Shown: positions 1 through 63,373 of the stretch, in pieces | Position numbering within the stretch: the first letter of the stretch is position 1 | Layout of the letters: the number at the start of each line of letters is the position of its first letter | DNA from: Deltaproteobacteria bacterium | GTDB lineage: Bacteria > Desulfobacterota > GWC2-55-46 > UBA9637 | Assembly (NCBI GenBank): GCA_030690165.1 | Contig: JAUYHF010000007.1 | Coordinates: forward strand, 195,420-258,792 | Reading direction: 5' to 3' | Length of the DNA: 63,373 bases | The notes under the pieces: model-generated | The model's database searches: none | What the model was told of the DNA's origin: nothing | What the model saw: the letters and a program-made list of their open reading frames with translations, nothing else | Program-made: the position numbers and the translations under genes

Positions 1-630
1 GATGTAAATGCAGCAGAATGGAATGAAACACCTTCAGCAGCATTTAAATTGTTTCCGCAGCTCATTGAAAATGATAAATTAAGGGGATTCAGACCAACGA
101 ATGATTCTGTGACTGCACGGGTGCTTTTCAATGAAAAGGAGATAGCATTTTTAATAGAGTGGGATGACAGGACAAAGAGTGTGCCAGGGGAGCCCATTGT
201 AGAAAAACTAGGTGAAGGAGAGACTTTTGAAGATGCTATTGCCATTCAGTTAAGAGTGGGGCCTCCGACTGCTGTTCAGCAGCCGTATCCCGGACATGGT
301 GATAAAGCACTGGGCGTAGAGATGTGGTATTGGGGTATTGGAAATACCTCTGGTGGTCAGACAATAAAGATGATAGATGCAAATGGGTTTGGAACAGAAA
401 AGATAAGGGATGCAGGCAGGATAAATATAAAAGGAACAGGTGAATACAAGGCAGGTATATGGAAGGTGATTTTAAGGAGGAGCCTTACAACATCTAATAC
501 ACATGATGATTTCCAATTTGAACGAGATGTGTTGATACCTGTAACATTTGCCAATTGGGATGGTTCAAATGGAGAAAAGGCATCTCAGCATACATTGACC
601 AATATGCATTGGCTGCAATTGGAACCATAG
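1..630 (+). CDS. DMSO-reductase-family gamma subunit-like haem-binding protein, 5' partial
   Basis: The frame is open from base 1, so the gene starts outside the window; an internal TTG at 49 is not the true start. The visible 209 residues resemble the ethylbenzene dehydrogenase haem-binding domain, the b-haem fold used as gamma subunit in type II DMSO-reductase-family enzymes (nitrate, chlorate and ethylbenzene oxidoreductases and relatives). Supporting signs are the strand ending in IEWDD, a following DAIAIQ segment, and the C-terminal NMHWLQLE. By family knowledge such a subunit passes electrons between the molybdenum-iron-sulfur dimer and periplasmic cytochromes. The c-type cytochromes that follow fit that role. 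The catalytic subunits are not visible, so the substrate cannot be named. Confidence 0.72.
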   Translation, partial: DVNAAEWNETPSAAFKLFPQLIENDKLRGFRPTNDSVTARVLFNEKEIAFLIEWDDRTKSVPGEPIVEKLGEGETFEDAIAIQLRVGPPTAVQQPYPGHGDKALGVEMWYWGIGNTSGGQTIKMIDANGFGTEKIRDAGRINIKGTGEYKAGIWKVILRRSLTTSNTHDDFQFERDVLIPVTFANWDGSNGEKASQHTLTNMHWLQLEP

Positions 631-721
631 ATTGTAGAGTAAAACCCGCACCCCGCCTGATAAAACAATAGCAGAGGTGTTAATGAGGTGGCAGCGCCCG
701 CCAAAAAATAGGATGATAGTT

Positions 722-1804
722 ATGAAATATATTATTATGTCAATCATGGTTGTTATGATTTCGTTTTTATCTTCATTGGGTTTGGCAGAAACCAAAGAGA
801 TTATTGCTGAAGGTACTTACAATATGGGTGAGGGAGAAATGTTCTCTGTTGCTGAAAGCAAGGCATTGCTTCAGGCAAAAAGGGCTATAGTTGAGCAGGC
901 GATGCCTTATGTGGAGGAGTACTTAAAGGTCAGAAATATCAAATTGACAGAGGATGAGAAACAAATTATGTCTCTTGGACTTATAAATATTACTCTGTTA
1001 GAAAAGAAGAAAACTATTGGAAGCGACGGCACCCTCTTTTGGGTTAAGGTAAGGTCAACTGTGAATGCGGTTAATGTTGAAGATATTGCAATAAGTCTCA
1101 AAGAAAAATCAGTTATAGATGAGTATAGGAAGATAATAGAGACTTACAAAAAAAGTCAGAAGGCAATTGATGAATTAAAAAAACAATTAACACAGATAAA
1201 AGAGATAACGGAAAGAAAACCATTACAAGCAAAGATAAAAAATGAAGGGATATTATTTAAGGCAAACGAATTGTTTGAAAAAGGATACTATTATAGATTA
1301 AACAATGATTACGACAGTGCAGTAAAGGCATATACCTCTCTTATTTCGTTAGCCCCCAATTTTGCTGATGCCTACAATAGTCTTGGAAATGTATATATTG
1401 ATAAAGGCCAGTATGATACCGCAATTGAGAATTATAATAAGGCAATTGTTATAAATCCTAATTTTGAAGAGGCATATAACAATATAGGATTTGCATACAG
1501 TAATAAGGGATTGTATGACAAAGAGATGGAAGGTTATAATAAGGCAATCGCTATAAACCCAAATTTTGCCAAGGCATACTATAACCGAGGGACTGCGTAC
1601 CATTATAAAGGACTGGCTGATAAGGCGATTGAGGATTATAATAAGGCAATTAGTATAAACCCAAATTTTGCTGATATTTACAATAGTCGCGGAAGTGCAT
1701 ACGCTATGACAGGTATAAAGGATAGGGCTATTTTGGATTTTCAGAAAGCCTGTGATATGGGGGATGAAAATGGATGCAAAGGCTTGCAGTTTTTAAAGAA
1801 ATAA
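722..1804 (+). CDS. Exported TPR-repeat protein
   Basis: The open frame begins at 677, but the ATG at 722 is preferred because it starts a clear signal peptide (MKYIIM, hydrophobic core, then LGLAET), which predicts a periplasmic protein of 360 residues. Residues about 20-120 contain an ESKALLQAKRAIVEQA stretch like those in exported LPP20/FlgT-type domains. From about residue 180 there are five consecutive TPR units with the pattern ANELFEKG, AYNSLGNVY, AYNNIGFAY, AYYNRGTAY and IYNSRGSAY, ending in a Sel1-like DMGDENGCKGL. TPRs bind protein partners. Its place between a respiratory gamma subunit and cytochromes suggests an assembly or docking factor for that complex, which is inference. Confidence 0.7.
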   Translation: MKYIIMSIMVVMISFLSSLGLAETKEIIAEGTYNMGEGEMFSVAESKALLQAKRAIVEQAMPYVEEYLKVRNIKLTEDEKQIMSLGLINITLLEKKKTIGSDGTLFWVKVRSTVNAVNVEDIAISLKEKSVIDEYRKIIETYKKSQKAIDELKKQLTQIKEITERKPLQAKIKNEGILFKANELFEKGYYYRLNNDYDSAVKAYTSLISLAPNFADAYNSLGNVYIDKGQYDTAIENYNKAIVINPNFEEAYNNIGFAYSNKGLYDKEMEGYNKAIAINPNFAKAYYNRGTAYHYKGLADKAIEDYNKAISINPNFADIYNSRGSAYAMTGIKDRAILDFQKACDMGDENGCKGLQFLKK

Positions 1805-1829
1805 GGAATGGTAAAAGATAGGTTGGAGA

Positions 1830-1848
1830 AAGGTAAAAATTTTACCTT
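1830..1848 (+). terminator. Possible weak hairpin after the TPR gene
   Basis: The palindrome AAGGTAAAA/ATTTTACCTT follows the TPR stop codon. It is short and AT-rich and overlaps the -35 of the next promoter, so it may be an operator-like palindrome rather than a terminator. Confidence 0.3.
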
Positions 1849-1876
1849 GACAAAATAATAATTATTTTATTAGTAT
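1847..1876 (+). promoter_or_regulatory. Putative sigma-70 promoter for the cytochrome genes
   Basis: TTGACA (1847-1852) is followed after 18 bp by TAGTAT (1871-1876). Transcription would start near 1883. The -35 is overlapped by the AAGGTAAAA palindrome, a suitable place for a repressor or activator. If used, the ATG at 1890 would have a very short leader and the ATG at 1926 a leader of about 43 nt. Confidence 0.45.
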
Positions 1877-1889
1877 AAGCACACCGAGC

Positions 1890-3152
1890 ATGCTGAATCA
1901 TTTCTACCTTACTTTACGGATTATAATGTATGATATAAATATTTTAAGACAATGGCAGTTTTATACATCATTTACATTTATATTATTGGTATGCCTTATT
2001 ACAAACACATCTATTTTCCTTATTATGAGAAATGATGTTTTAGCGGAAGAAAGCGCCTTTCGTAAAGAATTTATAGAAAAAAGCGAGACATTACAGTTTG
2101 AGGCGCTGGTAACTATAATTAAAAAAGATAAGGATATTATCCCAGGGGAAATCAAGTCGCTTATCAAAGATGCAATGACAAAGGAGTTAGGAGAACGGCT
2201 ATACCTTTTGGATATTACTGAGCGGATGGCGTCTATGTATGATTATTGGCATGGCGGAGGGAAAGAACTTCTTGAAGAGATACAGAATCTACGGCGGTCA
2301 GAGATAACAAAAGGGGAGAAGATAAATGCGGAACTTAATAAGTGGAGTAAGGAGAAGAAATTTATTGGCAATCTGGTATTGAAAGAGCATTCGGACCAGA
2401 TGACGGCCAGTGGTCTCCCGCCTGTTGTTTATCCTCACTGGATACATCGGACATATTTCAAGTGTAAGGTCTGCCATGAGGGTATATTTATTAAAATACA
2501 AGGGGCGAACAATATATCCCATAGTCAAATGAATGAAGGGAAACAATGCGGGGTTTGTCATAATGACACAATTGCCTTTGGGGCAAATAAACAATGTGCG
2601 AAGTGTCATATAGCAGGTAAGCCTGAGGTTGAGAGATTGCTTGATCCCCGCCATGTAGATCATAATAAGATTAAGGATGTAGCCTCCCGTCTGGGCGCTG
2701 AATGGAATATTGAGAACATACCTGGAAAAGCTATTCCTTTAGATAGATTTGGTTTTATAGACTGGATTAAACTTAGAGACATGAGTGTTATTAAACCGGT
2801 CGCCTCTTTAAGTAAAGATTTTAAGGAAGAGATAAGAGAAACTGCCATTTTATTTGAGGCGGTAAGTCCGACTACGAATAATGTGTTATTTGATCATAAG
2901 GTTCATTCATGGTGGCATAATTGTTCCACATGTCATCCCAAAATATTTAAAGCGGAACTGGGCGGCAATGATGAGCGGATGATATACAATGTTGAAGGCA
3001 GGTATTGCGGTGAATGTCATAGCAGGGTGGCTTTTACATTTGCGGATTGTTTTAAATGTCATAAGGTTCCAAAGGGAAATATACCCGAGGGTGCAATGAT
3101 TCGTAATAGAAGACCGCCTGAGATTAAAGACGAAGAGGTTTTATCTCAGTAA
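1890..3152 (+). CDS. Membrane-anchored hexahaem c7-type cytochrome
   Basis: Six CXXCH haem sites are visible in two groups of three: CKVCH, CGVCH, CAKCH (about residues 195-240) and CSTCH, CGECH, CFKCH (about 350-395). Each group has the layout of the c7-type triheme domain (His-rich PHWIH or DHKVH, CXXCH, about 25 residues, CXXCH, about 10 residues, CXXCH). A single hydrophobic segment near residues 25-47 probably anchors it with the haem domains outside the cytoplasm. Residues 50-150 are charged and helical, without a recognised domain. The start is uncertain: ATG at 1890 or ATG at 1926 (MYDINIL), neither with a good SD. It is a likely electron conduit for the reductase-like gene upstream. 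The substrate is unknown. Confidence 0.85.
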   Translation: MLNHFYLTLRIIMYDINILRQWQFYTSFTFILLVCLITNTSIFLIMRNDVLAEESAFRKEFIEKSETLQFEALVTIIKKDKDIIPGEIKSLIKDAMTKELGERLYLLDITERMASMYDYWHGGGKELLEEIQNLRRSEITKGEKINAELNKWSKEKKFIGNLVLKEHSDQMTASGLPPVVYPHWIHRTYFKCKVCHEGIFIKIQGANNISHSQMNEGKQCGVCHNDTIAFGANKQCAKCHIAGKPEVERLLDPRHVDHNKIKDVASRLGAEWNIENIPGKAIPLDRFGFIDWIKLRDMSVIKPVASLSKDFKEEIRETAILFEAVSPTTNNVLFDHKVHSWWHNCSTCHPKIFKAELGGNDERMIYNVEGRYCGECHSRVAFTFADCFKCHKVPKGNIPEGAMIRNRRPPEIKDEEVLSQ

Positions 3153-3280
3153 ACCCACACGGGCATTTGGCTTACAAAGGGGGATGAAAATAGCTAATAT
3201 GCATTTTCAGAGCAATTAGGTAAACTATCAAAACTTTACAAAGTTAGGCATAAATCAGGTTGAAATGGAGGGTGAGCAGA

Positions 3281-3670
3281 ATGAAAAACAAAGTTGTTTT
3301 TGTATTGTTGATGCTTATAGCTGGAATCATTGGTGTAAATATAGGCTATGCGGAATACGGCGACATTGTCATTGCAAGGAAAAAAGAGGCCATGCGCAAG
3401 GCTTCGGTTAGACCAGTCTTATTTCCCCATTGGCTTCACAGGATTAGATTTAAATGCAGGGTCTGCCATGAAGACATATTTATCTTGCGGAGAGGGGATA
3501 ACAATATAAATATGGATGCCATAATGAATGGACAATTTTGCGGCAAATGCCACAATGGTATCATTGCATGGGAACCTATGTTTTGTGAACGTTGTCATTC
3601 ATGGAATGGTCCTATTCCGCCTTATGCAGGACCTCCACCATGGGAAGAAGCTAAACCGGCGGCAAAATAA
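3281..3670 (+). CDS. Periplasmic triheme c7-type cytochrome
   Basis: The start at 3281 is chosen over the earlier in-frame ATG at 3260 because GGAGGGTGAG lies 5-14 bases upstream and the protein then opens with a normal signal peptide (MKNKVVF, hydrophobic core, cut near GYAEYG). It has three haem sites, CRVCH, CGKCH and CERCH, with the PHWLH lead histidine. The domain matches the first half of the hexahaem protein before it, including DIFI, the NNI segment and NGQFCGKCH. The tail is proline-rich (GPIPPYAGPPPWEE). At 129 residues it is a minimal one-domain cytochrome, probably a soluble electron shuttle. Confidence 0.87.
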   Translation: MKNKVVFVLLMLIAGIIGVNIGYAEYGDIVIARKKEAMRKASVRPVLFPHWLHRIRFKCRVCHEDIFILRRGDNNINMDAIMNGQFCGKCHNGIIAWEPMFCERCHSWNGPIPPYAGPPPWEEAKPAAK

Positions 3671-3707
3671 CTATAGATTAGGATATGAGATACGAAAGGA
3701 GAAAAAG

Positions 3708-4790
3708 ATGAATATCCTTTACTTAATGAAATGTATTTCCAGGGTTATTCCACTGGTTATCTTCACAGTCTTTATTGGTTGTTCAAATCCAAAACCTTTT
3801 TCAAAACCTGTCATGTCAGCCAATACCCCAGTAACAACAGAACCTGCCATGTCAGCCAATACCCCAGTAACAACAGAACCTTCTGTTGTTACCACAGAGG
3901 TGAAAGCAGCAGAGGCAGAAAAATCTGCTACAGTGCCTTCTCCCACTGCTGTAGCGGTGGTAGTGGCAGAAGCGCCAAAACCTGCTGCCCCCCCTGTTGA
4001 GGTAAAATCAGTGATAGCGCCTGCCCCTGTTCCAGAGCCGCCCCAAAAACCTATTGCTGTGCCTGCTTTACCTATAGTAGAAGATACAGAAACAAATGTC
4101 ACGCTTGTCAGACCAGAGCCTGAAAGAACGTCTGTAGCGCATGCGGTAACATTACCAGTTATTCCCTCCGAAGAAAAAGAAAAAAAGACATCCGCCCCTC
4201 TTATCATTTTTAATCCTACTGGCATAACAGTTATTTCCTCCGAAGAAAAAGAAAAAAAGATGTCTCCCTTTCTTAACCCAGAGGATCCGAAGAGTGTCCT
4301 GTATTTGGATACAAAGGGCAATCTGGCGGGAACAGGAGATCCGAAGAAATCAGGTTCTCCCAGTGCATCATACAAACTGGGGGGCGCTTGGCACCCTGCA
4401 GCACTTGCCTCAAACTTGCTTCCAAAGGATAAATATGGTCTGATAGATTGGGCAAAGGCTGTGAGAGAGAATGCCCTTACACCAAGACACTCATTAGACC
4501 CTGATGCCGAGGATATTCCATCTTTTGATTTTAATATTTTGATAGAGACTAAAAGCAATTTTGTAAAAGATGTTGTCTTTCCCCATTATATCCATACATG
4601 GTGGCTAAAGTGTGAAATCTGTCATCCAAAGATATTTATCCCTGTGAGGGGGGCAAACAACATAACAATGGTAGGCATGATTGTTGACAACAAATTTTGC
4701 GGCAGATGTCATGGCAAGATAGCATTTCCATTTACTGATTGTAATAGATGTCATACATCGCCCAAAAAGCCTCAGACGGTATCAAAATAA
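3708..4790 (+). CDS. Triheme c7-type cytochrome lipoprotein with long Pro/Ala/Val linker
   Basis: The open frame extends upstream, but ATG 3708 with AAAGGAGAAAAAG before it starts a lipoprotein signal ending in VFIGCSN, so Cys-24 is the likely lipidated residue. Residues 30-190 are a low-complexity linker rich in Pro, Ala, Val, Thr and Glu that contains two tandem 12-residue copies and two SSEEKEKK copies. The C-terminal 150 residues include a GLIDW module and three haem sites: CEICH, CGRCH and CNRCH. This part matches the second half of the hexahaem protein (GFIDW, WWHNCSTCH). A tether of this type could let a membrane-bound haem domain reach across the periplasm. That role is inferred. Confidence 0.83.
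   Translation: MNILYLMKCISRVIPLVIFTVFIGCSNPKPFSKPVMSANTPVTTEPAMSANTPVTTEPSVVTTEVKAAEAEKSATVPSPTAVAVVVAEAPKPAAPPVEVKSVIAPAPVPEPPQKPIAVPALPIVEDTETNVTLVRPEPERTSVAHAVTLPVIPSEEKEKKTSAPLIIFNPTGITVISSEEKEKKMSPFLNPEDPKSVLYLDTKGNLAGTGDPKKSGSPSASYKLGGAWHPAALASNLLPKDKYGLIDWAKAVRENALTPRHSLDPDAEDIPSFDFNILIETKSNFVKDVVFPHYIHTWWLKCEICHPKIFIPVRGANNITMVGMIVDNKFCGRCHGKIAFPFTDCNRCHTSPKKPQTVSK
3813..3884 (+). repeat. 36-bp tandem repeat, two copies, inside the linker
   Basis: Copies at 3813-3848 and 3849-3884 are identical except for the last codon and encode MSANTPVTTEP twice. This is a recent in-frame duplication that lengthens the linker. A second, dispersed duplication encoding SSEEKEKK lies near 4167 and 4228. 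Confidence 0.9.
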
Positions 4791-5197
4791 AGCGATATGG
4801 GGTATGCACTTGACAGCACATACCCCAAGCGCTTGTGTTTTTGAATTAGCCTTCCCGGACGCCTTTTATTAGACATGCATAGGGAACAGGTTCCACTGCC
4901 ACAGACTGTTGCGCTAACCGCAAAAAAAAGCTTACCGCGGTGGGCTGATGTCCTTCGGTTAAACCGAAGGATAAACCCATCAAGAAGCTCTGTCAAGATG
5001 TTAGTGACTAAGTGCATCATGCCTGCTTGAGGTTTTCTCTCCCTGCTTATTTCTATACCTTCCTCCTCTATTAGTTTCTCGGTAAAATAGGAATCGTTAT
5101 ATCTTTTGTATTCCCTCTTTGCCAACTCTATAATCTTTGTGGATACTTGAGTATCCAACCGCATGGAAGATAATGTTGCAGTTATACCCAGACAGAG
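4772..5197 (-). pseudogene. Relic of an IS transposase N-terminal region
   Basis: This minus-strand frame, open from 5197 with a Met codon at 5164, includes KIIELAKREYKRYNDSYF and TEKLIEEEGIEISRE. That pattern is typical of the second helix-turn-helix region of ISNCY/IS481-type transposases (Glu-Lys-Leu followed by GIxISRE). After about 50 residues the match stops and the remaining sequence shows nothing recognisable, and no catalytic DDE core follows. The 4791-5289 spacer otherwise holds the hairpin at 4799 and a CCTTCGG/CCGAAGG hairpin at 4952-4970. Confidence 0.45.
4799..4826 (+). terminator. Hairpin after the cytochrome operon
   Basis: GGGGTATG (4799-4806) pairs with CATACCCC (4819-4826) around a 12-nt loop, just after the stop of the last cytochrome gene. 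There is no immediate T run (a GTGTTTTT stretch follows about 8 nt later), so termination strength is unclear. Confidence 0.5.
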
Positions 5198-5289
5198 TTA
5201 CTTTGCTGCCACAAATGTATTTATTATAATTGAAAAATGGCTGCACGGTGTGTTATAAATGCGGAAAATTGAGATGAGGAGGCATTCAG

Positions 5290-7083
5290 TTGGCAGATAA
5301 TCTTGGAAATTGGAAAAGGAGTTGCTACTGCGGCGACTTAACCATCAAAGAGATAGGCAGTGAGGTTACACTCATGGGATGGGTGCAGAAAAGACGCGAC
5401 CACGGCGGTTTGATATTTGTGGACTTAAGAGACAGAGAGGGGCTGACGCAGGTGGTTTTCAATCCTGAGGTAAATAAATCAGTGCATGAAAATGCCCATC
5501 ATATCAGGGCAGAATTTGTCATCGCAGTAAAAGGCATTGTTTCAAAAAGACCTGCTGGCACGGAAAATCCGGCATTAAAAACAGGAGAAATAGAGGTTCT
5601 TGTAAAGGAACTGAAGATACTGAATGAATCGGCAACCCCGCCGTTTTTAATAGAAGATGATACAGATGTGGCAGAGGGTGTCAGGCTTAAATACCGCTAT
5701 CTTGATTTGAGAAGGCCGGCTCTGCAGAAAAATCTTATTTTGAGGCACAAGGTTTGCAAGGATGTAAGAGATTACCTCTGCGAAAGACATTTTCTTGAGA
5801 TAGAGACGCCCGTCCTTACCAAAAGCACACCGGAAGGGGCGAGGGACTATCTTGTGCCGAGCAGAATGAGTCCAGGGCATTTCTTTGCATTGCCGCAATC
5901 GCCGCAGTTATTTAAGCAAATTCTCATGATTTCCGGTTTTGACAGATATTTTCAGATTGTCCGGTGTTTTAGAGATGAAGACCTGCGGTCTGACAGACAG
6001 CCTGAGTTTACTCAGATAGACGCTGAGATGAGTTTTGTGGACAGGGAAGATGTGATGGGGCTTATGGAAGGGCTTATTGCGGAGATATTTAAAAATAGTT
6101 TGGGCATAGAACTTAAATTGCCGTTTCCAAGGCTTACCTATGCGGATGCAGTGGGAAGATATGGTCTTGACAACCCGGACGATAGATTCGGTCTGGAGCT
6201 AAAAGAAATTACAGGTATTGTAAAAGATTCCGGCTTTAAGGTTTTTGCAGATGTTGCTAAAAAAGGCGGCATAGTCAAGGCGCTTAATGCAGCAGGCTGT
6301 GCAGAATTTTCCAGAAAGGAATTGGATGAACTTACAGCAATTGCCAATTCCTACGGCGCAAAAGGGCTCGCATGGGTAAAGATAACTTCAGAGGGATGGC
6401 AGTCTCCCATAGCAAAGTTTCTTACAGATGATGAAAAAGAAAACATATCAAAAGCCCTTGATGCAAAGGCAGGAGACCTTCTTTTATTCGTTGCGGATAT
6501 TCCGCGGATAGCAAATACAGCCCTTGGAAGGGTAAGATTAGAGCTTGGTAAAAGGCTTAATCTCATTCCAAAGGATAGATTTAACCTTGTATGGGTTACT
6601 GACTTTCCGCTTTTGGAATTTGATGAAGAGGAAAAGAGATTTGTCGCAGTTCATCACCCGTTCACAGCGCCGATGGATGAAGATATAGACAAATTAGATA
6701 GCGCGCCGCTTGAGGTCAGAGCAAAGGCTTACGATCTGGTGTTGAATGGAACAGAGATAGGCGGCGGGAGCATAAGGATTCACAGACAGGATATTCAGAC
6801 AACGATATTTAAAAAACTTGGCATAAATGAAGGAGATGCAAGGCAGAAATTCGGATTTTTACTGGATGCCCTTTCATTCGGCGCGCCGCCGCACGGCGGC
6901 ATTGCATTTGGTCTGGACAGGCTTGTGGCAATCCTTTGCGGCGCAGAGTCAATAAGGGATGTGATTGCATTTCCAAAGACACAGAAGGCGACATGTCTTA
7001 TGACAGATGCGCCATCGCCTGTAGATAAGAAGCAGTTGGATGAGCTGTTTTTAAGGGTTAAGGTTCAGCAAAAAGAAGGTTGA
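5290..7083 (+). CDS. aspS: Aspartate-tRNA ligase, bacterial type
   Basis: AspS charges tRNA-Asp (in many bacteria also tRNA-Asn) with aspartate. The TTG start at 5290 is supported by GAGGAGG eight bases upstream and by the normal family N-terminus. At 597 residues it has the usual bacterial length. The N-terminal OB anticodon-binding domain covers about 1-110 ([15 protein letters not shown]), class II motif 2 is [14 protein letters not shown] near 226, the GAD insertion is about 290-420, and motif 3 is GIAFGLDRL near 536. It stands alone between accessory segments and is followed by its own terminator. Confidence 0.97.
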
Positions 7084-7093
7084 GAGATGTAAT

Positions 7094-7128
7094 GGGTCGC
7101 TGGTTACGCAGTGACAGCCCGTTTCTTT
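7094..7128 (+). terminator. Probable aspS terminator
   Basis: GGGTCGCTG pairs, with a small bulge, with CAGTGACAGCCC, followed by GTTTCTTT, ten bases after the aspS stop. Confidence 0.6.
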
Positions 7129-7214
7129 AGGACAACAGAATATTGTTCCCAAATATCAGACGGAATCAATTGCATAGGCGGCTAACATGCAGGGACTATT
7201 ATTCAATTATGCAT

Positions 7215-7344
7215 ATTATAGTAAGCGCTAAAAATAAATAGACATCGTAGCTCAAGGCTTTAGCCTTGAAAGTCTTGAGAAACCTCAAACCTGAAGGTTT
7301 GAGCTACAGAAGAATGTCAACTTATTTATGCCGTTCACTATAGT
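7215..7344. repeat. MITE/BIME-like element with inverted ends and two REP-type hairpins
   Basis: The outer 31-nt ends (7215-7245 and 7314-7344) are imperfect inverted repeats sharing ATAGT and AAATAA...GACAT. Inside lie two hairpins, CAAGGCT/AGCCTTG and CTCAAACCT/AGGTTTGAG. Each begins with GTAG when read from its own outer side (7247 inward and 7307 inward). Two hairpins with outward GTAG feet match a BIME arrangement. The related pair at 57884-57931 shows that this is a dispersed family. The rest of spacer 7084-7505 holds the aspS terminator and a weak TTGACA-like promoter near 7395. Confidence 0.75.
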
Positions 7345-7505
7345 CCATCAGAAAGGGTAATAAAATTCATCAGATAACGTCAAGCCATTTTCCATTGACA
7401 GCATAATTAAATTTTTGCTAATTTAACAAAGGCCGTTCAGATAATAACTGGTTAGCCTATCGATTACAGCGTATAGAGACAAGACTTAAGAGAATAGAAC
7501 AGACC

Positions 7506-8501
7506 ATGGGATGTGACTGCGTTAATTATCTTCCACCGGGAATCAAATTAGAGGACGTTGCTGAATTCTTAAGCATACTAGGTTACCCTCTAGGAAACTT
7601 CGCCACCTTTGAAGGGATGCCTATCTACGGGTGCAACTTTTATAAGGACGAAGACTATAAATACTTTACTGGCGTCGAAGTTCTTGCCTACCTAAAGGAT
7701 GGCACTATTCATGTTGAAACTCGAACCTCAATTTGGCGAACTAAATGGGACTCGGACTTCCATAACTTCACCGTGAAACAATTGCAGAAGCGCTTTGGAG
7801 GCACCTTTATTTCAGATTTTGGAAAAAGCCGCTTCCTGCGCTACGACGGGCAGGTACGTATAGCGGCTGAGGCGGGTTGCTATTTTGCCTTCTTCCATCT
7901 ATCAAATGACTTTTCGAGTGCTCACTCATATTTGGAGTTTTTGAAAGAGGCGAAGAATCATGTGAAAACGCCGAGTTTCCCAAAGCAGCTATTGGAAGCT
8001 GTGCATCGCACGGATCCCATAATAATATCAACCAATCTTTTTCTACCTTTTCTTGTCTCTGTATTAGAAGAATACTTTAAGTCAACATATATTGCTTTAC
8101 TGAGATATTCGCCACGGAAATCAACCGTAATCAAGTCTGCAAGAATCCCGGCAGAAGAACTCACTAGCGTTAGCAACGAGGAGCAGTCTATGGAAGAGGC
8201 AATAACGAAATCAATGTCCTTTCAAAACATCGGGAAGGTTTGCACCTACTTCAAAGAACTCGACAGCAAACTCGATTTATATGGAACTCTCAAGAAGCCA
8301 TATAAAAGACGTAGAGAATCAATGTTTGATACTTTTGATCGCATTCTGCATCAGAGGCATGAGTTTATTCACCGAAGCAAGATGAATCCGAATTATACAA
8401 TTGAAATGGCATTTAAGGACTTAGAGACTGTCCGCGCAGCAGTAACGCGAGTATATAAATATCTTATTAGTACATACAAGTGGCAACCTTGGCCGATGTA
8501 A
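7506..8501 (+). CDS. Unknown protein with a possible C-terminal HEPN-like domain
   Basis: I do not recognise this 331-residue protein as a whole. Residues about 1-150 form an alpha/beta region without a known motif. Residues 160-330 are helical and include RILHQRHEFIHRSKM, which fits the R-x4-H motif (RHEFIH) of HEPN ribonuclease domains. A single weak motif is not proof of nuclease activity. It sits alone, with a weak promoter (TTGACA at 7395) upstream and integron-like GCCTAAC half sites downstream, so it may be a cassette-type or defence-island gene. The start at 7506 lacks a clear SD. Confidence 0.55.
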   Translation: MGCDCVNYLPPGIKLEDVAEFLSILGYPLGNFATFEGMPIYGCNFYKDEDYKYFTGVEVLAYLKDGTIHVETRTSIWRTKWDSDFHNFTVKQLQKRFGGTFISDFGKSRFLRYDGQVRIAAEAGCYFAFFHLSNDFSSAHSYLEFLKEAKNHVKTPSFPKQLLEAVHRTDPIIISTNLFLPFLVSVLEEYFKSTYIALLRYSPRKSTVIKSARIPAEELTSVSNEEQSMEEAITKSMSFQNIGKVCTYFKELDSKLDLYGTLKKPYKRRRESMFDTFDRILHQRHEFIHRSKMNPNYTIEMAFKDLETVRAAVTRVYKYLISTYKWQPWPM

Positions 8502-8687
8502 TGCAAATCCGCCTAACAAGGCGCTCCAGTTGGTAGATACCGTTTTCCCTGTCAAGCAAAATTTACCTTATTTGCATGATAATTTGGATTAAAGGAAGAA
8601 ATAAAGGGGACGGTTCTATTTAAATCAGGAAATTAGCACATGAGCACATGAATATAAGAACGCCTAACAAATCACTCCAGGGGGAAA
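8502..8687 (+). other. Spacer with two attC-like half sites
   Basis: GCCTAACAAGGCGCTCCAG (8511-8529) and GCCTAACAAATCACTCCAG (8662-8680) resemble the R''-L'' half of integron attC sites (RYYYAAC followed by a GCKCCAG-like block). No matching GTTRRRY end was found nearby, so complete attC sites are not shown. A fragment AAAGGGGACGGTTCT near 8603 resembles motifs elsewhere in the window. Confidence 0.35.
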
Positions 8688-8825
8688 ATGAGGGACTTCC
8701 CAGATATTAGGAGAGTAATACCGAATAAAACAATACAGGAAGTACCACCCGATTTAATCAATTTGATGAGTTCCTGTTGTAAAATTGCATCCGAGAATTA
8801 TTTCTTGACAGAAATTAAGCTGTGA
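8688..8825 (+). CDS. Possible 45-residue small protein
   Basis: ATG 8688 is preceded by GGGGG at a spacing of about 4. The frame encodes MRDFPDIRRVIPNK and ends KL at the TGA 8823-8825, which overlaps the -10 region of the toxin-antitoxin promoter. No homologous family is recognised. It may be a relic or a chance frame. Confidence 0.22.
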   Translation: MRDFPDIRRVIPNKTIQEVPPDLINLMSSCCKIASENYFLTEIKL

Positions 8826-8835
8826 TATAATCACA
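8805..8835 (+). promoter_or_regulatory. Toxin-antitoxin promoter with overlapping palindromic operator
   Basis: TTGACA (8805-8810) and TATAAT (8826-8831) are separated by 15 bp. TGTGAT-ATA-ATCACA (8821-8835) is a perfect inverted repeat centred on the -10, where an antitoxin or toxin-antitoxin complex could block RNA polymerase. GGAGG of the antitoxin gene follows at once. Confidence 0.7.
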
Positions 8836-8847
8836 TTGGAGGTAAAC

Positions 8848-9057
8848 ATGAATATATCAATAGATCAGATGACAACGGCAGAAAAGATTCGTACAATGGA
8901 GGATATATGGGATGACTTGTGTCACCATGCCGGCGAAATACCATCCCAATCATGGCATCGTGAAGTCCTTTCACAGCGGGAAGAATCTCTATCAAAAGGC
9001 ACCGAAACATTTACGAATTGGGAAATAGCTAAGAAAAGAATCCGTGAAAAGTTATGA
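8848..9057 (+). CDS. Addiction-module antitoxin, ParE/RelE-partner type
   Basis: The start at 8848 is set by GGAGG six bases upstream; an in-frame TTG at 8836 would lie inside the operator. The 69 residues match the small putative addiction module component family: an N-terminal helix TAEKIRTMEDIWDDL, then REVLSQREESL, ending NWEIAKKRIREKL. Such proteins bind and neutralise the RelE/ParE toxin encoded next to them and repress the shared promoter. The stop overlaps the toxin start by ATGA, so the two are translationally coupled. Confidence 0.82.
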   Translation: MNISIDQMTTAEKIRTMEDIWDDLCHHAGEIPSQSWHREVLSQREESLSKGTETFTNWEIAKKRIREKL

Positions 9058-9350
9058 AAATCAGGATTCTTGACTCTGCATCCCAAGACTTGATAAAAGG
9101 GTTTAGTTTCTACGAGAAACAGGAGGGAGGTCTTGGCAACTATTTCATAGACTCCCTCTTTTCCGATATTGATTCCTTGCAGGTATATGCTGGCATACAT
9201 CCCATACATTTCGGATATTATCGCATGCTCTCCAAACGATTCCCGTTTGCCATTTATTATAGAATAATGAATCTTGACGTTTCGGTATATGCAGTGCTTG
9301 ATTGCCGCAGAAATCCTGCATGGACAAGGGAACGTCTGAATAAAATCTAA
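9054..9350 (+). CDS. RelE/ParE-superfamily toxin
   Basis: The 98-residue protein has the ParE/RelE layout: N-terminal strand and helix (ILDSASQDLIKGFSFYEKQ), LGNYFIDSLFSDI, then the C-terminal strands FPFAIYYRIMNLDVSVYAVLDCRRNP. Proteins of this family act on ribosome-bound mRNA (RelE) or DNA gyrase (ParE). The YAVLDCRRNP end is typical of the ParE-like branch, but the target cannot be told from sequence. The pair is intact and has a strong regulated promoter. Confidence 0.82.
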   Translation: MKIRILDSASQDLIKGFSFYEKQEGGLGNYFIDSLFSDIDSLQVYAGIHPIHFGYYRMLSKRFPFAIYYRIMNLDVSVYAVLDCRRNPAWTRERLNKI

Positions 9351-9411
9351 TAGGTGCTTGCCTAATAAGGAAATCCAACCGACCGTAAAAACTGCGCCGG
9401 TTATTTCTATG

Positions 9412-10356
9412 TTATCCAGGCAGCCCCTCTTTTATCGCTGCTGCAAGAAGAGGCACCATTATCTCGTGATGCCCTGTTAAAATATATCCTTTGCCGCCAT
9501 TTTTTGTCGGCCTTCTGACAACATTTGTCAAAGGTCTGTAGCGCTGGATAAAATCCATATTTACTGTTGTCAGCTTTTCAACCTTATGCCCAAGATTTCT
9601 CACCAATGTCAATGCCTTTAAAAAAATCTCCGGCAGAAGCACGGCAGAGCCGATATTCAAATAAACCCCTTCTTCAAGATTTGCCACAACACCTGCAAAT
9701 AATTTGAAGTCCCGATTACTGCCTTCTCCTGTTGCTCTGCCGTCCATATGAGGATGGATGTGTATTATATCCGTCCCTATAGCGACATGGACAGTTACAG
9801 GCACACCGAGTCTTGCGCCTGCCGATAGAATGCTTAAATCCTTATATGGAAACCTTGAACTGTTTATCATTTCACCAACAGACTTCCCAATGCCCCAGCC
9901 TTTTTTAACCCCGCCCTTTATGGCATTGTTCAGCAGTTTTCCGGTTTCTTCTGCCATTCCGAACTCTCCGGTGCCAATCTCTGCGTCAACATCTTCGGAA
10001 GTCATTCCTGCGTATGCAATCTCAAAATCGTGGACAATGCATGCGCCGTTCATTGCAACAGCGTTTATAACACCCATCTCCATCAAATCGATAATAACAG
10101 GGCTTAAACCCACTTTTATCACATGGGCGCCAATGCCGGCGGCAACGGTTTTTTTATTTTTATGGGCTGTAATTATAGAGGATGCAATCTCTTTCAGGTC
10201 TTTTGCGGCGAGGATATCAGGAAGTGAATCTAAAAAAACTTTGAAGGCCTTATCTTTTTTGCATGGTTTTGCAAATGACCTTATATCTACTTTGCTTTTT
10301 CTTTTCTTAATGGAATAGGTTTTAAGTTTGGATGGAGAGACGGGTTTAAATTTCAT
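9412..10356 (-). CDS. Deoxyhypusine synthase-like protein of unknown substrate
   Basis: This 314-residue protein resembles the deoxyhypusine synthase fold family in its central part: AAGIGAHVIKVGLSPVIID, NGACIVHDFEIA, SILSAGARLGVPV, and later an acidic and glycine-rich region. True deoxyhypusine synthases end with a segment holding the catalytic lysine (SWGKI type); it is not evident here, where the end reads TGHHEIMVPLLAAAIKEG. A different NAD-dependent or carbohydrate-related reaction is therefore possible. The gene lies 2 bp after gmhA on the same strand and is surely cotranscribed. This links it by context to heptose or sedoheptulose-phosphate metabolism. The assignment is tentative. Confidence 0.45.
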   Translation of the reverse strand: MKFKPVSPSKLKTYSIKKRKSKVDIRSFAKPCKKDKAFKVFLDSLPDILAAKDLKEIASSIITAHKNKKTVAAGIGAHVIKVGLSPVIIDLMEMGVINAVAMNGACIVHDFEIAYAGMTSEDVDAEIGTGEFGMAEETGKLLNNAIKGGVKKGWGIGKSVGEMINSSRFPYKDLSILSAGARLGVPVTVHVAIGTDIIHIHPHMDGRATGEGSNRDFKLFAGVVANLEEGVYLNIGSAVLLPEIFLKALTLVRNLGHKVEKLTTVNMDFIQRYRPLTNVVRRPTKNGGKGYILTGHHEIMVPLLAAAIKEGLPG

Positions 10357-10358
10357 TT

Positions 10359-10943
10359 TTAATCCTTACACACTTCTGGAAAAAGTATATGATCAACTAA
10401 TTCACAGATTATATGTCCTGCGGTAATATGAACTTCCTGAATTCTTGCAGTAACATTTGAATCCACATTCAAAAGCATGTCCACCATCTTGGCCATCTTG
10501 CCGCCGCCATTACCGGTTAAGCCGATGGTTTTAATCCCCATATTCACAGCCGCCTTTACTGCCATAACTACATTCTTCGACTCGCCGCTGGTGGATATGG
10601 CCAGCAAGACATCGCCCTCTTTGCCTATTGCCTTTATCTGTTTTAAAAATACTTGGTCAAAGCTGTAGTCGTTTCCAATGCTGGTAATGGTGGATGTATC
10701 GGTAGAAAGGGCAATGGCAGGCAGAGGCGGTCTTTCAATAACAAACCTGTTTATAAACTCTGCTGCAATATGCTGGGCATCGGCAGCGCTGCCGCCGTTG
10801 CCGCAGAGGAGAAGTTTGTTTCCTGCCTTGAACGCATCGGCAATAAGCCAGGCTGACTGGATGATTGACTGCTGGTTTTGCTTAAAAAACGCCTCTTTAG
10901 TATGGATGCTCTCTTTATAGCTTTTTGTAATAATATCCTTCAT
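10359..10943 (-). CDS. gmhA: Phosphoheptose isomerase
   Basis: GmhA converts sedoheptulose 7-phosphate to D-glycero-D-manno-heptose 7-phosphate, the first step to the ADP-heptose of LPS inner core. The 194-residue length is normal. SIS-domain features are visible: LLLCGNGGSAADAQHIAAEF (sugar-phosphate loop), ALSTDTSTITSIGNDYSF, and LAISTSGESKNV, then the C-terminal HITAGHIICELVDHILF with the metal- and substrate-binding histidines. It is the first gene of an operon with the deoxyhypusine-synthase-like gene, driven by a consensus promoter at 10969-10997. Confidence 0.95.
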   Translation of the reverse strand: MKDIITKSYKESIHTKEAFFKQNQQSIIQSAWLIADAFKAGNKLLLCGNGGSAADAQHIAAEFINRFVIERPPLPAIALSTDTSTITSIGNDYSFDQVFLKQIKAIGKEGDVLLAISTSGESKNVVMAVKAAVNMGIKTIGLTGNGGGKMAKMVDMLLNVDSNVTARIQEVHITAGHIICELVDHILFPEVCKD

Positions 10944-10968
10944 TAAAACCCCATGTTACGATTGGAAA

Positions 10969-10997
10969 ATAATATCTTCTAAGCTAATAGGTGTCAA
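10969..10997 (-). promoter_or_regulatory. Sigma-70 promoter of the gmhA operon
   Basis: Read on the minus strand, TTGACA (10992-10997) is followed after exactly 17 bp by TATTAT (10969-10974). This leaves a leader of about 20 nt before the gmhA ATG. Confidence 0.7.
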
Positions 10998-11064
10998 GGG
11001 AATTGTAGTTACGTGATAGATAAAAACATGTTAGCTAAAATTTAAAAGTGCACTGCCTTAAGTT

Positions 11065-11949
11065 TTAAAAGTGCACTTTCTTTATATCTTCGGCCCTGAC
11101 CTGTTGTTCCCCCACAAGTTTGTTTCGACACCAGAACCGGATTTTGGCCATATGATGTTTGAGGTCAAAACTGACCCTCAATTCAACTTCGTCACGAGGG
11201 GAGACGCCTGAGACACTGAACTTAAGGGTCTGCCATGAGAGCTTCCGATAGGAATCAGCCACCCGTTTTATTCTATAGCAGAAGATATCATCAAGGGTTT
11301 CATAGGGTCTGGGAATAGTAAACCTACGAAAGAGACTCTTCTTCTCCTGTAAGGCTTTCTCATAGCGAACAGAAGGGATTTCATTGGTTGTGGAGTGAAC
11401 CCTATGGTTATTATAGCGATGGATTTCTTCATGCAACACGACCCGCGCCTCCTCTATCCCTGTGATATTCTCCCGCACACACGTTCGCACGACATGATCC
11501 TGCAACCACTGGTAGGGGCGCTCCACTTTGCCCTTGGCCGCAGGTGACAGGGCATACACCACTTCGACATTCAAGTCCTTCAGCACCTCCTTCCATTGCA
11601 CCACAGCTTCTTCCTCTCCCCCGTGGCTCTTTTGCCAGAGGCTATCTCTCCTTTCCACAAACCGAAAGATAGAATGATTATCAACATAGTACTTTAACGG
11701 ACAGCCAAAGCTTATGGCCACTGTCTTGGCAGCGATGATATGAGTCCAACTTGTTTCCTTGTCCCAGAGGTCTCCATACAAAATCCTGCGGCTATGATCA
11801 TCTATAGTTGTAACCAGATACCATTTGGTCTGGGCAGATGGAGACCATAAATGAAATGATGTGTCATGTTGAAGAAGTTCTCCCACATAGTTTGTCAGGA
11901 CCTCACGGTCATGAGCCTTCCGAAAGGGCTTTGCCTGATAAAATCCGTT
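11065..11949 (-). CDS. IS transposase, catalytic part (orfB), reached by -1 frameshift
   Basis: This is the rve-type DDE core: Asp in QHDTSFHLWSP, Asp in YYVDNHSIF, and Glu in AAKGKVERPYQWLQD, followed by the C-terminal beta region (FSVSGVSPRDEVELRV). It resembles IS481/ISNCY-type enzymes. There is no plausible independent start before the first catalytic Asp except an internal GTG or ATG near 11886. The frame continues smoothly into orfA if the ribosome slips -1 on A_AAA_AAA. All three catalytic acids are intact, so the element may be active. Confidence 0.82.
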   Translation of the reverse strand, partial: NGFYQAKPFRKAHDREVLTNYVGELLQHDTSFHLWSPSAQTKWYLVTTIDDHSRRILYGDLWDKETSWTHIIAAKTVAISFGCPLKYYVDNHSIFRFVERRDSLWQKSHGGEEEAVVQWKEVLKDLNVEVVYALSPAAKGKVERPYQWLQDHVVRTCVRENITGIEEARVVLHEEIHRYNNHRVHSTTNEIPSVRYEKALQEKKSLFRRFTIPRPYETLDDIFCYRIKRVADSYRKLSWQTLKFSVSGVSPRDEVELRVSFDLKHHMAKIRFWCRNKLVGEQQVRAEDIKKVHF

Positions 11950-12326
11950 TTTTTTGCCCGGGCAATGATCGTGGGCAATGAGACGACAACCTTGTGCCTC
12001 TTTTTCAATAGTTCCTTCAAGTAACTGTAATTGTAGAATTTGACCGGATTGCTTTTGTCATGAATAATCCCGGCTTCTCTTTCAAGTTCCATGATAATCA
12101 TGGCATCTGATTTGGCATCTATCTTTCGGGGTGGAACTGCTCTTTTGTAATCCAAAGAAAAGCCGTCTGGATTTTCTCGATAGACTTTTAATAACTTGAA
12201 AAACTGACGCCTTCGGATTTTAAGAAGTCCTAATGCCTGCTCCACTTCAATCTCCTGAGATAAATACCTCTCAAAAATCTCCTTCACTTCTTCTGCTGAA
12301 AACAGCTTTCGTAAGTGTTTGCCCAT
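11895..12326 (-). CDS. IS transposase, DNA-binding part (orfA)
   Basis: The start at 12326 (MGKHLRKLFSAEEV) is preferred over the longer frame because AAGGAGG lies just upstream. The 143 residues contain a helix-turn-helix (ALGLLKIRRRQFFKLLKVY) and a second DNA-binding segment (YSYLKELLKKRHKVVVSLPT). The zero frame ends shortly after an A8 tract (T8 at 11948-11955 on the plus strand), where a -1 slip continues into the catalytic frame as KKNGFYQAKPFRKAHDREV. Confidence 0.8.
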   Translation of the reverse strand: MGKHLRKLFSAEEVKEIFERYLSQEIEVEQALGLLKIRRRQFFKLLKVYRENPDGFSLDYKRAVPPRKIDAKSDAMIIMELEREAGIIHDKSNPVKFYNYSYLKELLKKRHKVVVSLPTIIARAKKTDFIRQSPFGRLMTVRS

Positions 12327-12441
12327 TTTATCCTCCTTGGCTTGATAGATGTGAGAAAATCCTGAAAAAGACACAATAGTGCACTTTTAATCTTTAAACC
12401 AGTGCACTTTTAATTTTTAAATGACACTGTAATAAAAAAGC

Positions 12442-12470
12442 TTGACAGAAAATAATATTTCTGATATTTT
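12442..12470 (+). promoter_or_regulatory. Putative sigma-70 promoter upstream of csp
   Basis: TTGACA (12442-12447), 17 bp, TATTTT (12465-12470). Transcription would start near 12477, about 245 nt before the csp start codon. It lies 16 bp outside the right end of the insertion sequence. Confidence 0.6.
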
Positions 12471-12527
12471 GCTCACTGAAGTATGCAGGAATTGTTTCAC
12501 GCTATAGATTCTTATTTATGATTGTTG

Positions 12528-12571
12528 GGCCGTGGAAGGTTTTGAATACCCTTCTGCGGCCTTTATTTTTT
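12528..12571 (+). terminator. Strong intrinsic terminator inside the csp leader
   Basis: GGCCGTGGAAGG (12528-12539) pairs with CCTTCTGCGGCC (12550-12561) over 12 bp with two G-U pairs, followed by TTTATTTTTT. There is no plus-strand gene upstream. It therefore either ends a small RNA of about 95 nt starting at the 12442 promoter or acts as an attenuator for csp. Confidence 0.75.
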
Positions 12572-12628
12572 CAATCCTGATAAGCGTGATTACGCTTAGG
12601 GTGGCAATCCTGCTTATTCCAAAACAGC

Positions 12629-12670
12629 CCTCCCCCTGTCCCCCCTCATAGAGGGGGATAAAGGGGGAGG
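12629..12670. repeat. C/G-rich palindromic repeat in front of csp
   Basis: CCTCCCCCT...CCCCCCTC pairs with GAGGGGG...AGGGGGAGG around a 3-nt centre. It belongs to the same general class as the palindrome inside comEC (33556-33607). It ends about 40 nt before the csp SD and could fold in the csp leader. Confidence 0.75.
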
Positions 12671-12722
12671 TGGCAGCTCTATAAAAAGGGCAGGTTTTGA
12701 TCTTTTGAAAGGAGGTAAGCAA

Positions 12723-12923
12723 ATGGCAAAAGGTAAAGTAAAGTGGTTCAATGATACCAAAGGCTACGGCTTCATACAGCAGGAGTCAGGCGAGGATGTT
12801 TTTGTCCACTATAGCGCTGTCGGCGGTGAAGGCTTCAAGAGTCTGAAGGAAGGCGATGAAGTTGAGTTCGATGTAACTCAGGGTCCAAAAGGGCCTCAGG
12901 CGTCCAATGTTAGAAAGGTATAG
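12723..12923 (+). CDS. Cold-shock domain protein
   Basis: A 66-residue single cold-shock OB fold, an RNA chaperone. RNP1 (KGYGFIQ) and RNP2 (DVFVHYSAV) are intact, and the protein begins [10 protein letters not shown] as usual. The start at 12723 has AAAGGAGG seven bases upstream; the frame upstream of it is not used. It is monocistronic, with a strong terminator after it. The long leader with a terminator hairpin suggests control at the RNA level, as is known for cspA-type mRNAs. Confidence 0.95.
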
Positions 12924-12943
12924 CCCTTTCACCCGTTAAGCAC

Positions 12944-12981
12944 AATACCCCTTTCCACAATTAAAATGGGAAAGGGGTATT
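12944..12981 (+). terminator. csp terminator
   Basis: AATACCCCTTTCC (12944-12956) pairs perfectly with GGAAAGGGGTATT (12969-12981), followed by TGTTTGTGT. Confidence 0.85.
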
Positions 12982-13029
12982 TGTTTGTGTGGTTTGTAAT
13001 TCCCTTTAAAGTCTGCTATTCTTTTCATA

Positions 13030-14235
13030 ATGGAATTTCCATCCAGGCAAATACTCACAGTATCTGAGCTTACCCATGAGATCAAGACCCTCCTTGAGGC
13101 AAATCTTTATTATGTTTGGGTTGAAGGAGAGGTCTCAAATTTAAGGTCTCCCATATCAGGTCATATATACCTTACTTTAAAGGATGATGGCGCACAGATA
13201 AAGGCTGTTATATTTAAAGGTCAGGCAAGGTTTATGAAATTTAAACCGGCTGACGGCCTTCATGTGATATGCAGGGGAATGGTCAACGTATATAAGGAAA
13301 GGGGAGAGTATCAAATCATCCTTGATTATATTGAGCCAAAGGGTTTGGGGGCATTGCAGCTTGCGCTGGAGCAGTTAAAAGGAAAACTGGCAAGAGAGGG
13401 TTTTTTTGAAGCAATGCGGAAAAGACCCCTTCCTCCTTTTCCAAAGAAGATTGGAATTGTTACATCGCCGACAGGGGCCGCTGTCAGGGATATTCTTAAG
13501 GTTTTTGAAAGGAGATTTGCCGATATAGGTGTTTTGATTTACCCTGTAAAAGTGCAGGGCATAGAATCCGCAAGAGAGGTATCGGAAGGCATTAAAGAGC
13601 TTAATATGGTTCCGGGGATTGATGTGATTATTATTGCAAGGGGCGGCGGCTCGCAGGAAGACCTTTGGGCATTTAATGAAGAGATTGTAGCAAGGGCAAT
13701 TTTCAATTCAAAGATTCCGGTCGTATCGGCAGTCGGACATGAAATAGATTTCACCATCGCCGATATGGTGGCTGATTTACGGGCGTCGACGCCCTCTGCT
13801 GCCGCTGAAATGATTATCCGCTCAAAAGAGGAGCTTAAAGAGCGGCTGGCTGCTGTTCTATTTCAATTAATATCCGGCTTAAGAAATATAATAGCTGATA
13901 AACGGATTTTTCTCCACAGATTGGAGCGGGGGCTTGTTGACCCATCCAGAAGATTAAAGGAGATAAGGTTAAGGCTGGGAGATGTGACAGACAGGCTTGC
14001 CCTCGCAATGTCCAATTCTTTGGAGATGATAAAAAAAGATTGCCGGCATATCGCAGAGAGGCTCAATATTTTAAGTCCGCTCAATATACTCGGAAGGGGT
14101 TACAGCATCACAAGAAATATCCCGTCTATGGCTGTGCTGCGGGATTCAAAAGATGTTGAGGCAGGCGATGATGTAAATATAATTCTTTCAAAAGGAGAGA
14201 TATTCTGTAAGGTCTATGGCAGAGATAAAGTTTGA
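13030..14235 (+). CDS. xseA: Exodeoxyribonuclease VII large subunit
   Basis: XseA is the catalytic subunit of the single-strand exonuclease ExoVII. The 401-residue protein has the N-terminal OB domain (YYVWVEGEVSNLRSPISGH, residues about 20-110), the catalytic core with VTSPTGAAVRDI, IIIARGGGSQEDLWAFN and SAVGHEIDFTIADMVADLRA, a coiled-coil region about 270-350, and the C-terminal NILGRGYSITR. Its end overlaps xseB by 20 bp, which favours balanced synthesis of the two subunits. Confidence 0.97.
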   Translation: MEFPSRQILTVSELTHEIKTLLEANLYYVWVEGEVSNLRSPISGHIYLTLKDDGAQIKAVIFKGQARFMKFKPADGLHVICRGMVNVYKERGEYQIILDYIEPKGLGALQLALEQLKGKLAREGFFEAMRKRPLPPFPKKIGIVTSPTGAAVRDILKVFERRFADIGVLIYPVKVQGIESAREVSEGIKELNMVPGIDVIIIARGGGSQEDLWAFNEEIVARAIFNSKIPVVSAVGHEIDFTIADMVADLRASTPSAAAEMIIRSKEELKERLAAVLFQLISGLRNIIADKRIFLHRLERGLVDPSRRLKEIRLRLGDVTDRLALAMSNSLEMIKKDCRHIAERLNILSPLNILGRGYSITRNIPSMAVLRDSKDVEAGDDVNIILSKGEIFCKVYGRDKV

Positions 14236-14446
14236 AGACGCATTGAAAAGACTTGAAGAGATAGTGGATGCCCTTGAGAAAGGGGATATTCCTTTGGAGA
14301 AGTCTTTGAAAATCTTTGAGGAAGGGGTAAGGCTCTCAAGGCTTTGCAATAAGATGCTGGATAAGGCTGAGAAAAAGGTTGAGATACTTATGCGCAGCGA
14401 AAATGGTGAACTTGAGGCAAGGCCGTTTGAACCGGAAGAAAAATGA
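14216..14446 (+). CDS. xseB: Exodeoxyribonuclease VII small subunit
   Basis: The 76-residue helical subunit shows the full family pattern: FEDALKRLEEIVDALEKGD, PLEKSLKIFEEGVRLSRLC and LDKAEKKVEIL. Several XseB copies coat the XseA coiled coil. It starts inside xseA and ends in an ATGA overlap with ispA. Confidence 0.96.
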   Translation: MAEIKFEDALKRLEEIVDALEKGDIPLEKSLKIFEEGVRLSRLCNKMLDKAEKKVEILMRSENGELEARPFEPEEK

Positions 14447-15336
14447 TTTTGGATATTGACAGATACCTGAAGGAAAGAGGAGATATTGTAAATAAAGCAA
14501 TTGACAGTCTTTTGCCAAAAGAGGATGAATTTCCGCAAAGGCTGCACAAGGCAATGAGATACAGTATTTTTGCAGGCGGAAAACGGCTCCGGCCTATCCT
14601 TGTTATAGCCGCAGCAGAGGTTTTCGGAAAAACCGCCGGTAGTGTTATTAACATAGCCTGCGCCGTTGAAATGATACACACATATTCATTGATACACGAT
14701 GATCTCCCTGCTATGGATAATGACGACCTGAGGCGGGGAATGCCTACATGCCACAAGGTGTTTGGAGAGGCATTGGCAATACTTGCAGGCGATGCGCTTC
14801 TGACAAAGGCATTTCAGATAATGAGCAAACCATTAGCAGTAGAGACGCATAATTATGCGTCTCTACAAACTATTCATGAGATAGCAAAGGCAGCCGGCTC
14901 TACAGGCATGGTTGGCGGTCAGGTTGTGGATATTGAGTCAGAAGGCAAAGATATTGAGTTTCCTGTTCTTGAATATACTCACATACACAAGACAGGTGAA
15001 TTGATCCTTGCAAGCTGCAAGGCCGGAGCCATTATGGCAAATGCAGACGACAGAGGACTTGAGGCAATAACAAGATATGGTGAGGCTGTGGGCCTTGCCT
15101 TTCAGATAGCCGATGATATACTTGATATAGAGGGGACTAAAGAAGATGTGGGAAAGAATGTTGGAGGAGATGTAAAAAAGGGCAAGGCCACATATCCGTC
15201 TATTCTCGGTATAGAAGAGTCAAAAAAGAGGGCAGGGGAGTTGGCATCTCTTGCAATAGCATCGCTTAAAGATTTTGATGAAAAGGCAGAACCGCTGCGG
15301 GCCATTGCAAGATATATAGTGGAAAGGAGAAAGTGA
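14443..15336 (+). CDS. ispA: Polyprenyl (farnesyl/geranylgeranyl) diphosphate synthase
   Basis: IspA condenses isopentenyl diphosphate with allylic diphosphates. The first aspartate motif is HDDLPAMDNDD (residue about 85), followed by the RRG of DLRRGMPTCHK; the second is FQIADDILDIEGT (about 224). GGKRLRP is the substrate lysine/arginine segment. At 297 residues the size is normal. A 28-bp perfect palindrome at 14839-14866 encodes VETHNYASLQ in a loop between helices. The enzyme appears intact, so the insertion seems tolerated. It is cotranscribed with xseB (4-bp overlap) and precedes dxs, grouping isoprenoid genes. Confidence 0.95.
   Translation: MILDIDRYLKERGDIVNKAIDSLLPKEDEFPQRLHKAMRYSIFAGGKRLRPILVIAAAEVFGKTAGSVINIACAVEMIHTYSLIHDDLPAMDNDDLRRGMPTCHKVFGEALAILAGDALLTKAFQIMSKPLAVETHNYASLQTIHEIAKAAGSTGMVGGQVVDIESEGKDIEFPVLEYTHIHKTGELILASCKAGAIMANADDRGLEAITRYGEAVGLAFQIADDILDIEGTKEDVGKNVGGDVKKGKATYPSILGIEESKKRAGELASLAIASLKDFDEKAEPLRAIARYIVERRK
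14839..14866. repeat. 28-bp perfect palindrome inside ispA
   Basis: GTAGAGACGCATAA followed by its exact reverse complement, with GTAG at both outer ends. It follows the same consensus as the palindrome inside the RAYT gene at 25944-25971. Confidence 0.93.
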
Positions 15337-15341
15337 AGAAG

Positions 15342-15422
15342 GGTCAAAGAGTCAAGGAGTCAGAGAGTCAAAGTTTAGAAGCTTTTACTCTGATACCCTG
15401 ACCCTTTGACTCTATGACTCTA
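15342..15422. repeat. Word-type inverted repeat between ispA and dxs
   Basis: The left arm is built of AGAGTCA/AGGGTCA/AGGAGTC words, and the right arm holds their reverse complements (CCCTGACCCTTTGACTC, ATGACTC). It fills nearly the whole spacer and may form a long imperfect hairpin in the xseA-dxs transcript. Confidence 0.8.
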
Positions 15423-15430
15423 TAAAACCT

Positions 15431-17335
15431 ATGTCCAAACTTTTAGATAATATAAACAATCCCGATGACTTGAAAAAGCTTGTAGCTGAAAATCTGCCCG
15501 CGCTCGCCGAAGAAATAAGAGATGAAATTGTTGACACAATATCAAAGACAGGGGGTCATCTGGCAAGCAGCCTCGGCGCCGTGGAATTAGCTGTTTCACT
15601 GCATTATGTCTTTAACACGCCAAAAGATAAAGTCATCTGGGATGTAGGCCATCAGGCGTATGCGCATAAAATATTGACCGGCAGAAGAAAAGTGTTTTAC
15701 ACCATTCGCCAAATGGGCGGCATAAGCGGTTTTCCGAAGGTATCTGAAAGTATATACGATGCCTTTGGCGCAGGGCATTCCTCCACATCCATCTCTGCTG
15801 CTATGGGAATGGTTGTCGCAAGGGATTTAAAGGGCGAGGATTATAAGGTAATAGCCGTTATCGGCGACGGCTCTCTGACAGCAGGGCTTGCATTTGAAGG
15901 GCTGAATCAGGCAGGGCATCTTAAGAAGGATATAATTGTTGTCCTGAATGATAATGAGATGAGCATATCGCGGAATGTCGGCGCCCTTTCATCTTTCTTA
16001 AGCAGAAAGATTACAGGAAGATTGGCAACGCGGTTAAAAAAAGAGGCAGAGGGGTTTTTTATGTCCATCCCGCGGATAGGCGGACGGCTTATGTCGCTGG
16101 CAAAAAGGGCGGAGGATTCCCTTATAGCATTGCTTACACCCGGCATGTTGTTTGAGGGCCTTGGTTTCCATTATATAGGCCCGATAGACGGCCATAACAT
16201 GGATGAGCTTATAAACACATTTCGTGACGTTAAGGAATTAAAAGGGCCAATACTCATCCATACACTAACAAAAAAAGGAAAGGGATATGCGCCGGCAGAG
16301 AAAGAACCTGTTAAATTTCATGGCATCGGGCCTTTTGAAAAAGAGACAGGCAAACAAGTAAAACCGGAAAACAAGATTCCTACCTATACAGAGGTCTTTG
16401 GTCAAACGCTTGCTGAAATGGCCGAGAAAGATAAGAGGATCGTTGCTATAACTGCGGCTATGCCTGAAGGAACAGGCCTTGATGGATTTGCAAAAAGATT
16501 TCCGCAAAGGTTCTTTGATGTTGGCATAGCAGAGCAGCATGCCGTAACATTTGCGGCAGGCCTTGCAAAAGAAGGGTTTATTCCTGTGGTGGTCATATAC
16601 TCCACATTCCTGCAAAGGGCCTACGATGAGATACTCCATGATGCAGCTTTGCAAAATCTCCCTGTAATTCTGGCTATCGACAGGGCAGGGATAGTTGGCG
16701 CTGACGGCCCAACGCATCACGGATTGTTTGACATATCCTATCTGAGGCATATGCCAAATATGATTATCATGGCCCCTAAAGATGAAGATGAGCTTAGGCA
16801 TATGTTAAAGACTGCTGTAGAATGCGGGAGACCGGCGGTAGTCCGCTATCCAAGGGGGGAGGGATATAATGTTGATATCTCCTCGCCATTAAAGGAAATC
16901 CCAATAGGCAAGGCAGAGGTTTTAAAAGATGGGATGGACGCGGCTATCCTTGCAATAGGTTCAATGGTTTATCCGGCGATGGAGGCTGCTGTAAGACTTG
17001 AAAAAAAAGGGATAAAGGCCATGGTTATAAGCAGCCGTTTTGTAAAACCTATTGATGAGGAACTTATAGTTGCGCTCGCCGGAAAAGCCGGCAAAATTAT
17101 AACCATAGAAGAGAATGCGCTTCAGGGCGGCTTTGGCAGCGCTGTGCTTGAACTTCTTGAGAAAATGGATATAACGGATTGCAGGATAAAAAGGATAGGG
17201 GTTCCTGATAAATTTGTAGAGCATGGTTCACAAAAAGAATTGAGAAGCCTTCTTGGGCTTGATGCAGACGGAATTGAAAAAACAGTTAAGGATATGATGA
17301 GGGATAATGTCAGCGAAAGGAAAAGGGCGTATTGA
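15431..17335 (+). CDS. dxs: 1-deoxy-D-xylulose-5-phosphate synthase
   Basis: Dxs joins pyruvate and glyceraldehyde 3-phosphate with thiamine diphosphate, the first step of the MEP isoprenoid pathway. The 634-residue length is typical. Visible are the [18 protein letters not shown] region, the ThDP and metal motif [19 protein letters not shown]...NDNEMSIS, the transketolase-like [17 protein letters not shown] and [10 protein letters not shown]. The start is ATG 15431. It ends inside tlyA (29-bp overlap). With ispA before it and ispH later in the window, three steps of isoprenoid synthesis are present. Confidence 0.97.
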
Positions 17336-18044
17336 CAGGCTTCTTGTGGAGCGAGGACTGGCGGAAAGCCTTGAAAAGGCATTGGCCATTATTATGGCAG
17401 GGAGGGCGCTGGCAGAAGGGCGTGTAATTGACAAGCCAGGCGCAGAGATTAAAACTGATGTTGAAATTACAATCCTTGAACAGAGTCCGTATGTCAGCAG
17501 GGGCGGGATAAAACTTGAAGGCGCTCTATCTTATTTTAATATAGATTGCGCCGGCAAGACAGTCATGGATATTGGTGCGTCAACCGGCGGCTTTACAGAC
17601 TGCTTGTTGAAAAGAGGCGCTAAAAAGGTTTTTACGGTAGATGTCGGGAAGGGACTTTTGGACTGGTCTTTAAGAAATGACAAAAGGGTTATAGTTTTGG
17701 AAGGCAGGAATATCAGGTATCTTGAATTTAAAGATATAGGCGAGTATAGTGATATTGTTACTATAGATGTTTCGTTCATATCATTAGAAAAGGTTATTCC
17801 AAAGGTAAGGGAATTTTTAAAACCCAAAGGACTTGTTCTTGGATTGATAAAACCGCAGTTTGAGGCTGAAAAAGAAGAGGTTGGGGAAAAGGGTATTATC
17901 AAAGACCCTGAAATACACAAAAAGGTCATTGACAAAATAAAGGCATTTTCAAAAGACCTTGGTTTTATTGTAAAAGGCATTTCAGAATCAGCAATAAAAG
18001 GGGCAAAGGGCAATAAGGAATTCTGGATATATATGGAGGCTTAA
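17307..18044 (+). CDS. tlyA: TlyA-family rRNA 2'-O-methyltransferase
   Basis: The 245-residue protein has an N-terminal S4 RNA-binding domain ([19 protein letters not shown]) and an FtsJ-like methyltransferase with the SAM loop [16 protein letters not shown], then [12 protein letters not shown] and [14 protein letters not shown]. Studied members methylate 16S and 23S rRNA at cytidines. The name hemolysin is historical. It overlaps dxs, and pilB follows immediately with no gap, so all belong to one transcript. Confidence 0.93.
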
Positions 18045-19970
18045 ATGGCGGTAAAAAAACTTGGGGAACTTCTTGTAGAGGCAGGGCTTATTACAAAAGA
18101 GCAATTAGACGCCGCCCTTGCCGAAGAAAAACAAAAAGGCAAAAGATTAGGGGCGCTGCTCGTTGAAAAGGGTTTCACAACAGAACTGGATATTGCCCAA
18201 ACCCTCGCATACCAGCTGAATATTCCATATATTGACCTGCATACCGCTGTTGTAGAGCCAGAGGCAACTAAGCTTGTGCCTGAAAAGCTTGCAAGGAAAC
18301 ACGTTATTATCCCGCTCTACACCGAAAAAAGGAATATATTAAGGGTTGCAATGTCAGATCCGCTGAATATGGAGGCGCTTGATGATATAAGATTTTCCAC
18401 AAACTACCAATGCTCGCCCATGGTTGCAACAACTACGGATATACTTACGGCTATAAATACGCACTATCACCTCTCTCTTCCTATAGAGGATATTGTAGGG
18501 GATATGGTTAAGGAAAAGTTTTTAGAGATAGTCCATGACAAAGAGCATGTCAAAGATACAGAAGAGCTGCTGAAGAAAAGCGAGGCTCCGCCTATTATAA
18601 AGATGGTGGACTCTATAATAATCCACGGCATAGAAAGCAGGGCGAGTGATATACACATAGAGCCGCAGGAGCGCATGGTCAAACTAAGGGAAAGGATTGA
18701 CGGGCTCATGAGGGATGTCATGCATCTCCCTAAATGGGTTCAGGGCGCTGTAACATCAAGGATAAAGATAATGGCAAAGCTGGATATTGCGGAAAGAAGG
18801 GTACCGCAGGATGGCAGGATACCGGTGAGGATAACAGGGCGTGAGCTTGACCTCAGGATATCAACCCTTCCCACGCAGTATGGTGAAAAGATAGTGATGC
18901 GCATCCTTGACACAAAGTCCACAACGCTTACGATGGGTGAAATAGGGCTTTCCACATCTACGAATGACAGGGTAAAGGCAATTATAGAGAGGCCTCAGGG
19001 CATAGTGCTTGTTACAGGGCCGACCGGAAGCGGCAAGACATCAAGCCTTTATGCAATGATCAGCCACATAAAAACCCCGGAGGTTAATGTGATTACCCTG
19101 GAAGATCCTATTGAATATAAGCTTGAAGGGGTAAACCAGGTGGCGATAAATGAAAAGACAGGGCTCACATTTGCATACTGCCTGAGGTCTGTTTTGAGGC
19201 AGGACCCTGATGTGATATTTGTGGGAGAGATGCGCGATCTGGAAACAGCCGAGATAGCGCACCAGGCGTCCATTACAGGCCACCTCGTATTCTCCACCCT
19301 TCATACCACAGACGCAATTTCAACAATAACAAGATTAAAAGATATGAAAATCCAGCCATACCTTATGGCGTCTTCTTTAAACGGTATTGTTGCTCAAAGG
19401 CTTATAAGAAAACTATGCGAGTCTTGCAAGGAGCTTTATAATCCCACAGACGAAGAACTGCTTAAGGTGGGCATAAAGGCAAAAAAAGGCGACAGGCCTA
19501 ATCTTCACAGGGGCAAGGGATGCAAGGAATGCGGAGGAACCGGCTATCACGGCAGAACAGGCGTGTTTGAGGTGTTGGTAGTTAACAGCCAGATAAAGGA
19601 TATGATAGTTTCTGATGAACCGGAAGATGCTATAAGAAAGGTGGCAATAGCCAGCGGCATGATTCCTATGTATAAGGATGGGATAGCGAAAGTAAGGCAG
19701 GGGATTACCACACTGGATGAGCTCCAACGGGTTGTCTTTGCCAAAGAAAAGGAGATAATAAATATAATCTGCCCAAACTGTTCCGAGGTTATCAGGACAG
19801 AATTTGCAACCTGCCCGTACTGCGGCTATGCAGTTGTTCTTAACTGCCCATCTTGCGGCAGGGAGCGGGAGCTGGAATGGAGTCACTGCCCATATTGCAG
19901 TATGGAATTTAGCAAATCTGTTCCTTTTAATGAAAAAGACCTTCCGCCCAAGGGAAAATCCCGCAGTTGA
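18045..19970 (+). CDS. pilB: Type IV pilus/type II secretion assembly ATPase with C-terminal double zinc ribbon
   Basis: This GspE/PilB-family ATPase powers pilus extension or secretion at the inner membrane. Residues 1-150 form an MshEN domain (LGELLVEAGLITKEQLDAAL). The RecA-like core has Walker A GPTGSGKTSSLYAM near 325, the Asp box LEDPIEYKLEGVNQV, Walker B DPDVIFVGEMRD near 386, and the tetracysteine CESCKELY/CKECGGTGYHGR. Unusually, after the normal end (about residue 570) there is a tail with four CPxC knuckles (CPNC, CPYC, CPSC, CPYC), a double zinc ribbon. No other pilus gene is adjacent, so assignment to PilB rather than GspE is by overall similarity only. Confidence 0.88.
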   Translation: MAVKKLGELLVEAGLITKEQLDAALAEEKQKGKRLGALLVEKGFTTELDIAQTLAYQLNIPYIDLHTAVVEPEATKLVPEKLARKHVIIPLYTEKRNILRVAMSDPLNMEALDDIRFSTNYQCSPMVATTTDILTAINTHYHLSLPIEDIVGDMVKEKFLEIVHDKEHVKDTEELLKKSEAPPIIKMVDSIIIHGIESRASDIHIEPQERMVKLRERIDGLMRDVMHLPKWVQGAVTSRIKIMAKLDIAERRVPQDGRIPVRITGRELDLRISTLPTQYGEKIVMRILDTKSTTLTMGEIGLSTSTNDRVKAIIERPQGIVLVTGPTGSGKTSSLYAMISHIKTPEVNVITLEDPIEYKLEGVNQVAINEKTGLTFAYCLRSVLRQDPDVIFVGEMRDLETAEIAHQASITGHLVFSTLHTTDAISTITRLKDMKIQPYLMASSLNGIVAQRLIRKLCESCKELYNPTDEELLKVGIKAKKGDRPNLHRGKGCKECGGTGYHGRTGVFEVLVVNSQIKDMIVSDEPEDAIRKVAIASGMIPMYKDGIAKVRQGITTLDELQRVVFAKEKEIINIICPNCSEVIRTEFATCPYCGYAVVLNCPSCGRERELEWSHCPYCSMEFSKSVPFNEKDLPPKGKSRS

Positions 19971-20085
19971 CAAAATTAAGTTGTTGCCTGAATAAGTTAA
20001 GATACATATGCGACATTAAGGAATAATGGATCATTATGCGAAGGCATACCCGATAGAATCAATCGGGGACGGAGGTTTTATCTCT

Positions 20086-21090
20086 ATGAACAGAAAGGCT
20101 GTTGCCCTGCTTTCCGGCGGGTTGGACTCAACTCTGGCAGTAAAGGTGATGCTGGAACAGGGGATTGAAATTTGTGCCCTTAATTTTACATCCACATTCT
20201 GCACATGCAGCTGCAGGGGAAGCGTTTGCAGCAATGAGGCAGCAAGGGTTGCTAACGAATTTGACGTTCCCATAAAAGTCCTTCAAAAGGGATTAGATTA
20301 CATAGAGATTGTAAGAAATCCAAAGTATGGCTACGGACAGGGTATAAACCCTTGCGTGGACTGCCGCATATATATGCACAGGCTTGCAAAGAAATATATG
20401 GAAGAGATTGGCGCGTCATTTATAGTAACCGGCGAGGTGCTGGGTCAGAGGCCAATGAGTCAGAGAAGGGATGCGTTTGAGACAATAGAAAGAGAGAGCG
20501 GTCTTGAGGGGCTTATTCTAAGGCCCCTTTGCGCAAAGCACCTTGAACCTACCATTCCGGAGAAGGTCGGCATAGTAAACCGGGAAAAACTTCTGGATAT
20601 GGGCGGCCGTTCACGGAGGCCGCAGATAGCCCTTGCAGAGGAATTGGATATTCAGAATTACCCTTGCCCATCAGGCGGCTGTCTCCTGACAGACAAGATA
20701 TTTTCAAAGAGGGTAAAGGATTTGCTGGATAATAAGGAAGAAGTCACGATGAAGGATGTGCTTCTTCTTAAAGCAGGCAGGCATTTCAGGCTGAATAAGG
20801 ATGTTAAGATTGTTATCGGCAGGGATGAGGCTGATAATAAAAAGATCAAAAACCTCATTCAGGCAGACGATATCATGATAGAGCCGCTGGATTTTGCCGG
20901 ACCAACAGGACTTATATGCGGCTTATCTAAAAATGGAACGCACTTTATCGCAGGCAGGATGATTTTAAGATACGCCGGAACAAAGGCCGAGGGGAAGAGA
21001 ACGTTAAAACTTTCTAAAAATAGCGAGACAACTACATTTGAGGTTGATGCGCCAGTTGAGGAAGAAGTGTTAAAAGGGATGATGATATGA
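20086..21090 (+). CDS. PP-loop ATPase, ThiI/MnmA-like tRNA thiolation family
   Basis: The start at 20086 (MNRKAVALLSGGLDSTLAVK) is preferred to an upstream in-frame ATG at 20026 because GGAGG lies upstream and the PP-loop strand begins at once. SGGLDS is the pyrophosphatase loop. Further cysteines CTCSCRGSVC and NPCVDCR and the sequence ITGEVLGQRPMSQ are shared with sulfur-inserting tRNA modification enzymes. The C-terminal 100 residues (LKAGRHFRLNKDVKIVIGRDEADN) look like the NFACT-R/DUF814-type RNA-binding module. It most likely adds sulfur to a tRNA base; which base is unknown. larE overlaps its stop codon. Confidence 0.75.
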   Translation: MNRKAVALLSGGLDSTLAVKVMLEQGIEICALNFTSTFCTCSCRGSVCSNEAARVANEFDVPIKVLQKGLDYIEIVRNPKYGYGQGINPCVDCRIYMHRLAKKYMEEIGASFIVTGEVLGQRPMSQRRDAFETIERESGLEGLILRPLCAKHLEPTIPEKVGIVNREKLLDMGGRSRRPQIALAEELDIQNYPCPSGGCLLTDKIFSKRVKDLLDNKEEVTMKDVLLLKAGRHFRLNKDVKIVIGRDEADNKKIKNLIQADDIMIEPLDFAGPTGLICGLSKNGTHFIAGRMILRYAGTKAEGKRTLKLSKNSETTTFEVDAPVEEEVLKGMMI

Positions 21091-21968
21091 AATTACAGAA
21101 GTCAGGAGTCAGGGGTCAGGGGTCAGAAAAACAGACGCAAGACTTATCACTGATTACTCAAAAAAAATTTGAGCATCTGAAAACTATCCTCCGTGATATG
21201 GGCTCTGTGCTTGTGGCCTTTTCAGGCGGAGTAGATTCAACCTTTCTTTTAAAAAGTGCCTTTGATGCCTTGGGCGGCAAGGCTGCGGCGCTTACAGCCC
21301 TATCTCCAACATACCCTGAAAGGGAATTTCAGTATGCAAAGGGCCTTGCCCGGCAGATTGGCGCAAGGCATATAATAGTAGAATCTAATGAACTCCTTAT
21401 ACCAAACTTTGCTGATAATACGGATAAGAGATGTTACTATTGCAAGAGCGAGCTTTTTGAGATATGCAATGAAAAGGCAAAAGAGCTTGGGCTTGCATCC
21501 GTAGCAGACGGAAGCAATATTGATGATTTGGGAGATTATAGGCCAGGGAGAGAGGCTGCAAAAAAACTTGGCGTGAGAAGTCCTCTTGTGGAGGCAGGTC
21601 TGTCAAAGCCTGAAATAAGACAATTAAGCCGTATTATTGGCCTTGAGACATGGCAAAAGCCGTCCTTCGCCTGCCTCTCATCCAGATTTCCCTATGGAAC
21701 AAAGATAACAGAAGAAAGACTTGATAAGATTGAGAGATGCGAAGAGATGCTTCGCAATTTAGGTTTTTCTCAATTCCGGGTGAGATACCATAATGAAATT
21801 GCCAGAATTGAGGCGCCGCCTGCTGAGATAAACAGATTCTTGGATGAAGGCGTCAGGGATGTAATTGTTAAGGGTTTTAAAGAGCAGGGATTTACTTATA
21901 TAACGCTTGACCTTCAGGGTTACAGGACAGGGAGCATGAATGAAGGGATGTTAAAAAAGATGGGATGA
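21087..21968 (+). CDS. larE: LarE-family ATP-dependent sulfur transferase, three-cysteine type
   Basis: LarE makes the thiocarboxylates of the nickel-pincer cofactor precursor. The PP-loop is FSGGVDSTFL (about residue 45), followed by ADGSNIDDLGDYRPGR and FACLSSRFPYGTKIT. Two cysteines in DKRCYYCKSE plus the one in FACLSS give the three-cysteine pattern reported for [4Fe-4S]-dependent LarE enzymes, rather than the single sacrificial cysteine type. The first 20 residues (KSGVRGQGSEKQ) are encoded by a GTCAGG-word repeat and are not conserved, so the true start may lie further in. larA, larB and larC are not in the window. Confidence 0.88.
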   Translation: MKLQKSGVRGQGSEKQTQDLSLITQKKFEHLKTILRDMGSVLVAFSGGVDSTFLLKSAFDALGGKAAALTALSPTYPEREFQYAKGLARQIGARHIIVESNELLIPNFADNTDKRCYYCKSELFEICNEKAKELGLASVADGSNIDDLGDYRPGREAAKKLGVRSPLVEAGLSKPEIRQLSRIIGLETWQKPSFACLSSRFPYGTKITEERLDKIERCEEMLRNLGFSQFRVRYHNEIARIEAPPAEINRFLDEGVRDVIVKGFKEQGFTYITLDLQGYRTGSMNEGMLKKMG

Positions 21969-22022
21969 TGACACCTATCGCGGGTTCAAATTCGCTTCCA
22001 TGAAATGTATTTAAAACAGCAA

Positions 22023-22051
22023 TTGTTCTTATTTATGCTTTCTGTTATAGT
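22023..22051 (+). promoter_or_regulatory. Putative promoter of the TumA/TumE-like pair
   Basis: TTGTTC (22023-22028), 17 bp, TATAGT (22046-22051), placed just before the SD of the first gene. Confidence 0.5.
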
Positions 22052-22083
22052 GTAAACAAAAAATGTTCTTGGAGGTGCAGGCC

Positions 22084-22359
22084 ATGACTGTAGTGGATAT
22101 AGTAGCAAAAGAATTTCATGTAAGCCCCAAGGAGATACTCAAAGATAGTTTAAAAACCTATCTCCATCAAAGGTTGTCAAAGGTGGAGGCGAATATATTC
22201 ATCATTGCAAAGAAATACGGCGTTAAGGATGTTTTTGAGCTGGATTCAAAGGTAAAAAAGGGGATAGTAAATGAAAAGGACGCCTACGATGACTATTTCG
22301 CCCTTGATAACCTTGAGTCTGAAAAGGAGAAGATTAAGAAACTCATGGAGAAGGTCTGA
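22084..22359 (+). CDS. TumA-like antitoxin
   Basis: The start at 22084 (MTVVDIVAKEF) is set by GGAGGT eight bases upstream, not the ATG at 22063, which overlaps the SD. The 91-residue, highly charged helical protein has VSPKEILKDSLKTYLHQRL and VEANIFIIAKKYGVKDVFELD, followed by a DYFALDNLESEKEKI tail. This is the usual look of the small protein encoded directly before TumE-type toxins. It probably binds and silences the next gene product. Family assignment is from memory of the pattern and the pairing. Confidence 0.58.
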   Translation: MTVVDIVAKEFHVSPKEILKDSLKTYLHQRLSKVEANIFIIAKKYGVKDVFELDSKVKKGIVNEKDAYDDYFALDNLESEKEKIKKLMEKV

Positions 22360-22763
22360 TGGCTTCTATTGACGATCTCCGAAGAATTGCCGAAGTAGAA
22401 TTTGCAGACATAGTAAATGATGCCGCAGTCATTGACCATAAGGCGAGAATATTCCTATCTCACGGCGGTTTTGTTGATGTAAACCTTTCCCAAAGACTCC
22501 CCGATAAATTCGGCTTCCACTGGGAAGTGACGGACGCAGCCGGGACCATCTTCCGGTATGACAACTTTCCCGATAAAAACTGGCGGACAGTTTCCACATA
22601 TCCCTGCCACTTTCATAACGGTTCTCAGGAAAATGTTGAGGCATCTCCTTTCCCCCCGACTGTTATTGAGGGTTTTCGCTCATTTATGGAATTTGTGCGG
22701 AGCAAGATAAAGAAACATGCGCGGGTTGTCTCTAAGAAAACCGGCGCGCATAAGCCTTCTTGA
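22359..22763 (+). CDS. TumE-like toxin (DUF6516-type)
   Basis: The start overlaps the antitoxin stop by one base (TGATG), so translation is coupled. Residues 25-115 show the TumE pattern: a buried strand pair, FGFHWEVTDAAGTIFRYDNFPDK, STYPCHFHNGSQENVEASPFPPT, then a helix FRSFMEFVRSK. The biochemical activity of this family is not settled. The last 20 residues are basic and may not be part of the fold. Confidence 0.58.
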   Translation: MASIDDLRRIAEVEFADIVNDAAVIDHKARIFLSHGGFVDVNLSQRLPDKFGFHWEVTDAAGTIFRYDNFPDKNWRTVSTYPCHFHNGSQENVEASPFPPTVIEGFRSFMEFVRSKIKKHARVVSKKTGAHKPS

Positions 22764-22812
22764 TTTTTTTAAAAACGTTGCAAGAAAAATGCCTCTTGGA
22801 GAGTCTTGTATG

Positions 22813-22838
22813 GTAGGGGTAGACCTATGTGTCTGCCC
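22813..22838. repeat. REP-like hairpin starting GTAGGGG
   Basis: GTAGGGGTAGACC, a short loop, then TGTCTGCCC. It is nearly the same as the hairpin just upstream of the RAYT gene (25639-25663), in opposite orientation. Confidence 0.75.
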
Positions 22839-22924
22839 GATTGTAGGAGCAGGTTGCAAATCTGTTCTCACAAGAGGTAGCGCGAAAAAGAGAAAAAATA
22901 AATATTGGGGATTATATCTTATTT

Positions 22925-24226
22925 ATGCCAAAATTTAACAACAAAGAAGAATATCTGAAATGGAAGCAAGAGAAATCAAGGCAAGGGGATAATAACGAGC
23001 CTGTTGAAACAGATAATAAGCGCTATCCTAAAAAAGTATTTTATATTTTTATTCTGTTCCTCTTGTTGGTAATTTTATACTCCCTCGGAAACAAAATAGG
23101 TAATGTATTAAAGCAAAATCCAAAAGATGTTCCTAATCAAGAATTGCATCCAGCGCAAGAATTAACACGCTATCAAACGAAACAAGAGCCTTCTGCCTCA
23201 ACCTTAATTAACCAGACAAAACCAGAGACTCCTCCAGCCAAGCTGACTTTTCCTGAAATAGTTAAACAGGCAAAGAAAGCTGTTGTTACTATTAAAACAT
23301 CAAAAGGTCTTGGCTCTGGGTTTCTCATATCACCTTCTGGAAAAATTGTCACAAACACGCATGTGGTTGGTAAAGATCAAACGGTAGAAGTTGTGTTTAT
23401 ATCAGGAATTTCGGAACGGGCAAGTGTTGTCATGAAAGGGACAATACCCTTGGATATTGCTATTCTTGAGATATATGGCCACAGGTCTGACTATGACTAC
23501 TTACAATTAGGCGATTCAAGTGACTGTGCCGAAGGTACAGATGTGATTGCTATTGGTTCTCCCATAGGATTGGCTGGGACTGCAACAAAAGGCATAATCA
23601 GTAATTGTAATCGTGTTAGCTCAGATGTAAATTATATACAAACAGATGCTTCTATTAATTCAGGAAATAGCGGAGGCCCTTTAATAGATAGCGCTACTGG
23701 TAAAGTTATTGGAGTGAATACCATAAAAATGAGCGGCTTGGGATTGGAAGGCTTGGGATTTGCTATCGAAATAAATATGGTCAAAGACTTTATGTCATGG
23801 AAACTAACTTCTCTTGAAGAAAAGTTTAGAAGAGAAAGGGAAGAGGAAATTAAAAAATTAGCAAGTGATTTCGAACTAATTATTATAATAGAATTTAATA
23901 AGTATATACAAGCGAAGATGCGCGCAGAGTTTGATAGAATTAAACAACTTGGCATAAAGCTTGGTAAAAATAGTAGAGAAATAATTGAGGCATTTAATAG
24001 TCAAGCTGTTGAACATGGGTGGAATAATTCGGAACGCTTGCAGAAGTATTCATTGAACTCGTTAGTGATAGAATCAAGAAAGTATGGATGGGATCGTTTG
24101 AGGCCACCTTCTGAGTTTGATTCATGGGAAAAGTGGTTTGAAGCAATGGCAGAAGGGGTAATTGACAGGGAGATACCTGTTGAGAAAGTTGTGGAGATTA
24201 TTAAACGCCATTTTTCTTATGCATAA
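22925..24226 (+). CDS. Membrane-anchored trypsin-like serine protease
   Basis: The 433-residue protein has one membrane helix at about 37-56 (KKVFYIFILFLLLVILYSLG). A HtrA-like protease domain at about 115-290 carries the triad His in TNTHVVG, Asp in PLDIAIL and Ser in SGNSGGPL. No PDZ domain follows. Instead there is a charged, helical C-terminal region (about 295-433), with EEKFRREREEEIKKL coiled coil. The topology suggests a periplasmic protease on a tether. It sits between a toxin-antitoxin pair and a HEPN-like gene, a context seen for stress or defence genes, but no specific substrate can be named. Confidence 0.85.
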   Translation: MPKFNNKEEYLKWKQEKSRQGDNNEPVETDNKRYPKKVFYIFILFLLLVILYSLGNKIGNVLKQNPKDVPNQELHPAQELTRYQTKQEPSASTLINQTKPETPPAKLTFPEIVKQAKKAVVTIKTSKGLGSGFLISPSGKIVTNTHVVGKDQTVEVVFISGISERASVVMKGTIPLDIAILEIYGHRSDYDYLQLGDSSDCAEGTDVIAIGSPIGLAGTATKGIISNCNRVSSDVNYIQTDASINSGNSGGPLIDSATGKVIGVNTIKMSGLGLEGLGFAIEINMVKDFMSWKLTSLEEKFRREREEEIKKLASDFELIIIIEFNKYIQAKMRAEFDRIKQLGIKLGKNSREIIEAFNSQAVEHGWNNSERLQKYSLNSLVIESRKYGWDRLRPPSEFDSWEKWFEAMAEGVIDREIPVEKVVEIIKRHFSYA

Positions 24227-24291
24227 CATATAGAAACCATCAAAACCTGACCTAAATCTGATGCATAACTGCCCATTTTGTATTTAATTGG

Positions 24292-25515
24292 ATGAGAAAA
24301 ATGACTGACAAAAACAAAATTAGTTCCATAGCGCCGCTTAATTACCAATATCCATCGGTGTCAAAAGACAGCATACCAGCGGGTTTTAATAAACTGTTTC
24401 CGATTGATTATAAGAGTGAAGAAATTGAGGAATATGAAGTACTGTTTTTCCATCGTCTCATGAAAAAGAATTATGGCAACCCATCTGAGATAGAATTTGA
24501 AAAAGACTCTATCAAAAAAACAAAGGATGGACGGAGTATTTCTCTTGGTCGTGAATGGAAGTATTATATAAGAACACATTCTGGTGGTATTATTCAAGTT
24601 GGCACAGAAGATATTCATACTCGTCTGAAAACATGTCATGTGCTTCCAAGTAGTCAAAAAGAACCCAGCAGTATAATAATCCAAGAAGGTGAAAAATTTA
24701 TTAATGCCCTGCTAACAGAAGCTCGGAGGCAAAAAGACCAACTACTCAATATAAAAAAAGAGTTTGAAAGTGGTGATGAAAGAACAGGCCTTTTTCTATT
24801 AGATAATGTTTATCTAACCAACTATCAGCGTGCAGAATTAATGTTGGACTATGCTGAGGATAATGAGAAGGACGTTAATGAAGAATTTTTACGATATGAC
24901 CCGCGCTATCCGATGACTCCTGATAAACAGGCTCATCATGACAAGTTTATGCAAGCAGGAGGAATGTATTATGATGCATCAATCTTTTATTCTTTTATGG
25001 CATTAGAAGGTTTTGTTAACATTATCTATTATGCTTTTTTAAAAGATGAACTTCGGTCCGATTTTATTACCGATCAAAAATTAGATGAAAGATTAGATAT
25101 CGTCACAAAAATCTTACTAATGCCTTCCTTATGCGATGGTTTTAAGAGTAAACAAAAAGCAGCTTTTTTTAAAATTTTAAAAAAATTGAAAAACCACAGA
25201 AACTTCTTGTTTCATTCGAAGATTACTGATTCACTTAGAACGGTATGTTTTGTTGAAAGTGGATTCCTCTATAGTTGTAAGTTCAAGAAAGATTCAAACC
25301 CGTTATTCCCGGAACGTAAACAATACCCTCTTCTCGAAATAAATGCCCGCGCGATTAAAGTGATTGTAGAACATATAGTTAAAGAAATCCTTAACATGAT
25401 GCAGGATGAGCATAGAGCATTAGTTAAGAGTTTTGTTTTAAATGGCATGACAATACCATTTTGGCGGGATAAAAATGGAGTAATTAAATTGGGAATTATG
25501 AAAAATGTTGAATAG
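24292..25515 (+). CDS. Unknown protein with a possible HEPN-like segment
   Basis: I do not recognise a full-length family. The 407-residue protein has an alpha/beta N-terminus (1-120), a coiled middle and a helical region with MYYDASIFYSFMALEGFVNIIYYAF and KKLKNHRNFLFHSK. The latter fits R-x4-H (RNFLFH), the HEPN ribonuclease signature, and HRNFLFH has the usual hydrophobic spacing. It follows the protease gene by 65 bp in the same direction and they may be cotranscribed. AT-rich codon use matches the protease rather than the housekeeping genes, which suggests joint acquisition. Confidence 0.5.
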   Translation: MRKMTDKNKISSIAPLNYQYPSVSKDSIPAGFNKLFPIDYKSEEIEEYEVLFFHRLMKKNYGNPSEIEFEKDSIKKTKDGRSISLGREWKYYIRTHSGGIIQVGTEDIHTRLKTCHVLPSSQKEPSSIIIQEGEKFINALLTEARRQKDQLLNIKKEFESGDERTGLFLLDNVYLTNYQRAELMLDYAEDNEKDVNEEFLRYDPRYPMTPDKQAHHDKFMQAGGMYYDASIFYSFMALEGFVNIIYYAFLKDELRSDFITDQKLDERLDIVTKILLMPSLCDGFKSKQKAAFFKILKKLKNHRNFLFHSKITDSLRTVCFVESGFLYSCKFKKDSNPLFPERKQYPLLEINARAIKVIVEHIVKEILNMMQDEHRALVKSFVLNGMTIPFWRDKNGVIKLGIMKNVE

Positions 25516-25520
25516 AGTAA

Positions 25521-25569
25521 GTATGGTGGGCTACGCCCACCCTTTATCGGCGGGCACAGCCCGCCCTAC
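25521..25569. repeat. BIME-like pair of GTAG/GTAT-footed hairpins
   Basis: GTATGGTGGGC/GCCCACC is followed 7 bp later by a second hairpin GGCGGGC/GCCCGCC whose reverse strand starts GTAGGGCGGGC. Two head-out REP-like units flank a short TTTATC centre. Confidence 0.82.
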
Positions 25570-25638
25570 GCAATTATAAAATTTAACGGGAGGGGGGAGG
25601 GGGGGAGGGACACTTCCCGATTTAATTTAGGTTCGCAA

Positions 25639-25663
25639 GACAGACACGCAGGTTTGCCCCTAC
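25639..25663. repeat. REP-like hairpin directly upstream of the RAYT gene
   Basis: The reverse strand reads GTAGGGGCAAACC, CTGCGTG, TCTGTC. It ends 6 bp before the RAYT start codon, as expected for a REP close to its own RAYT. A run of G-rich sequence and GGGACACTTCCCG (25609-25621) precede it; the latter recurs at 28024. Confidence 0.75.
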
Positions 25664-25669
25664 AACACC

Positions 25670-26257
25670 ATGACCCAACTCAACCCCGACATCCATCATC
25701 GCCGTTCCATACGTCTGAAGAATTATGATTATTCCCGCGCAGGCGCGTATTTTGTTACTGTGTGCGTGCAAAATCGTGAATGTTTGTTCGGGGATATTGA
25801 CAACGGGGAAATGCGGTTGAATGAATTTGGGCGGGTTGTAGAAAACGAATGGTTGAAGACAAAGGACATCCGAGGTAACGTGAAATTGGATTATTACATC
25901 ATCATGCCGAACCATTTTCACGGAATTTTGGTAATCAATGATTGTAGGGGCGTATTGCAATACGCCCCTACCGCAAGTCGTAAATTCCGATCACCGTCAC
26001 AAACAATTGGCGCAATTGTCCGCGGTTTTAAATCCGCCATTACCAAACACATCAATGAAACCCGCAACAATCCGGGCTGTCCCGTCTGGCAGCGCAATTA
26101 TTATGAACACATTATCCGAAATGAAAAATCCATGAACAAAATACGTGAATACATAACCAAGAATCCATTAAATTGGACAACCGACATTGAACACCCCTGT
26201 AACAAAGGCAACAGAACAGCAGAGGAATATTACAAGCATATTGTGGAAAGGTTATGA
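25670..26257 (+). CDS. REP-associated tyrosine transposase (RAYT, Y1 family)
   Basis: The 195-residue enzyme has the single-domain Y1 HUH layout: RAGAYFVTVCVQNRECLFG, the metal-binding HUH motif in MPNHFHGIL (about residue 85), and the probable catalytic Tyr in WQRNYYEHIIRNE (about residue 145). RAYTs cut and join single-stranded REP hairpins next to a GTAG foot (shown for E. coli). Here REP-like GTAG hairpins lie on both sides, and a 28-bp GTAG palindrome is inside the gene itself (encoding CRGVLQYAPTAS) in the variable part before the last helix. The reading frame is intact, so the enzyme may be active. Confidence 0.93.
   Translation: MTQLNPDIHHRRSIRLKNYDYSRAGAYFVTVCVQNRECLFGDIDNGEMRLNEFGRVVENEWLKTKDIRGNVKLDYYIIMPNHFHGILVINDCRGVLQYAPTASRKFRSPSQTIGAIVRGFKSAITKHINETRNNPGCPVWQRNYYEHIIRNEKSMNKIREYITKNPLNWTTDIEHPCNKGNRTAEEYYKHIVERL
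25944..25971. repeat. 28-bp perfect palindrome inside the RAYT gene
   Basis: GTAGGGGCGTATTG followed by its exact reverse complement; GTAG at both outer ends. The copy in ispA shares GTAG-G-CG-AT positions. Confidence 0.93.
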
Positions 26258-26282
26258 CTGACAATTGCCGTAACGGCAGGAG

Positions 26283-27518
26283 TTACCTTATTCCACTATC
26301 TTTAAATCTTTTTAAAACATCCAGCAGATAATCAATATCCTTTTCAGTGTGGCTGGCATTTATCTGGAATCTTATCTCTTCGTCCCCTTTCGGAACTACA
26401 GGAAAATTCAGGCCTGTGGCCAGTATGCCGTTATCAAAGAGAAACCTTACCATTTCCGATGTCCTCTCGGTATCCCTCACCATCAGCGGAACGATAGGGT
26501 GTTCGCCGGGAATGGTCTCATACCCAAGCTGTTTCAGCCCTTCCCGCAAGCGCGCTGCAAGTCTTCTCAGCCTTTCGAGAAGCCTTATCCCTTCTGGACT
26601 CCCCAGTATTTCAAGGGACTTGATTGCCGCTGCTGCCTCAGCAGGGGTAATTGGGTTAGAATAGATATAAAAAGGCGCTGTTTCTCTGAGATAACTTATC
26701 ACCGTATTTGTTGAGACTATATAACCGCCGTTTACCCCCAGCGCTTTTCCAAGTGTTGCCACGAGAATATCCACTCTGGCATTGGTATGTTCTTCTGTGC
26801 CTCTTCCTGTTTTACCAAATGCGCCGACGCCATGAGAGTCATCAACAATAGTGATAATACCTTCTTCATATCCTGATTCATATCTCTTGCAGATTTCAAC
26901 AATCCTGTCTAAAGGCGCATAATCGCCCCTCATGCTGAAGATGCCGTCAGTTGCCACCACAACCCTTTTTGCAAGGCCTGTGTTTTCTTTGAGGATACGC
27001 TCCATATCTGTCATGTCAAGATGGAGATAGACCTCCTTTTTTGCAGGCCTGGAGAGCCTTATAGCATTGATAATGCAGTTATGGTTCAACCCATCGCTCA
27101 ACACGAGGGTCTTTTCAGTAATGAACTGGGGGAGTATTCCCATGACAGTTGAATATGCCGAGCTGAATATCATTGCAGCCTCTCTCCCGTGAAAGCCGGC
27201 AAGTCTTTTCTCAAGATTTATATGTGGTTCGTAGGTTCCGCTTATAAACCTGACAGCGCCAGGACCTGCGCCGAACTTTCTTGCGGCATCTTCCTCTGCC
27301 CTTATGACATTCTTATTTAAAGAGAGTCCCAGATATGAATTGGAGTTCATCTTTAAAAACTCTTTTTCTCCCTGTCCGGCGAGCAGACAGCGAGGGCCAA
27401 AGCCGTCCTTTGCCCCTGTTATGCCAGTGATGACCTTTTCCTTACCCTTCAAACTTCCTCTGGCCTTAAGATCATTCAGTTTTTCAGTCAGTATCTTTTC
27501 TATTTGTTTTAGAGACAT
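26283..27518 (-). CDS. kbl: Glycine C-acetyltransferase (2-amino-3-ketobutyrate CoA ligase)
   Basis: Kbl cleaves 2-amino-3-ketobutyrate with CoA to glycine and acetyl-CoA. The 411-residue protein is an alpha-oxoamine synthase: NSNSYLGLS, GTYEPHINLEKRLAGFHGREA, SDGLNHNCI, VDDSHGVGAFGKTGRG, and the PLP lysine in ATLGKALGVNGGY. The related BioF cannot be excluded from motifs alone, but the SDR-type threonine dehydrogenase gene nearby on the same strand (28506-29453) makes Kbl the better call. The two are separated by about 1 kb of toxin-antitoxin remnants, unlike the usual adjacent arrangement. Confidence 0.82.
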   Translation of the reverse strand: MSLKQIEKILTEKLNDLKARGSLKGKEKVITGITGAKDGFGPRCLLAGQGEKEFLKMNSNSYLGLSLNKNVIRAEEDAARKFGAGPGAVRFISGTYEPHINLEKRLAGFHGREAAMIFSSAYSTVMGILPQFITEKTLVLSDGLNHNCIINAIRLSRPAKKEVYLHLDMTDMERILKENTGLAKRVVVATDGIFSMRGDYAPLDRIVEICKRYESGYEEGIITIVDDSHGVGAFGKTGRGTEEHTNARVDILVATLGKALGVNGGYIVSTNTVISYLRETAPFYIYSNPITPAEAAAAIKSLEILGSPEGIRLLERLRRLAARLREGLKQLGYETIPGEHPIVPLMVRDTERTSEMVRFLFDNGILATGLNFPVVPKGDEEIRFQINASHTEKDIDYLLDVLKRFKDSGIR

Positions 27519-27745
27519 GCTTGCCTTTGCGAAACACTCAGGAGTCTTTGACTTTGCCGCTATAATAACGGGTTTTTATAGACTTGACAAGGGTTTTTGC
27601 CTTTATATAATCTATACCTCGTTAAGCATTCTTAAGCTAATGATAATTTTAATGGCTGCTATTTATTAATTGCCCCAAAGAAGCATGCTTGAAAATAAAA
27701 TAATATTTTGATATGGTAATACAAAATTATACAAGGAGGTTGAAA

Positions 27746-27991
27746 ATGCCGTCACGCCAAAGAGTAGTAATGACTGTTTCATTACCGCCTCAAACTGCTG
27801 AAGAATGCAAAGAAATAGCAAAAGAAAAGGGGGAAACGATAAGCGAGTTTTTCAGAGAGATGTTTTCATTTTATAAGCAGGAGAAGTTAACAAAAGAGTT
27901 CCGGCGGCTGCAGAGGTATGGAGTGAAAAAGGCGCGGGAAATGAAAATTACGGAAAAAGAGATAGAGCGGCTGGTCTTTGAAGGAAGATAA
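27746..27991 (+). CDS. Ribbon-helix-helix antitoxin
   Basis: The start at 27746 follows AAGGAGG; the in-frame ATG at 27713 is less likely. The 81 residues form an RHH fold: RQRVVMTVSLPPQTAEECKE (strand and helix 1), GETISEFFREMFSFY (helix 2), with a charged C-terminal tail for toxin binding (KKAREMKITEKEIERLV). The stop overlaps the start of a beheaded PIN toxin frame (TAATG), the usual coupling of such pairs. Confidence 0.75.
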   Translation: MPSRQRVVMTVSLPPQTAEECKEIAKEKGETISEFFREMFSFYKQEKLTKEFRRLQRYGVKKAREMKITEKEIERLVFEGR

Positions 27992-28023
27992 TGCCAAAAG
28001 TTGTCTTTGACACAAAAAAATAA
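27991..28023 (+). pseudogene. PIN-domain toxin relic, only the first ten codons left
   Basis: The frame reads MPKVVFDTKK and stops. MPKVVFDTN is the classic start of VapC-like PIN toxins with the first catalytic Asp. The sequence breaks off exactly at an A-run followed by GGGACACTTCCCGG, a motif also found next to the RAYT region (25609-25621). No further PIN sequence was seen in 28024-28174. Confidence 0.6.
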
Positions 28024-28174
28024 GGGACACTTCCCGGATTACCCCGTTACTCAAGCTAATAACCTCAAATTTTACCGAACCTCTATCCCTTGCTTCAGAA
28101 TTTATTTTACAAAGGGATTAGCCTCTGTAAAACCTTCATATCCGAATATTACTTGTGTCAATCCTTTGATATAA

Positions 28175-28384
28175 TTATGCGAACATCAGGCGGCCTTTAG
28201 GCTGAGGGATAGGGCGCCCTATTTCACGAGCGGTCTCTATCCACTCTTGAATAACAATCTCGGCATTAGTCAGGGCTTCCTGATATGTTGCTCCATCCGC
28301 CGCACACCCCGGCAGCTCAGGAACTTCTGCAATATATGCTTGATCTTCATCACTCCAATACATGATAACCTCGTACTTAATCAC
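28175..28384 (-). CDS. HicB-family antitoxin, apparently without HicA
   Basis: The GTG start has GGGAGG eight bases upstream. The 69 residues match the HicB partial RNase H fold: YEVIMYWSDEDQAYIAEVPELPGCAADGATYQEALTNAE, then IQEWIETAREIGRPIPQP. HicA normally lies directly upstream, but the 121 bp between this gene and tdh hold only a 34-codon frame (MSASEEPRPMAKPYQ...) that is not HicA. It could be a solo HicB-like regulator or a decayed module. Confidence 0.8.
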   Translation of the reverse strand: MIKYEVIMYWSDEDQAYIAEVPELPGCAADGATYQEALTNAEIVIQEWIETAREIGRPIPQPKGRLMFA

Positions 28385-28505
28385 TTATTTTCCCTCCCAT
28401 TTTATGCTTGAGGATTACAGTGCGAACTTGCTTTACCTGATAAGGCTTTGCCATAGGCCTCGGCTCTTCACTCGCACTCATGAAAAAACCATCATCTGTG
28501 TAATC

Positions 28506-29453
28506 TTACACTTTTTCAGAGAGCCTTTCTATCATCTCCTTTGTCATTGCAGGCAAATTATATTCAGGCCTCCAGCCCCACTCTTTTCTGGCTGCGCTGT
28601 CGTCCATGCTGTGCGGCCATGAGTCTGCAATTGCCTGCCTCATAGGGTCTATCTTGTAGGTCATTGTGAATTCAGGGATATGCTTTTTTATCTCTCTATA
28701 TAAATCTTCTGGGGCAAGGCTCATGGCTGTAGCATTAAAGGCGTTTCTATGGATGAGTTTTGCAGGGTCAGCCTCCATCAATTGGATTGCCGCTCTTACG
28801 GCATCCGGCATGTACATCATATCCAGGCGCGTCCCCTCTTTCAGGAAGCATTCATATCTTTTCTCTCTGACAGCAGCATAAAAGATTTCAACTGCGTAAT
28901 CAGTGGTGCCGCCGCGGGGCATGGTCTTATATGAAATGAGGCCGGGAAACCGAATACCCCTCGCATCAATGCCGAATCTGTGAAAATAATAATCACAGAG
29001 GAGTTCGCCTGTCAATTTCGCTATCCCGTACATGGTTGCAGGACGCTGGATGGTATCCTGAGGGGTATTGTCAGCAGGTGTGGATGGGCCGAATGCGCCG
29101 ATGGAGCTTGGAAAGAATACAGATAAATTAAATTTGCGGGCAGCCTCCAGTATATTTCTGAGTCCGTTTATGTTTACATCCCATGCAAGATGGGGGTTTT
29201 TTTCAGCAGCGGCAGAAAGGAGGGCGGCCATGTGATAGATGATGTCGATGCGATACTCTTTCACGATTTTTTCAACAGCGTTAGAATCCCTTACATCCAG
29301 ATTGCAGAAATGTCCGCCTTCAAGGAGTTCCCTGTCAGGTTTGGTTTCATGCCCTGCAGCAATAATATTTTCAGGGCTATATTTTTTCCGCAACGCAGGG
29401 ACAAGTTCAGACCCTATTTGCCCTGTGGCGCCTGTAACTAATATTCGTTTCAT
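28506..29453 (-). CDS. L-threonine 3-dehydrogenase, short-chain (UDP-galactose epimerase-like) type
   Basis: It oxidises threonine to 2-amino-3-ketobutyrate with NAD, feeding Kbl. The 315-residue SDR has the NAD loop GATGQIGSELV, the catalytic FPSSIGAFGP and YGIAKLTGE (Tyr-x3-Lys), and the sequence FPGLISYKTMPRGGTTDYAVEIFY that marks SDR-type threonine dehydrogenases. It is the last gene of an operon with etfB and etfA (gaps of about 30 bp). This is not the zinc-dependent Tdh of E. coli. Confidence 0.85.
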   Translation of the reverse strand: MKRILVTGATGQIGSELVPALRKKYSPENIIAAGHETKPDRELLEGGHFCNLDVRDSNAVEKIVKEYRIDIIYHMAALLSAAAEKNPHLAWDVNINGLRNILEAARKFNLSVFFPSSIGAFGPSTPADNTPQDTIQRPATMYGIAKLTGELLCDYYFHRFGIDARGIRFPGLISYKTMPRGGTTDYAVEIFYAAVREKRYECFLKEGTRLDMMYMPDAVRAAIQLMEADPAKLIHRNAFNATAMSLAPEDLYREIKKHIPEFTMTYKIDPMRQAIADSWPHSMDDSAARKEWGWRPEYNLPAMTKEMIERLSEKV

Positions 29454-29482
29454 ATTTTGTCCGCCTGCAGCATGTATCTATA

Positions 29483-30460
29483 TCACCTTTTCAGCTCGTC
29501 AATCAATATTGGCAAAACCTCGAATATATCACCTGTTATCCCGTAATCAGCTGTTTTGAATATTGGCGCTTCCGGGTCTTTGTTTATCGCAACGATGCAT
29601 TTGGATGTGGACATGCCTGCAAGGTGCTGGGGCGCGCCTGATATGCCGCAGGCGATATAAAGTTTGGGCGATACTACCTTTCCGGTCTGCCCGACCTGCG
29701 CTGAGTGAGGCATCCATCCGGCATCCACAGCAGCGCCTGATGCGCCGACAACACCGCCCAATATCCCTGCAAGTTCCTCAAGCATCTTAAACCCTTCTGC
29801 CCCTTTCATCCCCCTGCCGCCGGAGATGATAATGTCAGCATCAGTAAGGCCAAGGCCTTTTTGAGTTTTCTCTATATTTTTTATAATTGTCCTGATATAT
29901 GAAGGGTCAATATCCACAGGAAAACTCTCTACCTTTGGGGGTTTTGAAGCAGGTGCTGCCGGTTTTTCAAATGCCCTTGACCTAAGTGTTATTACCCAGG
30001 GCATCTCGCCCCTGCATTTAACGGTTGATAAAAGCCTGCCGCCGTATACCTGTCTGGTAAAAAGTATTTCACTGCTATCAACCTTTATTTCGCTTACATC
30101 AGATAGATATGCTGTTTTGAGTCGTGCCGCAAGTTTTGGCGCTAAATCTCTGCCAAGACATGTTGATGGTATCAGTATGATGGATGGCTTGTTGCTTTTG
30201 ATAAATGGATAAATGGCGGCAAGATGGGCATCAGATGTATATTGCGTAAGAAGATGGTTTTCTATCAAATAGATATTGTCTGTATCTATGTTCGAGGCAG
30301 CGCTTGATAATGCGGATATGCCGCTGCCCAAGGCTATAACAGACAACCCGGTATTGAGCCTGCCTGAAATATATCTGCCTGCGCCGATTGCCTCTAATGT
30401 CCCTGAGGTGACAGCGCCTTCTTTGTGTTCAGCAATTACCAATATGTCTCTGTTATTCAT
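29483..30460 (-). CDS. etfA: Electron transfer flavoprotein alpha subunit
   Basis: EtfA binds FAD and, with EtfB, carries electrons from acyl-CoA and other dehydrogenases. The C-terminal FAD domain is clear: ISGGRGMKGAEGFKML, QVGQTGKVVSPKLYIACGISGAPQHLAGM and NKDPEAPIFKTADYGITGD. One oddity is GASGAAVDAGW, where the family normally has an Arg before AAVD (GASRAAVDAG). That Arg contacts the flavin, so its loss may shift the FAD potential. At 325 residues the length is normal. No acyl-CoA dehydrogenase or Etf-quinone oxidoreductase is in the window. Confidence 0.94.
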   Translation of the reverse strand: MNNRDILVIAEHKEGAVTSGTLEAIGAGRYISGRLNTGLSVIALGSGISALSSAASNIDTDNIYLIENHLLTQYTSDAHLAAIYPFIKSNKPSIILIPSTCLGRDLAPKLAARLKTAYLSDVSEIKVDSSEILFTRQVYGGRLLSTVKCRGEMPWVITLRSRAFEKPAAPASKPPKVESFPVDIDPSYIRTIIKNIEKTQKGLGLTDADIIISGGRGMKGAEGFKMLEELAGILGGVVGASGAAVDAGWMPHSAQVGQTGKVVSPKLYIACGISGAPQHLAGMSTSKCIVAINKDPEAPIFKTADYGITGDIFEVLPILIDELKR

Positions 30461-30490
30461 TAATGCCCCGCTTCAATTATCATCTCCCTA

Positions 30491-31282
30491 CTATATAACC
30501 TTTGCCTCATTTCTCAAACGATTTATCAATTCTTTTGCAGCGCTTATAGCATCACCTTTAAGCATCTCACCATTTTTTCTTGCAGGCGGCCTGGATAATT
30601 TTTGTAATATTATCCGCGAGGCCTCTCTTCCGGTTTCTCCCTGAGAAATGCCCAGTGCGCCTGCGTTAATCACCTTTATCTCTTTTTTCTTGGCCCTCAT
30701 AATGCCGGGGAGGGATGCGTATCTTGGCGTGTTGATGCCCTGTTGTATAGTAAACAAGGCGGGGAGGGGAACTTCAACTATCTCAAGCCCCTCGTCAATT
30801 TCTCTGTGCGCAGTTGCGGTTTTTTTATCTTCTGATATTTCCAATTTAAGGATTGACGAGACCGAAGGGATATTTAATATCTCTGACAGGGCAAGCCCAA
30901 CCTGTCCCCAGCCGTCATCCACCGCCTGCTTGCCTGATAGGATAATATCATAGCCGGAAATGCCTGCAATCTTACTCAGGATAAGGGCTGTTCTATATGC
31001 GTCAGAGCCGTCAAAGGCAGTGTCTTTCAAATGGATTCCATCGTCAGCGCCCATGGCAATGGAACTTCTTATAATATCAGCAGCCCTGTCCGGCCCCATA
31101 GATATAACAGTTACACTACCGCCATTCTTTTCCTTTATACGCAGCGCCTCTTCCACCGCATATTCATCATATGGATTTATAACCCACGGAATATCCTGAT
31201 ACATAATATCCGCAGCCTCTGCATTTATCTTTAAATCCACAGCAGTATCAGGAACCTGTTTTATAAGGGCTAAAATTTTCAA
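30491..31282 (-). CDS. etfB: Electron transfer flavoprotein beta subunit
   Basis: At 263 residues it has the family features: KILALIKQVPDTAVDLKI, INPYDEYAVEEALRIKE, VTVISMGPDRAADIIRSSIAMGADDGI, the signature LSGKQAVDDGWGQVGLALSEIL, and EVPLPALFTIQQGINTPRYASLPGIMRAKKK. GKQAVDDGWGQV binds the AMP or second flavin. It is the first gene of the etfB-etfA-tdh operon. The upstream spacer is filled by a palindromic repeat. Confidence 0.95.
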   Translation of the reverse strand: MKILALIKQVPDTAVDLKINAEAADIMYQDIPWVINPYDEYAVEEALRIKEKNGGSVTVISMGPDRAADIIRSSIAMGADDGIHLKDTAFDGSDAYRTALILSKIAGISGYDIILSGKQAVDDGWGQVGLALSEILNIPSVSSILKLEISEDKKTATAHREIDEGLEIVEVPLPALFTIQQGINTPRYASLPGIMRAKKKEIKVINAGALGISQGETGREASRIILQKLSRPPARKNGEMLKGDAISAAKELINRLRNEAKVI

Positions 31283-31300
31283 CTGAAAATATCCTCTTTT

Positions 31301-31414
31301 ACCCCATCCCCACCCTAACCCTCCCCTTGAAGGGGAGGGAACAAAAAAGTTTCCTCTCCCTCAGGGAGAGGACTGAAACATCCTTAATGGATGTTTCAGG
31401 TGAGGGTGGGGTTG
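31301..31414. repeat. Long palindromic repeat, copy 1, with a nested hairpin
   Basis: It begins ACCCCATCCCCACCCTAACC and ends GTGAGGGTGGGGT. Inner hairpins are CCTCCCCTT/AAGGGGAGG and CCTCTCCCT/AGGGAGAGG. The same element occurs at 53762-53852. This copy has an extra hairpin CTGAAACATCC/GGATGTTTCAG inserted near its right side. Confidence 0.88.
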
Positions 31415-31489
31415 GTTTTCATTCTCATTTGTGAGCCGCGGGCTTATGGGTGTTTTATAAATAGAGTATAACAGTGAAAGGATATGCGG

Positions 31490-34015
31490 TCAATTTTTAT
31501 AAGCAGAGGCCTTTAATCTCGCGCCGTCTGTCTCAACTGTTATTGCGCCGTTTATGTCTGTTCTTAAAACAGGTATCTTTAATCCTTCATATCTTTTTAA
31601 TATTTCAGGGTGCGGAAAACCAAATGGATTGGAATGGCCGACAGATATGACCGCAAATTCAGGGTTCGCTGCCTTTAAAAAATCCATTTGGGAAGATGTC
31701 CTGCTGCCGTGATGTGGAACTTTTAGGACAGCGCTTTTTATTTTATCCCCTGCCTTCAGCAAAATGGCCTCGCCTATATCTTCAATATCGCCTGTGAAAA
31801 GAAAACTGACATCCTTATATTTTAACTTTACCACCAACGAGTTATTGTTTGTATCAAGACGGCTTTCCTTCGGAGGGGAGAGAAATTCTACAATTGCGCC
31901 GTTTATATTTAGCGGGGGTGTATCGGAGTCTGATATAAACTTCTTTATGTTGTTTTTATCAATAGATTTCATAAATTCCTCATAGTCCTTGTTAGCGCTA
32001 ACATCCCCATTCCATCTAAACTCTTTTACGCGAAACCTTTCTGCTATAAATTTAAGGCCCATCATGTGGTCTCTTTGAGGATGGCTTAAGACAATATAGT
32101 CAATCCTGTCTATCTTGTTTTTCCAGAGAAACGGCGCAATAATCCTTTCACCAACATCAAAATCCGCGTTATAAAAGCCCCCGCCGTCTATAAGCATCCG
32201 CTTGCCATAAGGAAATTCTATCAGCGCAGAGTCGCCCTGTCCAACACTTATGAATGTAACCTTTAAATTTGGCGAGTAATTAAGATGGTAATACCAGAAT
32301 GAGTAATTGCCGATTATAATAAGCATTACAACCGGGAGGGCGTATTTAAGAATCTTTATTTTTTTAAATTCCACAACAGAGACTATCAGGATATAAAATA
32401 AAACTGCCTCCAGAATTGTCGGCGTTGTTGTAAAAACTGATGAATACGGGATATTGGAGAAAAGATTTACTATCCATATTGAGGCCTTTAATACCATATC
32501 AACGATTACAAGAATTAAATTGGCGGCAGATTGATTAAAAAAAGAGACAAGGACGGAAATAAGCCCGAGGGGGACAGCTATAAAACCCATAAGGGGAACT
32601 GCAATAAGATTTGCGATAATCCCGATGATAGAGACCCTGTGGAAGTGATATGCAGTAAAAGGCGCTGTGCCAATGGATGCCGCCAAAGACACGGCAAATG
32701 GGTTGAGGAAATAATTCTTAAGCGGATGCCATGCCGGATGAGGCGGCAAAAGCTTGGCTATGTCATTTGCCTGCTTATCCTCATTTGCCCATAGCCCTTG
32801 AAACCTTGGCACGAGATATATGATTGCAAGGACAGAGGCAAATGATAACTGGAATGAGATATCGTAAACTGATAACGGGGAGATAACGAGAATGACAAAT
32901 GCGGCAGCGGCAAGCGTATTGTAGAGGTTTTGTTTTCTGTCAATAATAACCGACAGTATGAAAACCATTACCATTATTACAGCCCTCTGGGTGGATACGG
33001 AAAATCCGGCAACAGCGCCATACAAAAGCACAGGAACGATGCTTCCTGCAGAGGCTATCTTTTTTATATCAAAGGCAAGCATAAGCCTCTCTGACTGTTT
33101 CAATGCATGCAGGATTATCCAGTATGAAAAAAACGCAATGATGCCTATATGAAGCCCTGATATGGCGAGGATATGGGCGGTGCCTGTGCCGGCAAATGCC
33201 TCCCTTACGGCCTTTGAAATCTCACCCTTTTCGCCGAGGATAAGCGCCTTTATTATCGCTGGATTTTCAGCGTCCGAACCATCAATGAAATCCCTTATTT
33301 TATCCCGTATCTCTTCAATTGATGTCCTTAAGCCATGTTTTTCCTCACCACCGATAACTGCAATCCACCTCTCATTTTCAATATAACCGATAACATATAT
33401 ATCCTGTCTTGCAAGATTGCCGGCATAGTCATACTCCCCGGGATTACCAAAGTTTTGCGGTATATGCGGTTTTGAGATAAACCTGAGCCTGTCGCCGTAT
33501 TTGACCCTTACGGAAGGGCTTCCTACTGTAATGAGAATTTTTCCTGTAGCTGGAATAAATCCCCCTGTATCCCCCTTTAGAAAAGGGGGAATCAAAGGGG
33601 GATTTATAAAGATTTTTTTCGCATCTATGTAGAGCCTTGTCTTGTCAGAAAACCTTTCAGGGGCATTAGCTAAAACCCCTTCAATGCCGATGCCATGCTC
33701 ATCTCTTTTCCCATTGTTATAATGTTCTACAAGCATTTTTATGTGGTTTTGGGGAAAGTATGGGCTTACCTGTTGACTGGAAAGTATGACGCCAATGAGG
33801 AAAAAGGCGATATAGGCGAGCGCAAAGCTATGTCTCCACTTTCTTATTATGCCAAATGTCAGAAAAAGCAGTGAAACTATAAGAAAGGCGAAAGATAGCT
33901 TATCTGTCAACCGGTTATAAGAAGCAGCAATAATGCCGAGGATAAAGAATAGAGTAACAGGGATAAGCGGTTGGCTGCTGCGAAACAAGGAAAAAGGGTG
34001 GGGTTGTCTATCCAT
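31490..34015 (-). CDS. comEC: ComEC/Rec2 DNA-uptake channel protein
   Basis: ComEC moves single-stranded DNA across the inner membrane during transformation. The 841-residue protein has an N-terminal membrane pair, a soluble OB-like domain (about 100-220), the Competence membrane domain (LAISGLHIGIIAFFSYWI, STQRAVIMVMVFI) and a C-terminal metallo-beta-lactamase-like domain (GQGDSALIEFPYGKRMLIDGG, LSHPQRDHMMGLKF, FTGDIEDIGE, PHHGSRTSS). Residues about 137-153 (NPPLIPPFLKGDTGGF) are encoded by a palindromic repeat inserted in frame. It is the downstream partner of uvrC with an 8-bp overlap. Confidence 0.92.
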   Translation of the reverse strand: MDRQPHPFSLFRSSQPLIPVTLFFILGIIAASYNRLTDKLSFAFLIVSLLFLTFGIIRKWRHSFALAYIAFFLIGVILSSQQVSPYFPQNHIKMLVEHYNNGKRDEHGIGIEGVLANAPERFSDKTRLYIDAKKIFINPPLIPPFLKGDTGGFIPATGKILITVGSPSVRVKYGDRLRFISKPHIPQNFGNPGEYDYAGNLARQDIYVIGYIENERWIAVIGGEEKHGLRTSIEEIRDKIRDFIDGSDAENPAIIKALILGEKGEISKAVREAFAGTGTAHILAISGLHIGIIAFFSYWIILHALKQSERLMLAFDIKKIASAGSIVPVLLYGAVAGFSVSTQRAVIMVMVFILSVIIDRKQNLYNTLAAAAFVILVISPLSVYDISFQLSFASVLAIIYLVPRFQGLWANEDKQANDIAKLLPPHPAWHPLKNYFLNPFAVSLAASIGTAPFTAYHFHRVSIIGIIANLIAVPLMGFIAVPLGLISVLVSFFNQSAANLILVIVDMVLKASIWIVNLFSNIPYSSVFTTTPTILEAVLFYILIVSVVEFKKIKILKYALPVVMLIIIGNYSFWYYHLNYSPNLKVTFISVGQGDSALIEFPYGKRMLIDGGGFYNADFDVGERIIAPFLWKNKIDRIDYIVLSHPQRDHMMGLKFIAERFRVKEFRWNGDVSANKDYEEFMKSIDKNNIKKFISDSDTPPLNINGAIVEFLSPPKESRLDTNNNSLVVKLKYKDVSFLFTGDIEDIGEAILLKAGDKIKSAVLKVPHHGSRTSSQMDFLKAANPEFAVISVGHSNPFGFPHPEILKRYEGLKIPVLRTDINGAITVETDGARLKASAYKN
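33556..33607. repeat. Palindromic repeat inserted in frame within comEC
   Basis: TAAATCCCCC...CCCCCTTT pairs with AAAGGGGG...GGGGGATTTA. It encodes an NPPL-PPF-KG--GG peptide, a type of insertion seen widely in bacterial coding genes. Confidence 0.88.
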
Positions 34016-35849
34016 TGTTTTGTTGTAATGCGCTTTTTATCGCTTCTGCCAGACTCGTGGTAATTCCTGGAATTTTTGCAATTTCTTCTATAGCAGCCTC
34101 ATTTATTTTTTCAACACTGCCAAAATGTTTGAGCAAAATGTTTCTTTTTGTCTTGCCAATGCCAGGGATTTCGTCTAATACTGATTTTATTTTTCCTCTG
34201 AGTTTCTTATGATAACTTATGGCAAACCTATGAACCTCGTCTCTTATTTTCCTGAGAAAAAGATCCGGCGAAGCCCCTTCCTTTAATATTATCGGGGCCT
34301 TGACAGCAGGCAGATAAATCCTTTCCCCCTGTTCATTTGCAAGCCGTGGCATCTTTTCTCTTGTCTCGCTGTTTTCTTTTGCAATGGCAGCTATGTCAAT
34401 ATCATTTATCCCCAACCCGCTCATAACTTTAACTGCAATATTCAATTGCCCCTTTCCGCCATCCATGAGAATCAGATCAGGCAGGCTTATCCCTGGACCA
34501 CTTTCTTTATACCGCCTTGTTAAAACCTCTCTCATCATCCCATAGTCATCCGGCTCTTCGGGCATCCTTATCTTATACAGGCGGTATCTGTTTTTATCCG
34601 GTCTTGCATCCTCAAAAACCACCATAGCGCCTACAGCATCCTTGCCGCCTATATTGGATATATCAAATGCCTCTATTGTTTTAGGGGTTTTTCTTAAGTG
34701 AAGCCGTTTTTTCAATTCATCCAATAATATCTGTTTATCTTCAAAGGCCTCCTGCCTTCTTCGGACAGCCTCTCTTGCATTTGCCTCTGCCATTTTCAGG
34801 AGCTTCTTTCTTTCCCCCTTTATTGGAGAAAAGAATTTTATCTTCTTACCCTTTTTTTCAGAAAGCCAATCGGTAGTTGCATCTTTATCTTCTATGCCAA
34901 CAGATAGAACTATCTCATCAGGAATAAATCTGTCACCGCTGTAGTATTGATAAATAAATGAAGATATTGCCTCATCCGCGGGTAGTTTTTGATCTCTGAA
35001 GAAGAAATCTCTTGCCCCGGAGAGCCTGCCGTCCCTTATAAAAAGGGCCTGAATCAAGAGAGCCTCTCCTTCTGTAATATGCACAAATATATCACGGTTA
35101 ATTTTCTCATGAGATACAACCTTCTGCTCTTCTAAAGTTGATTCTATTGCCTTAATCTGGTCTCTTATATTAGCCGCCTTTTCAAACTCAAGGGCGTCGG
35201 ATGCTTGAGACATGCCGGCTTTTAGCGCAACAAGGAGTTCTTTATTCCTGCCTTCCAGAAACATAATGGTTTTATCCGTCAGTTCCCTATACGTCGCTTC
35301 TGAAATAATATTTACACACGGCGCTGAGCATATACCGAGCTGATAATCGAGACACGGTCTTACCCGATTTCTGAATTCCGCAGGACTGCATGTGCAGAGT
35401 GGGAAAAGACGACGTATAAATCTTACCGTCTCCCTTGCCTTCTGTGCAGACGAATAAGGGCCGAAATAGCGGCTGCCATCCTTCTTAATCTGCCTTGTTA
35501 TAAAAATCCTTGGAAATTTTTCTGAAAGGGTGAGTTTTATGCTTACACATGTTTTATCGTCTTTTAAGCGGATATTGTAACGAGGCTTGTGTTTTTTAAG
35601 AAGGGTGTTTTCAAGTATGATGGCCTCTTTCTCATTGGTTGTAACAATGTATTCTATGTCAACAATTTTTGAGGCAAGAAACTTTACAGTATACCTTGTA
35701 TCCGCCGTCTCCCGAAAATAGGAGCGAACCCTGCTTCTGATATTCTTTGCCTTGCCGATGTATAAGACCTCGCCCTTATTCCCTTTCATTAAATATACGC
35801 CAGGGGATTTAGGGAGGTTTTTAAATTGTTCTTTTGCAGCCATACTCAA
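34008..35849 (-). CDS. uvrC: UvrABC excinuclease subunit C
   Basis: UvrC makes both incisions in nucleotide excision repair. At 613 residues it has the GIY-YIG domain (GVYLMKGNKGEVLYIGKAKN), the UvrB-binding helix pair (ALEFEKAANIRDQIKAIES, about 205), the RNase H-like C-terminal nuclease (EAFDISNIGGKDAVGAMVVFEDARPDK, DLILMDGGKGQLNIA) and the tandem HhH at the end (EIPGIGKTKRNILLKHFGS). It starts the uvrC-comEC operon. Confidence 0.97.
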   Translation of the reverse strand: MSMAAKEQFKNLPKSPGVYLMKGNKGEVLYIGKAKNIRSRVRSYFRETADTRYTVKFLASKIVDIEYIVTTNEKEAIILENTLLKKHKPRYNIRLKDDKTCVSIKLTLSEKFPRIFITRQIKKDGSRYFGPYSSAQKARETVRFIRRLFPLCTCSPAEFRNRVRPCLDYQLGICSAPCVNIISEATYRELTDKTIMFLEGRNKELLVALKAGMSQASDALEFEKAANIRDQIKAIESTLEEQKVVSHEKINRDIFVHITEGEALLIQALFIRDGRLSGARDFFFRDQKLPADEAISSFIYQYYSGDRFIPDEIVLSVGIEDKDATTDWLSEKKGKKIKFFSPIKGERKKLLKMAEANAREAVRRRQEAFEDKQILLDELKKRLHLRKTPKTIEAFDISNIGGKDAVGAMVVFEDARPDKNRYRLYKIRMPEEPDDYGMMREVLTRRYKESGPGISLPDLILMDGGKGQLNIAVKVMSGLGINDIDIAAIAKENSETREKMPRLANEQGERIYLPAVKAPIILKEGASPDLFLRKIRDEVHRFAISYHKKLRGKIKSVLDEIPGIGKTKRNILLKHFGSVEKINEAAIEEIAKIPGITTSLAEAIKSALQQNNG

Positions 35850-35957
35850 AATGTAGCACTTTGCCTTTATGGTTGCAAACTCCTATTTGAAAGGAATATT
35901 TGAAAGAAACAGGTGGGATAAAACACTTGACATAATCATAATGTTTTTGGTATTAAA

Positions 35958-36254
35958 ATGGCAATTGATAAGGTTGCAGAAAGGATTGCTATGGAAGAAC
36001 GGGTTATAAATATTCTGTTGGACATCAAGGCTGATGTCGGCGACCTCAAGAAAGGGCAGAATAGGCTTGAAGGCAGAATGGATAATTTTGAAGGCAGAAT
36101 GGATAGGCTTGAAACCGATATTTCTGAACTCAAATCCGATGTATCAGAACTCAAAGCCGATATGTCCGAAGTAAAATCAACCGTCAACTCCCTGGCCGAT
36201 GTGCTGCTTGAGACATCAAGCGAGGTAAAACGGATAAAAGGAAAGAAGATTTGA
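35958..36254 (+). CDS. Small coiled-coil protein with heptad duplications
   Basis: The 98-residue protein is almost entirely charged helix. Short tandem copies are visible: GRMDNFEGRMDRLE and SELKSDVSELKADMSEVKS, which continue one heptad register. No catalytic or membrane features are seen, and no family is recognised beyond similarity to many small coiled-coil proteins. The ATG at 35958 lacks an SD, and a TTGACA-18-TATTAA pair (35927-35956) would place the transcription start after it. ATG 35991 may therefore be the real start. Confidence 0.55.
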   Translation: MAIDKVAERIAMEERVINILLDIKADVGDLKKGQNRLEGRMDNFEGRMDRLETDISELKSDVSELKADMSEVKSTVNSLADVLLETSSEVKRIKGKKI

Positions 36255-36289
36255 ACGCGCATAAAAAATGCTATAAAGGAGGAAACAAG

Positions 36290-37366
36290 ATGACAAACCG
36301 AATCTTATTGATTTTGCGGATTATTGTTCTATCAGTTATCGTCCCTTGTTTTATCGGAAGAGCCATCGCGCTTGCCGAATCCCAGCGTGAGCAACTGAGC
36401 CAGATGGTCGAGCAGTTGCAGAAGACGCCGGGCGACAACGCACTGCGCGAGAAAATTATTAGGCTCGCTCAGGAGTTGAAGCCCGCGCCTGCGTTGCCGG
36501 AGGAGGCGGAGCGCCATATGGCATATGGCACTGCGGCTTTTACGGCAGCAAAATCGCTTGCTGACTATAAGGAATCAGTCAAAGAATTCGAGCAGGCTAT
36601 ACTCGCCGCGCCGTGGTATGGCGACGCCTATTTAAACCTCGGTGTGGCTCAGGACAAGGCGGAGAATTATGAGGCGGCGTTACGCAGCCTCAAACTCGCT
36701 CTACTGGCTTTACCGGATGACAAGCAGATCAAGGGGCTGCTTTACCAGGTCGAATATCGGAATAAAAAGGCGCAGGCAACACCCAAACCCGGCGAGAGTT
36801 TCCGTGACTGCACCGATTGTCCCGAGATGGTCATTATCCCGCCGGGCAGCCTTGCGATGGGCAAGACCGAAGTCACGCAAGGGCAATGGCGCGCGGTGAT
36901 GGGCAATAACCCCAGCAGTTTCAAAAACTGCGGCGACAACTGTCCGGTGGAGAACGTGAGCTGGAACGATATCAAAGACTTCATCCAGAAGCTCAACGCC
37001 AAGACCGGCAAACAATACCGCCTGCCGAGTGAAGCAGAATGGGAATACGCCTGCCGTGCTGGAGGACAACAGGAGTACTGCGGCAGTAATAATCTTGATG
37101 CCGTCGCCTGGTATGAAGGCAACAGCGGTGGTAGCACCCACCCTGTGGCTGGAAAACAGCCCAATGCCTTTGGCTTGTACGATATGAGCGGCAATGTCTG
37201 GGAATGGGTAGAAGACTGTTACAGCGGAGATTGCGTGAATCGGGTGATTCGCGGCGGTTCCTGGTACGGCAAAACTGCGCTCCTGCTGGCGTCTTACCGC
37301 CTTTGGTTCGAACCGACGCACAAATTCTTCAACGACGGTTTTCGCATGGCGCTTCCCGTCAAGTAG
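36290..37366 (+). CDS. Exported TPR plus SUMF1 (formylglycine-enzyme-like) domain protein
   Basis: The start at 36290 has AAAGGAGG before it and opens a signal peptide ending near GRAIALAES. Residues 60-165 form TPR-like helices (AYLNLGVAQDKAENYEAALRSLKLAL). Residues 170-358 are a SUMF1/FGE-sulfatase domain: PEMVIIPPGSLAMGKTEVTQGQWRAVMG, YRLPSEAEWEYACRAGG, NAFGLYDMSGNVWEWVEDC and the final DGFRMAL. True formylglycine-generating enzymes have a Cys in GFRCA; here it is Met, so that activity is unlikely. The codon use is clearly GC-richer than the neighbours, a sign of transfer. Confidence 0.85.
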   Translation: MTNRILLILRIIVLSVIVPCFIGRAIALAESQREQLSQMVEQLQKTPGDNALREKIIRLAQELKPAPALPEEAERHMAYGTAAFTAAKSLADYKESVKEFEQAILAAPWYGDAYLNLGVAQDKAENYEAALRSLKLALLALPDDKQIKGLLYQVEYRNKKAQATPKPGESFRDCTDCPEMVIIPPGSLAMGKTEVTQGQWRAVMGNNPSSFKNCGDNCPVENVSWNDIKDFIQKLNAKTGKQYRLPSEAEWEYACRAGGQQEYCGSNNLDAVAWYEGNSGGSTHPVAGKQPNAFGLYDMSGNVWEWVEDCYSGDCVNRVIRGGSWYGKTALLLASYRLWFEPTHKFFNDGFRMALPVK

Positions 37367-37491
37367 TTGTTTTCTGAGTTCTGAATTTCTGTATTCTAAG
37401 GTTTATAGAATTCTACCAGTTGGTACAGTGAATCACTCTAGCTGACGGTATAAAACGCCGCTGCTGATTTCAGCCGTTGTCTTTTTACCTG

Positions 37492-38052
37492 CTATTTAGC
37501 CCTCTCAAGATATTTACCTTCCGTTGTATCAACCCTTATTTTTTCGCCGATATCTATAAATGCAGGGACATTTACAACAAGTCCTGTTTCAAGGGTTGCC
37601 GGCTTCAAGGTGTTTGTGACTGTTGCGCTTTTGAGATTTGGCGCAGTATCCACAACCTTAAGTTCAACAACCTGGGGCGGCTCTACGCCAACCGGTTTAC
37701 CTTCGTAAAAATCAACTATGAATCTTACATTTGGTATAAGATAGTAAACATTATCGCCGATCTCTTCTGATGTAAGCAATACCTGCTCATAATTTTCTGT
37801 ATTCATAAAATAATAGTCCGTGCCGCTGTTATACAGATATTCCATCTCATGCTGCTCAAGATGGGCTTTTTCAAGCTTATCTTCAGAGCGGAAGCGGTTC
37901 CCAATGGCTGAACCTGTCTTCAGGTTTTTCAATTTTGTCTGTACCATGCCGCGCCAATTGCCAGGCGTTATATGTTGAACGCTCGTCACCCTGTACGGTT
38001 CTCCGTTATATAGGATACTCATCCCCACCCTAAGCTGTGTTGCCGCAATCAT
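37492..38052 (-). CDS. efp: Translation elongation factor P
   Basis: EF-P helps ribosomes through polyproline stretches. The 186-residue protein has the three-domain layout: KOW-like N-terminal, OB (VRFIVDFYEGKPVGVEPP) and C-terminal (GLVVNVPAFIDIGEKIRVDT). The tip of the first-domain loop reads ITPGNWRGMVQTK. The position of the modified Lys or Arg (PGK in E. coli) is Asn-32, so the classical lysylation, rhamnosylation or hypusine-like modification cannot occur there. It is monocistronic, with its own consensus promoter. Confidence 0.95.
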   Translation of the reverse strand: MIAATQLRVGMSILYNGEPYRVTSVQHITPGNWRGMVQTKLKNLKTGSAIGNRFRSEDKLEKAHLEQHEMEYLYNSGTDYYFMNTENYEQVLLTSEEIGDNVYYLIPNVRFIVDFYEGKPVGVEPPQVVELKVVDTAPNLKSATVTNTLKPATLETGLVVNVPAFIDIGEKIRVDTTEGKYLERAK

Positions 38053-38102
38053 TTTATAAAACCCCTTTCTTTCAGAAAAATATTGTGCTTTATGTTTTTA
38101 TG

Positions 38103-38131
38103 ATTTTACATACTTCTCCATGCATTGTCAA
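38103..38131 (-). promoter_or_regulatory. Sigma-70 promoter of efp
   Basis: On the minus strand TTGACA (38126-38131), 17 bp, TAAAAT (38103-38108). Confidence 0.7.
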
Positions 38132-38149
38132 GCTATGGCCATTCGCTGA

Positions 38150-38179
38150 TTGACATTATCAGAGGATAGTTGTTATAAT
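38150..38179 (+). promoter_or_regulatory. Sigma-70 promoter of the hybrid kinase, near-leaderless
   Basis: TTGACA (38150-38155), 18 bp, TATAAT (38174-38179). The start codon at 38189 lies only 9 bp after the -10, so the mRNA leader would be about 2-5 nt, and no SD is present. It is divergent from the efp promoter, with 18 bp between the two -35 boxes. Confidence 0.72.
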
Positions 38180-38188
38180 GCGCACCGT

Positions 38189-41100
38189 ATGAAAAGGATC
38201 GCTATTATAGGCGCAGGCAAGGGCGGTTATGCCCTGTTTTGCCTTTTAAAGGATATATCCGGTATTGAAGTGGTTGGCATTGCAGATAGGGATAAGAATG
38301 CCCCAGGCATAAAGCTGGCAAAGGCGTCTGAGATATTTGCCACCGATGATTATAATGATCTCCTCAAGATAAAGGATATAGATATTATTATAAATGTTAC
38401 CGGCAGTCCTCAGGTTTCAAAGGAGATTAAGAAAAAGAGAAACATTAAGGCAGAGATTGTAGAGGGGATGAGCGCGAGGCTTATTTGGGACCTCTTAAAC
38501 GAACTAAAAGCAGAGCATGATGGGATACAGAGAAATCTGGCAGAGTCAAAGAAATTATATGACATAGCCATCATACTTGCCTCTGCCCACCATCTTGAAG
38601 ATGTATTGGATACGATAATAAAAGAATCCACTGAGTTTGTAAATGCGCCTGCCGGAAGCATTGCGTTTTATGACGCAGGCGCAGGGGAATTAAGGATTGC
38701 GGCAAGCAAGGGATTTTCTCCGAAATTTTTAGAAATAAATAGATGGAAGGTCAGGCCAAATGGCATGACCGTCCATATCCTTGGCGCAAAGAAACCGGTT
38801 GCAATAAGCGATATAAAGAAAGAGCCTCTGTTCAATAATCCGCTTATGCTTGAAGAAGGCGTAAGGTCTCTCATTGCCGTACCGCTCCTTGCCAACAGCC
38901 GTATTATCGGAATATTATATATAGATGATTTCAAACCCCGCAGGTGGACCGCAAACGAAATATCATTCCTCTCTCTGCTCGGCACCCAGGCCACCTTTGC
39001 AATAGAAAAGCACCAGCTTTTGAAAGAACTGAAGGATAACACGGACAGTCTGCTTGAGACAAAGGATTATCTGAAAAATGTCTTAAATGATTCAGCCGAC
39101 ATAATAATAACCACTGATACTTTTGGCAGGATTGTTGAATTTAACGGAGGCGCAGAGAGGACACTGGGGTACAAAATAGACGAGGTAATAGGCAGACCGG
39201 CGTCGGAACTTTACTATAACAGGGATGAAAGAATTAAGATACTTGGCAAAATGGATAAGGACGGCGGTGTTTCCAATTACGAAACGCAGCTTGCGGCAAA
39301 GGGCGGAAGGGTGGTTGATATAAGCCTTAGCCTCTCCCACCTCCACAACAGCGCAGGGAAGGTAATCGGAACGGTGGGCATCAGCAAGGATATAACTCAA
39401 GAAAAACAGATACGCATAGAAATAGACAATAAAAACAGAGAGCTGAAAGAGGTTAATGACAGACTTGAGGAAAGGATATTAGAAAGGACATTAGAGCTTG
39501 AGCACGCCAATAAGGGATTAGAGAGGTCCAATAGGGTCAAGAATCAGTTCATAGCCAATATGAGCCATGAACTCCGGACGCCATTAAATTCCATCATAGG
39601 TTTTTCCGATATTTTATTGACAGATGCATTTGGCAGCCTGAATGAAAAACAGGCCAGATACGCAAACAATGTACTGACATCAGGCAGACACCTTCTGCAG
39701 CTTATAAACAATATTCTGGATATCGCAAAGATAGAGGCCGGAAGGATGACCCTGGACTATTCCACCTTCCAGCTTCCGGCCATAATTGATGAGGTTATGA
39801 CTATAGTTCAACCATTAGCCGCTAAAAAAGCAGTTATCCTTGAGGTAAAATTAGATCCTGAATTAACGGAGATAACTGCCGACGAGATAAAGCTCAAACA
39901 GATACTATACAATCTCCTCTCTAATGCAATAAAGTTTACCCCGCAGGATGGAAGGGTTGCGTTTGTTGCTGAGAAGGGAGTTGCCGATTCGTCAGGGCAG
40001 GGCGGACAACTGCTGAAGATTTCTGTAATAGATACCGGCATAGGCATAAGGACTGAAGACATTGATAAGGTATTTGAGGAATTTGAACAGGTTGACGGAA
40101 GTTATTCGAGAAGGCACGAAGGGCTCGGGCTCGGGCTTACGCTTACAAAGAAACTTGTGGAACTTCACGGCGGAATAATCCGGGCTGAAAGTCAATTTGG
40201 CAAGGGAAGCACATTCAGTTTTATTATGCCGACTGTAATCTCTGTTCAGGACAGCTCTGAATTATTAGTTGGCAGTTCTGAGAAAAAACAATTTCTCCAC
40301 ATACCTGACTCCGAATTCCGAACAGAGGTTAATGCCCCTCTTGTTTTAGTTGTAGAAGATGACCTTCCCACATCCGAACTTATAACCATCCATCTCGCAA
40401 AGGCAGGCTACCTGGTTGCCCATGCCTTTGACGGGAATGAGGCTATTAAGAAGGCGCGGGAGCTGAAGCCGTTTGCAATTACCCTTGATGTGATGCTGCC
40501 GTATAAGGACGGATGGGAGGTGCTGCAGGACTTAAAAAGCCATGAGGAGACCAAAGATATCCCTGTTATAATAAATTCAATAATAAGCAATAAAGAACTG
40601 GGTTTTGTCCTCGGCGCAGCGGATTATCTTGTAAAACCTGTAGACGGTGCGCGGCTTATTGAAAGACTCAATGAATTAAGGCCTACATTTAAAAAATCAA
40701 GCCGACATGCCACCATACTCCTTATAGAAAAGGATGAGAAGATGGCAAGGTCTATGTCGGGAGCATTAGAAGTGGAAGGATTTTCTGTGTTAAGAGTAAA
40801 AGGGGGAGAGGAGGGGATTGAGCTTGCGCTTGTTGCAATGCCTGACCTTATAATTGTTGATATGATGTTTAATGGTTTAAGCGAGCTCTCCAGTTTTGAT
40901 ATAATACACAGATTAAAAAATATCCCCGCAACACAGGGGATACCTGTATTTCTCCTGACTGAAAAAGAGATGGGGACAGATGAACGGCTTAAGGTTATGG
41001 GCTATATTGACAGGGTTATAGAGAAGGATTCTTTCTTAAAAGGAGATATTGTAGATCAGATAAAGAAGCTGGAATCTTTATATCCCAAAAGGGCCGGACT

Positions 41101-41611
41101 GGTGGATGAGGTTACAGGACTCTTCAATCACCGCTATCTTAATATCAGGCTTAATCAGGAGACAAAGAGGGCTGACAGATACAAACAGCCATGCTCCCTC
41201 TTAATGATAGCCATTGACGACCTTCAGGCATATATTGCCAGAAACGGAGAGTTTCACAGCAATGCGGCCTTAAGGAAATCAGCGGAGCTTATAAAAAAGA
41301 CATTAAGGGGTTATGATATCGCAACCAGATATGGAATGGATGAGCTTGCAATACTCCTTCCAAATACGTCAAAATCCCCTGCCTTACAATTAGCAAAGAG
41401 ATTCAAGGCCATAATTGAGAGTTTTCCGTTTTATAACGCGGAGAACCAGCCCAAAGGAAAGATAAGCGCTAGCGTGGGCGTGGCAACATATCCTGACGAT
41501 GCCAATGTCATGGAAGGGACTATTTTAGCGGCGCAAAATGCCTTGTCCGAGGCCATGGGAAAAGGCGGGGACATGGTTGTGGCATACAGGGCGGCAGGCA
41601 GTGAAGAGTAA
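38189..41611 (+). CDS. Hybrid histidine kinase with Rossmann, GAF, PAS, two receiver and degenerate GGDEF domains
   Basis: The start at 38189 is chosen because MKRIAIIGAGKGGYALFCLL opens a Rossmann fold; the longer frame adds only unconserved residues. Domains in order: NAD-binding Rossmann (1-115), GAF (about 120-280), PAS (about 290-405), HisKA with NMSHELRTPLN (about 455), HATPase with QILYNLLSNAIKF, DTGIGI and GLGLGLTL, receiver 1 (about 717-825, Asp in TLDVMLP), receiver 2 (about 842-960, Asp in IIVDMMF), and a GGDEF-like domain (about 970-1140). In the last, the signature is YGMDELAIL instead of GGDEF, so cyclase activity is doubtful. The NAD-binding head suggests redox sensing. A separate response regulator follows. 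Confidence 0.9.
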   Translation: MKRIAIIGAGKGGYALFCLLKDISGIEVVGIADRDKNAPGIKLAKASEIFATDDYNDLLKIKDIDIIINVTGSPQVSKEIKKKRNIKAEIVEGMSARLIWDLLNELKAEHDGIQRNLAESKKLYDIAIILASAHHLEDVLDTIIKESTEFVNAPAGSIAFYDAGAGELRIAASKGFSPKFLEINRWKVRPNGMTVHILGAKKPVAISDIKKEPLFNNPLMLEEGVRSLIAVPLLANSRIIGILYIDDFKPRRWTANEISFLSLLGTQATFAIEKHQLLKELKDNTDSLLETKDYLKNVLNDSADIIITTDTFGRIVEFNGGAERTLGYKIDEVIGRPASELYYNRDERIKILGKMDKDGGVSNYETQLAAKGGRVVDISLSLSHLHNSAGKVIGTVGISKDITQEKQIRIEIDNKNRELKEVNDRLEERILERTLELEHANKGLERSNRVKNQFIANMSHELRTPLNSIIGFSDILLTDAFGSLNEKQARYANNVLTSGRHLLQLINNILDIAKIEAGRMTLDYSTFQLPAIIDEVMTIVQPLAAKKAVILEVKLDPELTEITADEIKLKQILYNLLSNAIKFTPQDGRVAFVAEKGVADSSGQGGQLLKISVIDTGIGIRTEDIDKVFEEFEQVDGSYSRRHEGLGLGLTLTKKLVELHGGIIRAESQFGKGSTFSFIMPTVISVQDSSELLVGSSEKKQFLHIPDSEFRTEVNAPLVLVVEDDLPTSELITIHLAKAGYLVAHAFDGNEAIKKARELKPFAITLDVMLPYKDGWEVLQDLKSHEETKDIPVIINSIISNKELGFVLGAADYLVKPVDGARLIERLNELRPTFKKSSRHATILLIEKDEKMARSMSGALEVEGFSVLRVKGGEEGIELALVAMPDLIIVDMMFNGLSELSSFDIIHRLKNIPATQGIPVFLLTEKEMGTDERLKVMGYIDRVIEKDSFLKGDIVDQIKKLESLYPKRAGLVDEVTGLFNHRYLNIRLNQETKRADRYKQPCSLLMIAIDDLQAYIARNGEFHSNAALRKSAELIKKTLRGYDIATRYGMDELAILLPNTSKSPALQLAKRFKAIIESFPFYNAENQPKGKISASVGVATYPDDANVMEGTILAAQNALSEAMGKGGDMVVAYRAAGSEE

Positions 41612-41649
41612 GCGGTAACCGCCTACTCTATAAAAAATGGGTGTATAAG

Positions 41650-42027
41650 ATGATTGAAAAAAAGGTTTTGATAGTTGAAGACAATGAGCAGAGCATGGAG
41701 CTTTTCCGCGACCTCCTTATATCAAAGGGGTATACGGTAATAGAGGCCATGGATGGCGAAGTGGCGCTTGAAAAGGCGCTAATAGAAACGCCGGCTCTTA
41801 TCCTTATGGACATCCAGATTCCCAAGATAGACGGGGTTGAGGTTACCCGCAGGATGCGCAATTATCCTGCGCTGAATAACACTGTCATTATTGCGGTAAC
41901 AGCCCATGCAATGAAAGGCGATAGGGAGAGTTTTTTAAAGGCAGGGTTTAATGATTATATAGCCAAACCGATAAATATAAAGGCATTTTTACAAACCATT
42001 GAAAATTATCTGCAGCCCGTCGTCTAA
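41650..42027 (+). CDS. Single-domain response regulator
   Basis: A CheY-like receiver without an output domain. It has VLIVEDNEQSMELFRDLL (acidic pair), the phosphoacceptor Asp in ALILMDIQIPKIDG, Thr in IIAVTAHAMKGD and Lys in DYIAKPINI. The sequence style (DIQIPKIDGVEVTRRMR, AHAMKGDRE) is that of receivers paired with hybrid kinases in phosphorelays. The ATG at 41650 is preferred over an in-frame GTG at 41641. It lies 38 bp after the hybrid kinase and 5 bp before ppc, so kinase, regulator and ppc are likely one operon. Confidence 0.92.
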   Translation: MIEKKVLIVEDNEQSMELFRDLLISKGYTVIEAMDGEVALEKALIETPALILMDIQIPKIDGVEVTRRMRNYPALNNTVIIAVTAHAMKGDRESFLKAGFNDYIAKPINIKAFLQTIENYLQPVV

Positions 42028-42032
42028 TTTAT

Positions 42033-44849
42033 ATGCATCCAAGGGATAAAACCCTCCTTAATGATATAGCATATCTGAAGACAATCCTTTATCAGGCGCT
42101 TGAAGAGCAGGTTGGAAAAAGGCTCTTAAAGGTGATAGACGACCTGAGCAAAAAAAACATCCTGTCAAAAGATTGGTTTTACGACCCCCAGAAAGGCGCA
42201 AGAACGTCAGTATTATCCGATAAGCTATTTAAAACCATAAATAGGATTAGCATTAGTGAGACAGCCCGGATTATTCAGGCATATTCCATAAATTTTCAAC
42301 TTATCAATCTGGCAGAGGAAAATTTTGGCATGCAGGACAGAAGAAGGAAAGAGCGGCAAGGCCTGACGGTTTCCGGTTCCATAGAGGGATGTGTCAGGGA
42401 GTTCAGGGGAAACGGCGTTACCCCTGATGAGATACAGCTTCTTTTGAATAGGCTTTCCATCGCGCCTGTAATAACCGCCCATCCCACAGAGGCAAAGAGA
42501 AGAACTGTGCTGGAAAAGCACAGAAAGATATACCTTTCAATATTTAAAAAAGAAAATCCTATCTGGACAGACAGGGAAAGAGAGGCAATAAGGGAAGAGA
42601 TACTTGGAGAGGTGGAAAAGCTTTGGCAGACAGGTGATATAAGACTTGAAAGACCAAAGGTGAAAGAAGAGGTTTTAAACGGTATTTTTTACTTTAATAA
42701 GACATTCTTTGATGCGTTGCCAAGGATATACGATGAGCTTTGCCGCCAGCTCCAGAGATACTATCCTGGATATAAATTCTCTATTCCCCCGTCTTTATTA
42801 TTGTTTGGCAGTTGGGTGGGCGGCGACAGGGATGGTAATCCATTTGTAACCAGCGAGAAGACAAAATGGACATTGATTTCACACAAAGAATTAGTCATCG
42901 CCAAATACACGGAAATCATATCCCGGCTTATATCCAGCCTGAGCATATCCATGCAGTTTATACTGCCAGGCAAGGAATTCCTTGTATCCATAAAGGAAGA
43001 TGCAAATGCAATGGGAGCTGAGGGGCAAAGGATTATAGCAAGAAATCCTTATGAGCCATACAGACAAAGGCTTTCTCTTATCAGAAAGAAGCTTGAAAAT
43101 ACAAATGCAAATAAAGATGTGTTTTACAGAAATATAGAGGAGTTTATAGAGGATTTAAACATAATTAAAAGAAGCCTTAATGCCAACAAGGGGGGAAGGA
43201 TTGCAAGGCTTGAAATTCTTCCGCTTATAAGGCAGGCAGAGGCCTTTGGTTTTCATCTGGCAAAATTGGACATAAGACAGCATAGTGAAATCCATAGAAT
43301 GGCTGCGGCAGAGCTTCTGGAAAAAGCAGGCATTGTAACGGATATTCCCTTCTACCTTGCCCTGCCGGAACAGGACAAGGTAAAAATCCTCTCTGGAGAG
43401 CTTACATCTATAAGGTCTTTGGCGCCCGACTATGCGCGGTTATCTCGTGAAACAAAAGAGGTTCTGGATACATTTAAGGTAATTAAATATGCCCAGGATA
43501 AGATAAGCTGGGAAGGAGTAGGCTCCTACATTGTCAGCATGACGCACAATGCAAGCGATATCTTAACTGTAGGGCTTCTGGCAAAAGAGGCAGGGCTCTC
43601 TGGGATTAGTGATGATAATGAAATATTTAACAGGATAGACATAGTTCCGCTCTTTGAGACCATAGATGATTTAAGAAGGGCGCCTCAAATATTAATAGCG
43701 CTGTTTTCAAATCCTGCCTACAGGAGATACCTTGCAAAAAGGGATAATATTCAAGAGGTCATGCTTGGCTACTCAGATAGCTGCAAGGATGGCGGGATAT
43801 TAACCTCTGGTTGGGAGCTCTATCATGCCCAGAAGATAATTACAGAAGCGGCAGCGGAATATAAAATCAAACTAAAACTATTTCACGGAAGGGGAGGGAC
43901 GGTTGGCAGGGGCGGGGGGCCGACTCACAAGGCAATCCTGGCTCAGCCGCGGGGCACTGTCAATGGCCTTATAAAGATAACAGAACAGGGCGAGGTTATA
44001 TCTTCCAAATACGCAAACCTCGGCACAGCATTATATAATCTGAACCTCCTTGTGGCAGGGGTTATGGAGGCGACATTAAATAGTAAGCAGTCGGCAGGGG
44101 TAGGGTGGGCATTGCCCGCCAATCAGAAATCAAAAAAACAAGGAAAGGATTTTGAAGGTGCGTTTGAAGAGATATCAGGAATATCATACAGGTTATACAG
44201 AGGGCTAATTGACGGCCCTGATTTTTTAACATATTTTTATCAGGCAACCCCCATAGAAGAACTGGAACACCTGAAGATAGGCTCCAGGCCGACTTACAGA
44301 AAGGGGAAAGGCGGGGTTGAAGATATGAGGGCAATACCATGGGTTTTTAGCTGGAATCAAACGAGACATATCATACCGGGGTGGTATCCGTTTGGTTCCG
44401 GTCTAATGGCATTTATAGGAAATGACGCGGCGCGGGAAAGGCTTGTTCAGGAGATGTATGTGAGATGGCCTTTTTTTAATAATCTCGTGGATAACATCCA
44501 GATGGTCATTGCAAAATCCGACATGCATATTGCAAGGCTTTATTCAACTTTGGTAAAAGATAAAAAGATACGGGAAAAGATTTATAAAAAAATACATAAA
44601 GAATTTAAACTGACCGTAAAAATGATTTTAAAGATCACTGGACAGAAAAGGATACTGGACAATGACCCGTTGCTTCAGAGGTCAATAGCCATGAGAATGC
44701 CCAGCATATATCCGGTAAATTATATTCAGGTTGCGCTTTTAAGAAGGCTTCGGAGCGGACGAATGCAGGGTAGTGAAAGAGAAAAATCTATTGCAGCGCT
44801 CATGATGAGCATCAACTGTATTTCCGCTGGACTGAGAAATACAGGATAG
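42033..44849 (+). CDS. ppc: Phosphoenolpyruvate carboxylase
   Basis: Ppc adds bicarbonate to PEP to make oxaloacetate, replenishing the TCA cycle. At 938 residues it is near the usual bacterial length. Catalytic motifs are intact: VITAHPTEAKRRT (His-138 type), GSWVGGDRDGNPFV, MLGYSDSCKDGGILTSGW, FHGRGGTVGRGGGPTH and the C-terminal SIAALMMSINCISAGLRNTG (QN-TG end). A GTAG-footed palindrome at 44100-44120 encodes part of SAGVGWALPANQK, a loop that is variable in the family. Confidence 0.97.
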   Translation: MHPRDKTLLNDIAYLKTILYQALEEQVGKRLLKVIDDLSKKNILSKDWFYDPQKGARTSVLSDKLFKTINRISISETARIIQAYSINFQLINLAEENFGMQDRRRKERQGLTVSGSIEGCVREFRGNGVTPDEIQLLLNRLSIAPVITAHPTEAKRRTVLEKHRKIYLSIFKKENPIWTDREREAIREEILGEVEKLWQTGDIRLERPKVKEEVLNGIFYFNKTFFDALPRIYDELCRQLQRYYPGYKFSIPPSLLLFGSWVGGDRDGNPFVTSEKTKWTLISHKELVIAKYTEIISRLISSLSISMQFILPGKEFLVSIKEDANAMGAEGQRIIARNPYEPYRQRLSLIRKKLENTNANKDVFYRNIEEFIEDLNIIKRSLNANKGGRIARLEILPLIRQAEAFGFHLAKLDIRQHSEIHRMAAAELLEKAGIVTDIPFYLALPEQDKVKILSGELTSIRSLAPDYARLSRETKEVLDTFKVIKYAQDKISWEGVGSYIVSMTHNASDILTVGLLAKEAGLSGISDDNEIFNRIDIVPLFETIDDLRRAPQILIALFSNPAYRRYLAKRDNIQEVMLGYSDSCKDGGILTSGWELYHAQKIITEAAAEYKIKLKLFHGRGGTVGRGGGPTHKAILAQPRGTVNGLIKITEQGEVISSKYANLGTALYNLNLLVAGVMEATLNSKQSAGVGWALPANQKSKKQGKDFEGAFEEISGISYRLYRGLIDGPDFLTYFYQATPIEELEHLKIGSRPTYRKGKGGVEDMRAIPWVFSWNQTRHIIPGWYPFGSGLMAFIGNDAARERLVQEMYVRWPFFNNLVDNIQMVIAKSDMHIARLYSTLVKDKKIREKIYKKIHKEFKLTVKMILKITGQKRILDNDPLLQRSIAMRMPSIYPVNYIQVALLRRLRSGRMQGSEREKSIAALMMSINCISAGLRNTG
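44100..44120. repeat. REP-like hairpin inside ppc
   Basis: GTAGGGTGGGC, ATT, GCCCGCC: the same type as the hairpins at 25521-25569, in frame and without damage to the gene. Confidence 0.8.
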
Positions 44850-44866
44850 CTGCGTTTGATTTATCC

Positions 44867-44942
44867 TGGTGGTCCCAACGGGATTCGAACCCGTGTTTAA
44901 GCCTTGAGAGGGCTCCGTCCTAGGCCTCTAGACGATGGGACC
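44867..44942 (-). tRNA. tRNA-Glu (anticodon CTC)
   Basis: A 76-nt cloverleaf on the minus strand. The acceptor GGTCCCA pairs with TGGGACC, the D-arm is TCGTCTAGAGGCCTAGGAC, the anticodon loop CTCTCAA gives CTC at plus positions 44906-44908, the T-loop is GGGTTCGAATCCC, and CCA is encoded at 44867-44869. It lies downstream of tRNA-Gln and probably shares its transcript. Confidence 0.95.
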
Positions 44943-44956
44943 TCTTTATAAAAACA

Positions 44957-45021
44957 TTGAAAATTGCAAAATGAAAAATGCAAATTTATAAGATTTAAAA
45001 TTTGAAATCTGCAATTTTCAA
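44957..45021. repeat. AT-rich word-type inverted repeat between the tRNA genes
   Basis: TTGAAAATTGCA (44957-44968) pairs with TGCAATTTTCAA (45010-45021), with further TGCAAATTT/AAATTTGAA complementarity between. A similar word set fills 57395-57458. Confidence 0.82.
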
Positions 45022-45040
45022 TTTGCACTTATCACAAGTC

Positions 45041-45114
45041 TGGCTGGGGGACCAGGATTCGAACCTGGATAGCAAGAGTCAGAGTCTTGCGTCCTGCCGT
45101 TAGACGATCCCCCA
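45041..45114 (-). tRNA. tRNA-Gln (anticodon CTG)
   Basis: A 74-nt cloverleaf. The acceptor TGGGGGA pairs with TCCCCCA, the D-arm is TCGTCTAACGGCAGGAC, the anticodon stem CAAGA/TCTTG holds the loop CTCTGAC with anticodon CTG (plus 45080-45082), the T-loop is AGGTTCGAATCCT, and CCA is encoded. Confidence 0.95.
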
Positions 45115-45253
45115 ATGAAGGCTTTTAATGTAAAGCAAATCCCTCACGTGAGTCAAGGTTTTTTTTATGGGAATCCTTTCGGGGTTGCCTTTTCAATTAT
45201 ATTGATATATCCTTTACGAAGCTTTTGGGGAGGCTTTTATCAGGAAATTTGAT

Positions 45254-46624
45254 GTGCTTATAGTAGGCTCGGGGCCAGGCGGCCAGCGGGCTGCGTTTCA
45301 GGCGTCGAAACTTAAAAAAAAGGTTGCAGTCATAGAAAGGCAGCCATATATCGGCGGGGCAGGTCTTCACACAGGAACTCTGCCCAGCAAAACATTAAGG
45401 GAAGCGGCGCTTTTTCTCGCGGGTTTTAAACAGAGGGCAATCTTTGGTTTTCAGCTTGCCATTGGGAGAGAGGTAACCCTGCAGGAACTGATGCACAGAA
45501 AGACGGATGTGATTAAAAAGCAGATGGAGATAATAATAGACCAGTTCAGCAGAAACAATATAGAGATAATCTACGGAGAGGCCTCATTTATAGATGAGCA
45601 TAGATTGGCTGTAAAGGGAGCAACTGCTGCTGAAGAACTTTATGGAGAGGTTATCATTATAGCAACAGGCACAAGACCGCTTCGGCCTAAAGAGGTACCC
45701 TTCGATGAGAGCCATATATACGATACAGACACAATATTAAAGATAGATAATATACCGTCAACCATCACCATAATCGGCGGCGGGGTCATTGGTTGTGAAT
45801 ATGCCTGTGTGTTTGCCTCCCTTGGGGTAAAGGTTGACCTTGTAGAAAAGAAATCAAGGCTTCTCCCATTTGCAGATGAAGAGATTGTAAACAGCCTTAT
45901 TTACTGGATGAGGCACAGCGGCATCACCCTCAGACTCAGTGAAGAGGTGGTAAGGATAGTGGTAGAAAAGGAGGATCGGGTTGTTACCCACTTAAAAAGC
46001 GGAAAACAGGCTGTTTCAGAAAAGCTCCTCTATACCATGGGCAGGGTAGGAAATACTGACATGCTAAACCTTGGGGTAATAGGCTTAAGTCAGGACAACA
46101 GGGGCAGCCTCAGGGTGAACGAAAACTACCAGACCGCTGTCTCTCACATATATGCAGTAGGGGATGTTATAGGGTTCCCGGCGCTGGCATCTACATCAAT
46201 GGAGCAGGGAAGAAAGGCGGTTTGTAACGCATTTAACAAAGAGCAGATTACCTGTGAGTTAGTTCCTCATCTTCCGTTTGCCATATACACGATTCCGGAG
46301 ATATCCATGATTGGCGAAACAGAAGAAGGATTGACCGCAAAGGCCATACCTTATGAGGTTGGCTGCGCCCTTTTCCAGGAAGTTGCAAAGGGGCAGATAA
46401 CCGGAGATATACATGGCATGCTTAAACTCCTTTTTCACAGAGAGGACAGGAGGCTCTTAGGCGTTCATATAATAGGGGAAAGGGCATCAGAACTTATACA
46501 CATAGGCCAGGCAGTTATGAGTTTTGGAGGGACGATAGATTATTTTAAGGATACGGTCTTCAACTATCCAACATTATCAGATGCATATAAGGTTGCGGCA
46601 TTGAACGGATTGAACAAGTTGTAA
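45254..46624 (+). CDS. sthA: SthA-like soluble pyridine nucleotide transhydrogenase
   Basis: This flavoprotein of the lipoamide dehydrogenase superfamily moves hydride between NADPH and NAD. FAD loop: LIVGSGPGGQRAAFQASKL. NAD(P) loop: TIIGGGVIGCEYACVFASLG. Dimerisation domain: PFAIYTIPEISMIG. The redox-active CxxxxC of the superfamily is replaced (GGAGLHTGTLPSKTLREAA has no Cys pair), which excludes a disulfide reductase and fits SthA. The GTG at 45254 has AGGA eight bases upstream but removes the usual xxFDV start. An ATC at 45239, aligned with the family's Met and five bases after GGGGAGG, is an alternative start. Confidence 0.88.
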   Translation: MLIVGSGPGGQRAAFQASKLKKKVAVIERQPYIGGAGLHTGTLPSKTLREAALFLAGFKQRAIFGFQLAIGREVTLQELMHRKTDVIKKQMEIIIDQFSRNNIEIIYGEASFIDEHRLAVKGATAAEELYGEVIIIATGTRPLRPKEVPFDESHIYDTDTILKIDNIPSTITIIGGGVIGCEYACVFASLGVKVDLVEKKSRLLPFADEEIVNSLIYWMRHSGITLRLSEEVVRIVVEKEDRVVTHLKSGKQAVSEKLLYTMGRVGNTDMLNLGVIGLSQDNRGSLRVNENYQTAVSHIYAVGDVIGFPALASTSMEQGRKAVCNAFNKEQITCELVPHLPFAIYTIPEISMIGETEEGLTAKAIPYEVGCALFQEVAKGQITGDIHGMLKLLFHREDRRLLGVHIIGERASELIHIGQAVMSFGGTIDYFKDTVFNYPTLSDAYKVAALNGLNKL

Positions 46625-46703
46625 AAATCAAAAATCTGCCAGGCCAACATGAAGCTGATTATTGATGGAAAACTTGATATAATTAATCAAGGAGGAAACA
46701 CCG

Positions 46704-47300
46704 ATGAAACAGATAAAAATACTTCTTAAAGCCATAGTACTCTTTATAATTTTATTCATATTATCCGTCAATATAGCAGACGCAGAGACTATCAGGGGAA
46801 CTGTCAAATATAAGTCAGCGGATGACGCAGGAAAGGCAGTGGTCTATATTGAAAACACAGGCGGCACATTCATACCTTCCGGAAAAAATCCCATTATGGA
46901 CCAGATTGATATGACATTTGTTCCCTATGTGCTTCCTGTGCTTGTAGGTACCACAGTGGATTTTCATAACAGCGACGGTCTGCTTAATAATATCTATACA
47001 CCGTCATGGGCGGGATATAAGTTCAACCTTGGCACCTATCCTAAAGGAGTGGTGAGGCCATTCACATTTGACCGTCTCGGCGAGGTAGTCGTTCTATGCA
47101 ATATCCATCCTATGATGGAAGCCTATATACTGGCGCTGAAGAACCCCTATTTTGTAGTCCCGGACAAAGACGGGAAATACCAGATAAAGGATCTGCCTCC
47201 CGGGGTATATAACCTTAAGATGTGGTATAAGAAGGCTGTTAGCCCGGTTAAAAGCATAACAGTTGAAAAGGGAAAAGAGACAGTAGCTGATTTCAGATAG
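46704..47300 (+). CDS. Exported cupredoxin-like copper protein
   Basis: A signal peptide (MKQIKILLKAIVLFIILF... IADAE) is followed by a beta-sandwich with the type 1 copper ligand pattern: His in TTVDFHNSDG, then Cys, His and Met in VVLCNIHPMMEA. The C-terminal part (YQIKDLPPGVYNLKMWYKK) is a carboxypeptidase-regulatory-like strand set seen in this methylamine-utilisation/plastocyanin-like group. The SD AAGGAGG is eight bases before ATG. It probably carries electrons in the periplasm or binds copper. It lies 33 bp before a sensor gene, so the copper or redox state may be what is sensed, which is inference. Confidence 0.8.
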   Translation: MKQIKILLKAIVLFIILFILSVNIADAETIRGTVKYKSADDAGKAVVYIENTGGTFIPSGKNPIMDQIDMTFVPYVLPVLVGTTVDFHNSDGLLNNIYTPSWAGYKFNLGTYPKGVVRPFTFDRLGEVVVLCNIHPMMEAYILALKNPYFVVPDKDGKYQIKDLPPGVYNLKMWYKKAVSPVKSITVEKGKETVADFR

Positions 47301-47333
47301 TATTTACACAGACTTATTAAAGGGGGACTGCAG

Positions 47334-48527
47334 ATGAAACTCGCAATCAGAATAAAGCTTATGCTTGGTTACGCAGCCATCCTGTGTCTTATGCTGTCAG
47401 TAAGCATTCTGGGATATCTGGCGCTGGATAATGTCAGTAGAACTGCAAGCCAGATTCTTGTGCATGCGCATAAATATGACATAGTTAACAACCTCATGCA
47501 ATCTGTAAAACTTTTCCTTGATATAAACGATGTGCTTATAAAAGATCCTGTGCACGATACAAGCTACTATGACTCGCTTGCCCTTGATGTGGAAAAAAAG
47601 ATTTTATATACGGGTAAGCTCAGGCTCAAGGACAATGAAAAGAAATTTCTTAAAGAGGTGGATGATGAGTTAAATTTTATACGAAAAAGCACCAAGGTGT
47701 CTTTAGGCTGGACAGATGCGGAACGGAGCGCAAACCTTGTCTCCCTATTGAAGGATACGGACAGGGCAAAGCTTGCCCTTATTAACAATATGGATGCCTT
47801 GTATGACGAGACATGGCGATCGCTCGATAAAGTGGTCATAGTGGCTGATCAGGCGAAAGAGAAGGCCTTAAAGCAGATTATAACCTTTTCTATAATTGCG
47901 ATAGTTGCCGGGATAGGGATATCCGTTTATATGGCGCATAGGATTACAACCCCCATAGGGGCATTATCCCTGGCTGCCAGTAGTGTTGCCAAGGGCGCCC
48001 CTTATCATGAGGTCGAGAAGACAACAGAGGATGAAATTGGGGATCTGGTTACCTCATTCAATCAAATGGCGCTTGACCTGAGGGCATCCAGAGACCAGAT
48101 TGAGAAATATAATAAAGAACTTCAAACTATGGTGGATGAAAGAACCGCTGAACTGGAAAAAACAAAGGAATATCTGGAGAACATCATGGAATATTCCGGA
48201 GATATGATTATTACCACCACACTTTATGACGAAATCGTTCAGTTTAACAGGGGCGCCGAAAATATACTCGGCTATAATAGAGAAAATATGGTGGGTGTTA
48301 GATTTGAAGACATGTTTGTTGACAAGAGGGATTACAGGAGGATAAGGGAAAGGGCGGTCGAGTATGGAAATGTGTCAAATTACGATACAAGGCTTATGAA
48401 AAAGAGCGGAGATATTGTGCGTATCAGTCTCACAATTTCAAGATTAAAGGACAGGAGAGGCACGGTCATAGGCCTTGTAGTCATTGGAAAAGATATCACC
48501 AAAAAAGAAGAAGGCCTGAAAATATGA
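47334..48527 (+). CDS. Membrane sensor with HAMP and PAS but no kinase domain
   Basis: Two membrane helices (about residues 10-30 and 180-200) frame a periplasmic four-helix-type ligand domain. HAMP follows at about 200-255 (HRITTPIGALSLAASSVAKGAP, TEDEIGDLVTSFNQMA), then a coiled coil and PAS at about 280-395 (YLENIMEYSGDMIITTTLYDEIVQFN). The protein stops after PAS (GKDITKKEEGLKI) at the point where a HisKA domain normally begins, and its stop codon overlaps the next gene, a complete kinase, by ATGA. It probably works together with that kinase. Confidence 0.85.
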   Translation: MKLAIRIKLMLGYAAILCLMLSVSILGYLALDNVSRTASQILVHAHKYDIVNNLMQSVKLFLDINDVLIKDPVHDTSYYDSLALDVEKKILYTGKLRLKDNEKKFLKEVDDELNFIRKSTKVSLGWTDAERSANLVSLLKDTDRAKLALINNMDALYDETWRSLDKVVIVADQAKEKALKQIITFSIIAIVAGIGISVYMAHRITTPIGALSLAASSVAKGAPYHEVEKTTEDEIGDLVTSFNQMALDLRASRDQIEKYNKELQTMVDERTAELEKTKEYLENIMEYSGDMIITTTLYDEIVQFNRGAENILGYNRENMVGVRFEDMFVDKRDYRRIRERAVEYGNVSNYDTRLMKKSGDIVRISLTISRLKDRRGTVIGLVVIGKDITKKEEGLKI

Positions 48528-50521
48528 AAAAGGCTATTCAGCGAAGGACAGCTGTTTCTATATTTATAGTTGGAATACTCCCTATTATTGTGGGCACATC
48601 TTTTGTTTACCTCCAGGGCAGGAAGGAGCTCACAGAATCTGTAGGGAAGGACTTTGCGCGGATAACCAGAGAGATAGCAGGCAACATAGAAATAATCATA
48701 GAACAGTATGTTTCCAGCATCAGGGGTCTGGCCATATCCCCGGTCTTAAGAGATGCAGTCAGGTCTGCCAATAAGGCATATGCAGGCAGGGGAGAGGCCT
48801 CAATTGAAAAAGAGATACGGCAGATGGATCTGCAATGGGTAATGACTGGAAACAAAGACGAGTCTTTAAAAAAATATTTGTTAAACCTTGCTGCCAGATA
48901 TCTTCTGGATATCAAGAAGCAGACAGGCGAATATGCGGAGCTTTTTATAACCGACTCAAGAGGCGCGCTGGTAGCGTCTACAGACAAGACCCAGTATCTT
49001 TATTTTGGGAATGAAGAGTGGTGGCAGACAGCCTATAATAACGGTAAAGGGGAATTATATATAAGCAAGATATATCTTGATCCGGATAAAAATCAGTATC
49101 TGCAGGGCATCGCAGCCCCTATCATGGACGAAGGAGGAAATCACCTTCTCGGTGTTGTACGTATAGTCCATAAGATAGAAAGGCTCTCACAGGTGGTGCA
49201 AAAACTTCGAATCGGCAAGAGCGGTCATGTCATGCTGCTCAATTCCTCCGGGTCAATTCTAATCTACTCTATGCTTCCTCCTCATATTCAGATGGTTACA
49301 GAGGAGCTTATGAGGGATATTACTTTAACCCGCAGAGGTTGGGCTGTTGTCAAGGATAATGCCCGTGGTGATGTAGATGCCATCTCAGGATTTGCTCCGT
49401 TAGCCTTCTCATTCGATTATGGGAAGAATATCTTTGGCGGTAACAAATGGTATACATTTGTCAGCCAGTCTCCGGAAGAAAGTTATGCGCCTATGAGCGC
49501 CCTGTTAAAAAGGACTCTGCTGCTTCTGGTCTTCTCGGTTGGCATCCTTTCCGCAATGGGATTCTGGGCAGCAAGAAGGATTGTAAAGCCTATCCATATT
49601 CTTGAGCGCGGCGCCAGGATTATAGGAAGCGGCGATATGAGCCATCGTATTGATATAAAGACAGGCGATGAGATAGAGGAACTTGCCATGGAATTCAATC
49701 AGATGGTGGAGAAAATAAACCAGTCGTATACCGAGTTGGAAAAACGTGTTGCAGAAAGGACCGAAGACCTGAAAAGAAGTTATAAGGAAATGGAGGATGT
49801 GAACCGTCTGAAATCGGAATTCCTTGCCAATATGTCGCACGAGCTCAGAACACCGCTCAATTCTATCCTTGGTTTTTCAGAGATGCTTTATGAAGGCATG
49901 TGCGGAGAATTAACTGCAAAGCAGACGGAATACGCGGAGTACATACACAAGAGCGGCAGTCATTTGCTTGCGCTGATAAACGACATCCTTGATATTTCAA
50001 AGATAGAGGCAGGCAAGATGGAGATAAAACCCGCAGAATTCTCTGTTACGGCTGCTATAAAAGAAACACAGGCCATCATATATCCAATGGCTTTCAAAAA
50101 AAGGATATCTATAGAGGTTAATATAGACGATAATATATCCACAATTGTGGCTGACAAAAGGATGTTTGAGCAGATAATGTATAACCTCATGAGCAATGCC
50201 GTCAAATTCACAGGGGAAGGCGGCTATATAAAAGTCAATGCCGTGTCCAACAACTATTATTTGCAGACATCTGTCATAGATAATGGGATAGGGATTAAAA
50301 GCGAAGACATAGACCTGATATTTAAGGAATTTAAACAGGCCGACAGTTCATTAAGCAGAAAACACGAAGGAACAGGGCTCGGTCTTGCCCTGACAAAACG
50401 TTATGTGGAAATGCAGGGAGGAAGCATAAGCGTGGATAGTGAATACGGCAAGGGGAGTAATTTTACATTCAGGCTTCCGGTGAACATAACACAGCTACCG
50501 CCACACACTCCGGCAGCCTGA
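48524..50521 (+). CDS. Cache-HAMP sensor histidine kinase
   Basis: An N-terminal membrane helix, a periplasmic Cache ligand domain (about 40-320, with YLYFGNEEWWQTAYNNGKGELYIS typical of dCache), a second membrane helix (about 330-350), HAMP, coiled coil, HisKA with NMSHELRTPLNSILGFSEML (about 440), and HATPase with MYNLMSNAVKFTGE, DNGIGI and GTGLGLALTKR. No receiver domain is present and no response regulator gene follows, so its partner is elsewhere. It is translationally coupled to the HAMP-PAS sensor. Confidence 0.92.
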   Translation: MKKAIQRRTAVSIFIVGILPIIVGTSFVYLQGRKELTESVGKDFARITREIAGNIEIIIEQYVSSIRGLAISPVLRDAVRSANKAYAGRGEASIEKEIRQMDLQWVMTGNKDESLKKYLLNLAARYLLDIKKQTGEYAELFITDSRGALVASTDKTQYLYFGNEEWWQTAYNNGKGELYISKIYLDPDKNQYLQGIAAPIMDEGGNHLLGVVRIVHKIERLSQVVQKLRIGKSGHVMLLNSSGSILIYSMLPPHIQMVTEELMRDITLTRRGWAVVKDNARGDVDAISGFAPLAFSFDYGKNIFGGNKWYTFVSQSPEESYAPMSALLKRTLLLLVFSVGILSAMGFWAARRIVKPIHILERGARIIGSGDMSHRIDIKTGDEIEELAMEFNQMVEKINQSYTELEKRVAERTEDLKRSYKEMEDVNRLKSEFLANMSHELRTPLNSILGFSEMLYEGMCGELTAKQTEYAEYIHKSGSHLLALINDILDISKIEAGKMEIKPAEFSVTAAIKETQAIIYPMAFKKRISIEVNIDDNISTIVADKRMFEQIMYNLMSNAVKFTGEGGYIKVNAVSNNYYLQTSVIDNGIGIKSEDIDLIFKEFKQADSSLSRKHEGTGLGLALTKRYVEMQGGSISVDSEYGKGSNFTFRLPVNITQLPPHTPAA

Positions 50522-50546
50522 CCTGACAAATTATCTTCCATAACGT

Positions 50547-50586
50547 AAAGCCCGTACCTAGCCTCTTTTGGCCGGAAACGGGCTTT
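50547..50586. terminator. Bidirectional terminator between the kinase and sat
   Basis: AAAGCCCGT (50547-50555) pairs with ACGGGCTTT (50578-50586). The A/T ends serve both converging transcripts. Confidence 0.8.
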
Positions 50587-50599
50587 ATAAATTTCCGCA

Positions 50600-51760
50600 T
50601 CAGACCATTTTCATCGCCTCTATCAAAACATTAGCGACCTCCGGTCTTGAAAATTGCGGCGGTGGCATTGCCCCTGCCCTTAACATCTCCCTTACCTTTG
50701 TGCCTGAAAGTGTAACATGATGGCTGGAGTCATGGGGGCAGCTTTTATACGAAGCCATTCCCTCGCATTTTTTGCAGTAGAATGTATGGTCAAAAAACAT
50801 CGGTGTTATACCGATCTCCTGAGGGTCAAATTCGTCAAATATATAATGGGCATCAAATGTGCCGTAGTAATTCCCTACACCTGCATGGTCCCTTCCGACA
50901 ATAAAATGCGTGCAGCCATAGTTTTTTCTTATGAGCGCATGGAATATTGCCTCTTTTGGCCCTGCATATCTCATTGCCGCAGGATTTACAACAAGGGCAA
51001 CCCTGTCCTTCGGGTAGTAGTTCTCTAATAATACCTCATAGCATTTCATCCTTACAGCAGCAGAGATATCATCTCCTTTTGTTTCACCGACAATCGGGTG
51101 GATCATAAGGCCGTCAACCACCTCTAAAGCGCACTTCTGTATATATTCATGCGCCCTGTGAATTGGATTTCTTGTCTGAAAGCCGACAACCCTCTTCCAA
51201 CCCTTTTCTTTAAACAAATGCCGTGTTTCAACAGGGTCAAGCCTGTATTTTTTGAATTTCTCCTGTTTTACCCTGTGAATGACAGAAACCTTGCCCCCAA
51301 GAAGAATATCACCCATCTCAAAAACCTTTGCAACACCAGGATGCGCCATATCCTTTGTGCCATAGACCTGAATGGCCTCTTTTTCTTTATCGTGGCTGAA
51401 TTTTTCCTCAACATGCAAGACTGCAAGTATCTCTCCTGCATCATTTACAAGGCTTGCATCTTCACCTTCTTTTATATTTTTTGCCTCATCCTTTGTAACA
51501 GAAAGTGTTATCGGGATTGTCCATGGAAGGCCGTTTGACAGCTTCATATTGTCCATGACGCTGTTATAGTCTCCCTTTTTCATAAATCCTTCAAGGGGGC
51601 TGAATGCGCCGATTGCAATCATCTCAAGGTCAGATATTTCTCTGTCACTCAGGTGCGTCTTTTTTAATTTTTGCGCCTTTTCTGAAATGGCATCCCTTTC
51701 CTTTCCTTCAAGAATCCTGTTCACAAGCCTGCCGCCATGCGGCTCAATAAGACCCATCAT
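50600..51760 (-). CDS. sat: Sulfate adenylyltransferase (ATP sulfurylase)
   Basis: Sat activates sulfate with ATP to adenosine 5'-phosphosulfate (APS). The 386-residue homo-oligomeric type has [74 protein letters not shown] and [16 protein letters not shown]...CPH cysteine set near residue 325 may bind zinc. It is the last gene of the sulfur assimilation operon. The upstream spacer is a word-type inverted repeat. Confidence 0.96.
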
Positions 51761-51781
51761 TTATTATCTCCTCCTTATGAT

Positions 51782-51852
51782 AAGGTCAAGGTTGAGGATG
51801 AGGTTGAGAAAAAAATAAATCTTAATCTTAACCTTGACCTTAACCTCAACCT
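51782..51852. repeat. Word-type inverted repeat between cysH and sat
   Basis: The left arm is AAGGTCAAGGTTGAGG and GAGGTTGAG; the right arm is CTTAACCTTGACC and TTAACCTCAACC. It fills the spacer. Confidence 0.82.
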
Positions 51853-52569
51853 TTATTTATGTATTCCACATTCCTTTTTTTCATCTTCTTTGTGAAACCA
51901 TCTCCACCTGCCAGAGCGGGGCGGCTCGCCTTTAACCAAGGGTGTTGAGCATATTATACAGCCGATAGAATCATAATCTTTGTCAAAGAGCTTATTATAC
52001 GGCAGATTGTTTTCTTTGATATACTGCCATATATCTTCCATACTCCAGTCAGCAAGTGGATTTAGTTTTAGAATCTTCCTTCCATCTTCTTCAATAATCT
52101 CAGCCTTTGAGACAGTTTTTCTGTAATTAGATTGGTCTCTCCTTAAACCTGTTATCCAGACATCAAGGGTTTTTAATGCGCGTCTGTTAGGCTCAACCTT
52201 TCTTATAAAACAGCAATATTCCTGCTTTGCCTTATCCATAAAAAACAGATATTCGCCGAATTTCTTTATCATGTTCTCTAATGCGCCCTCTTCCGGATAA
52301 AACTTCTCAATAGTCAGGCCATACCTCTTTTCCGCAGCAGATATTGCCTCATAAGTCTCCGGATGCAGACGAAGGGTGTCAATGGTGAAAACTCTAAACT
52401 TTTTTAAATGCCTGCTTGCAAGGTCTGTTATTACAGCGCCTGTAAGCTGCAAGCTTGTGCCTATGGCGCATTTTTCCCTGAAGTTTTCAAATGCCCATTT
52501 GATAAGTTCTTCTGCGGACATTTTGTTTAATTTATCAAGGGTCTCTTTTGTAATATCTTCAATCTTCAT
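51853..52569 (-). CDS. cysH: Assimilatory APS (adenylyl-sulfate) reductase
   Basis: It reduces activated sulfate to sulfite with thioredoxin. The 238-residue protein has the PAPS-reductase fold (KCAIGTSLQLTGAVITDL, VFTIDTLRLHPETYE, WITGLRRDQSNYRKT). The cysteines YCCFIRKVEP and YDSIGCIICSTP form the CC...CxxC set that holds a [4Fe-4S] cluster and marks APS rather than PAPS as substrate. The C-terminal catalytic Cys is in KKECGIHK. This agrees with the sat gene next to it. Confidence 0.92.
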   Translation of the reverse strand: MKIEDITKETLDKLNKMSAEELIKWAFENFREKCAIGTSLQLTGAVITDLASRHLKKFRVFTIDTLRLHPETYEAISAAEKRYGLTIEKFYPEEGALENMIKKFGEYLFFMDKAKQEYCCFIRKVEPNRRALKTLDVWITGLRRDQSNYRKTVSKAEIIEEDGRKILKLNPLADWSMEDIWQYIKENNLPYNKLFDKDYDSIGCIICSTPLVKGEPPRSGRWRWFHKEDEKKECGIHK

Positions 52570-52572
52570 AGT

Positions 52573-52638
52573 AAAAACAGGCGATAGGCAATGGGCTATA
52601 GGTTTTCTTTCTATTACCCATCGTCTATAGTCTATAGC
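52573..52638. repeat. Word-type inverted repeat between cysC and cysH
   Basis: The left arm GGCGATAGGCAATGGGCTATAGG faces CTATTACCCATCG and CTATAGTCTATAGCC. It fills the spacer. Confidence 0.75.
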
Positions 52639-53250
52639 CTAAAATTTCACATATCCCTTTTCTTCAAGATAGCTCAATATAGCCTTTGTTGATTCTTCAA
52701 CTGAGAGTTTTGAAGTATCAATTGTTATCTCAGGATTCAGAGGCTCTTCATACGGCGCTGATATGCCTGTAAATTCTTTGACCTCGCCTGCGCGGGCTTT
52801 TTTATAAAGCCCTTTTGTATCCCTTTGTTCGCAGACATCCAGCGGACACTTTACATACACCTCTATAAATTCCCCGTCCTTTTGCAGTTTTCTGGCATTT
52901 TCCCTGTCCTGCCTGTATGGTGATATGAAAGCCGTTATTGTTATGATATTTGCATCTGTAAAAAGCTTTGCAACCTCTCCAATGCGCCGGATATTTTCAG
53001 AGCGGTCCTCCGGTGAAAAACCAAGGTTTTTATTTAAGCCGTGCCGGATATTATCGCCGTCAAGGATATACGCCTGATGACTGTTTTCAAGGAGCGCATG
53101 TTCAAGCTCAACAGCAATCGTTGACTTCCCTGAACCTGAAAGTCCTGTAAGCCATATAGTTACACCTTTCTGCTTTATGAGTTTTATTCTATCCTCTTTT
53201 GTGATCTTTCCGTGATGCCATTTTATGTTTGTTGCCTTCTGATGTGTCAT
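52639..53250 (-). CDS. cysC: Adenylyl-sulfate kinase
   Basis: CysC phosphorylates APS to PAPS. The 203-residue protein has the P-loop [51 protein letters not shown], and [13 protein letters not shown]. CysH here looks APS-specific, so PAPS may serve sulfation rather than reduction, or CysH may accept both. The gene is between usp and cysH. Confidence 0.95.
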
Positions 53251-53278
53251 GTCGTCTCCCTTCGTTTATAGCCTGTTT

Positions 53279-53743
53279 CTATTCTTCAAATACCTCCACC
53301 TTGCAAGGCGCCTTTTCAACAAGCTCATCTACCATAGACTTTGAAAAATATTTTAGAAACGCTGAACGTTTTCTTTTTATTGTCACTGCCACATCAACCT
53401 TGTATCTTTCAATCACCTCAATGGCCTTTTCAACAAAATCGCCCTGGGTTGTAACTGCGTCAAAATCCACATTCTCCTCCATTGCCCTTATCTGAACCTT
53501 GCCCATCTCCTCATAGCCGCGCTGCCGGTATTCCTTCATGATAGCCTCAGTAAGTTGTGTTGAAGGTTTGTCGCCTATAAAACCTATGTCTGTAAATTTA
53601 TCAAAGACCTCATTGGCAAGCTCTGTCTCCACAATGTAAAGCACTACAAGCTTTGCCTTCTCTTTTTTTGCCAGATTAACAGCATACTCTATAGCATCCT
53701 GCGAGGTCCTTGATGTGGAAAGTATGAGAAGTATGTTCTTCAC
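53279..53743 (-). CDS. Universal stress protein family protein
   Basis: The 154-residue UspA fold has ILLILSTSRTSQDAIEYAVNLAKKEKAKLVVLYIVE at the start and VDVAVTIKRKRSAFLKYFSKSMVDELVEKAPCKVEVFEE at the end. The ATP-binding G-x2-G-x9-GS motif is not present in its usual form (IKRKRS instead), so it may be a non-ATP-binding member. Usp genes are often placed beside SLC13 or sulfate carriers, as here, and may modulate them. Confidence 0.85.
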   Translation of the reverse strand: MKNILLILSTSRTSQDAIEYAVNLAKKEKAKLVVLYIVETELANEVFDKFTDIGFIGDKPSTQLTEAIMKEYRQRGYEEMGKVQIRAMEENVDFDAVTTQGDFVEKAIEVIERYKVDVAVTIKRKRSAFLKYFSKSMVDELVEKAPCKVEVFEE

Positions 53744-53761
53744 GTGTAAATATCCTCTCTT

Positions 53762-53852
53762 ACCCCATCCCCACCCTAACCCTCCCCTTGAAGGGGAGGG
53801 AATAAAATAGTCTCCTCTCCCTCAGGGAGAGGATTAAGGTGAGGGTGGGGTT
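53762..53852. repeat. Long palindromic repeat, copy 2
   Basis: The same element as 31301-31414 (ACCCCATCCCCACCCTAACC to GTGAGGGTGGGGT) without the nested hairpin. Confidence 0.88.
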
Positions 53853-53857
53853 GATTT

Positions 53858-55285
53858 TCATATCTTTATCCCGATCAGCGGCCAATAAAATCTGGCCACG
53901 AGGTTAAACACTATCCATGCAATTGTCATCATTATAATACCTGCCTTTGCCATATCCGTTGCCGTTATGTAGCCTGATGAAACCGCTATGGCATTTGCTG
54001 GTGTTGACATGGGAAAGCAGAAGGCCATGCCTGCCGGGATCGCAATCGCATAAGTAACAAGCTTTGGCTCTATATTGAATTTACCGGCTATGCCAATCCC
54101 CACCGGCATAAGTATAGCTATCACTGCCGAATTGCTCATCCCCTCTGTCAGCAGGATTGTTAAAAGGGAAAATAGCGCAATAATAACCCACGGGCTATTC
54201 GCCCAATCGCCGATAGTTCTATTTGCTATCCATGCCGCAGCGCCTGACTTCTCCATTGCTGCGCCAAGTGTTATCGCGCCTCCATACATAAGTATTATAC
54301 CCCAGTTTACATACTCCTCAATATCCTTCCATCTGACAAGTTTTAATATAAAAAGCCCAACAACAGAAACAATAGCTATATTGGCTATCCCAATGTCCTT
54401 GCCCAAAAACAGCCAGAACAATATTGTCATTGCCATTACAATACCTACCGCATATTCCACATATCCTATCTTGCCGATGACATTAATCTTCCGGGCAAAT
54501 ATAGTCCTTGCCTGCTCTATGCTGTCAACATCCATTGGAAAGAATTTAATAAGAAAAATACTGCCGATAAAGAGCATTATCACGACTGTTGGGAAAACGG
54601 CAATGGTATATTCAAAAAAATCAATGCCTGCGCCTGTTGCCTCTTTAAGCATGCCAACGGCAAGTGGAACCCTCCCGCCTCCTAAAAAGGTCGCAACGCC
54701 GCCGATTATACATCCCCATGCAAGGGCAAGAAATAATGACTTTGCATAATTTGACTTGCCTGGTTTCAGGTTCAAGCCCTTTGCAATCTCAAGCACAATA
54801 GGAAACAACATGGCTGCCACAGCATGTTCTGACATAAAAAATGAAAGTATTGCAGCCAGAAAAAATATGCTTAAAAGAAGCCCTGTTGCAGTCTTCCCGA
54901 ATCTATTCATAATAGCCAGCGCGATACGGCCGGATAATCCGGAATGCATGACAGCGCCGGCAAGGATAAATGCCCCAAGTATAAAAAAAACCGGCTCATT
55001 TCCGAACAGCGCATATGTTTCCTTCTTGTCCAATATCCCCAGCAAAGGCACTGTTACAATCGCCAGAAGACTGGTTATGGCAAGCGGCAGTATGCCTGTA
55101 ACCCACAATATCAGGCAAATGACAAACAGGGCAATAGCCCTCTGTCCCTGAATTGAAAGTCCATCCGGTGTTGGAAGATTTATAATGTAAAAGAAGATTA
55201 ACCCGATTGCCAGAAAGAATAGCAGCCTGAAACTCTTTAAGACAATAATAATCCAGATGGGGCGTCTGTCTATCTCTATCTTCAC
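53858..55285 (-). CDS. SLC13/DASS-family anion transporter, probably for sulfate
   Basis: The 475-residue inner-membrane carrier has about 11-12 hydrophobic segments. The DASS family signature is seen in the two inverted repeats: MSEHAVAAMLFPIVLEIAKG and TEGMSNSAVIAILMPVGIGIAGKF (SNT/SNS-like substrate loops), and GGVATFLGGGRVPLA. Members import di- and tricarboxylates or sulfate with sodium. The surrounding sulfate-activation genes favour sulfate here. The spacing to the radical SAM gene is only 4 bp. Confidence 0.85.
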   Translation of the reverse strand: MKIEIDRRPIWIIIVLKSFRLLFFLAIGLIFFYIINLPTPDGLSIQGQRAIALFVICLILWVTGILPLAITSLLAIVTVPLLGILDKKETYALFGNEPVFFILGAFILAGAVMHSGLSGRIALAIMNRFGKTATGLLLSIFFLAAILSFFMSEHAVAAMLFPIVLEIAKGLNLKPGKSNYAKSLFLALAWGCIIGGVATFLGGGRVPLAVGMLKEATGAGIDFFEYTIAVFPTVVIMLFIGSIFLIKFFPMDVDSIEQARTIFARKINVIGKIGYVEYAVGIVMAMTILFWLFLGKDIGIANIAIVSVVGLFILKLVRWKDIEEYVNWGIILMYGGAITLGAAMEKSGAAAWIANRTIGDWANSPWVIIALFSLLTILLTEGMSNSAVIAILMPVGIGIAGKFNIEPKLVTYAIAIPAGMAFCFPMSTPANAIAVSSGYITATDMAKAGIIMMTIAWIVFNLVARFYWPLIGIKI

Positions 55286-55289
55286 TCCG

Positions 55290-56531
55290 TTAGCCCTCCT
55301 TCACCCCGTCGGATGATTCTCTTATCCTGACCCTCAACTTCCTTCGCAGGGTTGCAAGGCTCCATGCTGCCTTTAATCCTAATCTTGATTTGTAGAAATT
55401 CTGTATAAATCTTTTTATCCTTGCCTCTGCGCCGACAAAAAACCTTCCCTCTAACGGCGTTGTCACAATACTTATATCTCTGACCCAGTTTGTATTTATT
55501 TTATTTGCCATAACAGCCTTGTAAAGATGTCCGTATACCGGCGCAACATCATCAGTAGACGGCATTTTATACTTTAAAATCTTTGCCCCTGTTAAAGGCC
55601 TGTAAATAGGGAGTATCGGCACTACGTCAATACCGGTTAAAAAATCTATCCCCTTCATGGTTGATTCTATTGGTTCAAGCCCAACGATAAGATGAGACGC
55701 CACAGTGCCGTTCGGAAATATGGCAGCGGCGTATCTTAAGGCCTCAAGATACCTTTCTCTTCCAATAAGTTTGTCTCTTCCGGGGCATATCTCTTTAAAA
55801 AGCCTTTCATTAAATATCTCCAGATTATACAAAACAGAATCCGCGCCAACTGCGTAAGTTTCATCAATCCATCTGTTCTCCTTTGGCGGAAGAGCCTCTA
55901 CAGCAATCAGGGTATTAAAGCGCTTTTTTATAGCCTTTATATACGGCTTCAAAAACTCTATGCCGCCGTCCGGCGTCTCTGAAAAACCTATTGACAGATA
56001 TACAATCTCTGCCTTGCCTTCTTTGTACGCAGCCTCAACAGTCTCCAGCACATCTTCAACAGTGTATGTTTTGCCCTTTCCCTCCTGAATATCAGGACTG
56101 CCTGCGCAATACCTGCATTCTATATCTTTATTAAAGAAATCACACTGGGTTGCAGGGGTTATTGCCACATATCCCCCGTGGACAAGACCTATCTTTGAGA
56201 GCCGGATACCCGTCTTTGTTTTAAGCTGATAAAACTTAGGGGTAGGCACAATAGACACCTGAACCGACTCACCGCCGTTGACTATAAAAAATCTATTGCC
56301 CTTTTCTATCAGTTCATACGGCGATTCTTTTACAAAATCTTCAGCATAAGGGGCAGTTACCCATGTACTGCGGGGAAGCATAATATCCAACCCGCAAGTA
56401 ATATCCACGAGGTCATGGCATTTATCAAAGCCTGCCTTTTTAAAAACCCTGCCGTCAACCCTTATGCCCTTGAGCATAAGGTCTATCTTCAGATAACCAG
56501 GATTGTGGAGATATAGATTGGATTTTTTCAT
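55290..56531 (-). CDS. Radical SAM protein in the sulfur assimilation operon
   Basis: The 413-residue protein has a radical SAM barrel from about 125 to 330. The cluster cysteines are in ATQCDFFNKDIECRYCAG, spaced CX8CX2C rather than the usual CX3CX2C. Further features are YLSIGFSETPDGGIEFLKPYI, NLEIFNERLFKEICPGRDKLIGRERYLEALRYA and SHLIVGLEPIESTMKGIDFL, which place it near BATS-like or lipoyl/biotin-synthase-like enzymes. The first 120 residues form a separate beta-rich domain. The reaction is unknown. Tight packing with the transporter and with ThiF suggests a step in sulfur handling, which is inference. Confidence 0.82.
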   Translation of the reverse strand: MKKSNLYLHNPGYLKIDLMLKGIRVDGRVFKKAGFDKCHDLVDITCGLDIMLPRSTWVTAPYAEDFVKESPYELIEKGNRFFIVNGGESVQVSIVPTPKFYQLKTKTGIRLSKIGLVHGGYVAITPATQCDFFNKDIECRYCAGSPDIQEGKGKTYTVEDVLETVEAAYKEGKAEIVYLSIGFSETPDGGIEFLKPYIKAIKKRFNTLIAVEALPPKENRWIDETYAVGADSVLYNLEIFNERLFKEICPGRDKLIGRERYLEALRYAAAIFPNGTVASHLIVGLEPIESTMKGIDFLTGIDVVPILPIYRPLTGAKILKYKMPSTDDVAPVYGHLYKAVMANKINTNWVRDISIVTTPLEGRFFVGAEARIKRFIQNFYKSRLGLKAAWSLATLRRKLRVRIRESSDGVKEG

Positions 56532-56550
56532 GGTAGAATTAACTCAAAGA

Positions 56551-57375
56551 TTACACCCCGCACTGCTCGGTTGCCTTGAATTCACATGCCTCTTCATAGG
56601 TGATAAGCTCTTTTATTGTTGCCTTTTCACTGCAGAGGGCGCATTCAGGGTCTCTCCTGACCTTCACCTTTCTAAAATTCATGCCAAGTGCGTCAAAGAT
56701 AAGAAGATGACCTGCAAGTGTGTTGCCAATACCCAGAAGCTCCTTTATGGCCTCCACTGCCTGTATAACCCCGACTACACCTGCCAATGCCCCTAAGACG
56801 CCTGCCTCCTGGCAGCTTGGCACAAGGCCCTTTGGCGGCGGCTCAGAATAAAGGCATCTATAGCAAGGGTAGCCTGCGTGAGGTTTAAATATTGTAACCT
56901 GGCCGTCAAATCTAAACATACTGCCCGATATCAGGGTCTTCTTCTCAAAAAATGCTGCATCATTCATCAAATATCTTGTAGGAAAATTGTCGCTTCCATC
57001 CATGACAATATCGTAGCCCCTTATTATTTCTCTTATATTCTCCGCGCTTAGCCTTTCTTTGTATGTTATCACCTTTACATCAGGATTAAGGGCCTCTATG
57101 GACTTTTTTGCAGATACAGCCTTATGCACACCAATCCTGTTTGTATCATGGATTATCTGTCTCTGGAGATTGCTCAAATCAACGCAGTCGCCGTCAGCTA
57201 TGCCTATTGTGCCGACACCGGCAGCAGCAAGATACAGAAGTATAGGCGACCCCAAACCGCCTGCGCCAAGCACAAAGACCTTTGCATTAAGAAGCTTAGC
57301 CTGGCCTTTGCCTCCAACCTCCGGAAGTATTATATGCCTTGAATAACGTTCTATTTGCTCTTCTGTAAAATTCAT
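56551..57375 (-). CDS. ThiF/MoeB-type sulfur-carrier adenylyltransferase
   Basis: This E1-like enzyme adenylates the C-terminal Gly-Gly of a ThiS/MoaD/CysO-type sulfur carrier. It has RYSRHIILPEVGGKGQAKL, the nucleotide loop VFVLGAGGLGSPI, DGDCVDLSNLQRQI, DGSDNFPTRYLMND, and two zinc CxxC pairs, YRCLY and CALC. At 274 residues it lacks the rhodanese domain found in MoeZ. Neighbouring Mec-type hydrolase and CysM suggest a CysO-like carrier as partner. No carrier gene was found in the window. Confidence 0.92.
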   Translation of the reverse strand: MNFTEEQIERYSRHIILPEVGGKGQAKLLNAKVFVLGAGGLGSPILLYLAAAGVGTIGIADGDCVDLSNLQRQIIHDTNRIGVHKAVSAKKSIEALNPDVKVITYKERLSAENIREIIRGYDIVMDGSDNFPTRYLMNDAAFFEKKTLISGSMFRFDGQVTIFKPHAGYPCYRCLYSEPPPKGLVPSCQEAGVLGALAGVVGVIQAVEAIKELLGIGNTLAGHLLIFDALGMNFRKVKVRRDPECALCSEKATIKELITYEEACEFKATEQCGV

Positions 57376-57394
57376 GTCGCTTCGCTCCAGTGCA

Positions 57395-57454
57395 GAATGT
57401 AAATTGCAAATTTAATTTTGTATTTTTAATTTTGCAATCTTCAATTCGCAATCT
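57395..57454. repeat. AT-rich word repeat between the JAMM gene and thiF
   Basis: Repeated TTGCAAATT, AATTTTGCAATC, TTCAATT words in both orientations, similar to the repeat between the tRNA genes. It runs into the last codons of the JAMM gene. Confidence 0.65.
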
Positions 57455-57877
57455 TCAATTTGCAATCGCTACCTCCTCTTCTATAAACGGCTCTTTATCA
57501 TCTTCAAATGTCCATGATTTTACCGAAACATCTTTTCCGTTTTGAATGGCAATAATGATATACGAGTAAAAAGCCCATGCCCTTTCCCTGTCAAAGGCCG
57601 ACGGCCGGTCAGGGTGGTCTGGATGGGAATGATAAAAACCAATCACCTCCTGCCTGTCAAGCGATGCCTCTTTTTCAATCTTCAATAATTCCTTAGGGTT
57701 TATCTCGTATCTGTCATTTGCCCTGTCTTTATTTATGTTCTCCATCAGCCGCGCCTTTGCAACTGATTTACCTTTTCCAATCAGCGCCCCGCAGCATTCA
57801 TGCGGATATGCCTTTTTTGCATGACCGATTATTTCATTGTAAATATCTTGTGATAAATAAAGCATAATCTTAAGCAA
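57455..57877 (-). CDS. JAMM/MPN+ metalloprotease, Mec-like
   Basis: Mec cleaves cysteine from the C-terminus of the CysO carrier. The 140-residue protein has the JAMM motif: Glu in YPHECCGALIG region, then HSHPDHPDRPSAFD (His-x-His-x10-Asp) that binds zinc. It belongs to the small single-domain prokaryotic group found with ThiF and cysteine synthase genes. The AYPHECCG segment is typical. It sits between thiF and cysM on the same strand. Confidence 0.88.
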   Translation of the reverse strand: MLKIMLYLSQDIYNEIIGHAKKAYPHECCGALIGKGKSVAKARLMENINKDRANDRYEINPKELLKIEKEASLDRQEVIGFYHSHPDHPDRPSAFDRERAWAFYSYIIIAIQNGKDVSVKSWTFEDDKEPFIEEEVAIAN

Positions 57878-57883
57878 TAATTG

Positions 57884-57931
57884 CTCAAACCTAAAGGTTT
57901 GAGTTACAGTAACTCAAGGCTTTAGCCTTGA
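57884..57931. repeat. BIME-like hairpin pair between cysM and the JAMM gene
   Basis: CTCAAACCT/AGGTTTGAG and CTCAAGGCT/AGCCTTGA hairpins joined by TTACAGTAA. The words are the same as at 7247-7307, but the GTAA-type feet face inward. Confidence 0.85.
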
Positions 57932-57936
57932 TTTAT

Positions 57937-58890
57937 TCAGTCCCACAACCGCGTCGAAAGGTACCTGTCTCCACCGTCAGGGAATAATACCACTATAACG
58001 GATTTATCTAACTTCTTCGCCACTTCAAGGGCGCCCCACATTGCCGCTCCGGAAGACTGGCCGACAAAAAGCCCTTCTTCAATGGCAAGTCTCTTTGCCA
58101 TATCGTATGACTCCTCAGTGGGCGCAGGCACTTTATCGTCAAGCTCATTTTCGTGATATATACCTGGAACAATTGATGTAGCCATATGCTTAAGACCTTC
58201 AAGACCATGGAGTGGTGTGGCAGGTTCCACTGCTATCACCTTTATATCAGGATTAAATTCCTTCAATCTCCTGCCGGCGCCCATAATAGTACCGCTTGTC
58301 CCGATACTTGCCACAAAATGGGTAATCTTGCCATCGGTCTGCTTTATTATCTCCGGGCCTGTTGTATCATAATGCGCCTGAGGGTTCGATGGATTGTTAT
58401 ATTGGTCAAGTTTGCAGTATTTATCAGGATTATCCACATAAAGCTTCCAAGCAAGCCTTATAGCGCCATCAGAACCTTCAAGAGGATTTGAAAACACGAC
58501 CTTTGCGCCAAATGCCTTGAGTATTTTTTTTCTTTCCTCGCTCACATTTGCAGGCACAACCAACTCAACGCCATAACCCTTTACAGCGCCAATCCAAGCA
58601 TACGCAATGCCGGTATTCCCGGATGTGGAATCAAGAATTATCTTATCTTTGGTAAGCCTGCCGCTCTTTTCCGCATCCTCTATCATCCTCTTTGCCGCCC
58701 TGTCTTTCACAGAACCGCCAGGATTATAGTTCTCAAGTTTTGCATAAACCTCCACCGACATGGGAAGCTGTTTGGTAATTCTATTTATCTTAATGAGCGG
58801 GGTGTTGCCAACCATGTCAACAATAGACTGCTTTGCCAAACTCAAATCCCATCTAATCTGCGGTAAATCCTGAACAATATGCCTGCTCAT
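57937..58890 (-). CDS. cysM: Cysteine synthase (CysM-like, PLP-dependent)
   Basis: It makes cysteine from an activated serine and sulfide or a thiocarboxylated carrier. The 317-residue beta-family PLP enzyme has VDMVGNTPLIKINRI, the PLP lysine in NPGGSVKDRAAKRMI, STSGNTGIAYAWIGA, GTSGTIMGAGRRLKEFNP and VVLFPDGGDRYLSTRLW. The ending DGGDRYLST is like CysK and CysM alike. The ThiF and Mec neighbours favour the carrier-dependent O-phosphoserine type. It is the first gene of the operon and has a promoter with a palindromic operator. Confidence 0.88.
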   Translation of the reverse strand: MSRHIVQDLPQIRWDLSLAKQSIVDMVGNTPLIKINRITKQLPMSVEVYAKLENYNPGGSVKDRAAKRMIEDAEKSGRLTKDKIILDSTSGNTGIAYAWIGAVKGYGVELVVPANVSEERKKILKAFGAKVVFSNPLEGSDGAIRLAWKLYVDNPDKYCKLDQYNNPSNPQAHYDTTGPEIIKQTDGKITHFVASIGTSGTIMGAGRRLKEFNPDIKVIAVEPATPLHGLEGLKHMATSIVPGIYHENELDDKVPAPTEESYDMAKRLAIEEGLFVGQSSGAAMWGALEVAKKLDKSVIVVLFPDGGDRYLSTRLWD

Positions 58891-58938
58891 ATATTTATCT
58901 CTCCAAGAGTTATCTTAAAAGTTGAGTCTTTTACTCTT

Positions 58939-58964
58939 GTATAATACTTTAGTATATTTGTCAA
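58939..58964 (-). promoter_or_regulatory. cysM operon promoter with ATACT-AA-AGTAT operator
   Basis: On the minus strand TTGACA (58959-58964) is followed by the perfect palindrome ATACTAAAGTAT (58944-58955) and a TATTATAC -10-like stretch. The inverted repeat between -35 and -10 looks like an Rrf2-type (CymR/IscR-like) site. The regulator identity is inference. Confidence 0.55.
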
Positions 58965-59004
58965 GTTAAAATCCCTTACCAAAAATAGACTTTGATTTTT
59001 GGGG

Positions 59005-59127
59005 AAACCTGCAAGTTGCCTGCCAAACGAGGCAGCGGGCAATTTTTACGACGAGCCGTATGTTCACCAATACGGTGAGGAGTAAAAATTGTCCGATAAC
59101 GAAGTATGACAGGCAAATCGCAGGTTT
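59005..59127. repeat. Long imperfect palindrome of about 120 bp
   Basis: Nested arms: AAACCTGC/GCAGGTTT, TTGCCTGCCA/TGACAGGCAA, GGGCAATTTTTAC/GTAAAAATTGTCC, and a central CCGTAT/ATACGG. It could form one long hairpin. Confidence 0.88.
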
Positions 59128-59128
59128 G

Positions 59129-59159
59129 TAAAATAGCGAGGTTTTTAATCGCTATTTTA
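59129..59159. terminator. Hairpin next to the ispH stop codon
   Basis: TAAAATAGCGA (59129-59139) pairs perfectly with TCGCTATTTTA (59149-59159). It lies 7 bp after the ispH stop and has no T run beyond the stem. Confidence 0.5.
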
Positions 59160-59165
59160 CGGCCA

Positions 59166-60017
59166 TTACCTCTTTGCCTGTTCACATATCTGACTTACAG
59201 CCTCTATCACTTTTTCTATTATCCAGTTGGGTGTGGATGCGCCTGCTGTTATGCCGACCTTTTTTGCGCCATTAAAGTGTATCTGATTTAATTCCCCGGC
59301 AACCTCTATATGATAGGTTTTTGGCTGGATCTTCCTGCAAATATCTGCAAGCCGCTTGGTATTGGCGCTGTTCTTTCCGCCCACAACAATCATGCAGTCC
59401 ACTTGCGCTGCAAGTTTTGTGGATTCATCCTGCCTGACAGATGTGGCATTGCATATTGTATTGAATATCTTTATCTCAGACGCCCTTGCAACACAGAACG
59501 CAACTATGGCTTGAAGATTCTGGATTGACTGTGTTGTCTGCGCAACTATACCTATCTTTTTTCTCCTCGGCATCCCCATTAGCTCATCCACGCTTCCTGC
59601 TGCTATTATATCCTTTCCGCCGTAACTCAAAATCCCTTTGACCTCAGGATGCTCCTTATCACCAACAACAACTATTGAATAACCTTCTTTTGTTAGAAGT
59701 TCCACATACTCATGGGTCTTTTTAACAAACGGACAGGTTGCGTCAACTATCTTAAGCCCTTTTCCTTTTACAATCTCCATCTCCTGCAATGTAACGCCGT
59801 GGGAGCGGATTATGATTGCGCCGCTGTCTACATCCTCAACGGTGTTGACAGCAGATATACCCTTCCTCTTCAATTCCTCTACTACCTGAGGATTGTGGAT
59901 TATCGGCCCCAGGGTGTGGATACACCCCTTGTCGTCCATAGTGCACTCCTCTGCCATGTTTATGGCCCTTTTTACGCCGAAGCAGAAACCTGCATTTTTA
60001 GCGACAAGTATTTCCAT
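59166..60017 (-). CDS. ispH: 4-hydroxy-3-methylbut-2-enyl diphosphate reductase
   Basis: IspH is the last enzyme of the MEP pathway and makes IPP and DMAPP. The 283-residue iron-sulfur protein has the three cluster cysteines in NAGFCFGVKRA, DATCPFVKKTH and FNTICNATSVRQDE, plus TLGPIIHNPQVV, RSHGV, GDKEHPEVKG and ITAGASTPNWIIEKV. It is not fused to ribosomal protein S1. It closes the aroA-cmk-ispH operon (2-bp gap to cmk). Confidence 0.97.
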   Translation of the reverse strand: MEILVAKNAGFCFGVKRAINMAEECTMDDKGCIHTLGPIIHNPQVVEELKRKGISAVNTVEDVDSGAIIIRSHGVTLQEMEIVKGKGLKIVDATCPFVKKTHEYVELLTKEGYSIVVVGDKEHPEVKGILSYGGKDIIAAGSVDELMGMPRRKKIGIVAQTTQSIQNLQAIVAFCVARASEIKIFNTICNATSVRQDESTKLAAQVDCMIVVGGKNSANTKRLADICRKIQPKTYHIEVAGELNQIHFNGAKKVGITAGASTPNWIIEKVIEAVSQICEQAKR

Positions 60018-60019
60018 AT

Positions 60020-60673
60020 CTATTTTTCAATCGCCTCCACCATTTTTCTTACTACATCTTCTATTGCCATATTGCTTGTGTCTATATGGATGGCGTCGTC
60101 TGCCTTTCTTAACGGCGAAAGGGCCCTTGTAGAATCTTGCTCATCCCTTGCCTTCACCTCTTCAATAACCTTTGCAAGGGAAACATCGCTTCCTTTCTCC
60201 TTTAATTCCAGATATCTTCTTTTACCCCGAATCTCTGCCGAGGCATCCAGATAAAACTTTATATCAGCATCAGGAAAAACAACCGTGCCGATATCCCTTC
60301 CCTCCATTACCACAGAGCCGTTTTCAGCCATAGAACGCTGCAATCTGACCATAGCTTCCCTTACAGCCCTTTTTGTCGAAACCTTTGAAGAAAGGGGGCC
60401 GGCAGACGTCTTTCTTATCTCATTAGAATAATCCCTGCCGTCAACAAATATTTTATTGTCCTTAAAATTAAGTCTTATCTTTGAACAGAGTTTTTTTAAT
60501 TTATCCTCATCCTCAATATCAATGCCTTCCTCATAGGCCTTGACTGCAACAGCCCTGTACATTGCGCCTGTATCAAGATATGTAAAATGTAATCTCTCTG
60601 CAAGCAGCCTGCTCACTGTGGATTTGCCGGTTCCAGCAGGACCGTCTATGGCAATTACAAGACCTCTTTTCAT
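60020..60673 (-). CDS. cmk: Cytidylate kinase
   Basis: Cmk phosphorylates CMP and dCMP. The 217-residue protein has the P-loop IDGPAGTGKSTVSRLLAERL, YLDTGAMYRAVA, the CMP-binding EGRDIGTVVFPDADIKFYLDAS and the lid RDEQDSTRALSPLRKADDAIHIDTS. Its start overlaps the aroA stop by 4 bp. Confidence 0.97.
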   Translation of the reverse strand: MKRGLVIAIDGPAGTGKSTVSRLLAERLHFTYLDTGAMYRAVAVKAYEEGIDIEDEDKLKKLCSKIRLNFKDNKIFVDGRDYSNEIRKTSAGPLSSKVSTKRAVREAMVRLQRSMAENGSVVMEGRDIGTVVFPDADIKFYLDASAEIRGKRRYLELKEKGSDVSLAKVIEEVKARDEQDSTRALSPLRKADDAIHIDTSNMAIEDVVRKMVEAIEK

Positions 60674-61965
60674 GCCCTTTTAACACTTTCTAATAATTCC
60701 ATAAAACCGGGGAAAGAGGTATCTATGCAGTCTGTATTTGAAATAGTTATGCCTTTTTCCGATGCCAGCCCCGCAACAATCATTGACATTGCAACCCTGT
60801 GGTCGCCCCAGCTGTTACAGCTGTCATTTCCTATCGGTCTTTTCCCGCCTTCTATAGTCATACCGTCCGGCAACGGGGTAACCTTAACGCCTATCCTTCC
60901 AAGTTCGCTTGCCATTGATTCAATCCTGTCTGTCTCCTTTACCCTTAGTTCTTTAGCATCTTTTATAGTCGTGGTGCCTTCGGCAAATGCAGCGGCAACA
61001 GCAGCAATCGGCAATTCGTCAATGGCCCTCGGAATTATCTCTCCCTGTATCTCTATACCCTTGAGCCTAGTTGATTGTACCAAAATATCTCCGACAGGTT
61101 CGCCGGAAATTTCTCGTTGGTTTACTATTTTCAAATCTCCACCCATTGCCTGCAATAAGTCAATGATGCCTGTCCTTGTGGGATTTATCCCGACATTTTT
61201 TATCAGTAGTTCCGAATTTTCTGTAATAAGCGCCGCAACCATAAAAAATGCGGCAGAGGAAATATCGCCCGGAACTTCAATTTCTTTCCCGAAAAGTTTC
61301 TGCCCGCCTGCAATGCTGACGGCAGTTCCGCTGCGTTTTACCTTTGCGCCGAAATATGCAAGCATCCGTTCCGTGTGGTCTCGGGAAATGGTCGGCTCTG
61401 TTACTGTTGTAACTCCATCGGCAGATAGACCCGCAAGGAGAACAGCAGATTTTACCTGCGCGCTCGCAACCGGAGAGTTGTAAGTTATTCCTTTCAACTT
61501 TGAGCCGATGATTGCAAGAGGCGCCTTGTTTCCATTTTCCCTTCCGAATATCTTAGCGCCCATCTGTGCCAATGGTTCAACAACCCTTTTCATGGGTCTT
61601 TTTCTAAGATATTGGTCTCCGGTTATAACGGAAAAGAAATTCTGTCCGGAAAGAAGCCCTGTAAGCAATCTTATGGTGGTTCCTGAATTTCCGGCATCTA
61701 TTACATCCTGCGGTTCCGTAAGGCCATGAAGCCCCTTGCCCTGAATAGCGACTATGCCGTTTTTATGTTCGTCAATACGAATCCCCATCTGCCCGAATGC
61801 CTTGAGAGTCGCCATATTGTCTTCGCCCTTCAAAAGCCCTTTTATTGTCGTATCCCCTTCAGCAATAGAACCAAGCATAATAGCTCTGTGTGAGATGCTC
61901 TTATCGCCGGGAACAGTTATCTCGCCTTTGAGGGAGTTAATCTTTTTTACAGTAATGTTTTTCAT
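60670..61965 (-). CDS. aroA: 3-phosphoshikimate 1-carboxyvinyltransferase (EPSP synthase)
   Basis: AroA joins PEP and shikimate 3-phosphate on the way to chorismate. The start at 61965 (MKNITVKKINSLKGEI) is chosen over a TTG at 61989, and the duplicated fragment at 62409-62513 also begins at this Met. Motifs: VPGDKSISHRAIMLGSIAEG, DAGNSGTTIRLLTG, LRKRPMKRVVEPL, SAQVKSAVLLAGL, ELRVKETDRIESM and SWGDHRVAMSM. The enzyme is complete with 431 residues. LSGQNFF before the arginine segment is like the class II-type Deltaproteobacterial and Gram-positive forms, a weak impression. Confidence 0.97.
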   Translation of the reverse strand: MKNITVKKINSLKGEITVPGDKSISHRAIMLGSIAEGDTTIKGLLKGEDNMATLKAFGQMGIRIDEHKNGIVAIQGKGLHGLTEPQDVIDAGNSGTTIRLLTGLLSGQNFFSVITGDQYLRKRPMKRVVEPLAQMGAKIFGRENGNKAPLAIIGSKLKGITYNSPVASAQVKSAVLLAGLSADGVTTVTEPTISRDHTERMLAYFGAKVKRSGTAVSIAGGQKLFGKEIEVPGDISSAAFFMVAALITENSELLIKNVGINPTRTGIIDLLQAMGGDLKIVNQREISGEPVGDILVQSTRLKGIEIQGEIIPRAIDELPIAAVAAAFAEGTTTIKDAKELRVKETDRIESMASELGRIGVKVTPLPDGMTIEGGKRPIGNDSCNSWGDHRVAMSMIVAGLASEKGITISNTDCIDTSFPGFMELLESVKRA

Positions 61966-61990
61966 ATCCCTATACTCTATGTTTATCAAA

Positions 61991-62227
61991 CTATAACCCT
62001 ACCACATGCAAAACCTTTCCAACCGTCTCCAGATTAACCTCTTTCTTTTTGACCTTTTCCTCTATTCCCTCTAAAAATTGGATAGTTCGTCTGTCATAAT
62101 ATCTTTCGCCGCAATTCTGACACACGAGGGTTTCTACAGGGACAAAAATAACATCCTTTCCCTTTTTAATTTCTTCTTCAACCCTCTTTTTTACAATATC
62201 TTCGTTTTTACAAATAACGCACTTCAT
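61991..62227 (-). CDS. YgiT-type zinc-finger antitoxin
   Basis: The 78-residue protein has the MqsA N-terminal zinc fold: CVICKNEDIV and CQNCGERYYD (two CxxC). Its Val-Pro-Val-Glu-Thr strand is typical of the YgiT group paired with DUF4258 toxins. The helix ends LHVVGL without the HTH domain of full MqsA. AGAGGAGGAG gives a strong SD. The toxin-like frame upstream is truncated. Confidence 0.82.
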   Translation of the reverse strand: MKCVICKNEDIVKKRVEEEIKKGKDVIFVPVETLVCQNCGERYYDRRTIQFLEGIEEKVKKKEVNLETVGKVLHVVGL

Positions 62228-62366
62228 TTTCTCCTCCTCTCAATACTGCCTCATATACTTCAGCATCTTTAATTATTCCAAATCTTTCATTCCTCATCTC
62301 CTCTTTGGCATGAAAGGTATAGAACACTTTACCTTTTCTAAAACAATCTTTTACTTTATTTAGCAT
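62208..62366 (-). pseudogene. DUF4258-type toxin, C-terminally truncated
   Basis: A 52-codon frame reads MLNKVKDCFRKGKVFYTFHAK, then EEMRNERFGIIKDAEVYEAVLRGG, and stops just inside the YgiT gene. The FHAKEEM and GI--AEVYEAVL parts match the start of DUF4258 proteins (HAxERM pattern). The second half, normally continuing with a YPDD-type and strand region, is missing. No good SD is seen. The frame follows in phase after the aroA relic stop. Confidence 0.55.
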
Positions 62367-62408
62367 ATCACAGGTCGTCTTACTTTTTTTGTCTGAACCT
62401 CTTGCCTT

Positions 62409-62513
62409 CTAACCTTCATAAAGAATAATCCCCTTGTGAGAGATGCTCTTATCGCCCGGAACGGTTATCTCGCCTTTGAGGGATTGGGTTTTTTTTATGG
62501 TTATGGATTTCAT
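62409..62513 (-). pseudogene. Duplicated aroA 5' fragment
   Basis: It reads MKSITIKKTQSLKGEITVPG and DKSISHKGIILYEG before a stop. The first 26 codons match the intact aroA (MKNITVKKINSLKGEITVPG, DKSISH) with several differences, after which homology is lost. It is a diverged partial copy located about 450 bp upstream of the real gene. Confidence 0.85.
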
Positions 62514-62528
62514 AAGATGGCTTTTGGC

Positions 62529-62746
62529 TTAATTATTAACGGTCTCAATAGTAACAACATGCTTTTATAAAAATCTGACTAACCAATTTTGTCATGCCCG
62601 AATGTTTCTATCGGACATCCAGCGTCTTTTGTGTTATTGACGAAAATACAAAGACTCTGGATTCCCGCTTAATACCTGCTGGAATGACAGCATGGGGAGA
62701 TTTTTGTTTTATGTATATAGTCTATTTCGAGACTGTTAATAATTAA
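62529..62746. repeat. MITE-like element with nested palindrome
   Basis: Outer inverted ends TTAATTATTAACGGTCTC (62529) and GAGACTGTTAATAATTAA (62729-62746). Inside lies a second inverted pair, TGTCATGCCCG...GTCTTT with AAAGACTCTGGATTCCCGC...GGAATGACAG, the common GTCATTCC/TCTGGATTCCCGC repeat type. No coding sequence is seen in 62514-62771. Confidence 0.72.
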
Positions 62747-62771
62747 AAGTTTTTGCTATAACAATCAAAAA

Positions 62772-62933
62772 TCATACTTCGTCAACATAATACTTGCCGA
62801 TATTAAAGTTTTGGATATGCTCGGCAAGTTTGTCAAGATTCATCGCCTCTACTACTTCTTTAGCCTTTTCCTCATTTTGAGCCTCAACTTCAATATGTCC
62901 GGCGAATTCAAAGTCTACAAAAAATTTGGGCAT
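62772..62933 (-). CDS. Small unknown protein, 53 residues
   Basis: ATG 62933 is preceded by AAGGAGGTGACC, a nearly perfect SD. The product begins MPKFFVDFEFAGHIEVEAQN, continues with EEKAKEVVEAMNLDKLAEHI and ends NIGKYYVDEV. The pattern of one strand, a helix rich in Glu/Lys and a final strand suggests a compact alpha/beta protein. No family is recognised. It is probably cotranscribed with the two genes upstream. Confidence 0.6.
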   Translation of the reverse strand: MPKFFVDFEFAGHIEVEAQNEEKAKEVVEAMNLDKLAEHIQNFNIGKYYVDEV

Positions 62934-62968
62934 GGTCACCTCCTTGTGCTTGCTTGAAATTGTTAATG

Positions 62969-63250
62969 TTATAAATTTATAGATGCTTTGTAATTTTCTC
63001 GCTTATTACTGATGCTGAAACCTCTTGAAAACTTATGATAATCTTTATGCCTTAGCTCAAAACAGATTATTTCGTCAAAATTAGTTTCTAAAAGGTAATT
63101 ATTTTCTTCTATCAAGTTGTCAAACGCCTCTTCTGGGCTATTGCCTTCAGCAAAACCAATTACCTGGCAATTTTCAATATCAGGTTCTGGAGATTCAGAA
63201 TTAGGCTGATGAGTAAAGCCCTCAGCGGTTATAAAGATGTAAGATTTCAT
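62969..63250 (-). CDS. Unknown small protein, 93 residues
   Basis: Beginning MKSYIFITAEGFTHQP, it has an acidic middle (ESPEPDIENCQVIGFAEG) and NSPEEAFDNLIEENNYLLET, then FDEIICFELRH. This strand-helix-strand layout is like small HicB/UPF-type ferredoxin-like folds. The start overlaps the stop of the upstream partial gene by ATGA. No function is recognised. Confidence 0.55.
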   Translation of the reverse strand: MKSYIFITAEGFTHQPNSESPEPDIENCQVIGFAEGNSPEEAFDNLIEENNYLLETNFDEIICFELRHKDYHKFSRGFSISNKRENYKASINL

Positions 63251-63373
63251 ACATTATAGTGTTGTAAAAGTTCCGCTATCTTCGGGTCATCAGGGATTTG
63301 AAGGTTTTTGAAATTATTCTCAAAAACAATATTATGAAATTTCTTTTTTTGATTTGGGTTCAAAGATGAATAA
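63247..63373 (-). CDS. Partial gene, C-terminal 42 residues of an unknown protein
   Basis: The frame is open from the window end and reads YSSLNPNQKKKFHNIVFENN, then FKNLQIPDDPKIAELLQHYNV. Its TGA overlaps the next ATG. It is basic, then helical. Too little is seen to identify it; it could also be a short complete protein starting outside the window. Confidence 0.5.
   Translation of the reverse strand, partial: YSSLNPNQKKKFHNIVFENNFKNLQIPDDPKIAELLQHYNV

Follow-up and report, generated by a model that had tools for sequence, protein, structure and literature searches.

A RAYT gene (REP-associated tyrosine transposase) in the 63,373-nucleotide stretch of Deltaproteobacteria bacterium DNA analyzed here, called the window throughout, carries a perfect palindrome inside its own reading frame. 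We consider it probable that this is a stem-specific RAYT in which the helix following the HUH motif reads the inner stem of the target, and that the matching palindrome is kept in the gene as a cis-acting site. The position of the palindrome in the gene, its near-universality among homologs, the match between in-gene and flanking stems, the covariation of helix and stem, and the power of the helix to predict the stem are all established by computation.

The gene encodes a 195-amino acid protein with matches to NCBIfam NF047646 (REP-associated tyrosine transposase, E=4e-19) and to Y1_Tnp, and its translation contains the motifs MPNHFHG, WQRNYYEH, and YITKNP. The NF047646 match falls into two pieces, divided by an insertion between the HUH motif and the following helix, and this insertion is encoded by the 28-bp palindrome. 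An AlphaFold model of the protein (pLDDT 80.5, pTM 0.78) has as its best PDB match 4er8, a structure of the Escherichia coli RAYT in complex with a REP hairpin. The initial annotation of this DNA had described a RAYT with HUH and Tyr intact, and the ORF, its MPNHFHG motif, Y161, and the family and structural matches bear this out. By the residues present, the product is predicted to be a RAYT-type single-strand DNA HUH nuclease. The features of the gene are:

25670-26257, plus strand: RAYT gene of the Quentin subclass 2.4 type, 195 aa (ORF, NF047646, Y1_Tnp, AlphaFold model)
25913-25921, plus strand: HUH motif, residues H82-F83-H84 (from sequence; neither His varies among the 30 sequences of alignment A1)
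25944-25971, no strand: perfect 28-bp palindrome GTAGGGGCGTATTGCAATACGCCCCTAC whose inner stem is GTATTG, with a GTAG foot on each strand; candidate cognate site of the window RAYT
26000-26044, plus strand: codons 111-125, part of the putative DNA-binding helix (model helix 113-132), with exposed positions that covary with the inner six bases of the palindrome (covariation and AlphaFold model)
26150-26152, plus strand: predicted catalytic Tyr161 of YITKNP (from sequence; invariant in the same alignment)

The motifs that define subclass 2.4 (NH[IFV]H, WQ, and Y---NP) are present as NHFH, WQRNYYEH, and YITKNP, the last with K in place of N in the subclass consensus YIxNNP. An in-frame REP is inserted between HUH and Tyr, and it is a double-foot REP (GTAG ... 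CTAC). Flanking REPs of its own, which are common in subclass 2.4 but are not a sequence criterion, are absent at the window RAYT. The DHLH-type HUH and bulged REP of the E. coli type (subclass 2.2) are not found, the window having NHFH and a perfect palindrome, and the IS200/IS605 pattern is not seen, the gene being single-copy in its genome with no tnpB among the neighbors scanned. A RAYT of another subclass in the same genome (L008, G000:C45:9296-9760) has hairpins that recur in its N-terminus and in the loop between HUH and Tyr, and in-gene repeats may therefore not be unique to subclass 2.4. A further RAYT, L027 (G005:C82), is flanked by hairpins of the GTAGGGCAGGGCTTCAGCCCTGC type and has two of them within its reading frame, ahead of the HUH.

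The palindrome at 25944-25971 lies between the HUH and the DNA-binding helix. The initial annotation had listed a hairpin at this position, and it is there, but its being inside the gene and a perfect palindrome with a foot at both ends had been missed. A search of the genome to which the window belongs found the exact palindrome once, in the gene. Two further matches, GTAAGGGCGTAATGCCTTACGCCCCTAC on contigs C9 and C19, are near copies. Judged by sequence, it is the likely partner of the window RAYT. Since the gene has no cognate flanking REP, the match between in-gene and flanking stems cannot be shown at this locus.

Strong GTAG-type hairpins (score at least 10) are above chance in the window, at four distinct sites versus 0-2 in dinucleotide shuffles. 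All of those listed in the initial annotation are present, including a BIME of two hairpins and a GTAG hairpin that ends 6 bp ahead of the RAYT, but they belong to several unrelated families:

7247-7307, no strand: pair of CTCAAGGCT/CTCAAACCT hairpins; the family flanks a RAYT of the same genome (C8:4722, L004)
14839-14866, no strand: GTAGAGACGCATAATTATGCGTCTCTAC, double-foot palindrome, in frame within an ispA-like gene (14443-15336)
22813-22837, plus strand: GTAGGGGTAGACCTATGTGTCTGCC hairpin, AGACCT family
25521-25569, no strand: BIME, two GTAGGGYGGGC-family hairpins, one identical to a hairpin by RAYT L032 of G004
25639-25663, minus strand: GTAGGGGCAAACCTGCGTGTCTGTC hairpin, AGACCT family, 6 bp upstream of the RAYT ATG; not cognate by stem
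44100-44120, plus strand: GTAGGGTGGGCATTGCCCGCC hairpin, same GTAGGGYGGGC family as the BIME
57883-57930 (end approximate), no strand: second pair, CTCAAACCT/CTCAAGGCT family, as the pair at 7247

The hairpins at 22813 and 25639 form a family, GTAGGGGCARACCTNNGTGTCTGCC, with approximately five copies in the genome, and the AGACCT-family hairpin is the in-gene hairpin of L013, a RAYT of the same-genus genome G004 that is 48% identical to the window RAYT. The GTAGGGYGGGC family flanks the E. coli-type RAYTs L022 and L032 of the same-genus genomes G001 and G004, and the BIME was rejected as the REP of the window RAYT; an E. coli-type RAYT was not found in the window's own genome. The pairs at 7247 and 57884 match hairpins flanking L004. 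The BIME, the 25639 hairpin, and most of the distant hairpins thus appear to belong to other RAYTs of this or same-genus genomes. The initial annotation had proposed a REP mobility system in which the hairpins could be one set read by this enzyme. The RAYT/REP setting stands, but the single set does not, and no evidence was found that the window RAYT moves the hairpins around it. The one-to-one pairing of stem families with other RAYTs, which had been named as grounds for rejecting that proposal, is largely what was found (L004, L013, L022, and L032). The 14839 palindrome, for which no RAYT partner was found, is the sole window hairpin left unassigned. That palindrome (14839-14866; L262-L267) sits in a linker of the ispA-like protein; in genomes of the same genus and family (G002, G004, and G005), the REP in that linker is an unrelated one (GTAGGGTGGGCTTTGCCCACC), and three order-level relatives have none there.

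The RAYT lies in an AT-rich block of about 4.35 kb (21951-26299), with GC down to 0.34, that is absent from the same-genus genome G001; there, the gene at 26283 lies immediately next to the larE-like gene (window 21087-21968). The block contains a TumE-type toxin gene and its probable partner, an HtrA-like protease, a 407-aa ORF with no family matches, and the RAYT; other relatives differ at this site. Elsewhere in the window, at 11065-12374, two adjacent minus-strand ORFs resemble by eye the halves of a disrupted DDE-type transposase.

Two sets of homologs were assembled. Scanning genome contigs yielded 80 homologs spread over many phyla; 79 sequences with clear motifs, the window RAYT and L013 among them, form the first set, and a profile search of 395 genomes from the window's phylum gave 89 sequences. 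A palindrome is present in the same loop in 76 of 79 sequences of the first set and 81 of 89 of the second, or 157 of 168 together. Codon-shuffled loops contain one in only 2-9 of 168 cases, and 3 of 79 ORFs have one in their upstream half; chance origin of the in-gene palindrome was rejected on these controls. Palindromes also occur in the N-terminal (10 cases) and C-terminal (11 cases) parts of the listed ORFs. Viral contigs gave only four relatives. Across homologs the outer bases GTAGGGGC are near-fixed and the inner six vary widely. The stems GTATGG, GTATCG, GTATTG, and GACCGG are each seen in two codon phases, so that GTATNG, for example, is read as RGVLQYAPT in one phase and as VGAYCNTPLQ in another; the third phase would place TAG in frame and is unoccupied for even-length palindromes. 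One stem in two reading frames indicates that what is conserved is the DNA and not the peptide. REP insertion into RAYTs of subclass 2.4 is already described by Quentin et al. (2018; PMC6006769), and we found no report of in-gene/flank matching, stem-helix covariation, or frame independence for this subclass in the portion of the literature available to us.

Among 70 loci having a flanking palindrome of the same type, 58 have a flanking stem that matches the in-gene stem at 5/6 or more, and mean identity is 0.86, compared with 0.43 after shuffling (largest shuffled value 0.50); an earlier version of the comparison comprised 30 loci. A flank-gene-flank arrangement of one stem is found in the directly scanned genomes at G262:C6, G315:C35, and G353:C35, and the reversed control pattern gave no matches in those genomes. 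The 2.7-Mb genome G161, which has several RAYTs, contains 63 palindromes with a double foot, representing at least five stems, and is a good test case for assigning stems to RAYTs.

In 67 training sequences, the more alike the helix regions are, the more alike are the stems (r=0.62, partial 0.60, at most 0.11 in permutations); the values for the remaining protein are 0.23 and -0.01. Along the protein, the signal is restricted to the stretch from about -14 to +4 relative to F120. No correlation with the stem is seen for the segment immediately upstream of the palindrome, and closeness along the gene alone therefore does not explain the covariation. The strongest positions, -9/-8, -6/-5, -2/-1, and +2/+3, form one face of the helix, and -7, -4, and -3 between them are low. 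In the window RAYT, the key residues are G114 (-6), A115 (-5), R118 (-2), G119 (-1), and S122 (+2). Stems were then predicted from the nearest neighbor by segment for 48 independent sequences, each less than 80% identical to any training sequence. The helix gave the exact stem in 24 of 48, versus 10 and 2 of 48 for other regions, with many test stems belonging to families already in training and helices of new families being predicted poorly. Mean identity of the predicted stems is 0.79 for the helix, and 0.58, 0.46, and 0.40 for other segments (random, 0.39). The helix also predicts the stems of flanking REPs, which lie outside the core gene (0.78 versus 0.50-0.56), and this makes proximity within the gene an unlikely cause. 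The stem is largely predictable from one protein helix, and this suggests a natural recognition code.

Individual residue-base rules, for which the amino acid/base pairs were chosen after seeing the data and control columns likewise scanned for their best pair, include -2 Gly with C5 (29/30), -2 Ala with G5 (17/19), -5 Thr with A1 (14/15), -6 Pro with A1 (16/20), the pair AG with CGG (15/18), and G[RYW] with TCA (7/7). Counted as tree-independent pairs on the best tree obtained for the rest of the protein, which is based on about 110 columns and is weakly supported, the ratios are 15:0 for -2 Gly/C5, 9:0 for -2 Ala/G5, 10:0 for -5 Thr/A1, and 12:1 for -6 Pro/A1. Helix position -2 scores 3.83, versus a top score of 2.67 among 76 control columns. 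Well-supported branches leave only 2-5 independent pairs, mostly in the expected direction and not significant. The E. coli RAYT contacts a REP stem base through K82 of helix alpha3 (PMC8266576). Equivalence of K82 to helix position -2 was not upheld, the alignment having put K82 at +2; K82 could correspond to either -2 or +2 of the window helix, a difference of one helical turn, and we claim only the same helix and face.

By analogy with the E. coli RAYT, we infer that the covarying face reads the inner stem. Specificity would be located in the helix that follows the HUH loop, with the face formed by the four strong position pairs reading the inner six base pairs of the GTAGGGGC-N6 palindrome, and the conserved part of the protein would read the GTAG foot, as in the E. 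coli RAYT. The covariation would then reflect direct contact. The matching palindrome stands in the loop directly before this helix, and often beside the gene too. In its own genome, the window enzyme would be GTATTG-specific, with its sole full site in the gene and the two near copies elsewhere, the surrounding hairpins being those of other RAYTs. The in-gene copy would be kept as a cis-acting site through which the RAYT would have its own gene as substrate or target, and a role in self-mobilization, exchange of the recognition module, or autoregulation seems the most likely reason for a target inside the gene.

A possible but clearly less probable account is passive self-insertion, in which the loop is tolerant, an active RAYT scatters its own REP, and the in-gene copy has no function. 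The insert is placed away from the active site, with little impact expected, according to Quentin et al. (2018; PMC6006769), palindromes are found at either end of the ORFs and in the ispA-like gene, and stem turnover is frequent, with 73 changes versus 90 shuffled. However, neutral inserts should often be missing or decayed, and 157 of 168 are in the same loop and still palindromic. Passive insertion also still requires stem-specific enzymes, and is a rival only as to the reason for keeping the copy. Improbable in our estimation is linkage only, whereby recombination moves the palindrome and the adjacent helix as a cassette and gives a correlation without recognition. The spacing of helix and palindrome is typically 9-20 codons and the remaining protein has a different history, as such a cassette would have it, but the equally close upstream segment is uncorrelated, flanking REPs outside the gene are predicted as well, and the signal follows one helix face.

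The initial annotation had left a choice between an enzyme lax in stem sequence and several RAYT subfamilies in the genome. A single RAYT that reads mainly the GTAG foot and handles any stem would resemble the E. coli RAYT, which is heavily GTAG-dependent and tolerates many stem changes (PMC8266576), but the stem families found here go with RAYTs of their own, and only the in-gene stem fits the helix class of the window RAYT. We regard the lax enzyme as very improbable; several subfamilies, each specific for its own stem, is the alternative that gained support.

The stem-specific reading bears on how RAYTs choose among REPs and on residue-by-residue co-evolution of enzyme and REP; in the recognition study PMC8266576, three enzyme-REP pairs were examined, with a structure for one. 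A probable target inside the gene pairs enzyme and target without guessing. A testable code follows, in which, for example, Gly or Ala at -2 goes with C or G, respectively, at stem position 5, as does a way of assigning orphan genome hairpins to their source RAYT, as applied here to the window. More broadly, we give even weight for and against the proposition that group 2.4 RAYTs are self-labeled, with the cognate site kept in the enzyme's own frame by selection on DNA, beside the reading helix, so that matched enzyme-target pairs in many genomes would give a residue-to-base code usable for re-targeting.

Subclass 2.4 of TnpAREP/RAYT corresponds to Bertels group 4, and as described by Quentin et al. 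(2018; PMC6006769) its members share with the window RAYT a length of approximately 195 aa, NHFH, WQ, a variable insert between HUH and Tyr, an in-frame REP in the gene, double-foot REPs, and a patchy spread over phyla. Unlike what is usual there, the hairpins flanking the window gene come from other families (GTAGGGYGGGC and AGACCT). The E. coli RayT/TnpAREP (subclass 2.2, 4er8) has the same fold, the GTAG foot, an alpha3 helix that contacts the REP stem and, by its residues, the same chemistry, but differs in its imperfect, bulged REPs, in its C-terminal tail, and in having no in-gene REP. Intragenic GTAG/CGTC REPs and the Rickettsia RPE elements (PMC3733652) are likewise in-frame palindromes in protein genes; those elements occupy unrelated host genes, whereas the palindrome described here has a fixed place in a gene whose own product is its probable reader.

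Follow-up and report, generated by a model that had tools for sequence, protein, structure and literature searches.

Bacterial MITEs are usually regarded as little more than transposon ends. Correia/NEMIS, ERIC, and BOX are small, non-autonomous elements with terminal inverted repeats (TIRs), target duplications, and stable RNA folds in transcripts. In Geobacter metallireducens, 24 "predicted short RNA elements" (Gmet_R1005 and others) were presented in 2009 (PMC2700814), papers on G. bemidjiensis and Pelobacter carbinolicus also speak of multicopy intergenic sequences (PMC2996986, PMC3543383), and 250 motifs have been filed as mobile/repeat sequence candidates (MRSC; PMC11109978). Among the papers listed for palindromes or MITEs in Geobacter or Deltaproteobacteria, taken from the openly accessible literature, we found no title or abstract opening that describes the element analyzed here or a conserved RNA module carried by MITEs. 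This element is a non-autonomous DNA transposon (MITE), with dispersed copies, TIRs, and target duplications, and selection probably acts on its 123-nt hairpin module in folded form, in all likelihood as RNA.

The element between the cysteine synthase and ispH genes

The window, that is, the whole stretch of 63,373 nucleotides analyzed, carries a palindrome at 59005-59127. The nested arm pairs noticed there beside ispH by an earlier reading of the sequence alone are present, and they form the middle of a 185-bp element (58978-59162), the limits of which were set by aligning the six copies in its own genome with their flanks. Three hairpins follow one another in the element, one at the left end (LE), a bulged one of 123 nt in the middle (MID), and one at the right end (RE), all assigned to the plus strand. 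LE (58978-59004), which is the left TIR, was identified from the six-copy alignment and forms a hairpin in the RNA fold; this third hairpin was absent from the sequence-only reading. Its family form is CCCAAAAATAGAC.TTGATTTTTGGGG, the window copy starting with ACC. MID (59005-59127), as defined by arm pairing, fold, covariation, and loop conservation, has four stems (1-8/116-123, 12-21/103-112, 32-45/78-91, and 51-57/66-72 in MID numbering) and three internal loops. RE (59128-59162; GTAAAATAGCGA..TCGCTATTTTACGG), the right TIR, shows 12 of 12 pairs and also occurs in relatives' copies with another middle or none. A second perfect hairpin had been described here, and it does exist (59128-59139 / 59149-59160), with arms of 12 bp and not 11, and it abuts the first one directly, the supposed 1-bp gap being absent. 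The element is bordered by a decayed target-site duplication, CCCTT on the left (58973-58977) and CCATT on the right (59163-59167), which are identical at four of five positions; the last two bases of the right one lie inside the ispH stop codon (read on the minus strand).

Both flanking genes, a cysteine synthase gene of the cysK/cysM type (57937-58890; NCBIfam cysKM above the cut-off) and ispH (59166-60017; NCBIfam TIGR00216 above the cut-off), are on the minus strand, and the window copy is antisense to both. No ORF of 80 aa or more was found over 58978-59162. The RNA fold of 58980-59180 has a predicted energy of -81.2 kcal/mol, versus -46.8 +/- 3.8 in 200 dinucleotide shuffles, none of which was as stable (z -8.95); folded as DNA, the 123-nt hairpin gives z -5.8. 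Six sigma-70 promoter-like sites were detected in 58930-59222, versus 1.5 expected, and a promoter may be supplied by the element. The best of these sites (10/12) spans MID into RE (59106-59134, plus strand). No terminator-like sites were found in 58800-59300.

The window contains other repeats. A second hairpin repeat is present twice, in opposite order, at 57885-57931 and 7247-7307 (TCAAACCTAAAGGTTTGAGTTAC / GTAACTCAAGGCTTTAGCCTTGA and near copies), and looks like another dispersed palindrome family. The inverted-repeat pairs at 31304-31415 and 53766-53853 have common arms (CATCCCCACCCTAACC / GGTGAGGGTGGGGTTG) with different spacing, and at 44956-45022 and 51781-51853 there are further closely spaced inverted repeats, whose arms measure 25-32 nt.

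Copies and transposition

The genome search for copies that the sequence-only reading had proposed yielded six in the element's own genome (E up to 7e-41), one of them lacking the right hairpin. Searches at the DNA level gave matches in at least 14 of 59 genomes, own included, and with them in all ten other genomes of the order, all numbers of copies and hits from this and the other genome searches being lower bounds (here with up to 13 candidates scored per genome). When named genomes were scanned with a pattern, 47 of the 59 records bore the title "Deltaproteobacteria bacterium", many of them from groundwater judging by their titles. Twelve pattern matches outside the group (Bacteroidales, Anaerotignum, and others) gave no match with the covariance model R1 described below and were discarded. 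No match to the element was found in phages and plasmids (blastn).

The terminal inverted repeats are seen at one locus (L085), where LE CCCAAAAATAGCGATT stands against the reverse complement of RE, CCGTAAAATAGCGATT; they are shorter and imperfect in the window copy. In relatives, LE and RE occur around other middles, around none, or alone, and the shortest form consists of 22 bp (CCCAAAAATAGCGATTTTACGG) with GTTGA on either side, i.e., its own 5-bp duplication. Among 71 family sites fitting the end pattern and having distinct flanks, including four of the six own-genome copies, a perfect target duplication was found at 28 (5 bp) and 16 (6 bp), giving 44 sites with either; 500 runs of shuffled pairings gave on average 0.52 and 0.22 such sites, and never more than 3 and 4. 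The window copy is not one of the 71, since it departs from the search pattern at its first base; its own duplication matches at 4/5. The excess of perfect duplications over the shuffles identifies the element as a non-autonomous DNA transposon, and thus bears out one of the three possibilities named by the sequence-only reading (a structured RNA, a MITE, or a recombination site). No observation points to a recombination site. As to sites of the integron attC kind, the ends AAAC..GTTT would not suit the attC core, and the copies are dispersed.

At locus L040, which comes from another genome in this family, the sequence upstream of cysM carries the element elsewhere and in the opposite orientation, while a stretch resembling by eye the left side of the window's site has no element. 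This arrangement is as insertion predicts, although ispH was not found in L040, which is therefore not a clean empty site. At three loci of another genome (G008; L151, L167, and L170), 185-bp elements with perfect 5- or 6-bp duplications have the 3' half of MID replaced, and R1 matches none of them at E up to 1e-5. The replacement is one and the same inverted repeat (AGGGACAGGC..GCCTGTCCCT) in all three, the chimeric form having itself spread. Many LE..RE elements have another middle or none, elements with other or broken middles have thus also moved, and MID may be dispensable for movement. If transposition goes on after the loss of MID, something other than movement has to account for the conservation of MID elsewhere.

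The central hairpin, probably selected as a folded strand

Covariation among homologous copies, which the sequence-only reading had put forward as a check, was analyzed in 27 of the 41 distinct full-length copies, aligned by MAFFT without structure. The others were set aside: ten were near-identical, one carried a long insert, and in three an arm had been replaced. Over the 39 named pairs, 91.8% of the cells are standard pairs, and double changes occur in 16 pairs. The covariation score is 0.291, as compared with 0.116 in shuffled alignments and at most 0.073 in slid structures, and double-changed stem cells number 103 versus 36 in the shuffles. On four of the five measures, compensatory changes exceed every one of the 500 shuffles (the fifth being reached by 2 of the 500), and they exceed every slid version. 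In 52 copies, the frequency of the major base is 0.978 in loop 1 and 0.965 in loop 2, as against 0.820-0.941 in the stems, loop 3 (0.890) and the terminal loop (0.721) being no more conserved than the stems. The view that the four arm pairs reflect an evolved structure rather than a simple duplication is therefore supported, the stems covarying and two internal loops being conserved.

The two sides of loop 2 (59025-59028 and 59103-59107, plus strand) deserve a description of their own. In 42 of the 52 copies, columns 21-24 read AGAC and columns 99-103 AGTAT, the latter occurring in 44; on the 5' side of the window copy, the first G is replaced by A (AAAC), and the 3' side reads AGTAT. An A-GAC strand opposite AGUA-U is the pattern of the bulged-G (sarcin-ricin) motif, which loop 2 would putatively form. 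Since this motif is known from RNA, RNA is preferred to single-stranded DNA as the form in which MID would act.

Strand and mismatch counts were made on 72 matches (59 + 13), 69 of them distinct and 52 belonging to the main group, opposite-strand matches, site repeats, broken copies, and copies with long inserts being left out. The plus-strand stems contain 108 G.U, 19 A.C, and 88 other mismatches, counted as cells, which are not independent events; pair 51-72 gives 41 of the G.U, and without it the remainder is 67 versus 19 A.C. The plus strand folds better than its complement in 50/52, 9/9, 4/4, and 4/4 copies of four types, a difference in energy that may come partly from the loops rather than the pairs. 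Taken together, the covariation, the conserved loops, the excess of G.U over A.C, and the better fold of the plus strand point to selection on the plus strand as a single strand. The maintenance of this fold and its loops across many related bacteria suggests that MID acts as a folded strand, and probably as RNA.

A less probable explanation is that the element is a plain MITE, the arms of which are kept complementary by template switching in replication and not by selection, so that the covariation would be silent on function. In a long palindrome, each arm can be expected to correct the other, and the apparent dispensability of MID for movement and the presence of further nested palindromes in the tips and stems of some copies would fit in with this explanation. 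Arm correction would, however, erase unpaired internal loops, and no part is more conserved than loops 1 and 2; it also leaves the one-strand excess of G.U over A.C without a reason, and loop sequences recur between types that have quite different stems. The nested palindromes themselves were observed in the MID tip or stems at five loci (L061, L062, L086, L088, and L029), as if hairpins inserted into hairpins.

If selection does act on MID as a folded strand, the hairpin would be maintained in the plus sense, most likely as RNA within host transcripts, as the covariation, the loops, and the bias of G.U over A.C lead us to infer. It would probably bind a host factor via its purine-rich internal loops, and this binding might alter the processing or stability of the surrounding transcript, which could make intergenic insertions tolerated or even used. 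Among 44 hand-picked copies, examined with a crude ORF caller, 33 are not within a called ORF (minimum 90 aa), and both orientations occur; between co-directional genes, 18 copies are sense and 9 antisense, which is a weak bias.

The mobilizing enzyme and the neighboring genes

In the mechanism proposed, a transposase recognizing CCCAAAAATAG.. at one end and ..CTATTTTACGG at the other would move the 185-bp element in trans, duplicating a 5-6-bp target. No transposase gene of the Y1, IS1380, or IS1634 families having the ends of the element was found in these fragmented genomes. IS1634 elements make 5-6-bp duplications, and IS1380 elements have CC ends and make 4-5-bp duplications. The IS1634 family was detected in 3 of 62 genomes, never above the cut-off, and the IS1380 family in 3 of 62, once above the cut-off. 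One IS1380 gene (G009:C7) is followed downstream by CCCAAAAAATGCA (read on the minus strand), which is similar but not identical to CCCAAAAATAG, its left end being off the contig; IS1380 as the mobilizer is thus a weak lead and nothing firm. A mini-palindrome (L087, about 1980-2010) and an IS1380 end (L275, about 1430-1455) share CCAAAAAATGCA, a second TIR-like family that comes close to the LE end. The ORFs of 12 regions containing nearby pairs of copies in two genomes (G018 and G022), between which a transposase might have been located, look housekeeping-like by eye, and no transposase was seen by eye at two LE-only loci considered as ends of an autonomous element.

It is improbable, in our view, that the hairpin is instead the single-stranded DNA substrate of a Y1 transposase (IS200/IS605, RAYT, or TIRYT type), as in REP/REPIN systems. 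The hairpins are long and their copies many, and Y1 genes were present in 14 of 16 genomes tested (68 matches). Y1 transposition is not known to make target duplications, and the 5-6-bp duplications are clear here. MID was found near only 2 of the 30 Y1 loci examined among these 68 matches, on one side only in both cases. TIR-flanked Y1 transposases with families of TIR repeats have been described (PMC3733652), and the Y1 gene at one of these two loci (L235) resembles them; the GGTCGCTGTCCCTATTTAT repeats on both of its sides (1121-1149 and 2118-2147) are its own, and are unrelated to the element.

That the hairpin regulates ispH or cysM in cis as an RNA (attenuator or riboswitch), as its site between the two genes and against the ispH stop codon might lead one to think, is largely refuted by the copies at other loci with mixed orientations to their neighbors and by the antisense position of the window copy, and we hold this reading to be very improbable. 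Rfam gave no match in 58700-59400 at E up to 5, and in ten relatives' loci one match, below the gathering score and outside the hairpin.

Reach of the family and comparison with known systems

The R1 covariance model, built from the 27 copies, one of which is the window copy, scores the window's MID at 133.6 bits on the plus strand versus 57.7 on the minus strand. With up to 56 candidates scored per genome, R1 matches occur in at least 28 of the 63 class genomes (own included), and the genome richest in them has at least 49, both strands counted. More distant types have quite different stems, and keep loop strings such as GAGGC and AACGA and the tip CGTA. A second model, R2, was built from one distant type only; at E up to 1e-6, and with up to 12 candidates scored per genome, it matches in at least 95 of the 297 phylum genomes, and it gave no match in 12 genomes of other groups (up to 150 candidates), an empty result that shows little on its own. 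R2 gives no match to the window copy. An R1 match of 22.4 bits at 36479-36563, inside a coding frame, was taken as chance and marks the noise level of this model; R1 scores of 30-38 bits (AGGCTGC type) were therefore accepted only with a reverse test using R2. With a limit of E 0.1, R2 matched 21 times in 29 loci. Of these matches, 18 coincide with hairpins that R1 had detected, without a change of strand and at full model length (18.7-38.9 bits); two others come from a single copy of the R2 type, matched on both strands, and the last is a fragment. R2 thus recovers 18 of the 31 R1 hairpins at these loci and misses 13. The window type and the phylum-wide type are likely to be joined via a chain of intermediates in one superfamily.

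A few related hairpins seem to have other ends and 9-bp duplications. At R2-type loci, a perfect 9-bp repeat was found in a fixed window on both sides in 4 of 30 cases (shuffle mean 0.12, maximum 2, 200 runs) and a match of at least 8/9 in 6 of 30 (shuffle mean 0.54, maximum 3), the fixed window having been picked after the first four cases had been seen; an earlier open 9-mer test gave perfect repeats in 4 of 27 versus 4 of 162 shuffled, and no excess at 8/9. If these duplications are real, transposon ends of at least two kinds carry the module. In one genome (G030; L069-L078), several MID copies have in LE's place a small hairpin with the loop CGTCACG and varying pairing stems. We tentatively envisage, as a possibility rather than an expectation, a phylum-wide mobile family of structured RNAs in which the selected unit would be a hairpin of about 120 nt with conserved bulged-G and GA-rich internal loops, carried by different DNA transposon ends (here CCC..GGG, duplicating 5-6 bp, and elsewhere TGATCTCGTAAAAAG-like, duplicating 9 bp). 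The RNA would then act either on a protein of the host or on how the transposon itself spreads. If the fold and the loops are indeed kept throughout the phylum while stems and ends change, this would amount to a structured RNA travelling on transposons.

As compared with Correia/NEMIS, ERIC, and BOX, the present family has an interior module that is conserved beyond the ends, with conserved internal loops. REP/REPIN sequences (GTAG- and CGTC-tagged) are dispersed palindromes like those studied here, but they are described as being 20-40 bp long, with tetranucleotide tags and a Y1 partner for the GTAG kind (PMC3733652), as opposed to 185 bp with 5-6-bp duplications and no Y1 partner found in our case. 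Among the MRSC motifs, MRSC-65-2 likewise has a long covarying stem and dozens of copies per genome, and was judged to be selfish; it differs in its UYCCGG repeat, and the present family may itself be one of the 250 candidates (PMC11109978).

The G. metallireducens elements are likewise multicopy, intergenic, and palindromic; the main-text passages dealing with them make no mention of ends, duplications, or covariation (PMC2700814). Their central palindrome, GRCGTAGCGCTGCTACGCC, was found in 2 of 351 loci (L283 and L331), lying in L283 at the tip of an R2 hairpin (94.7 bits), and is absent from the window's copy (L001). The window copy, which R2 does not match, belongs to another type, and its type is joined to theirs only through R1 and R2. 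One type of the family was thus probably noticed earlier, without a function (PMC2700814). The module is multicopy in common environmental bacteria, and the published palindrome suggests that culturable Geobacter carry one type of it.
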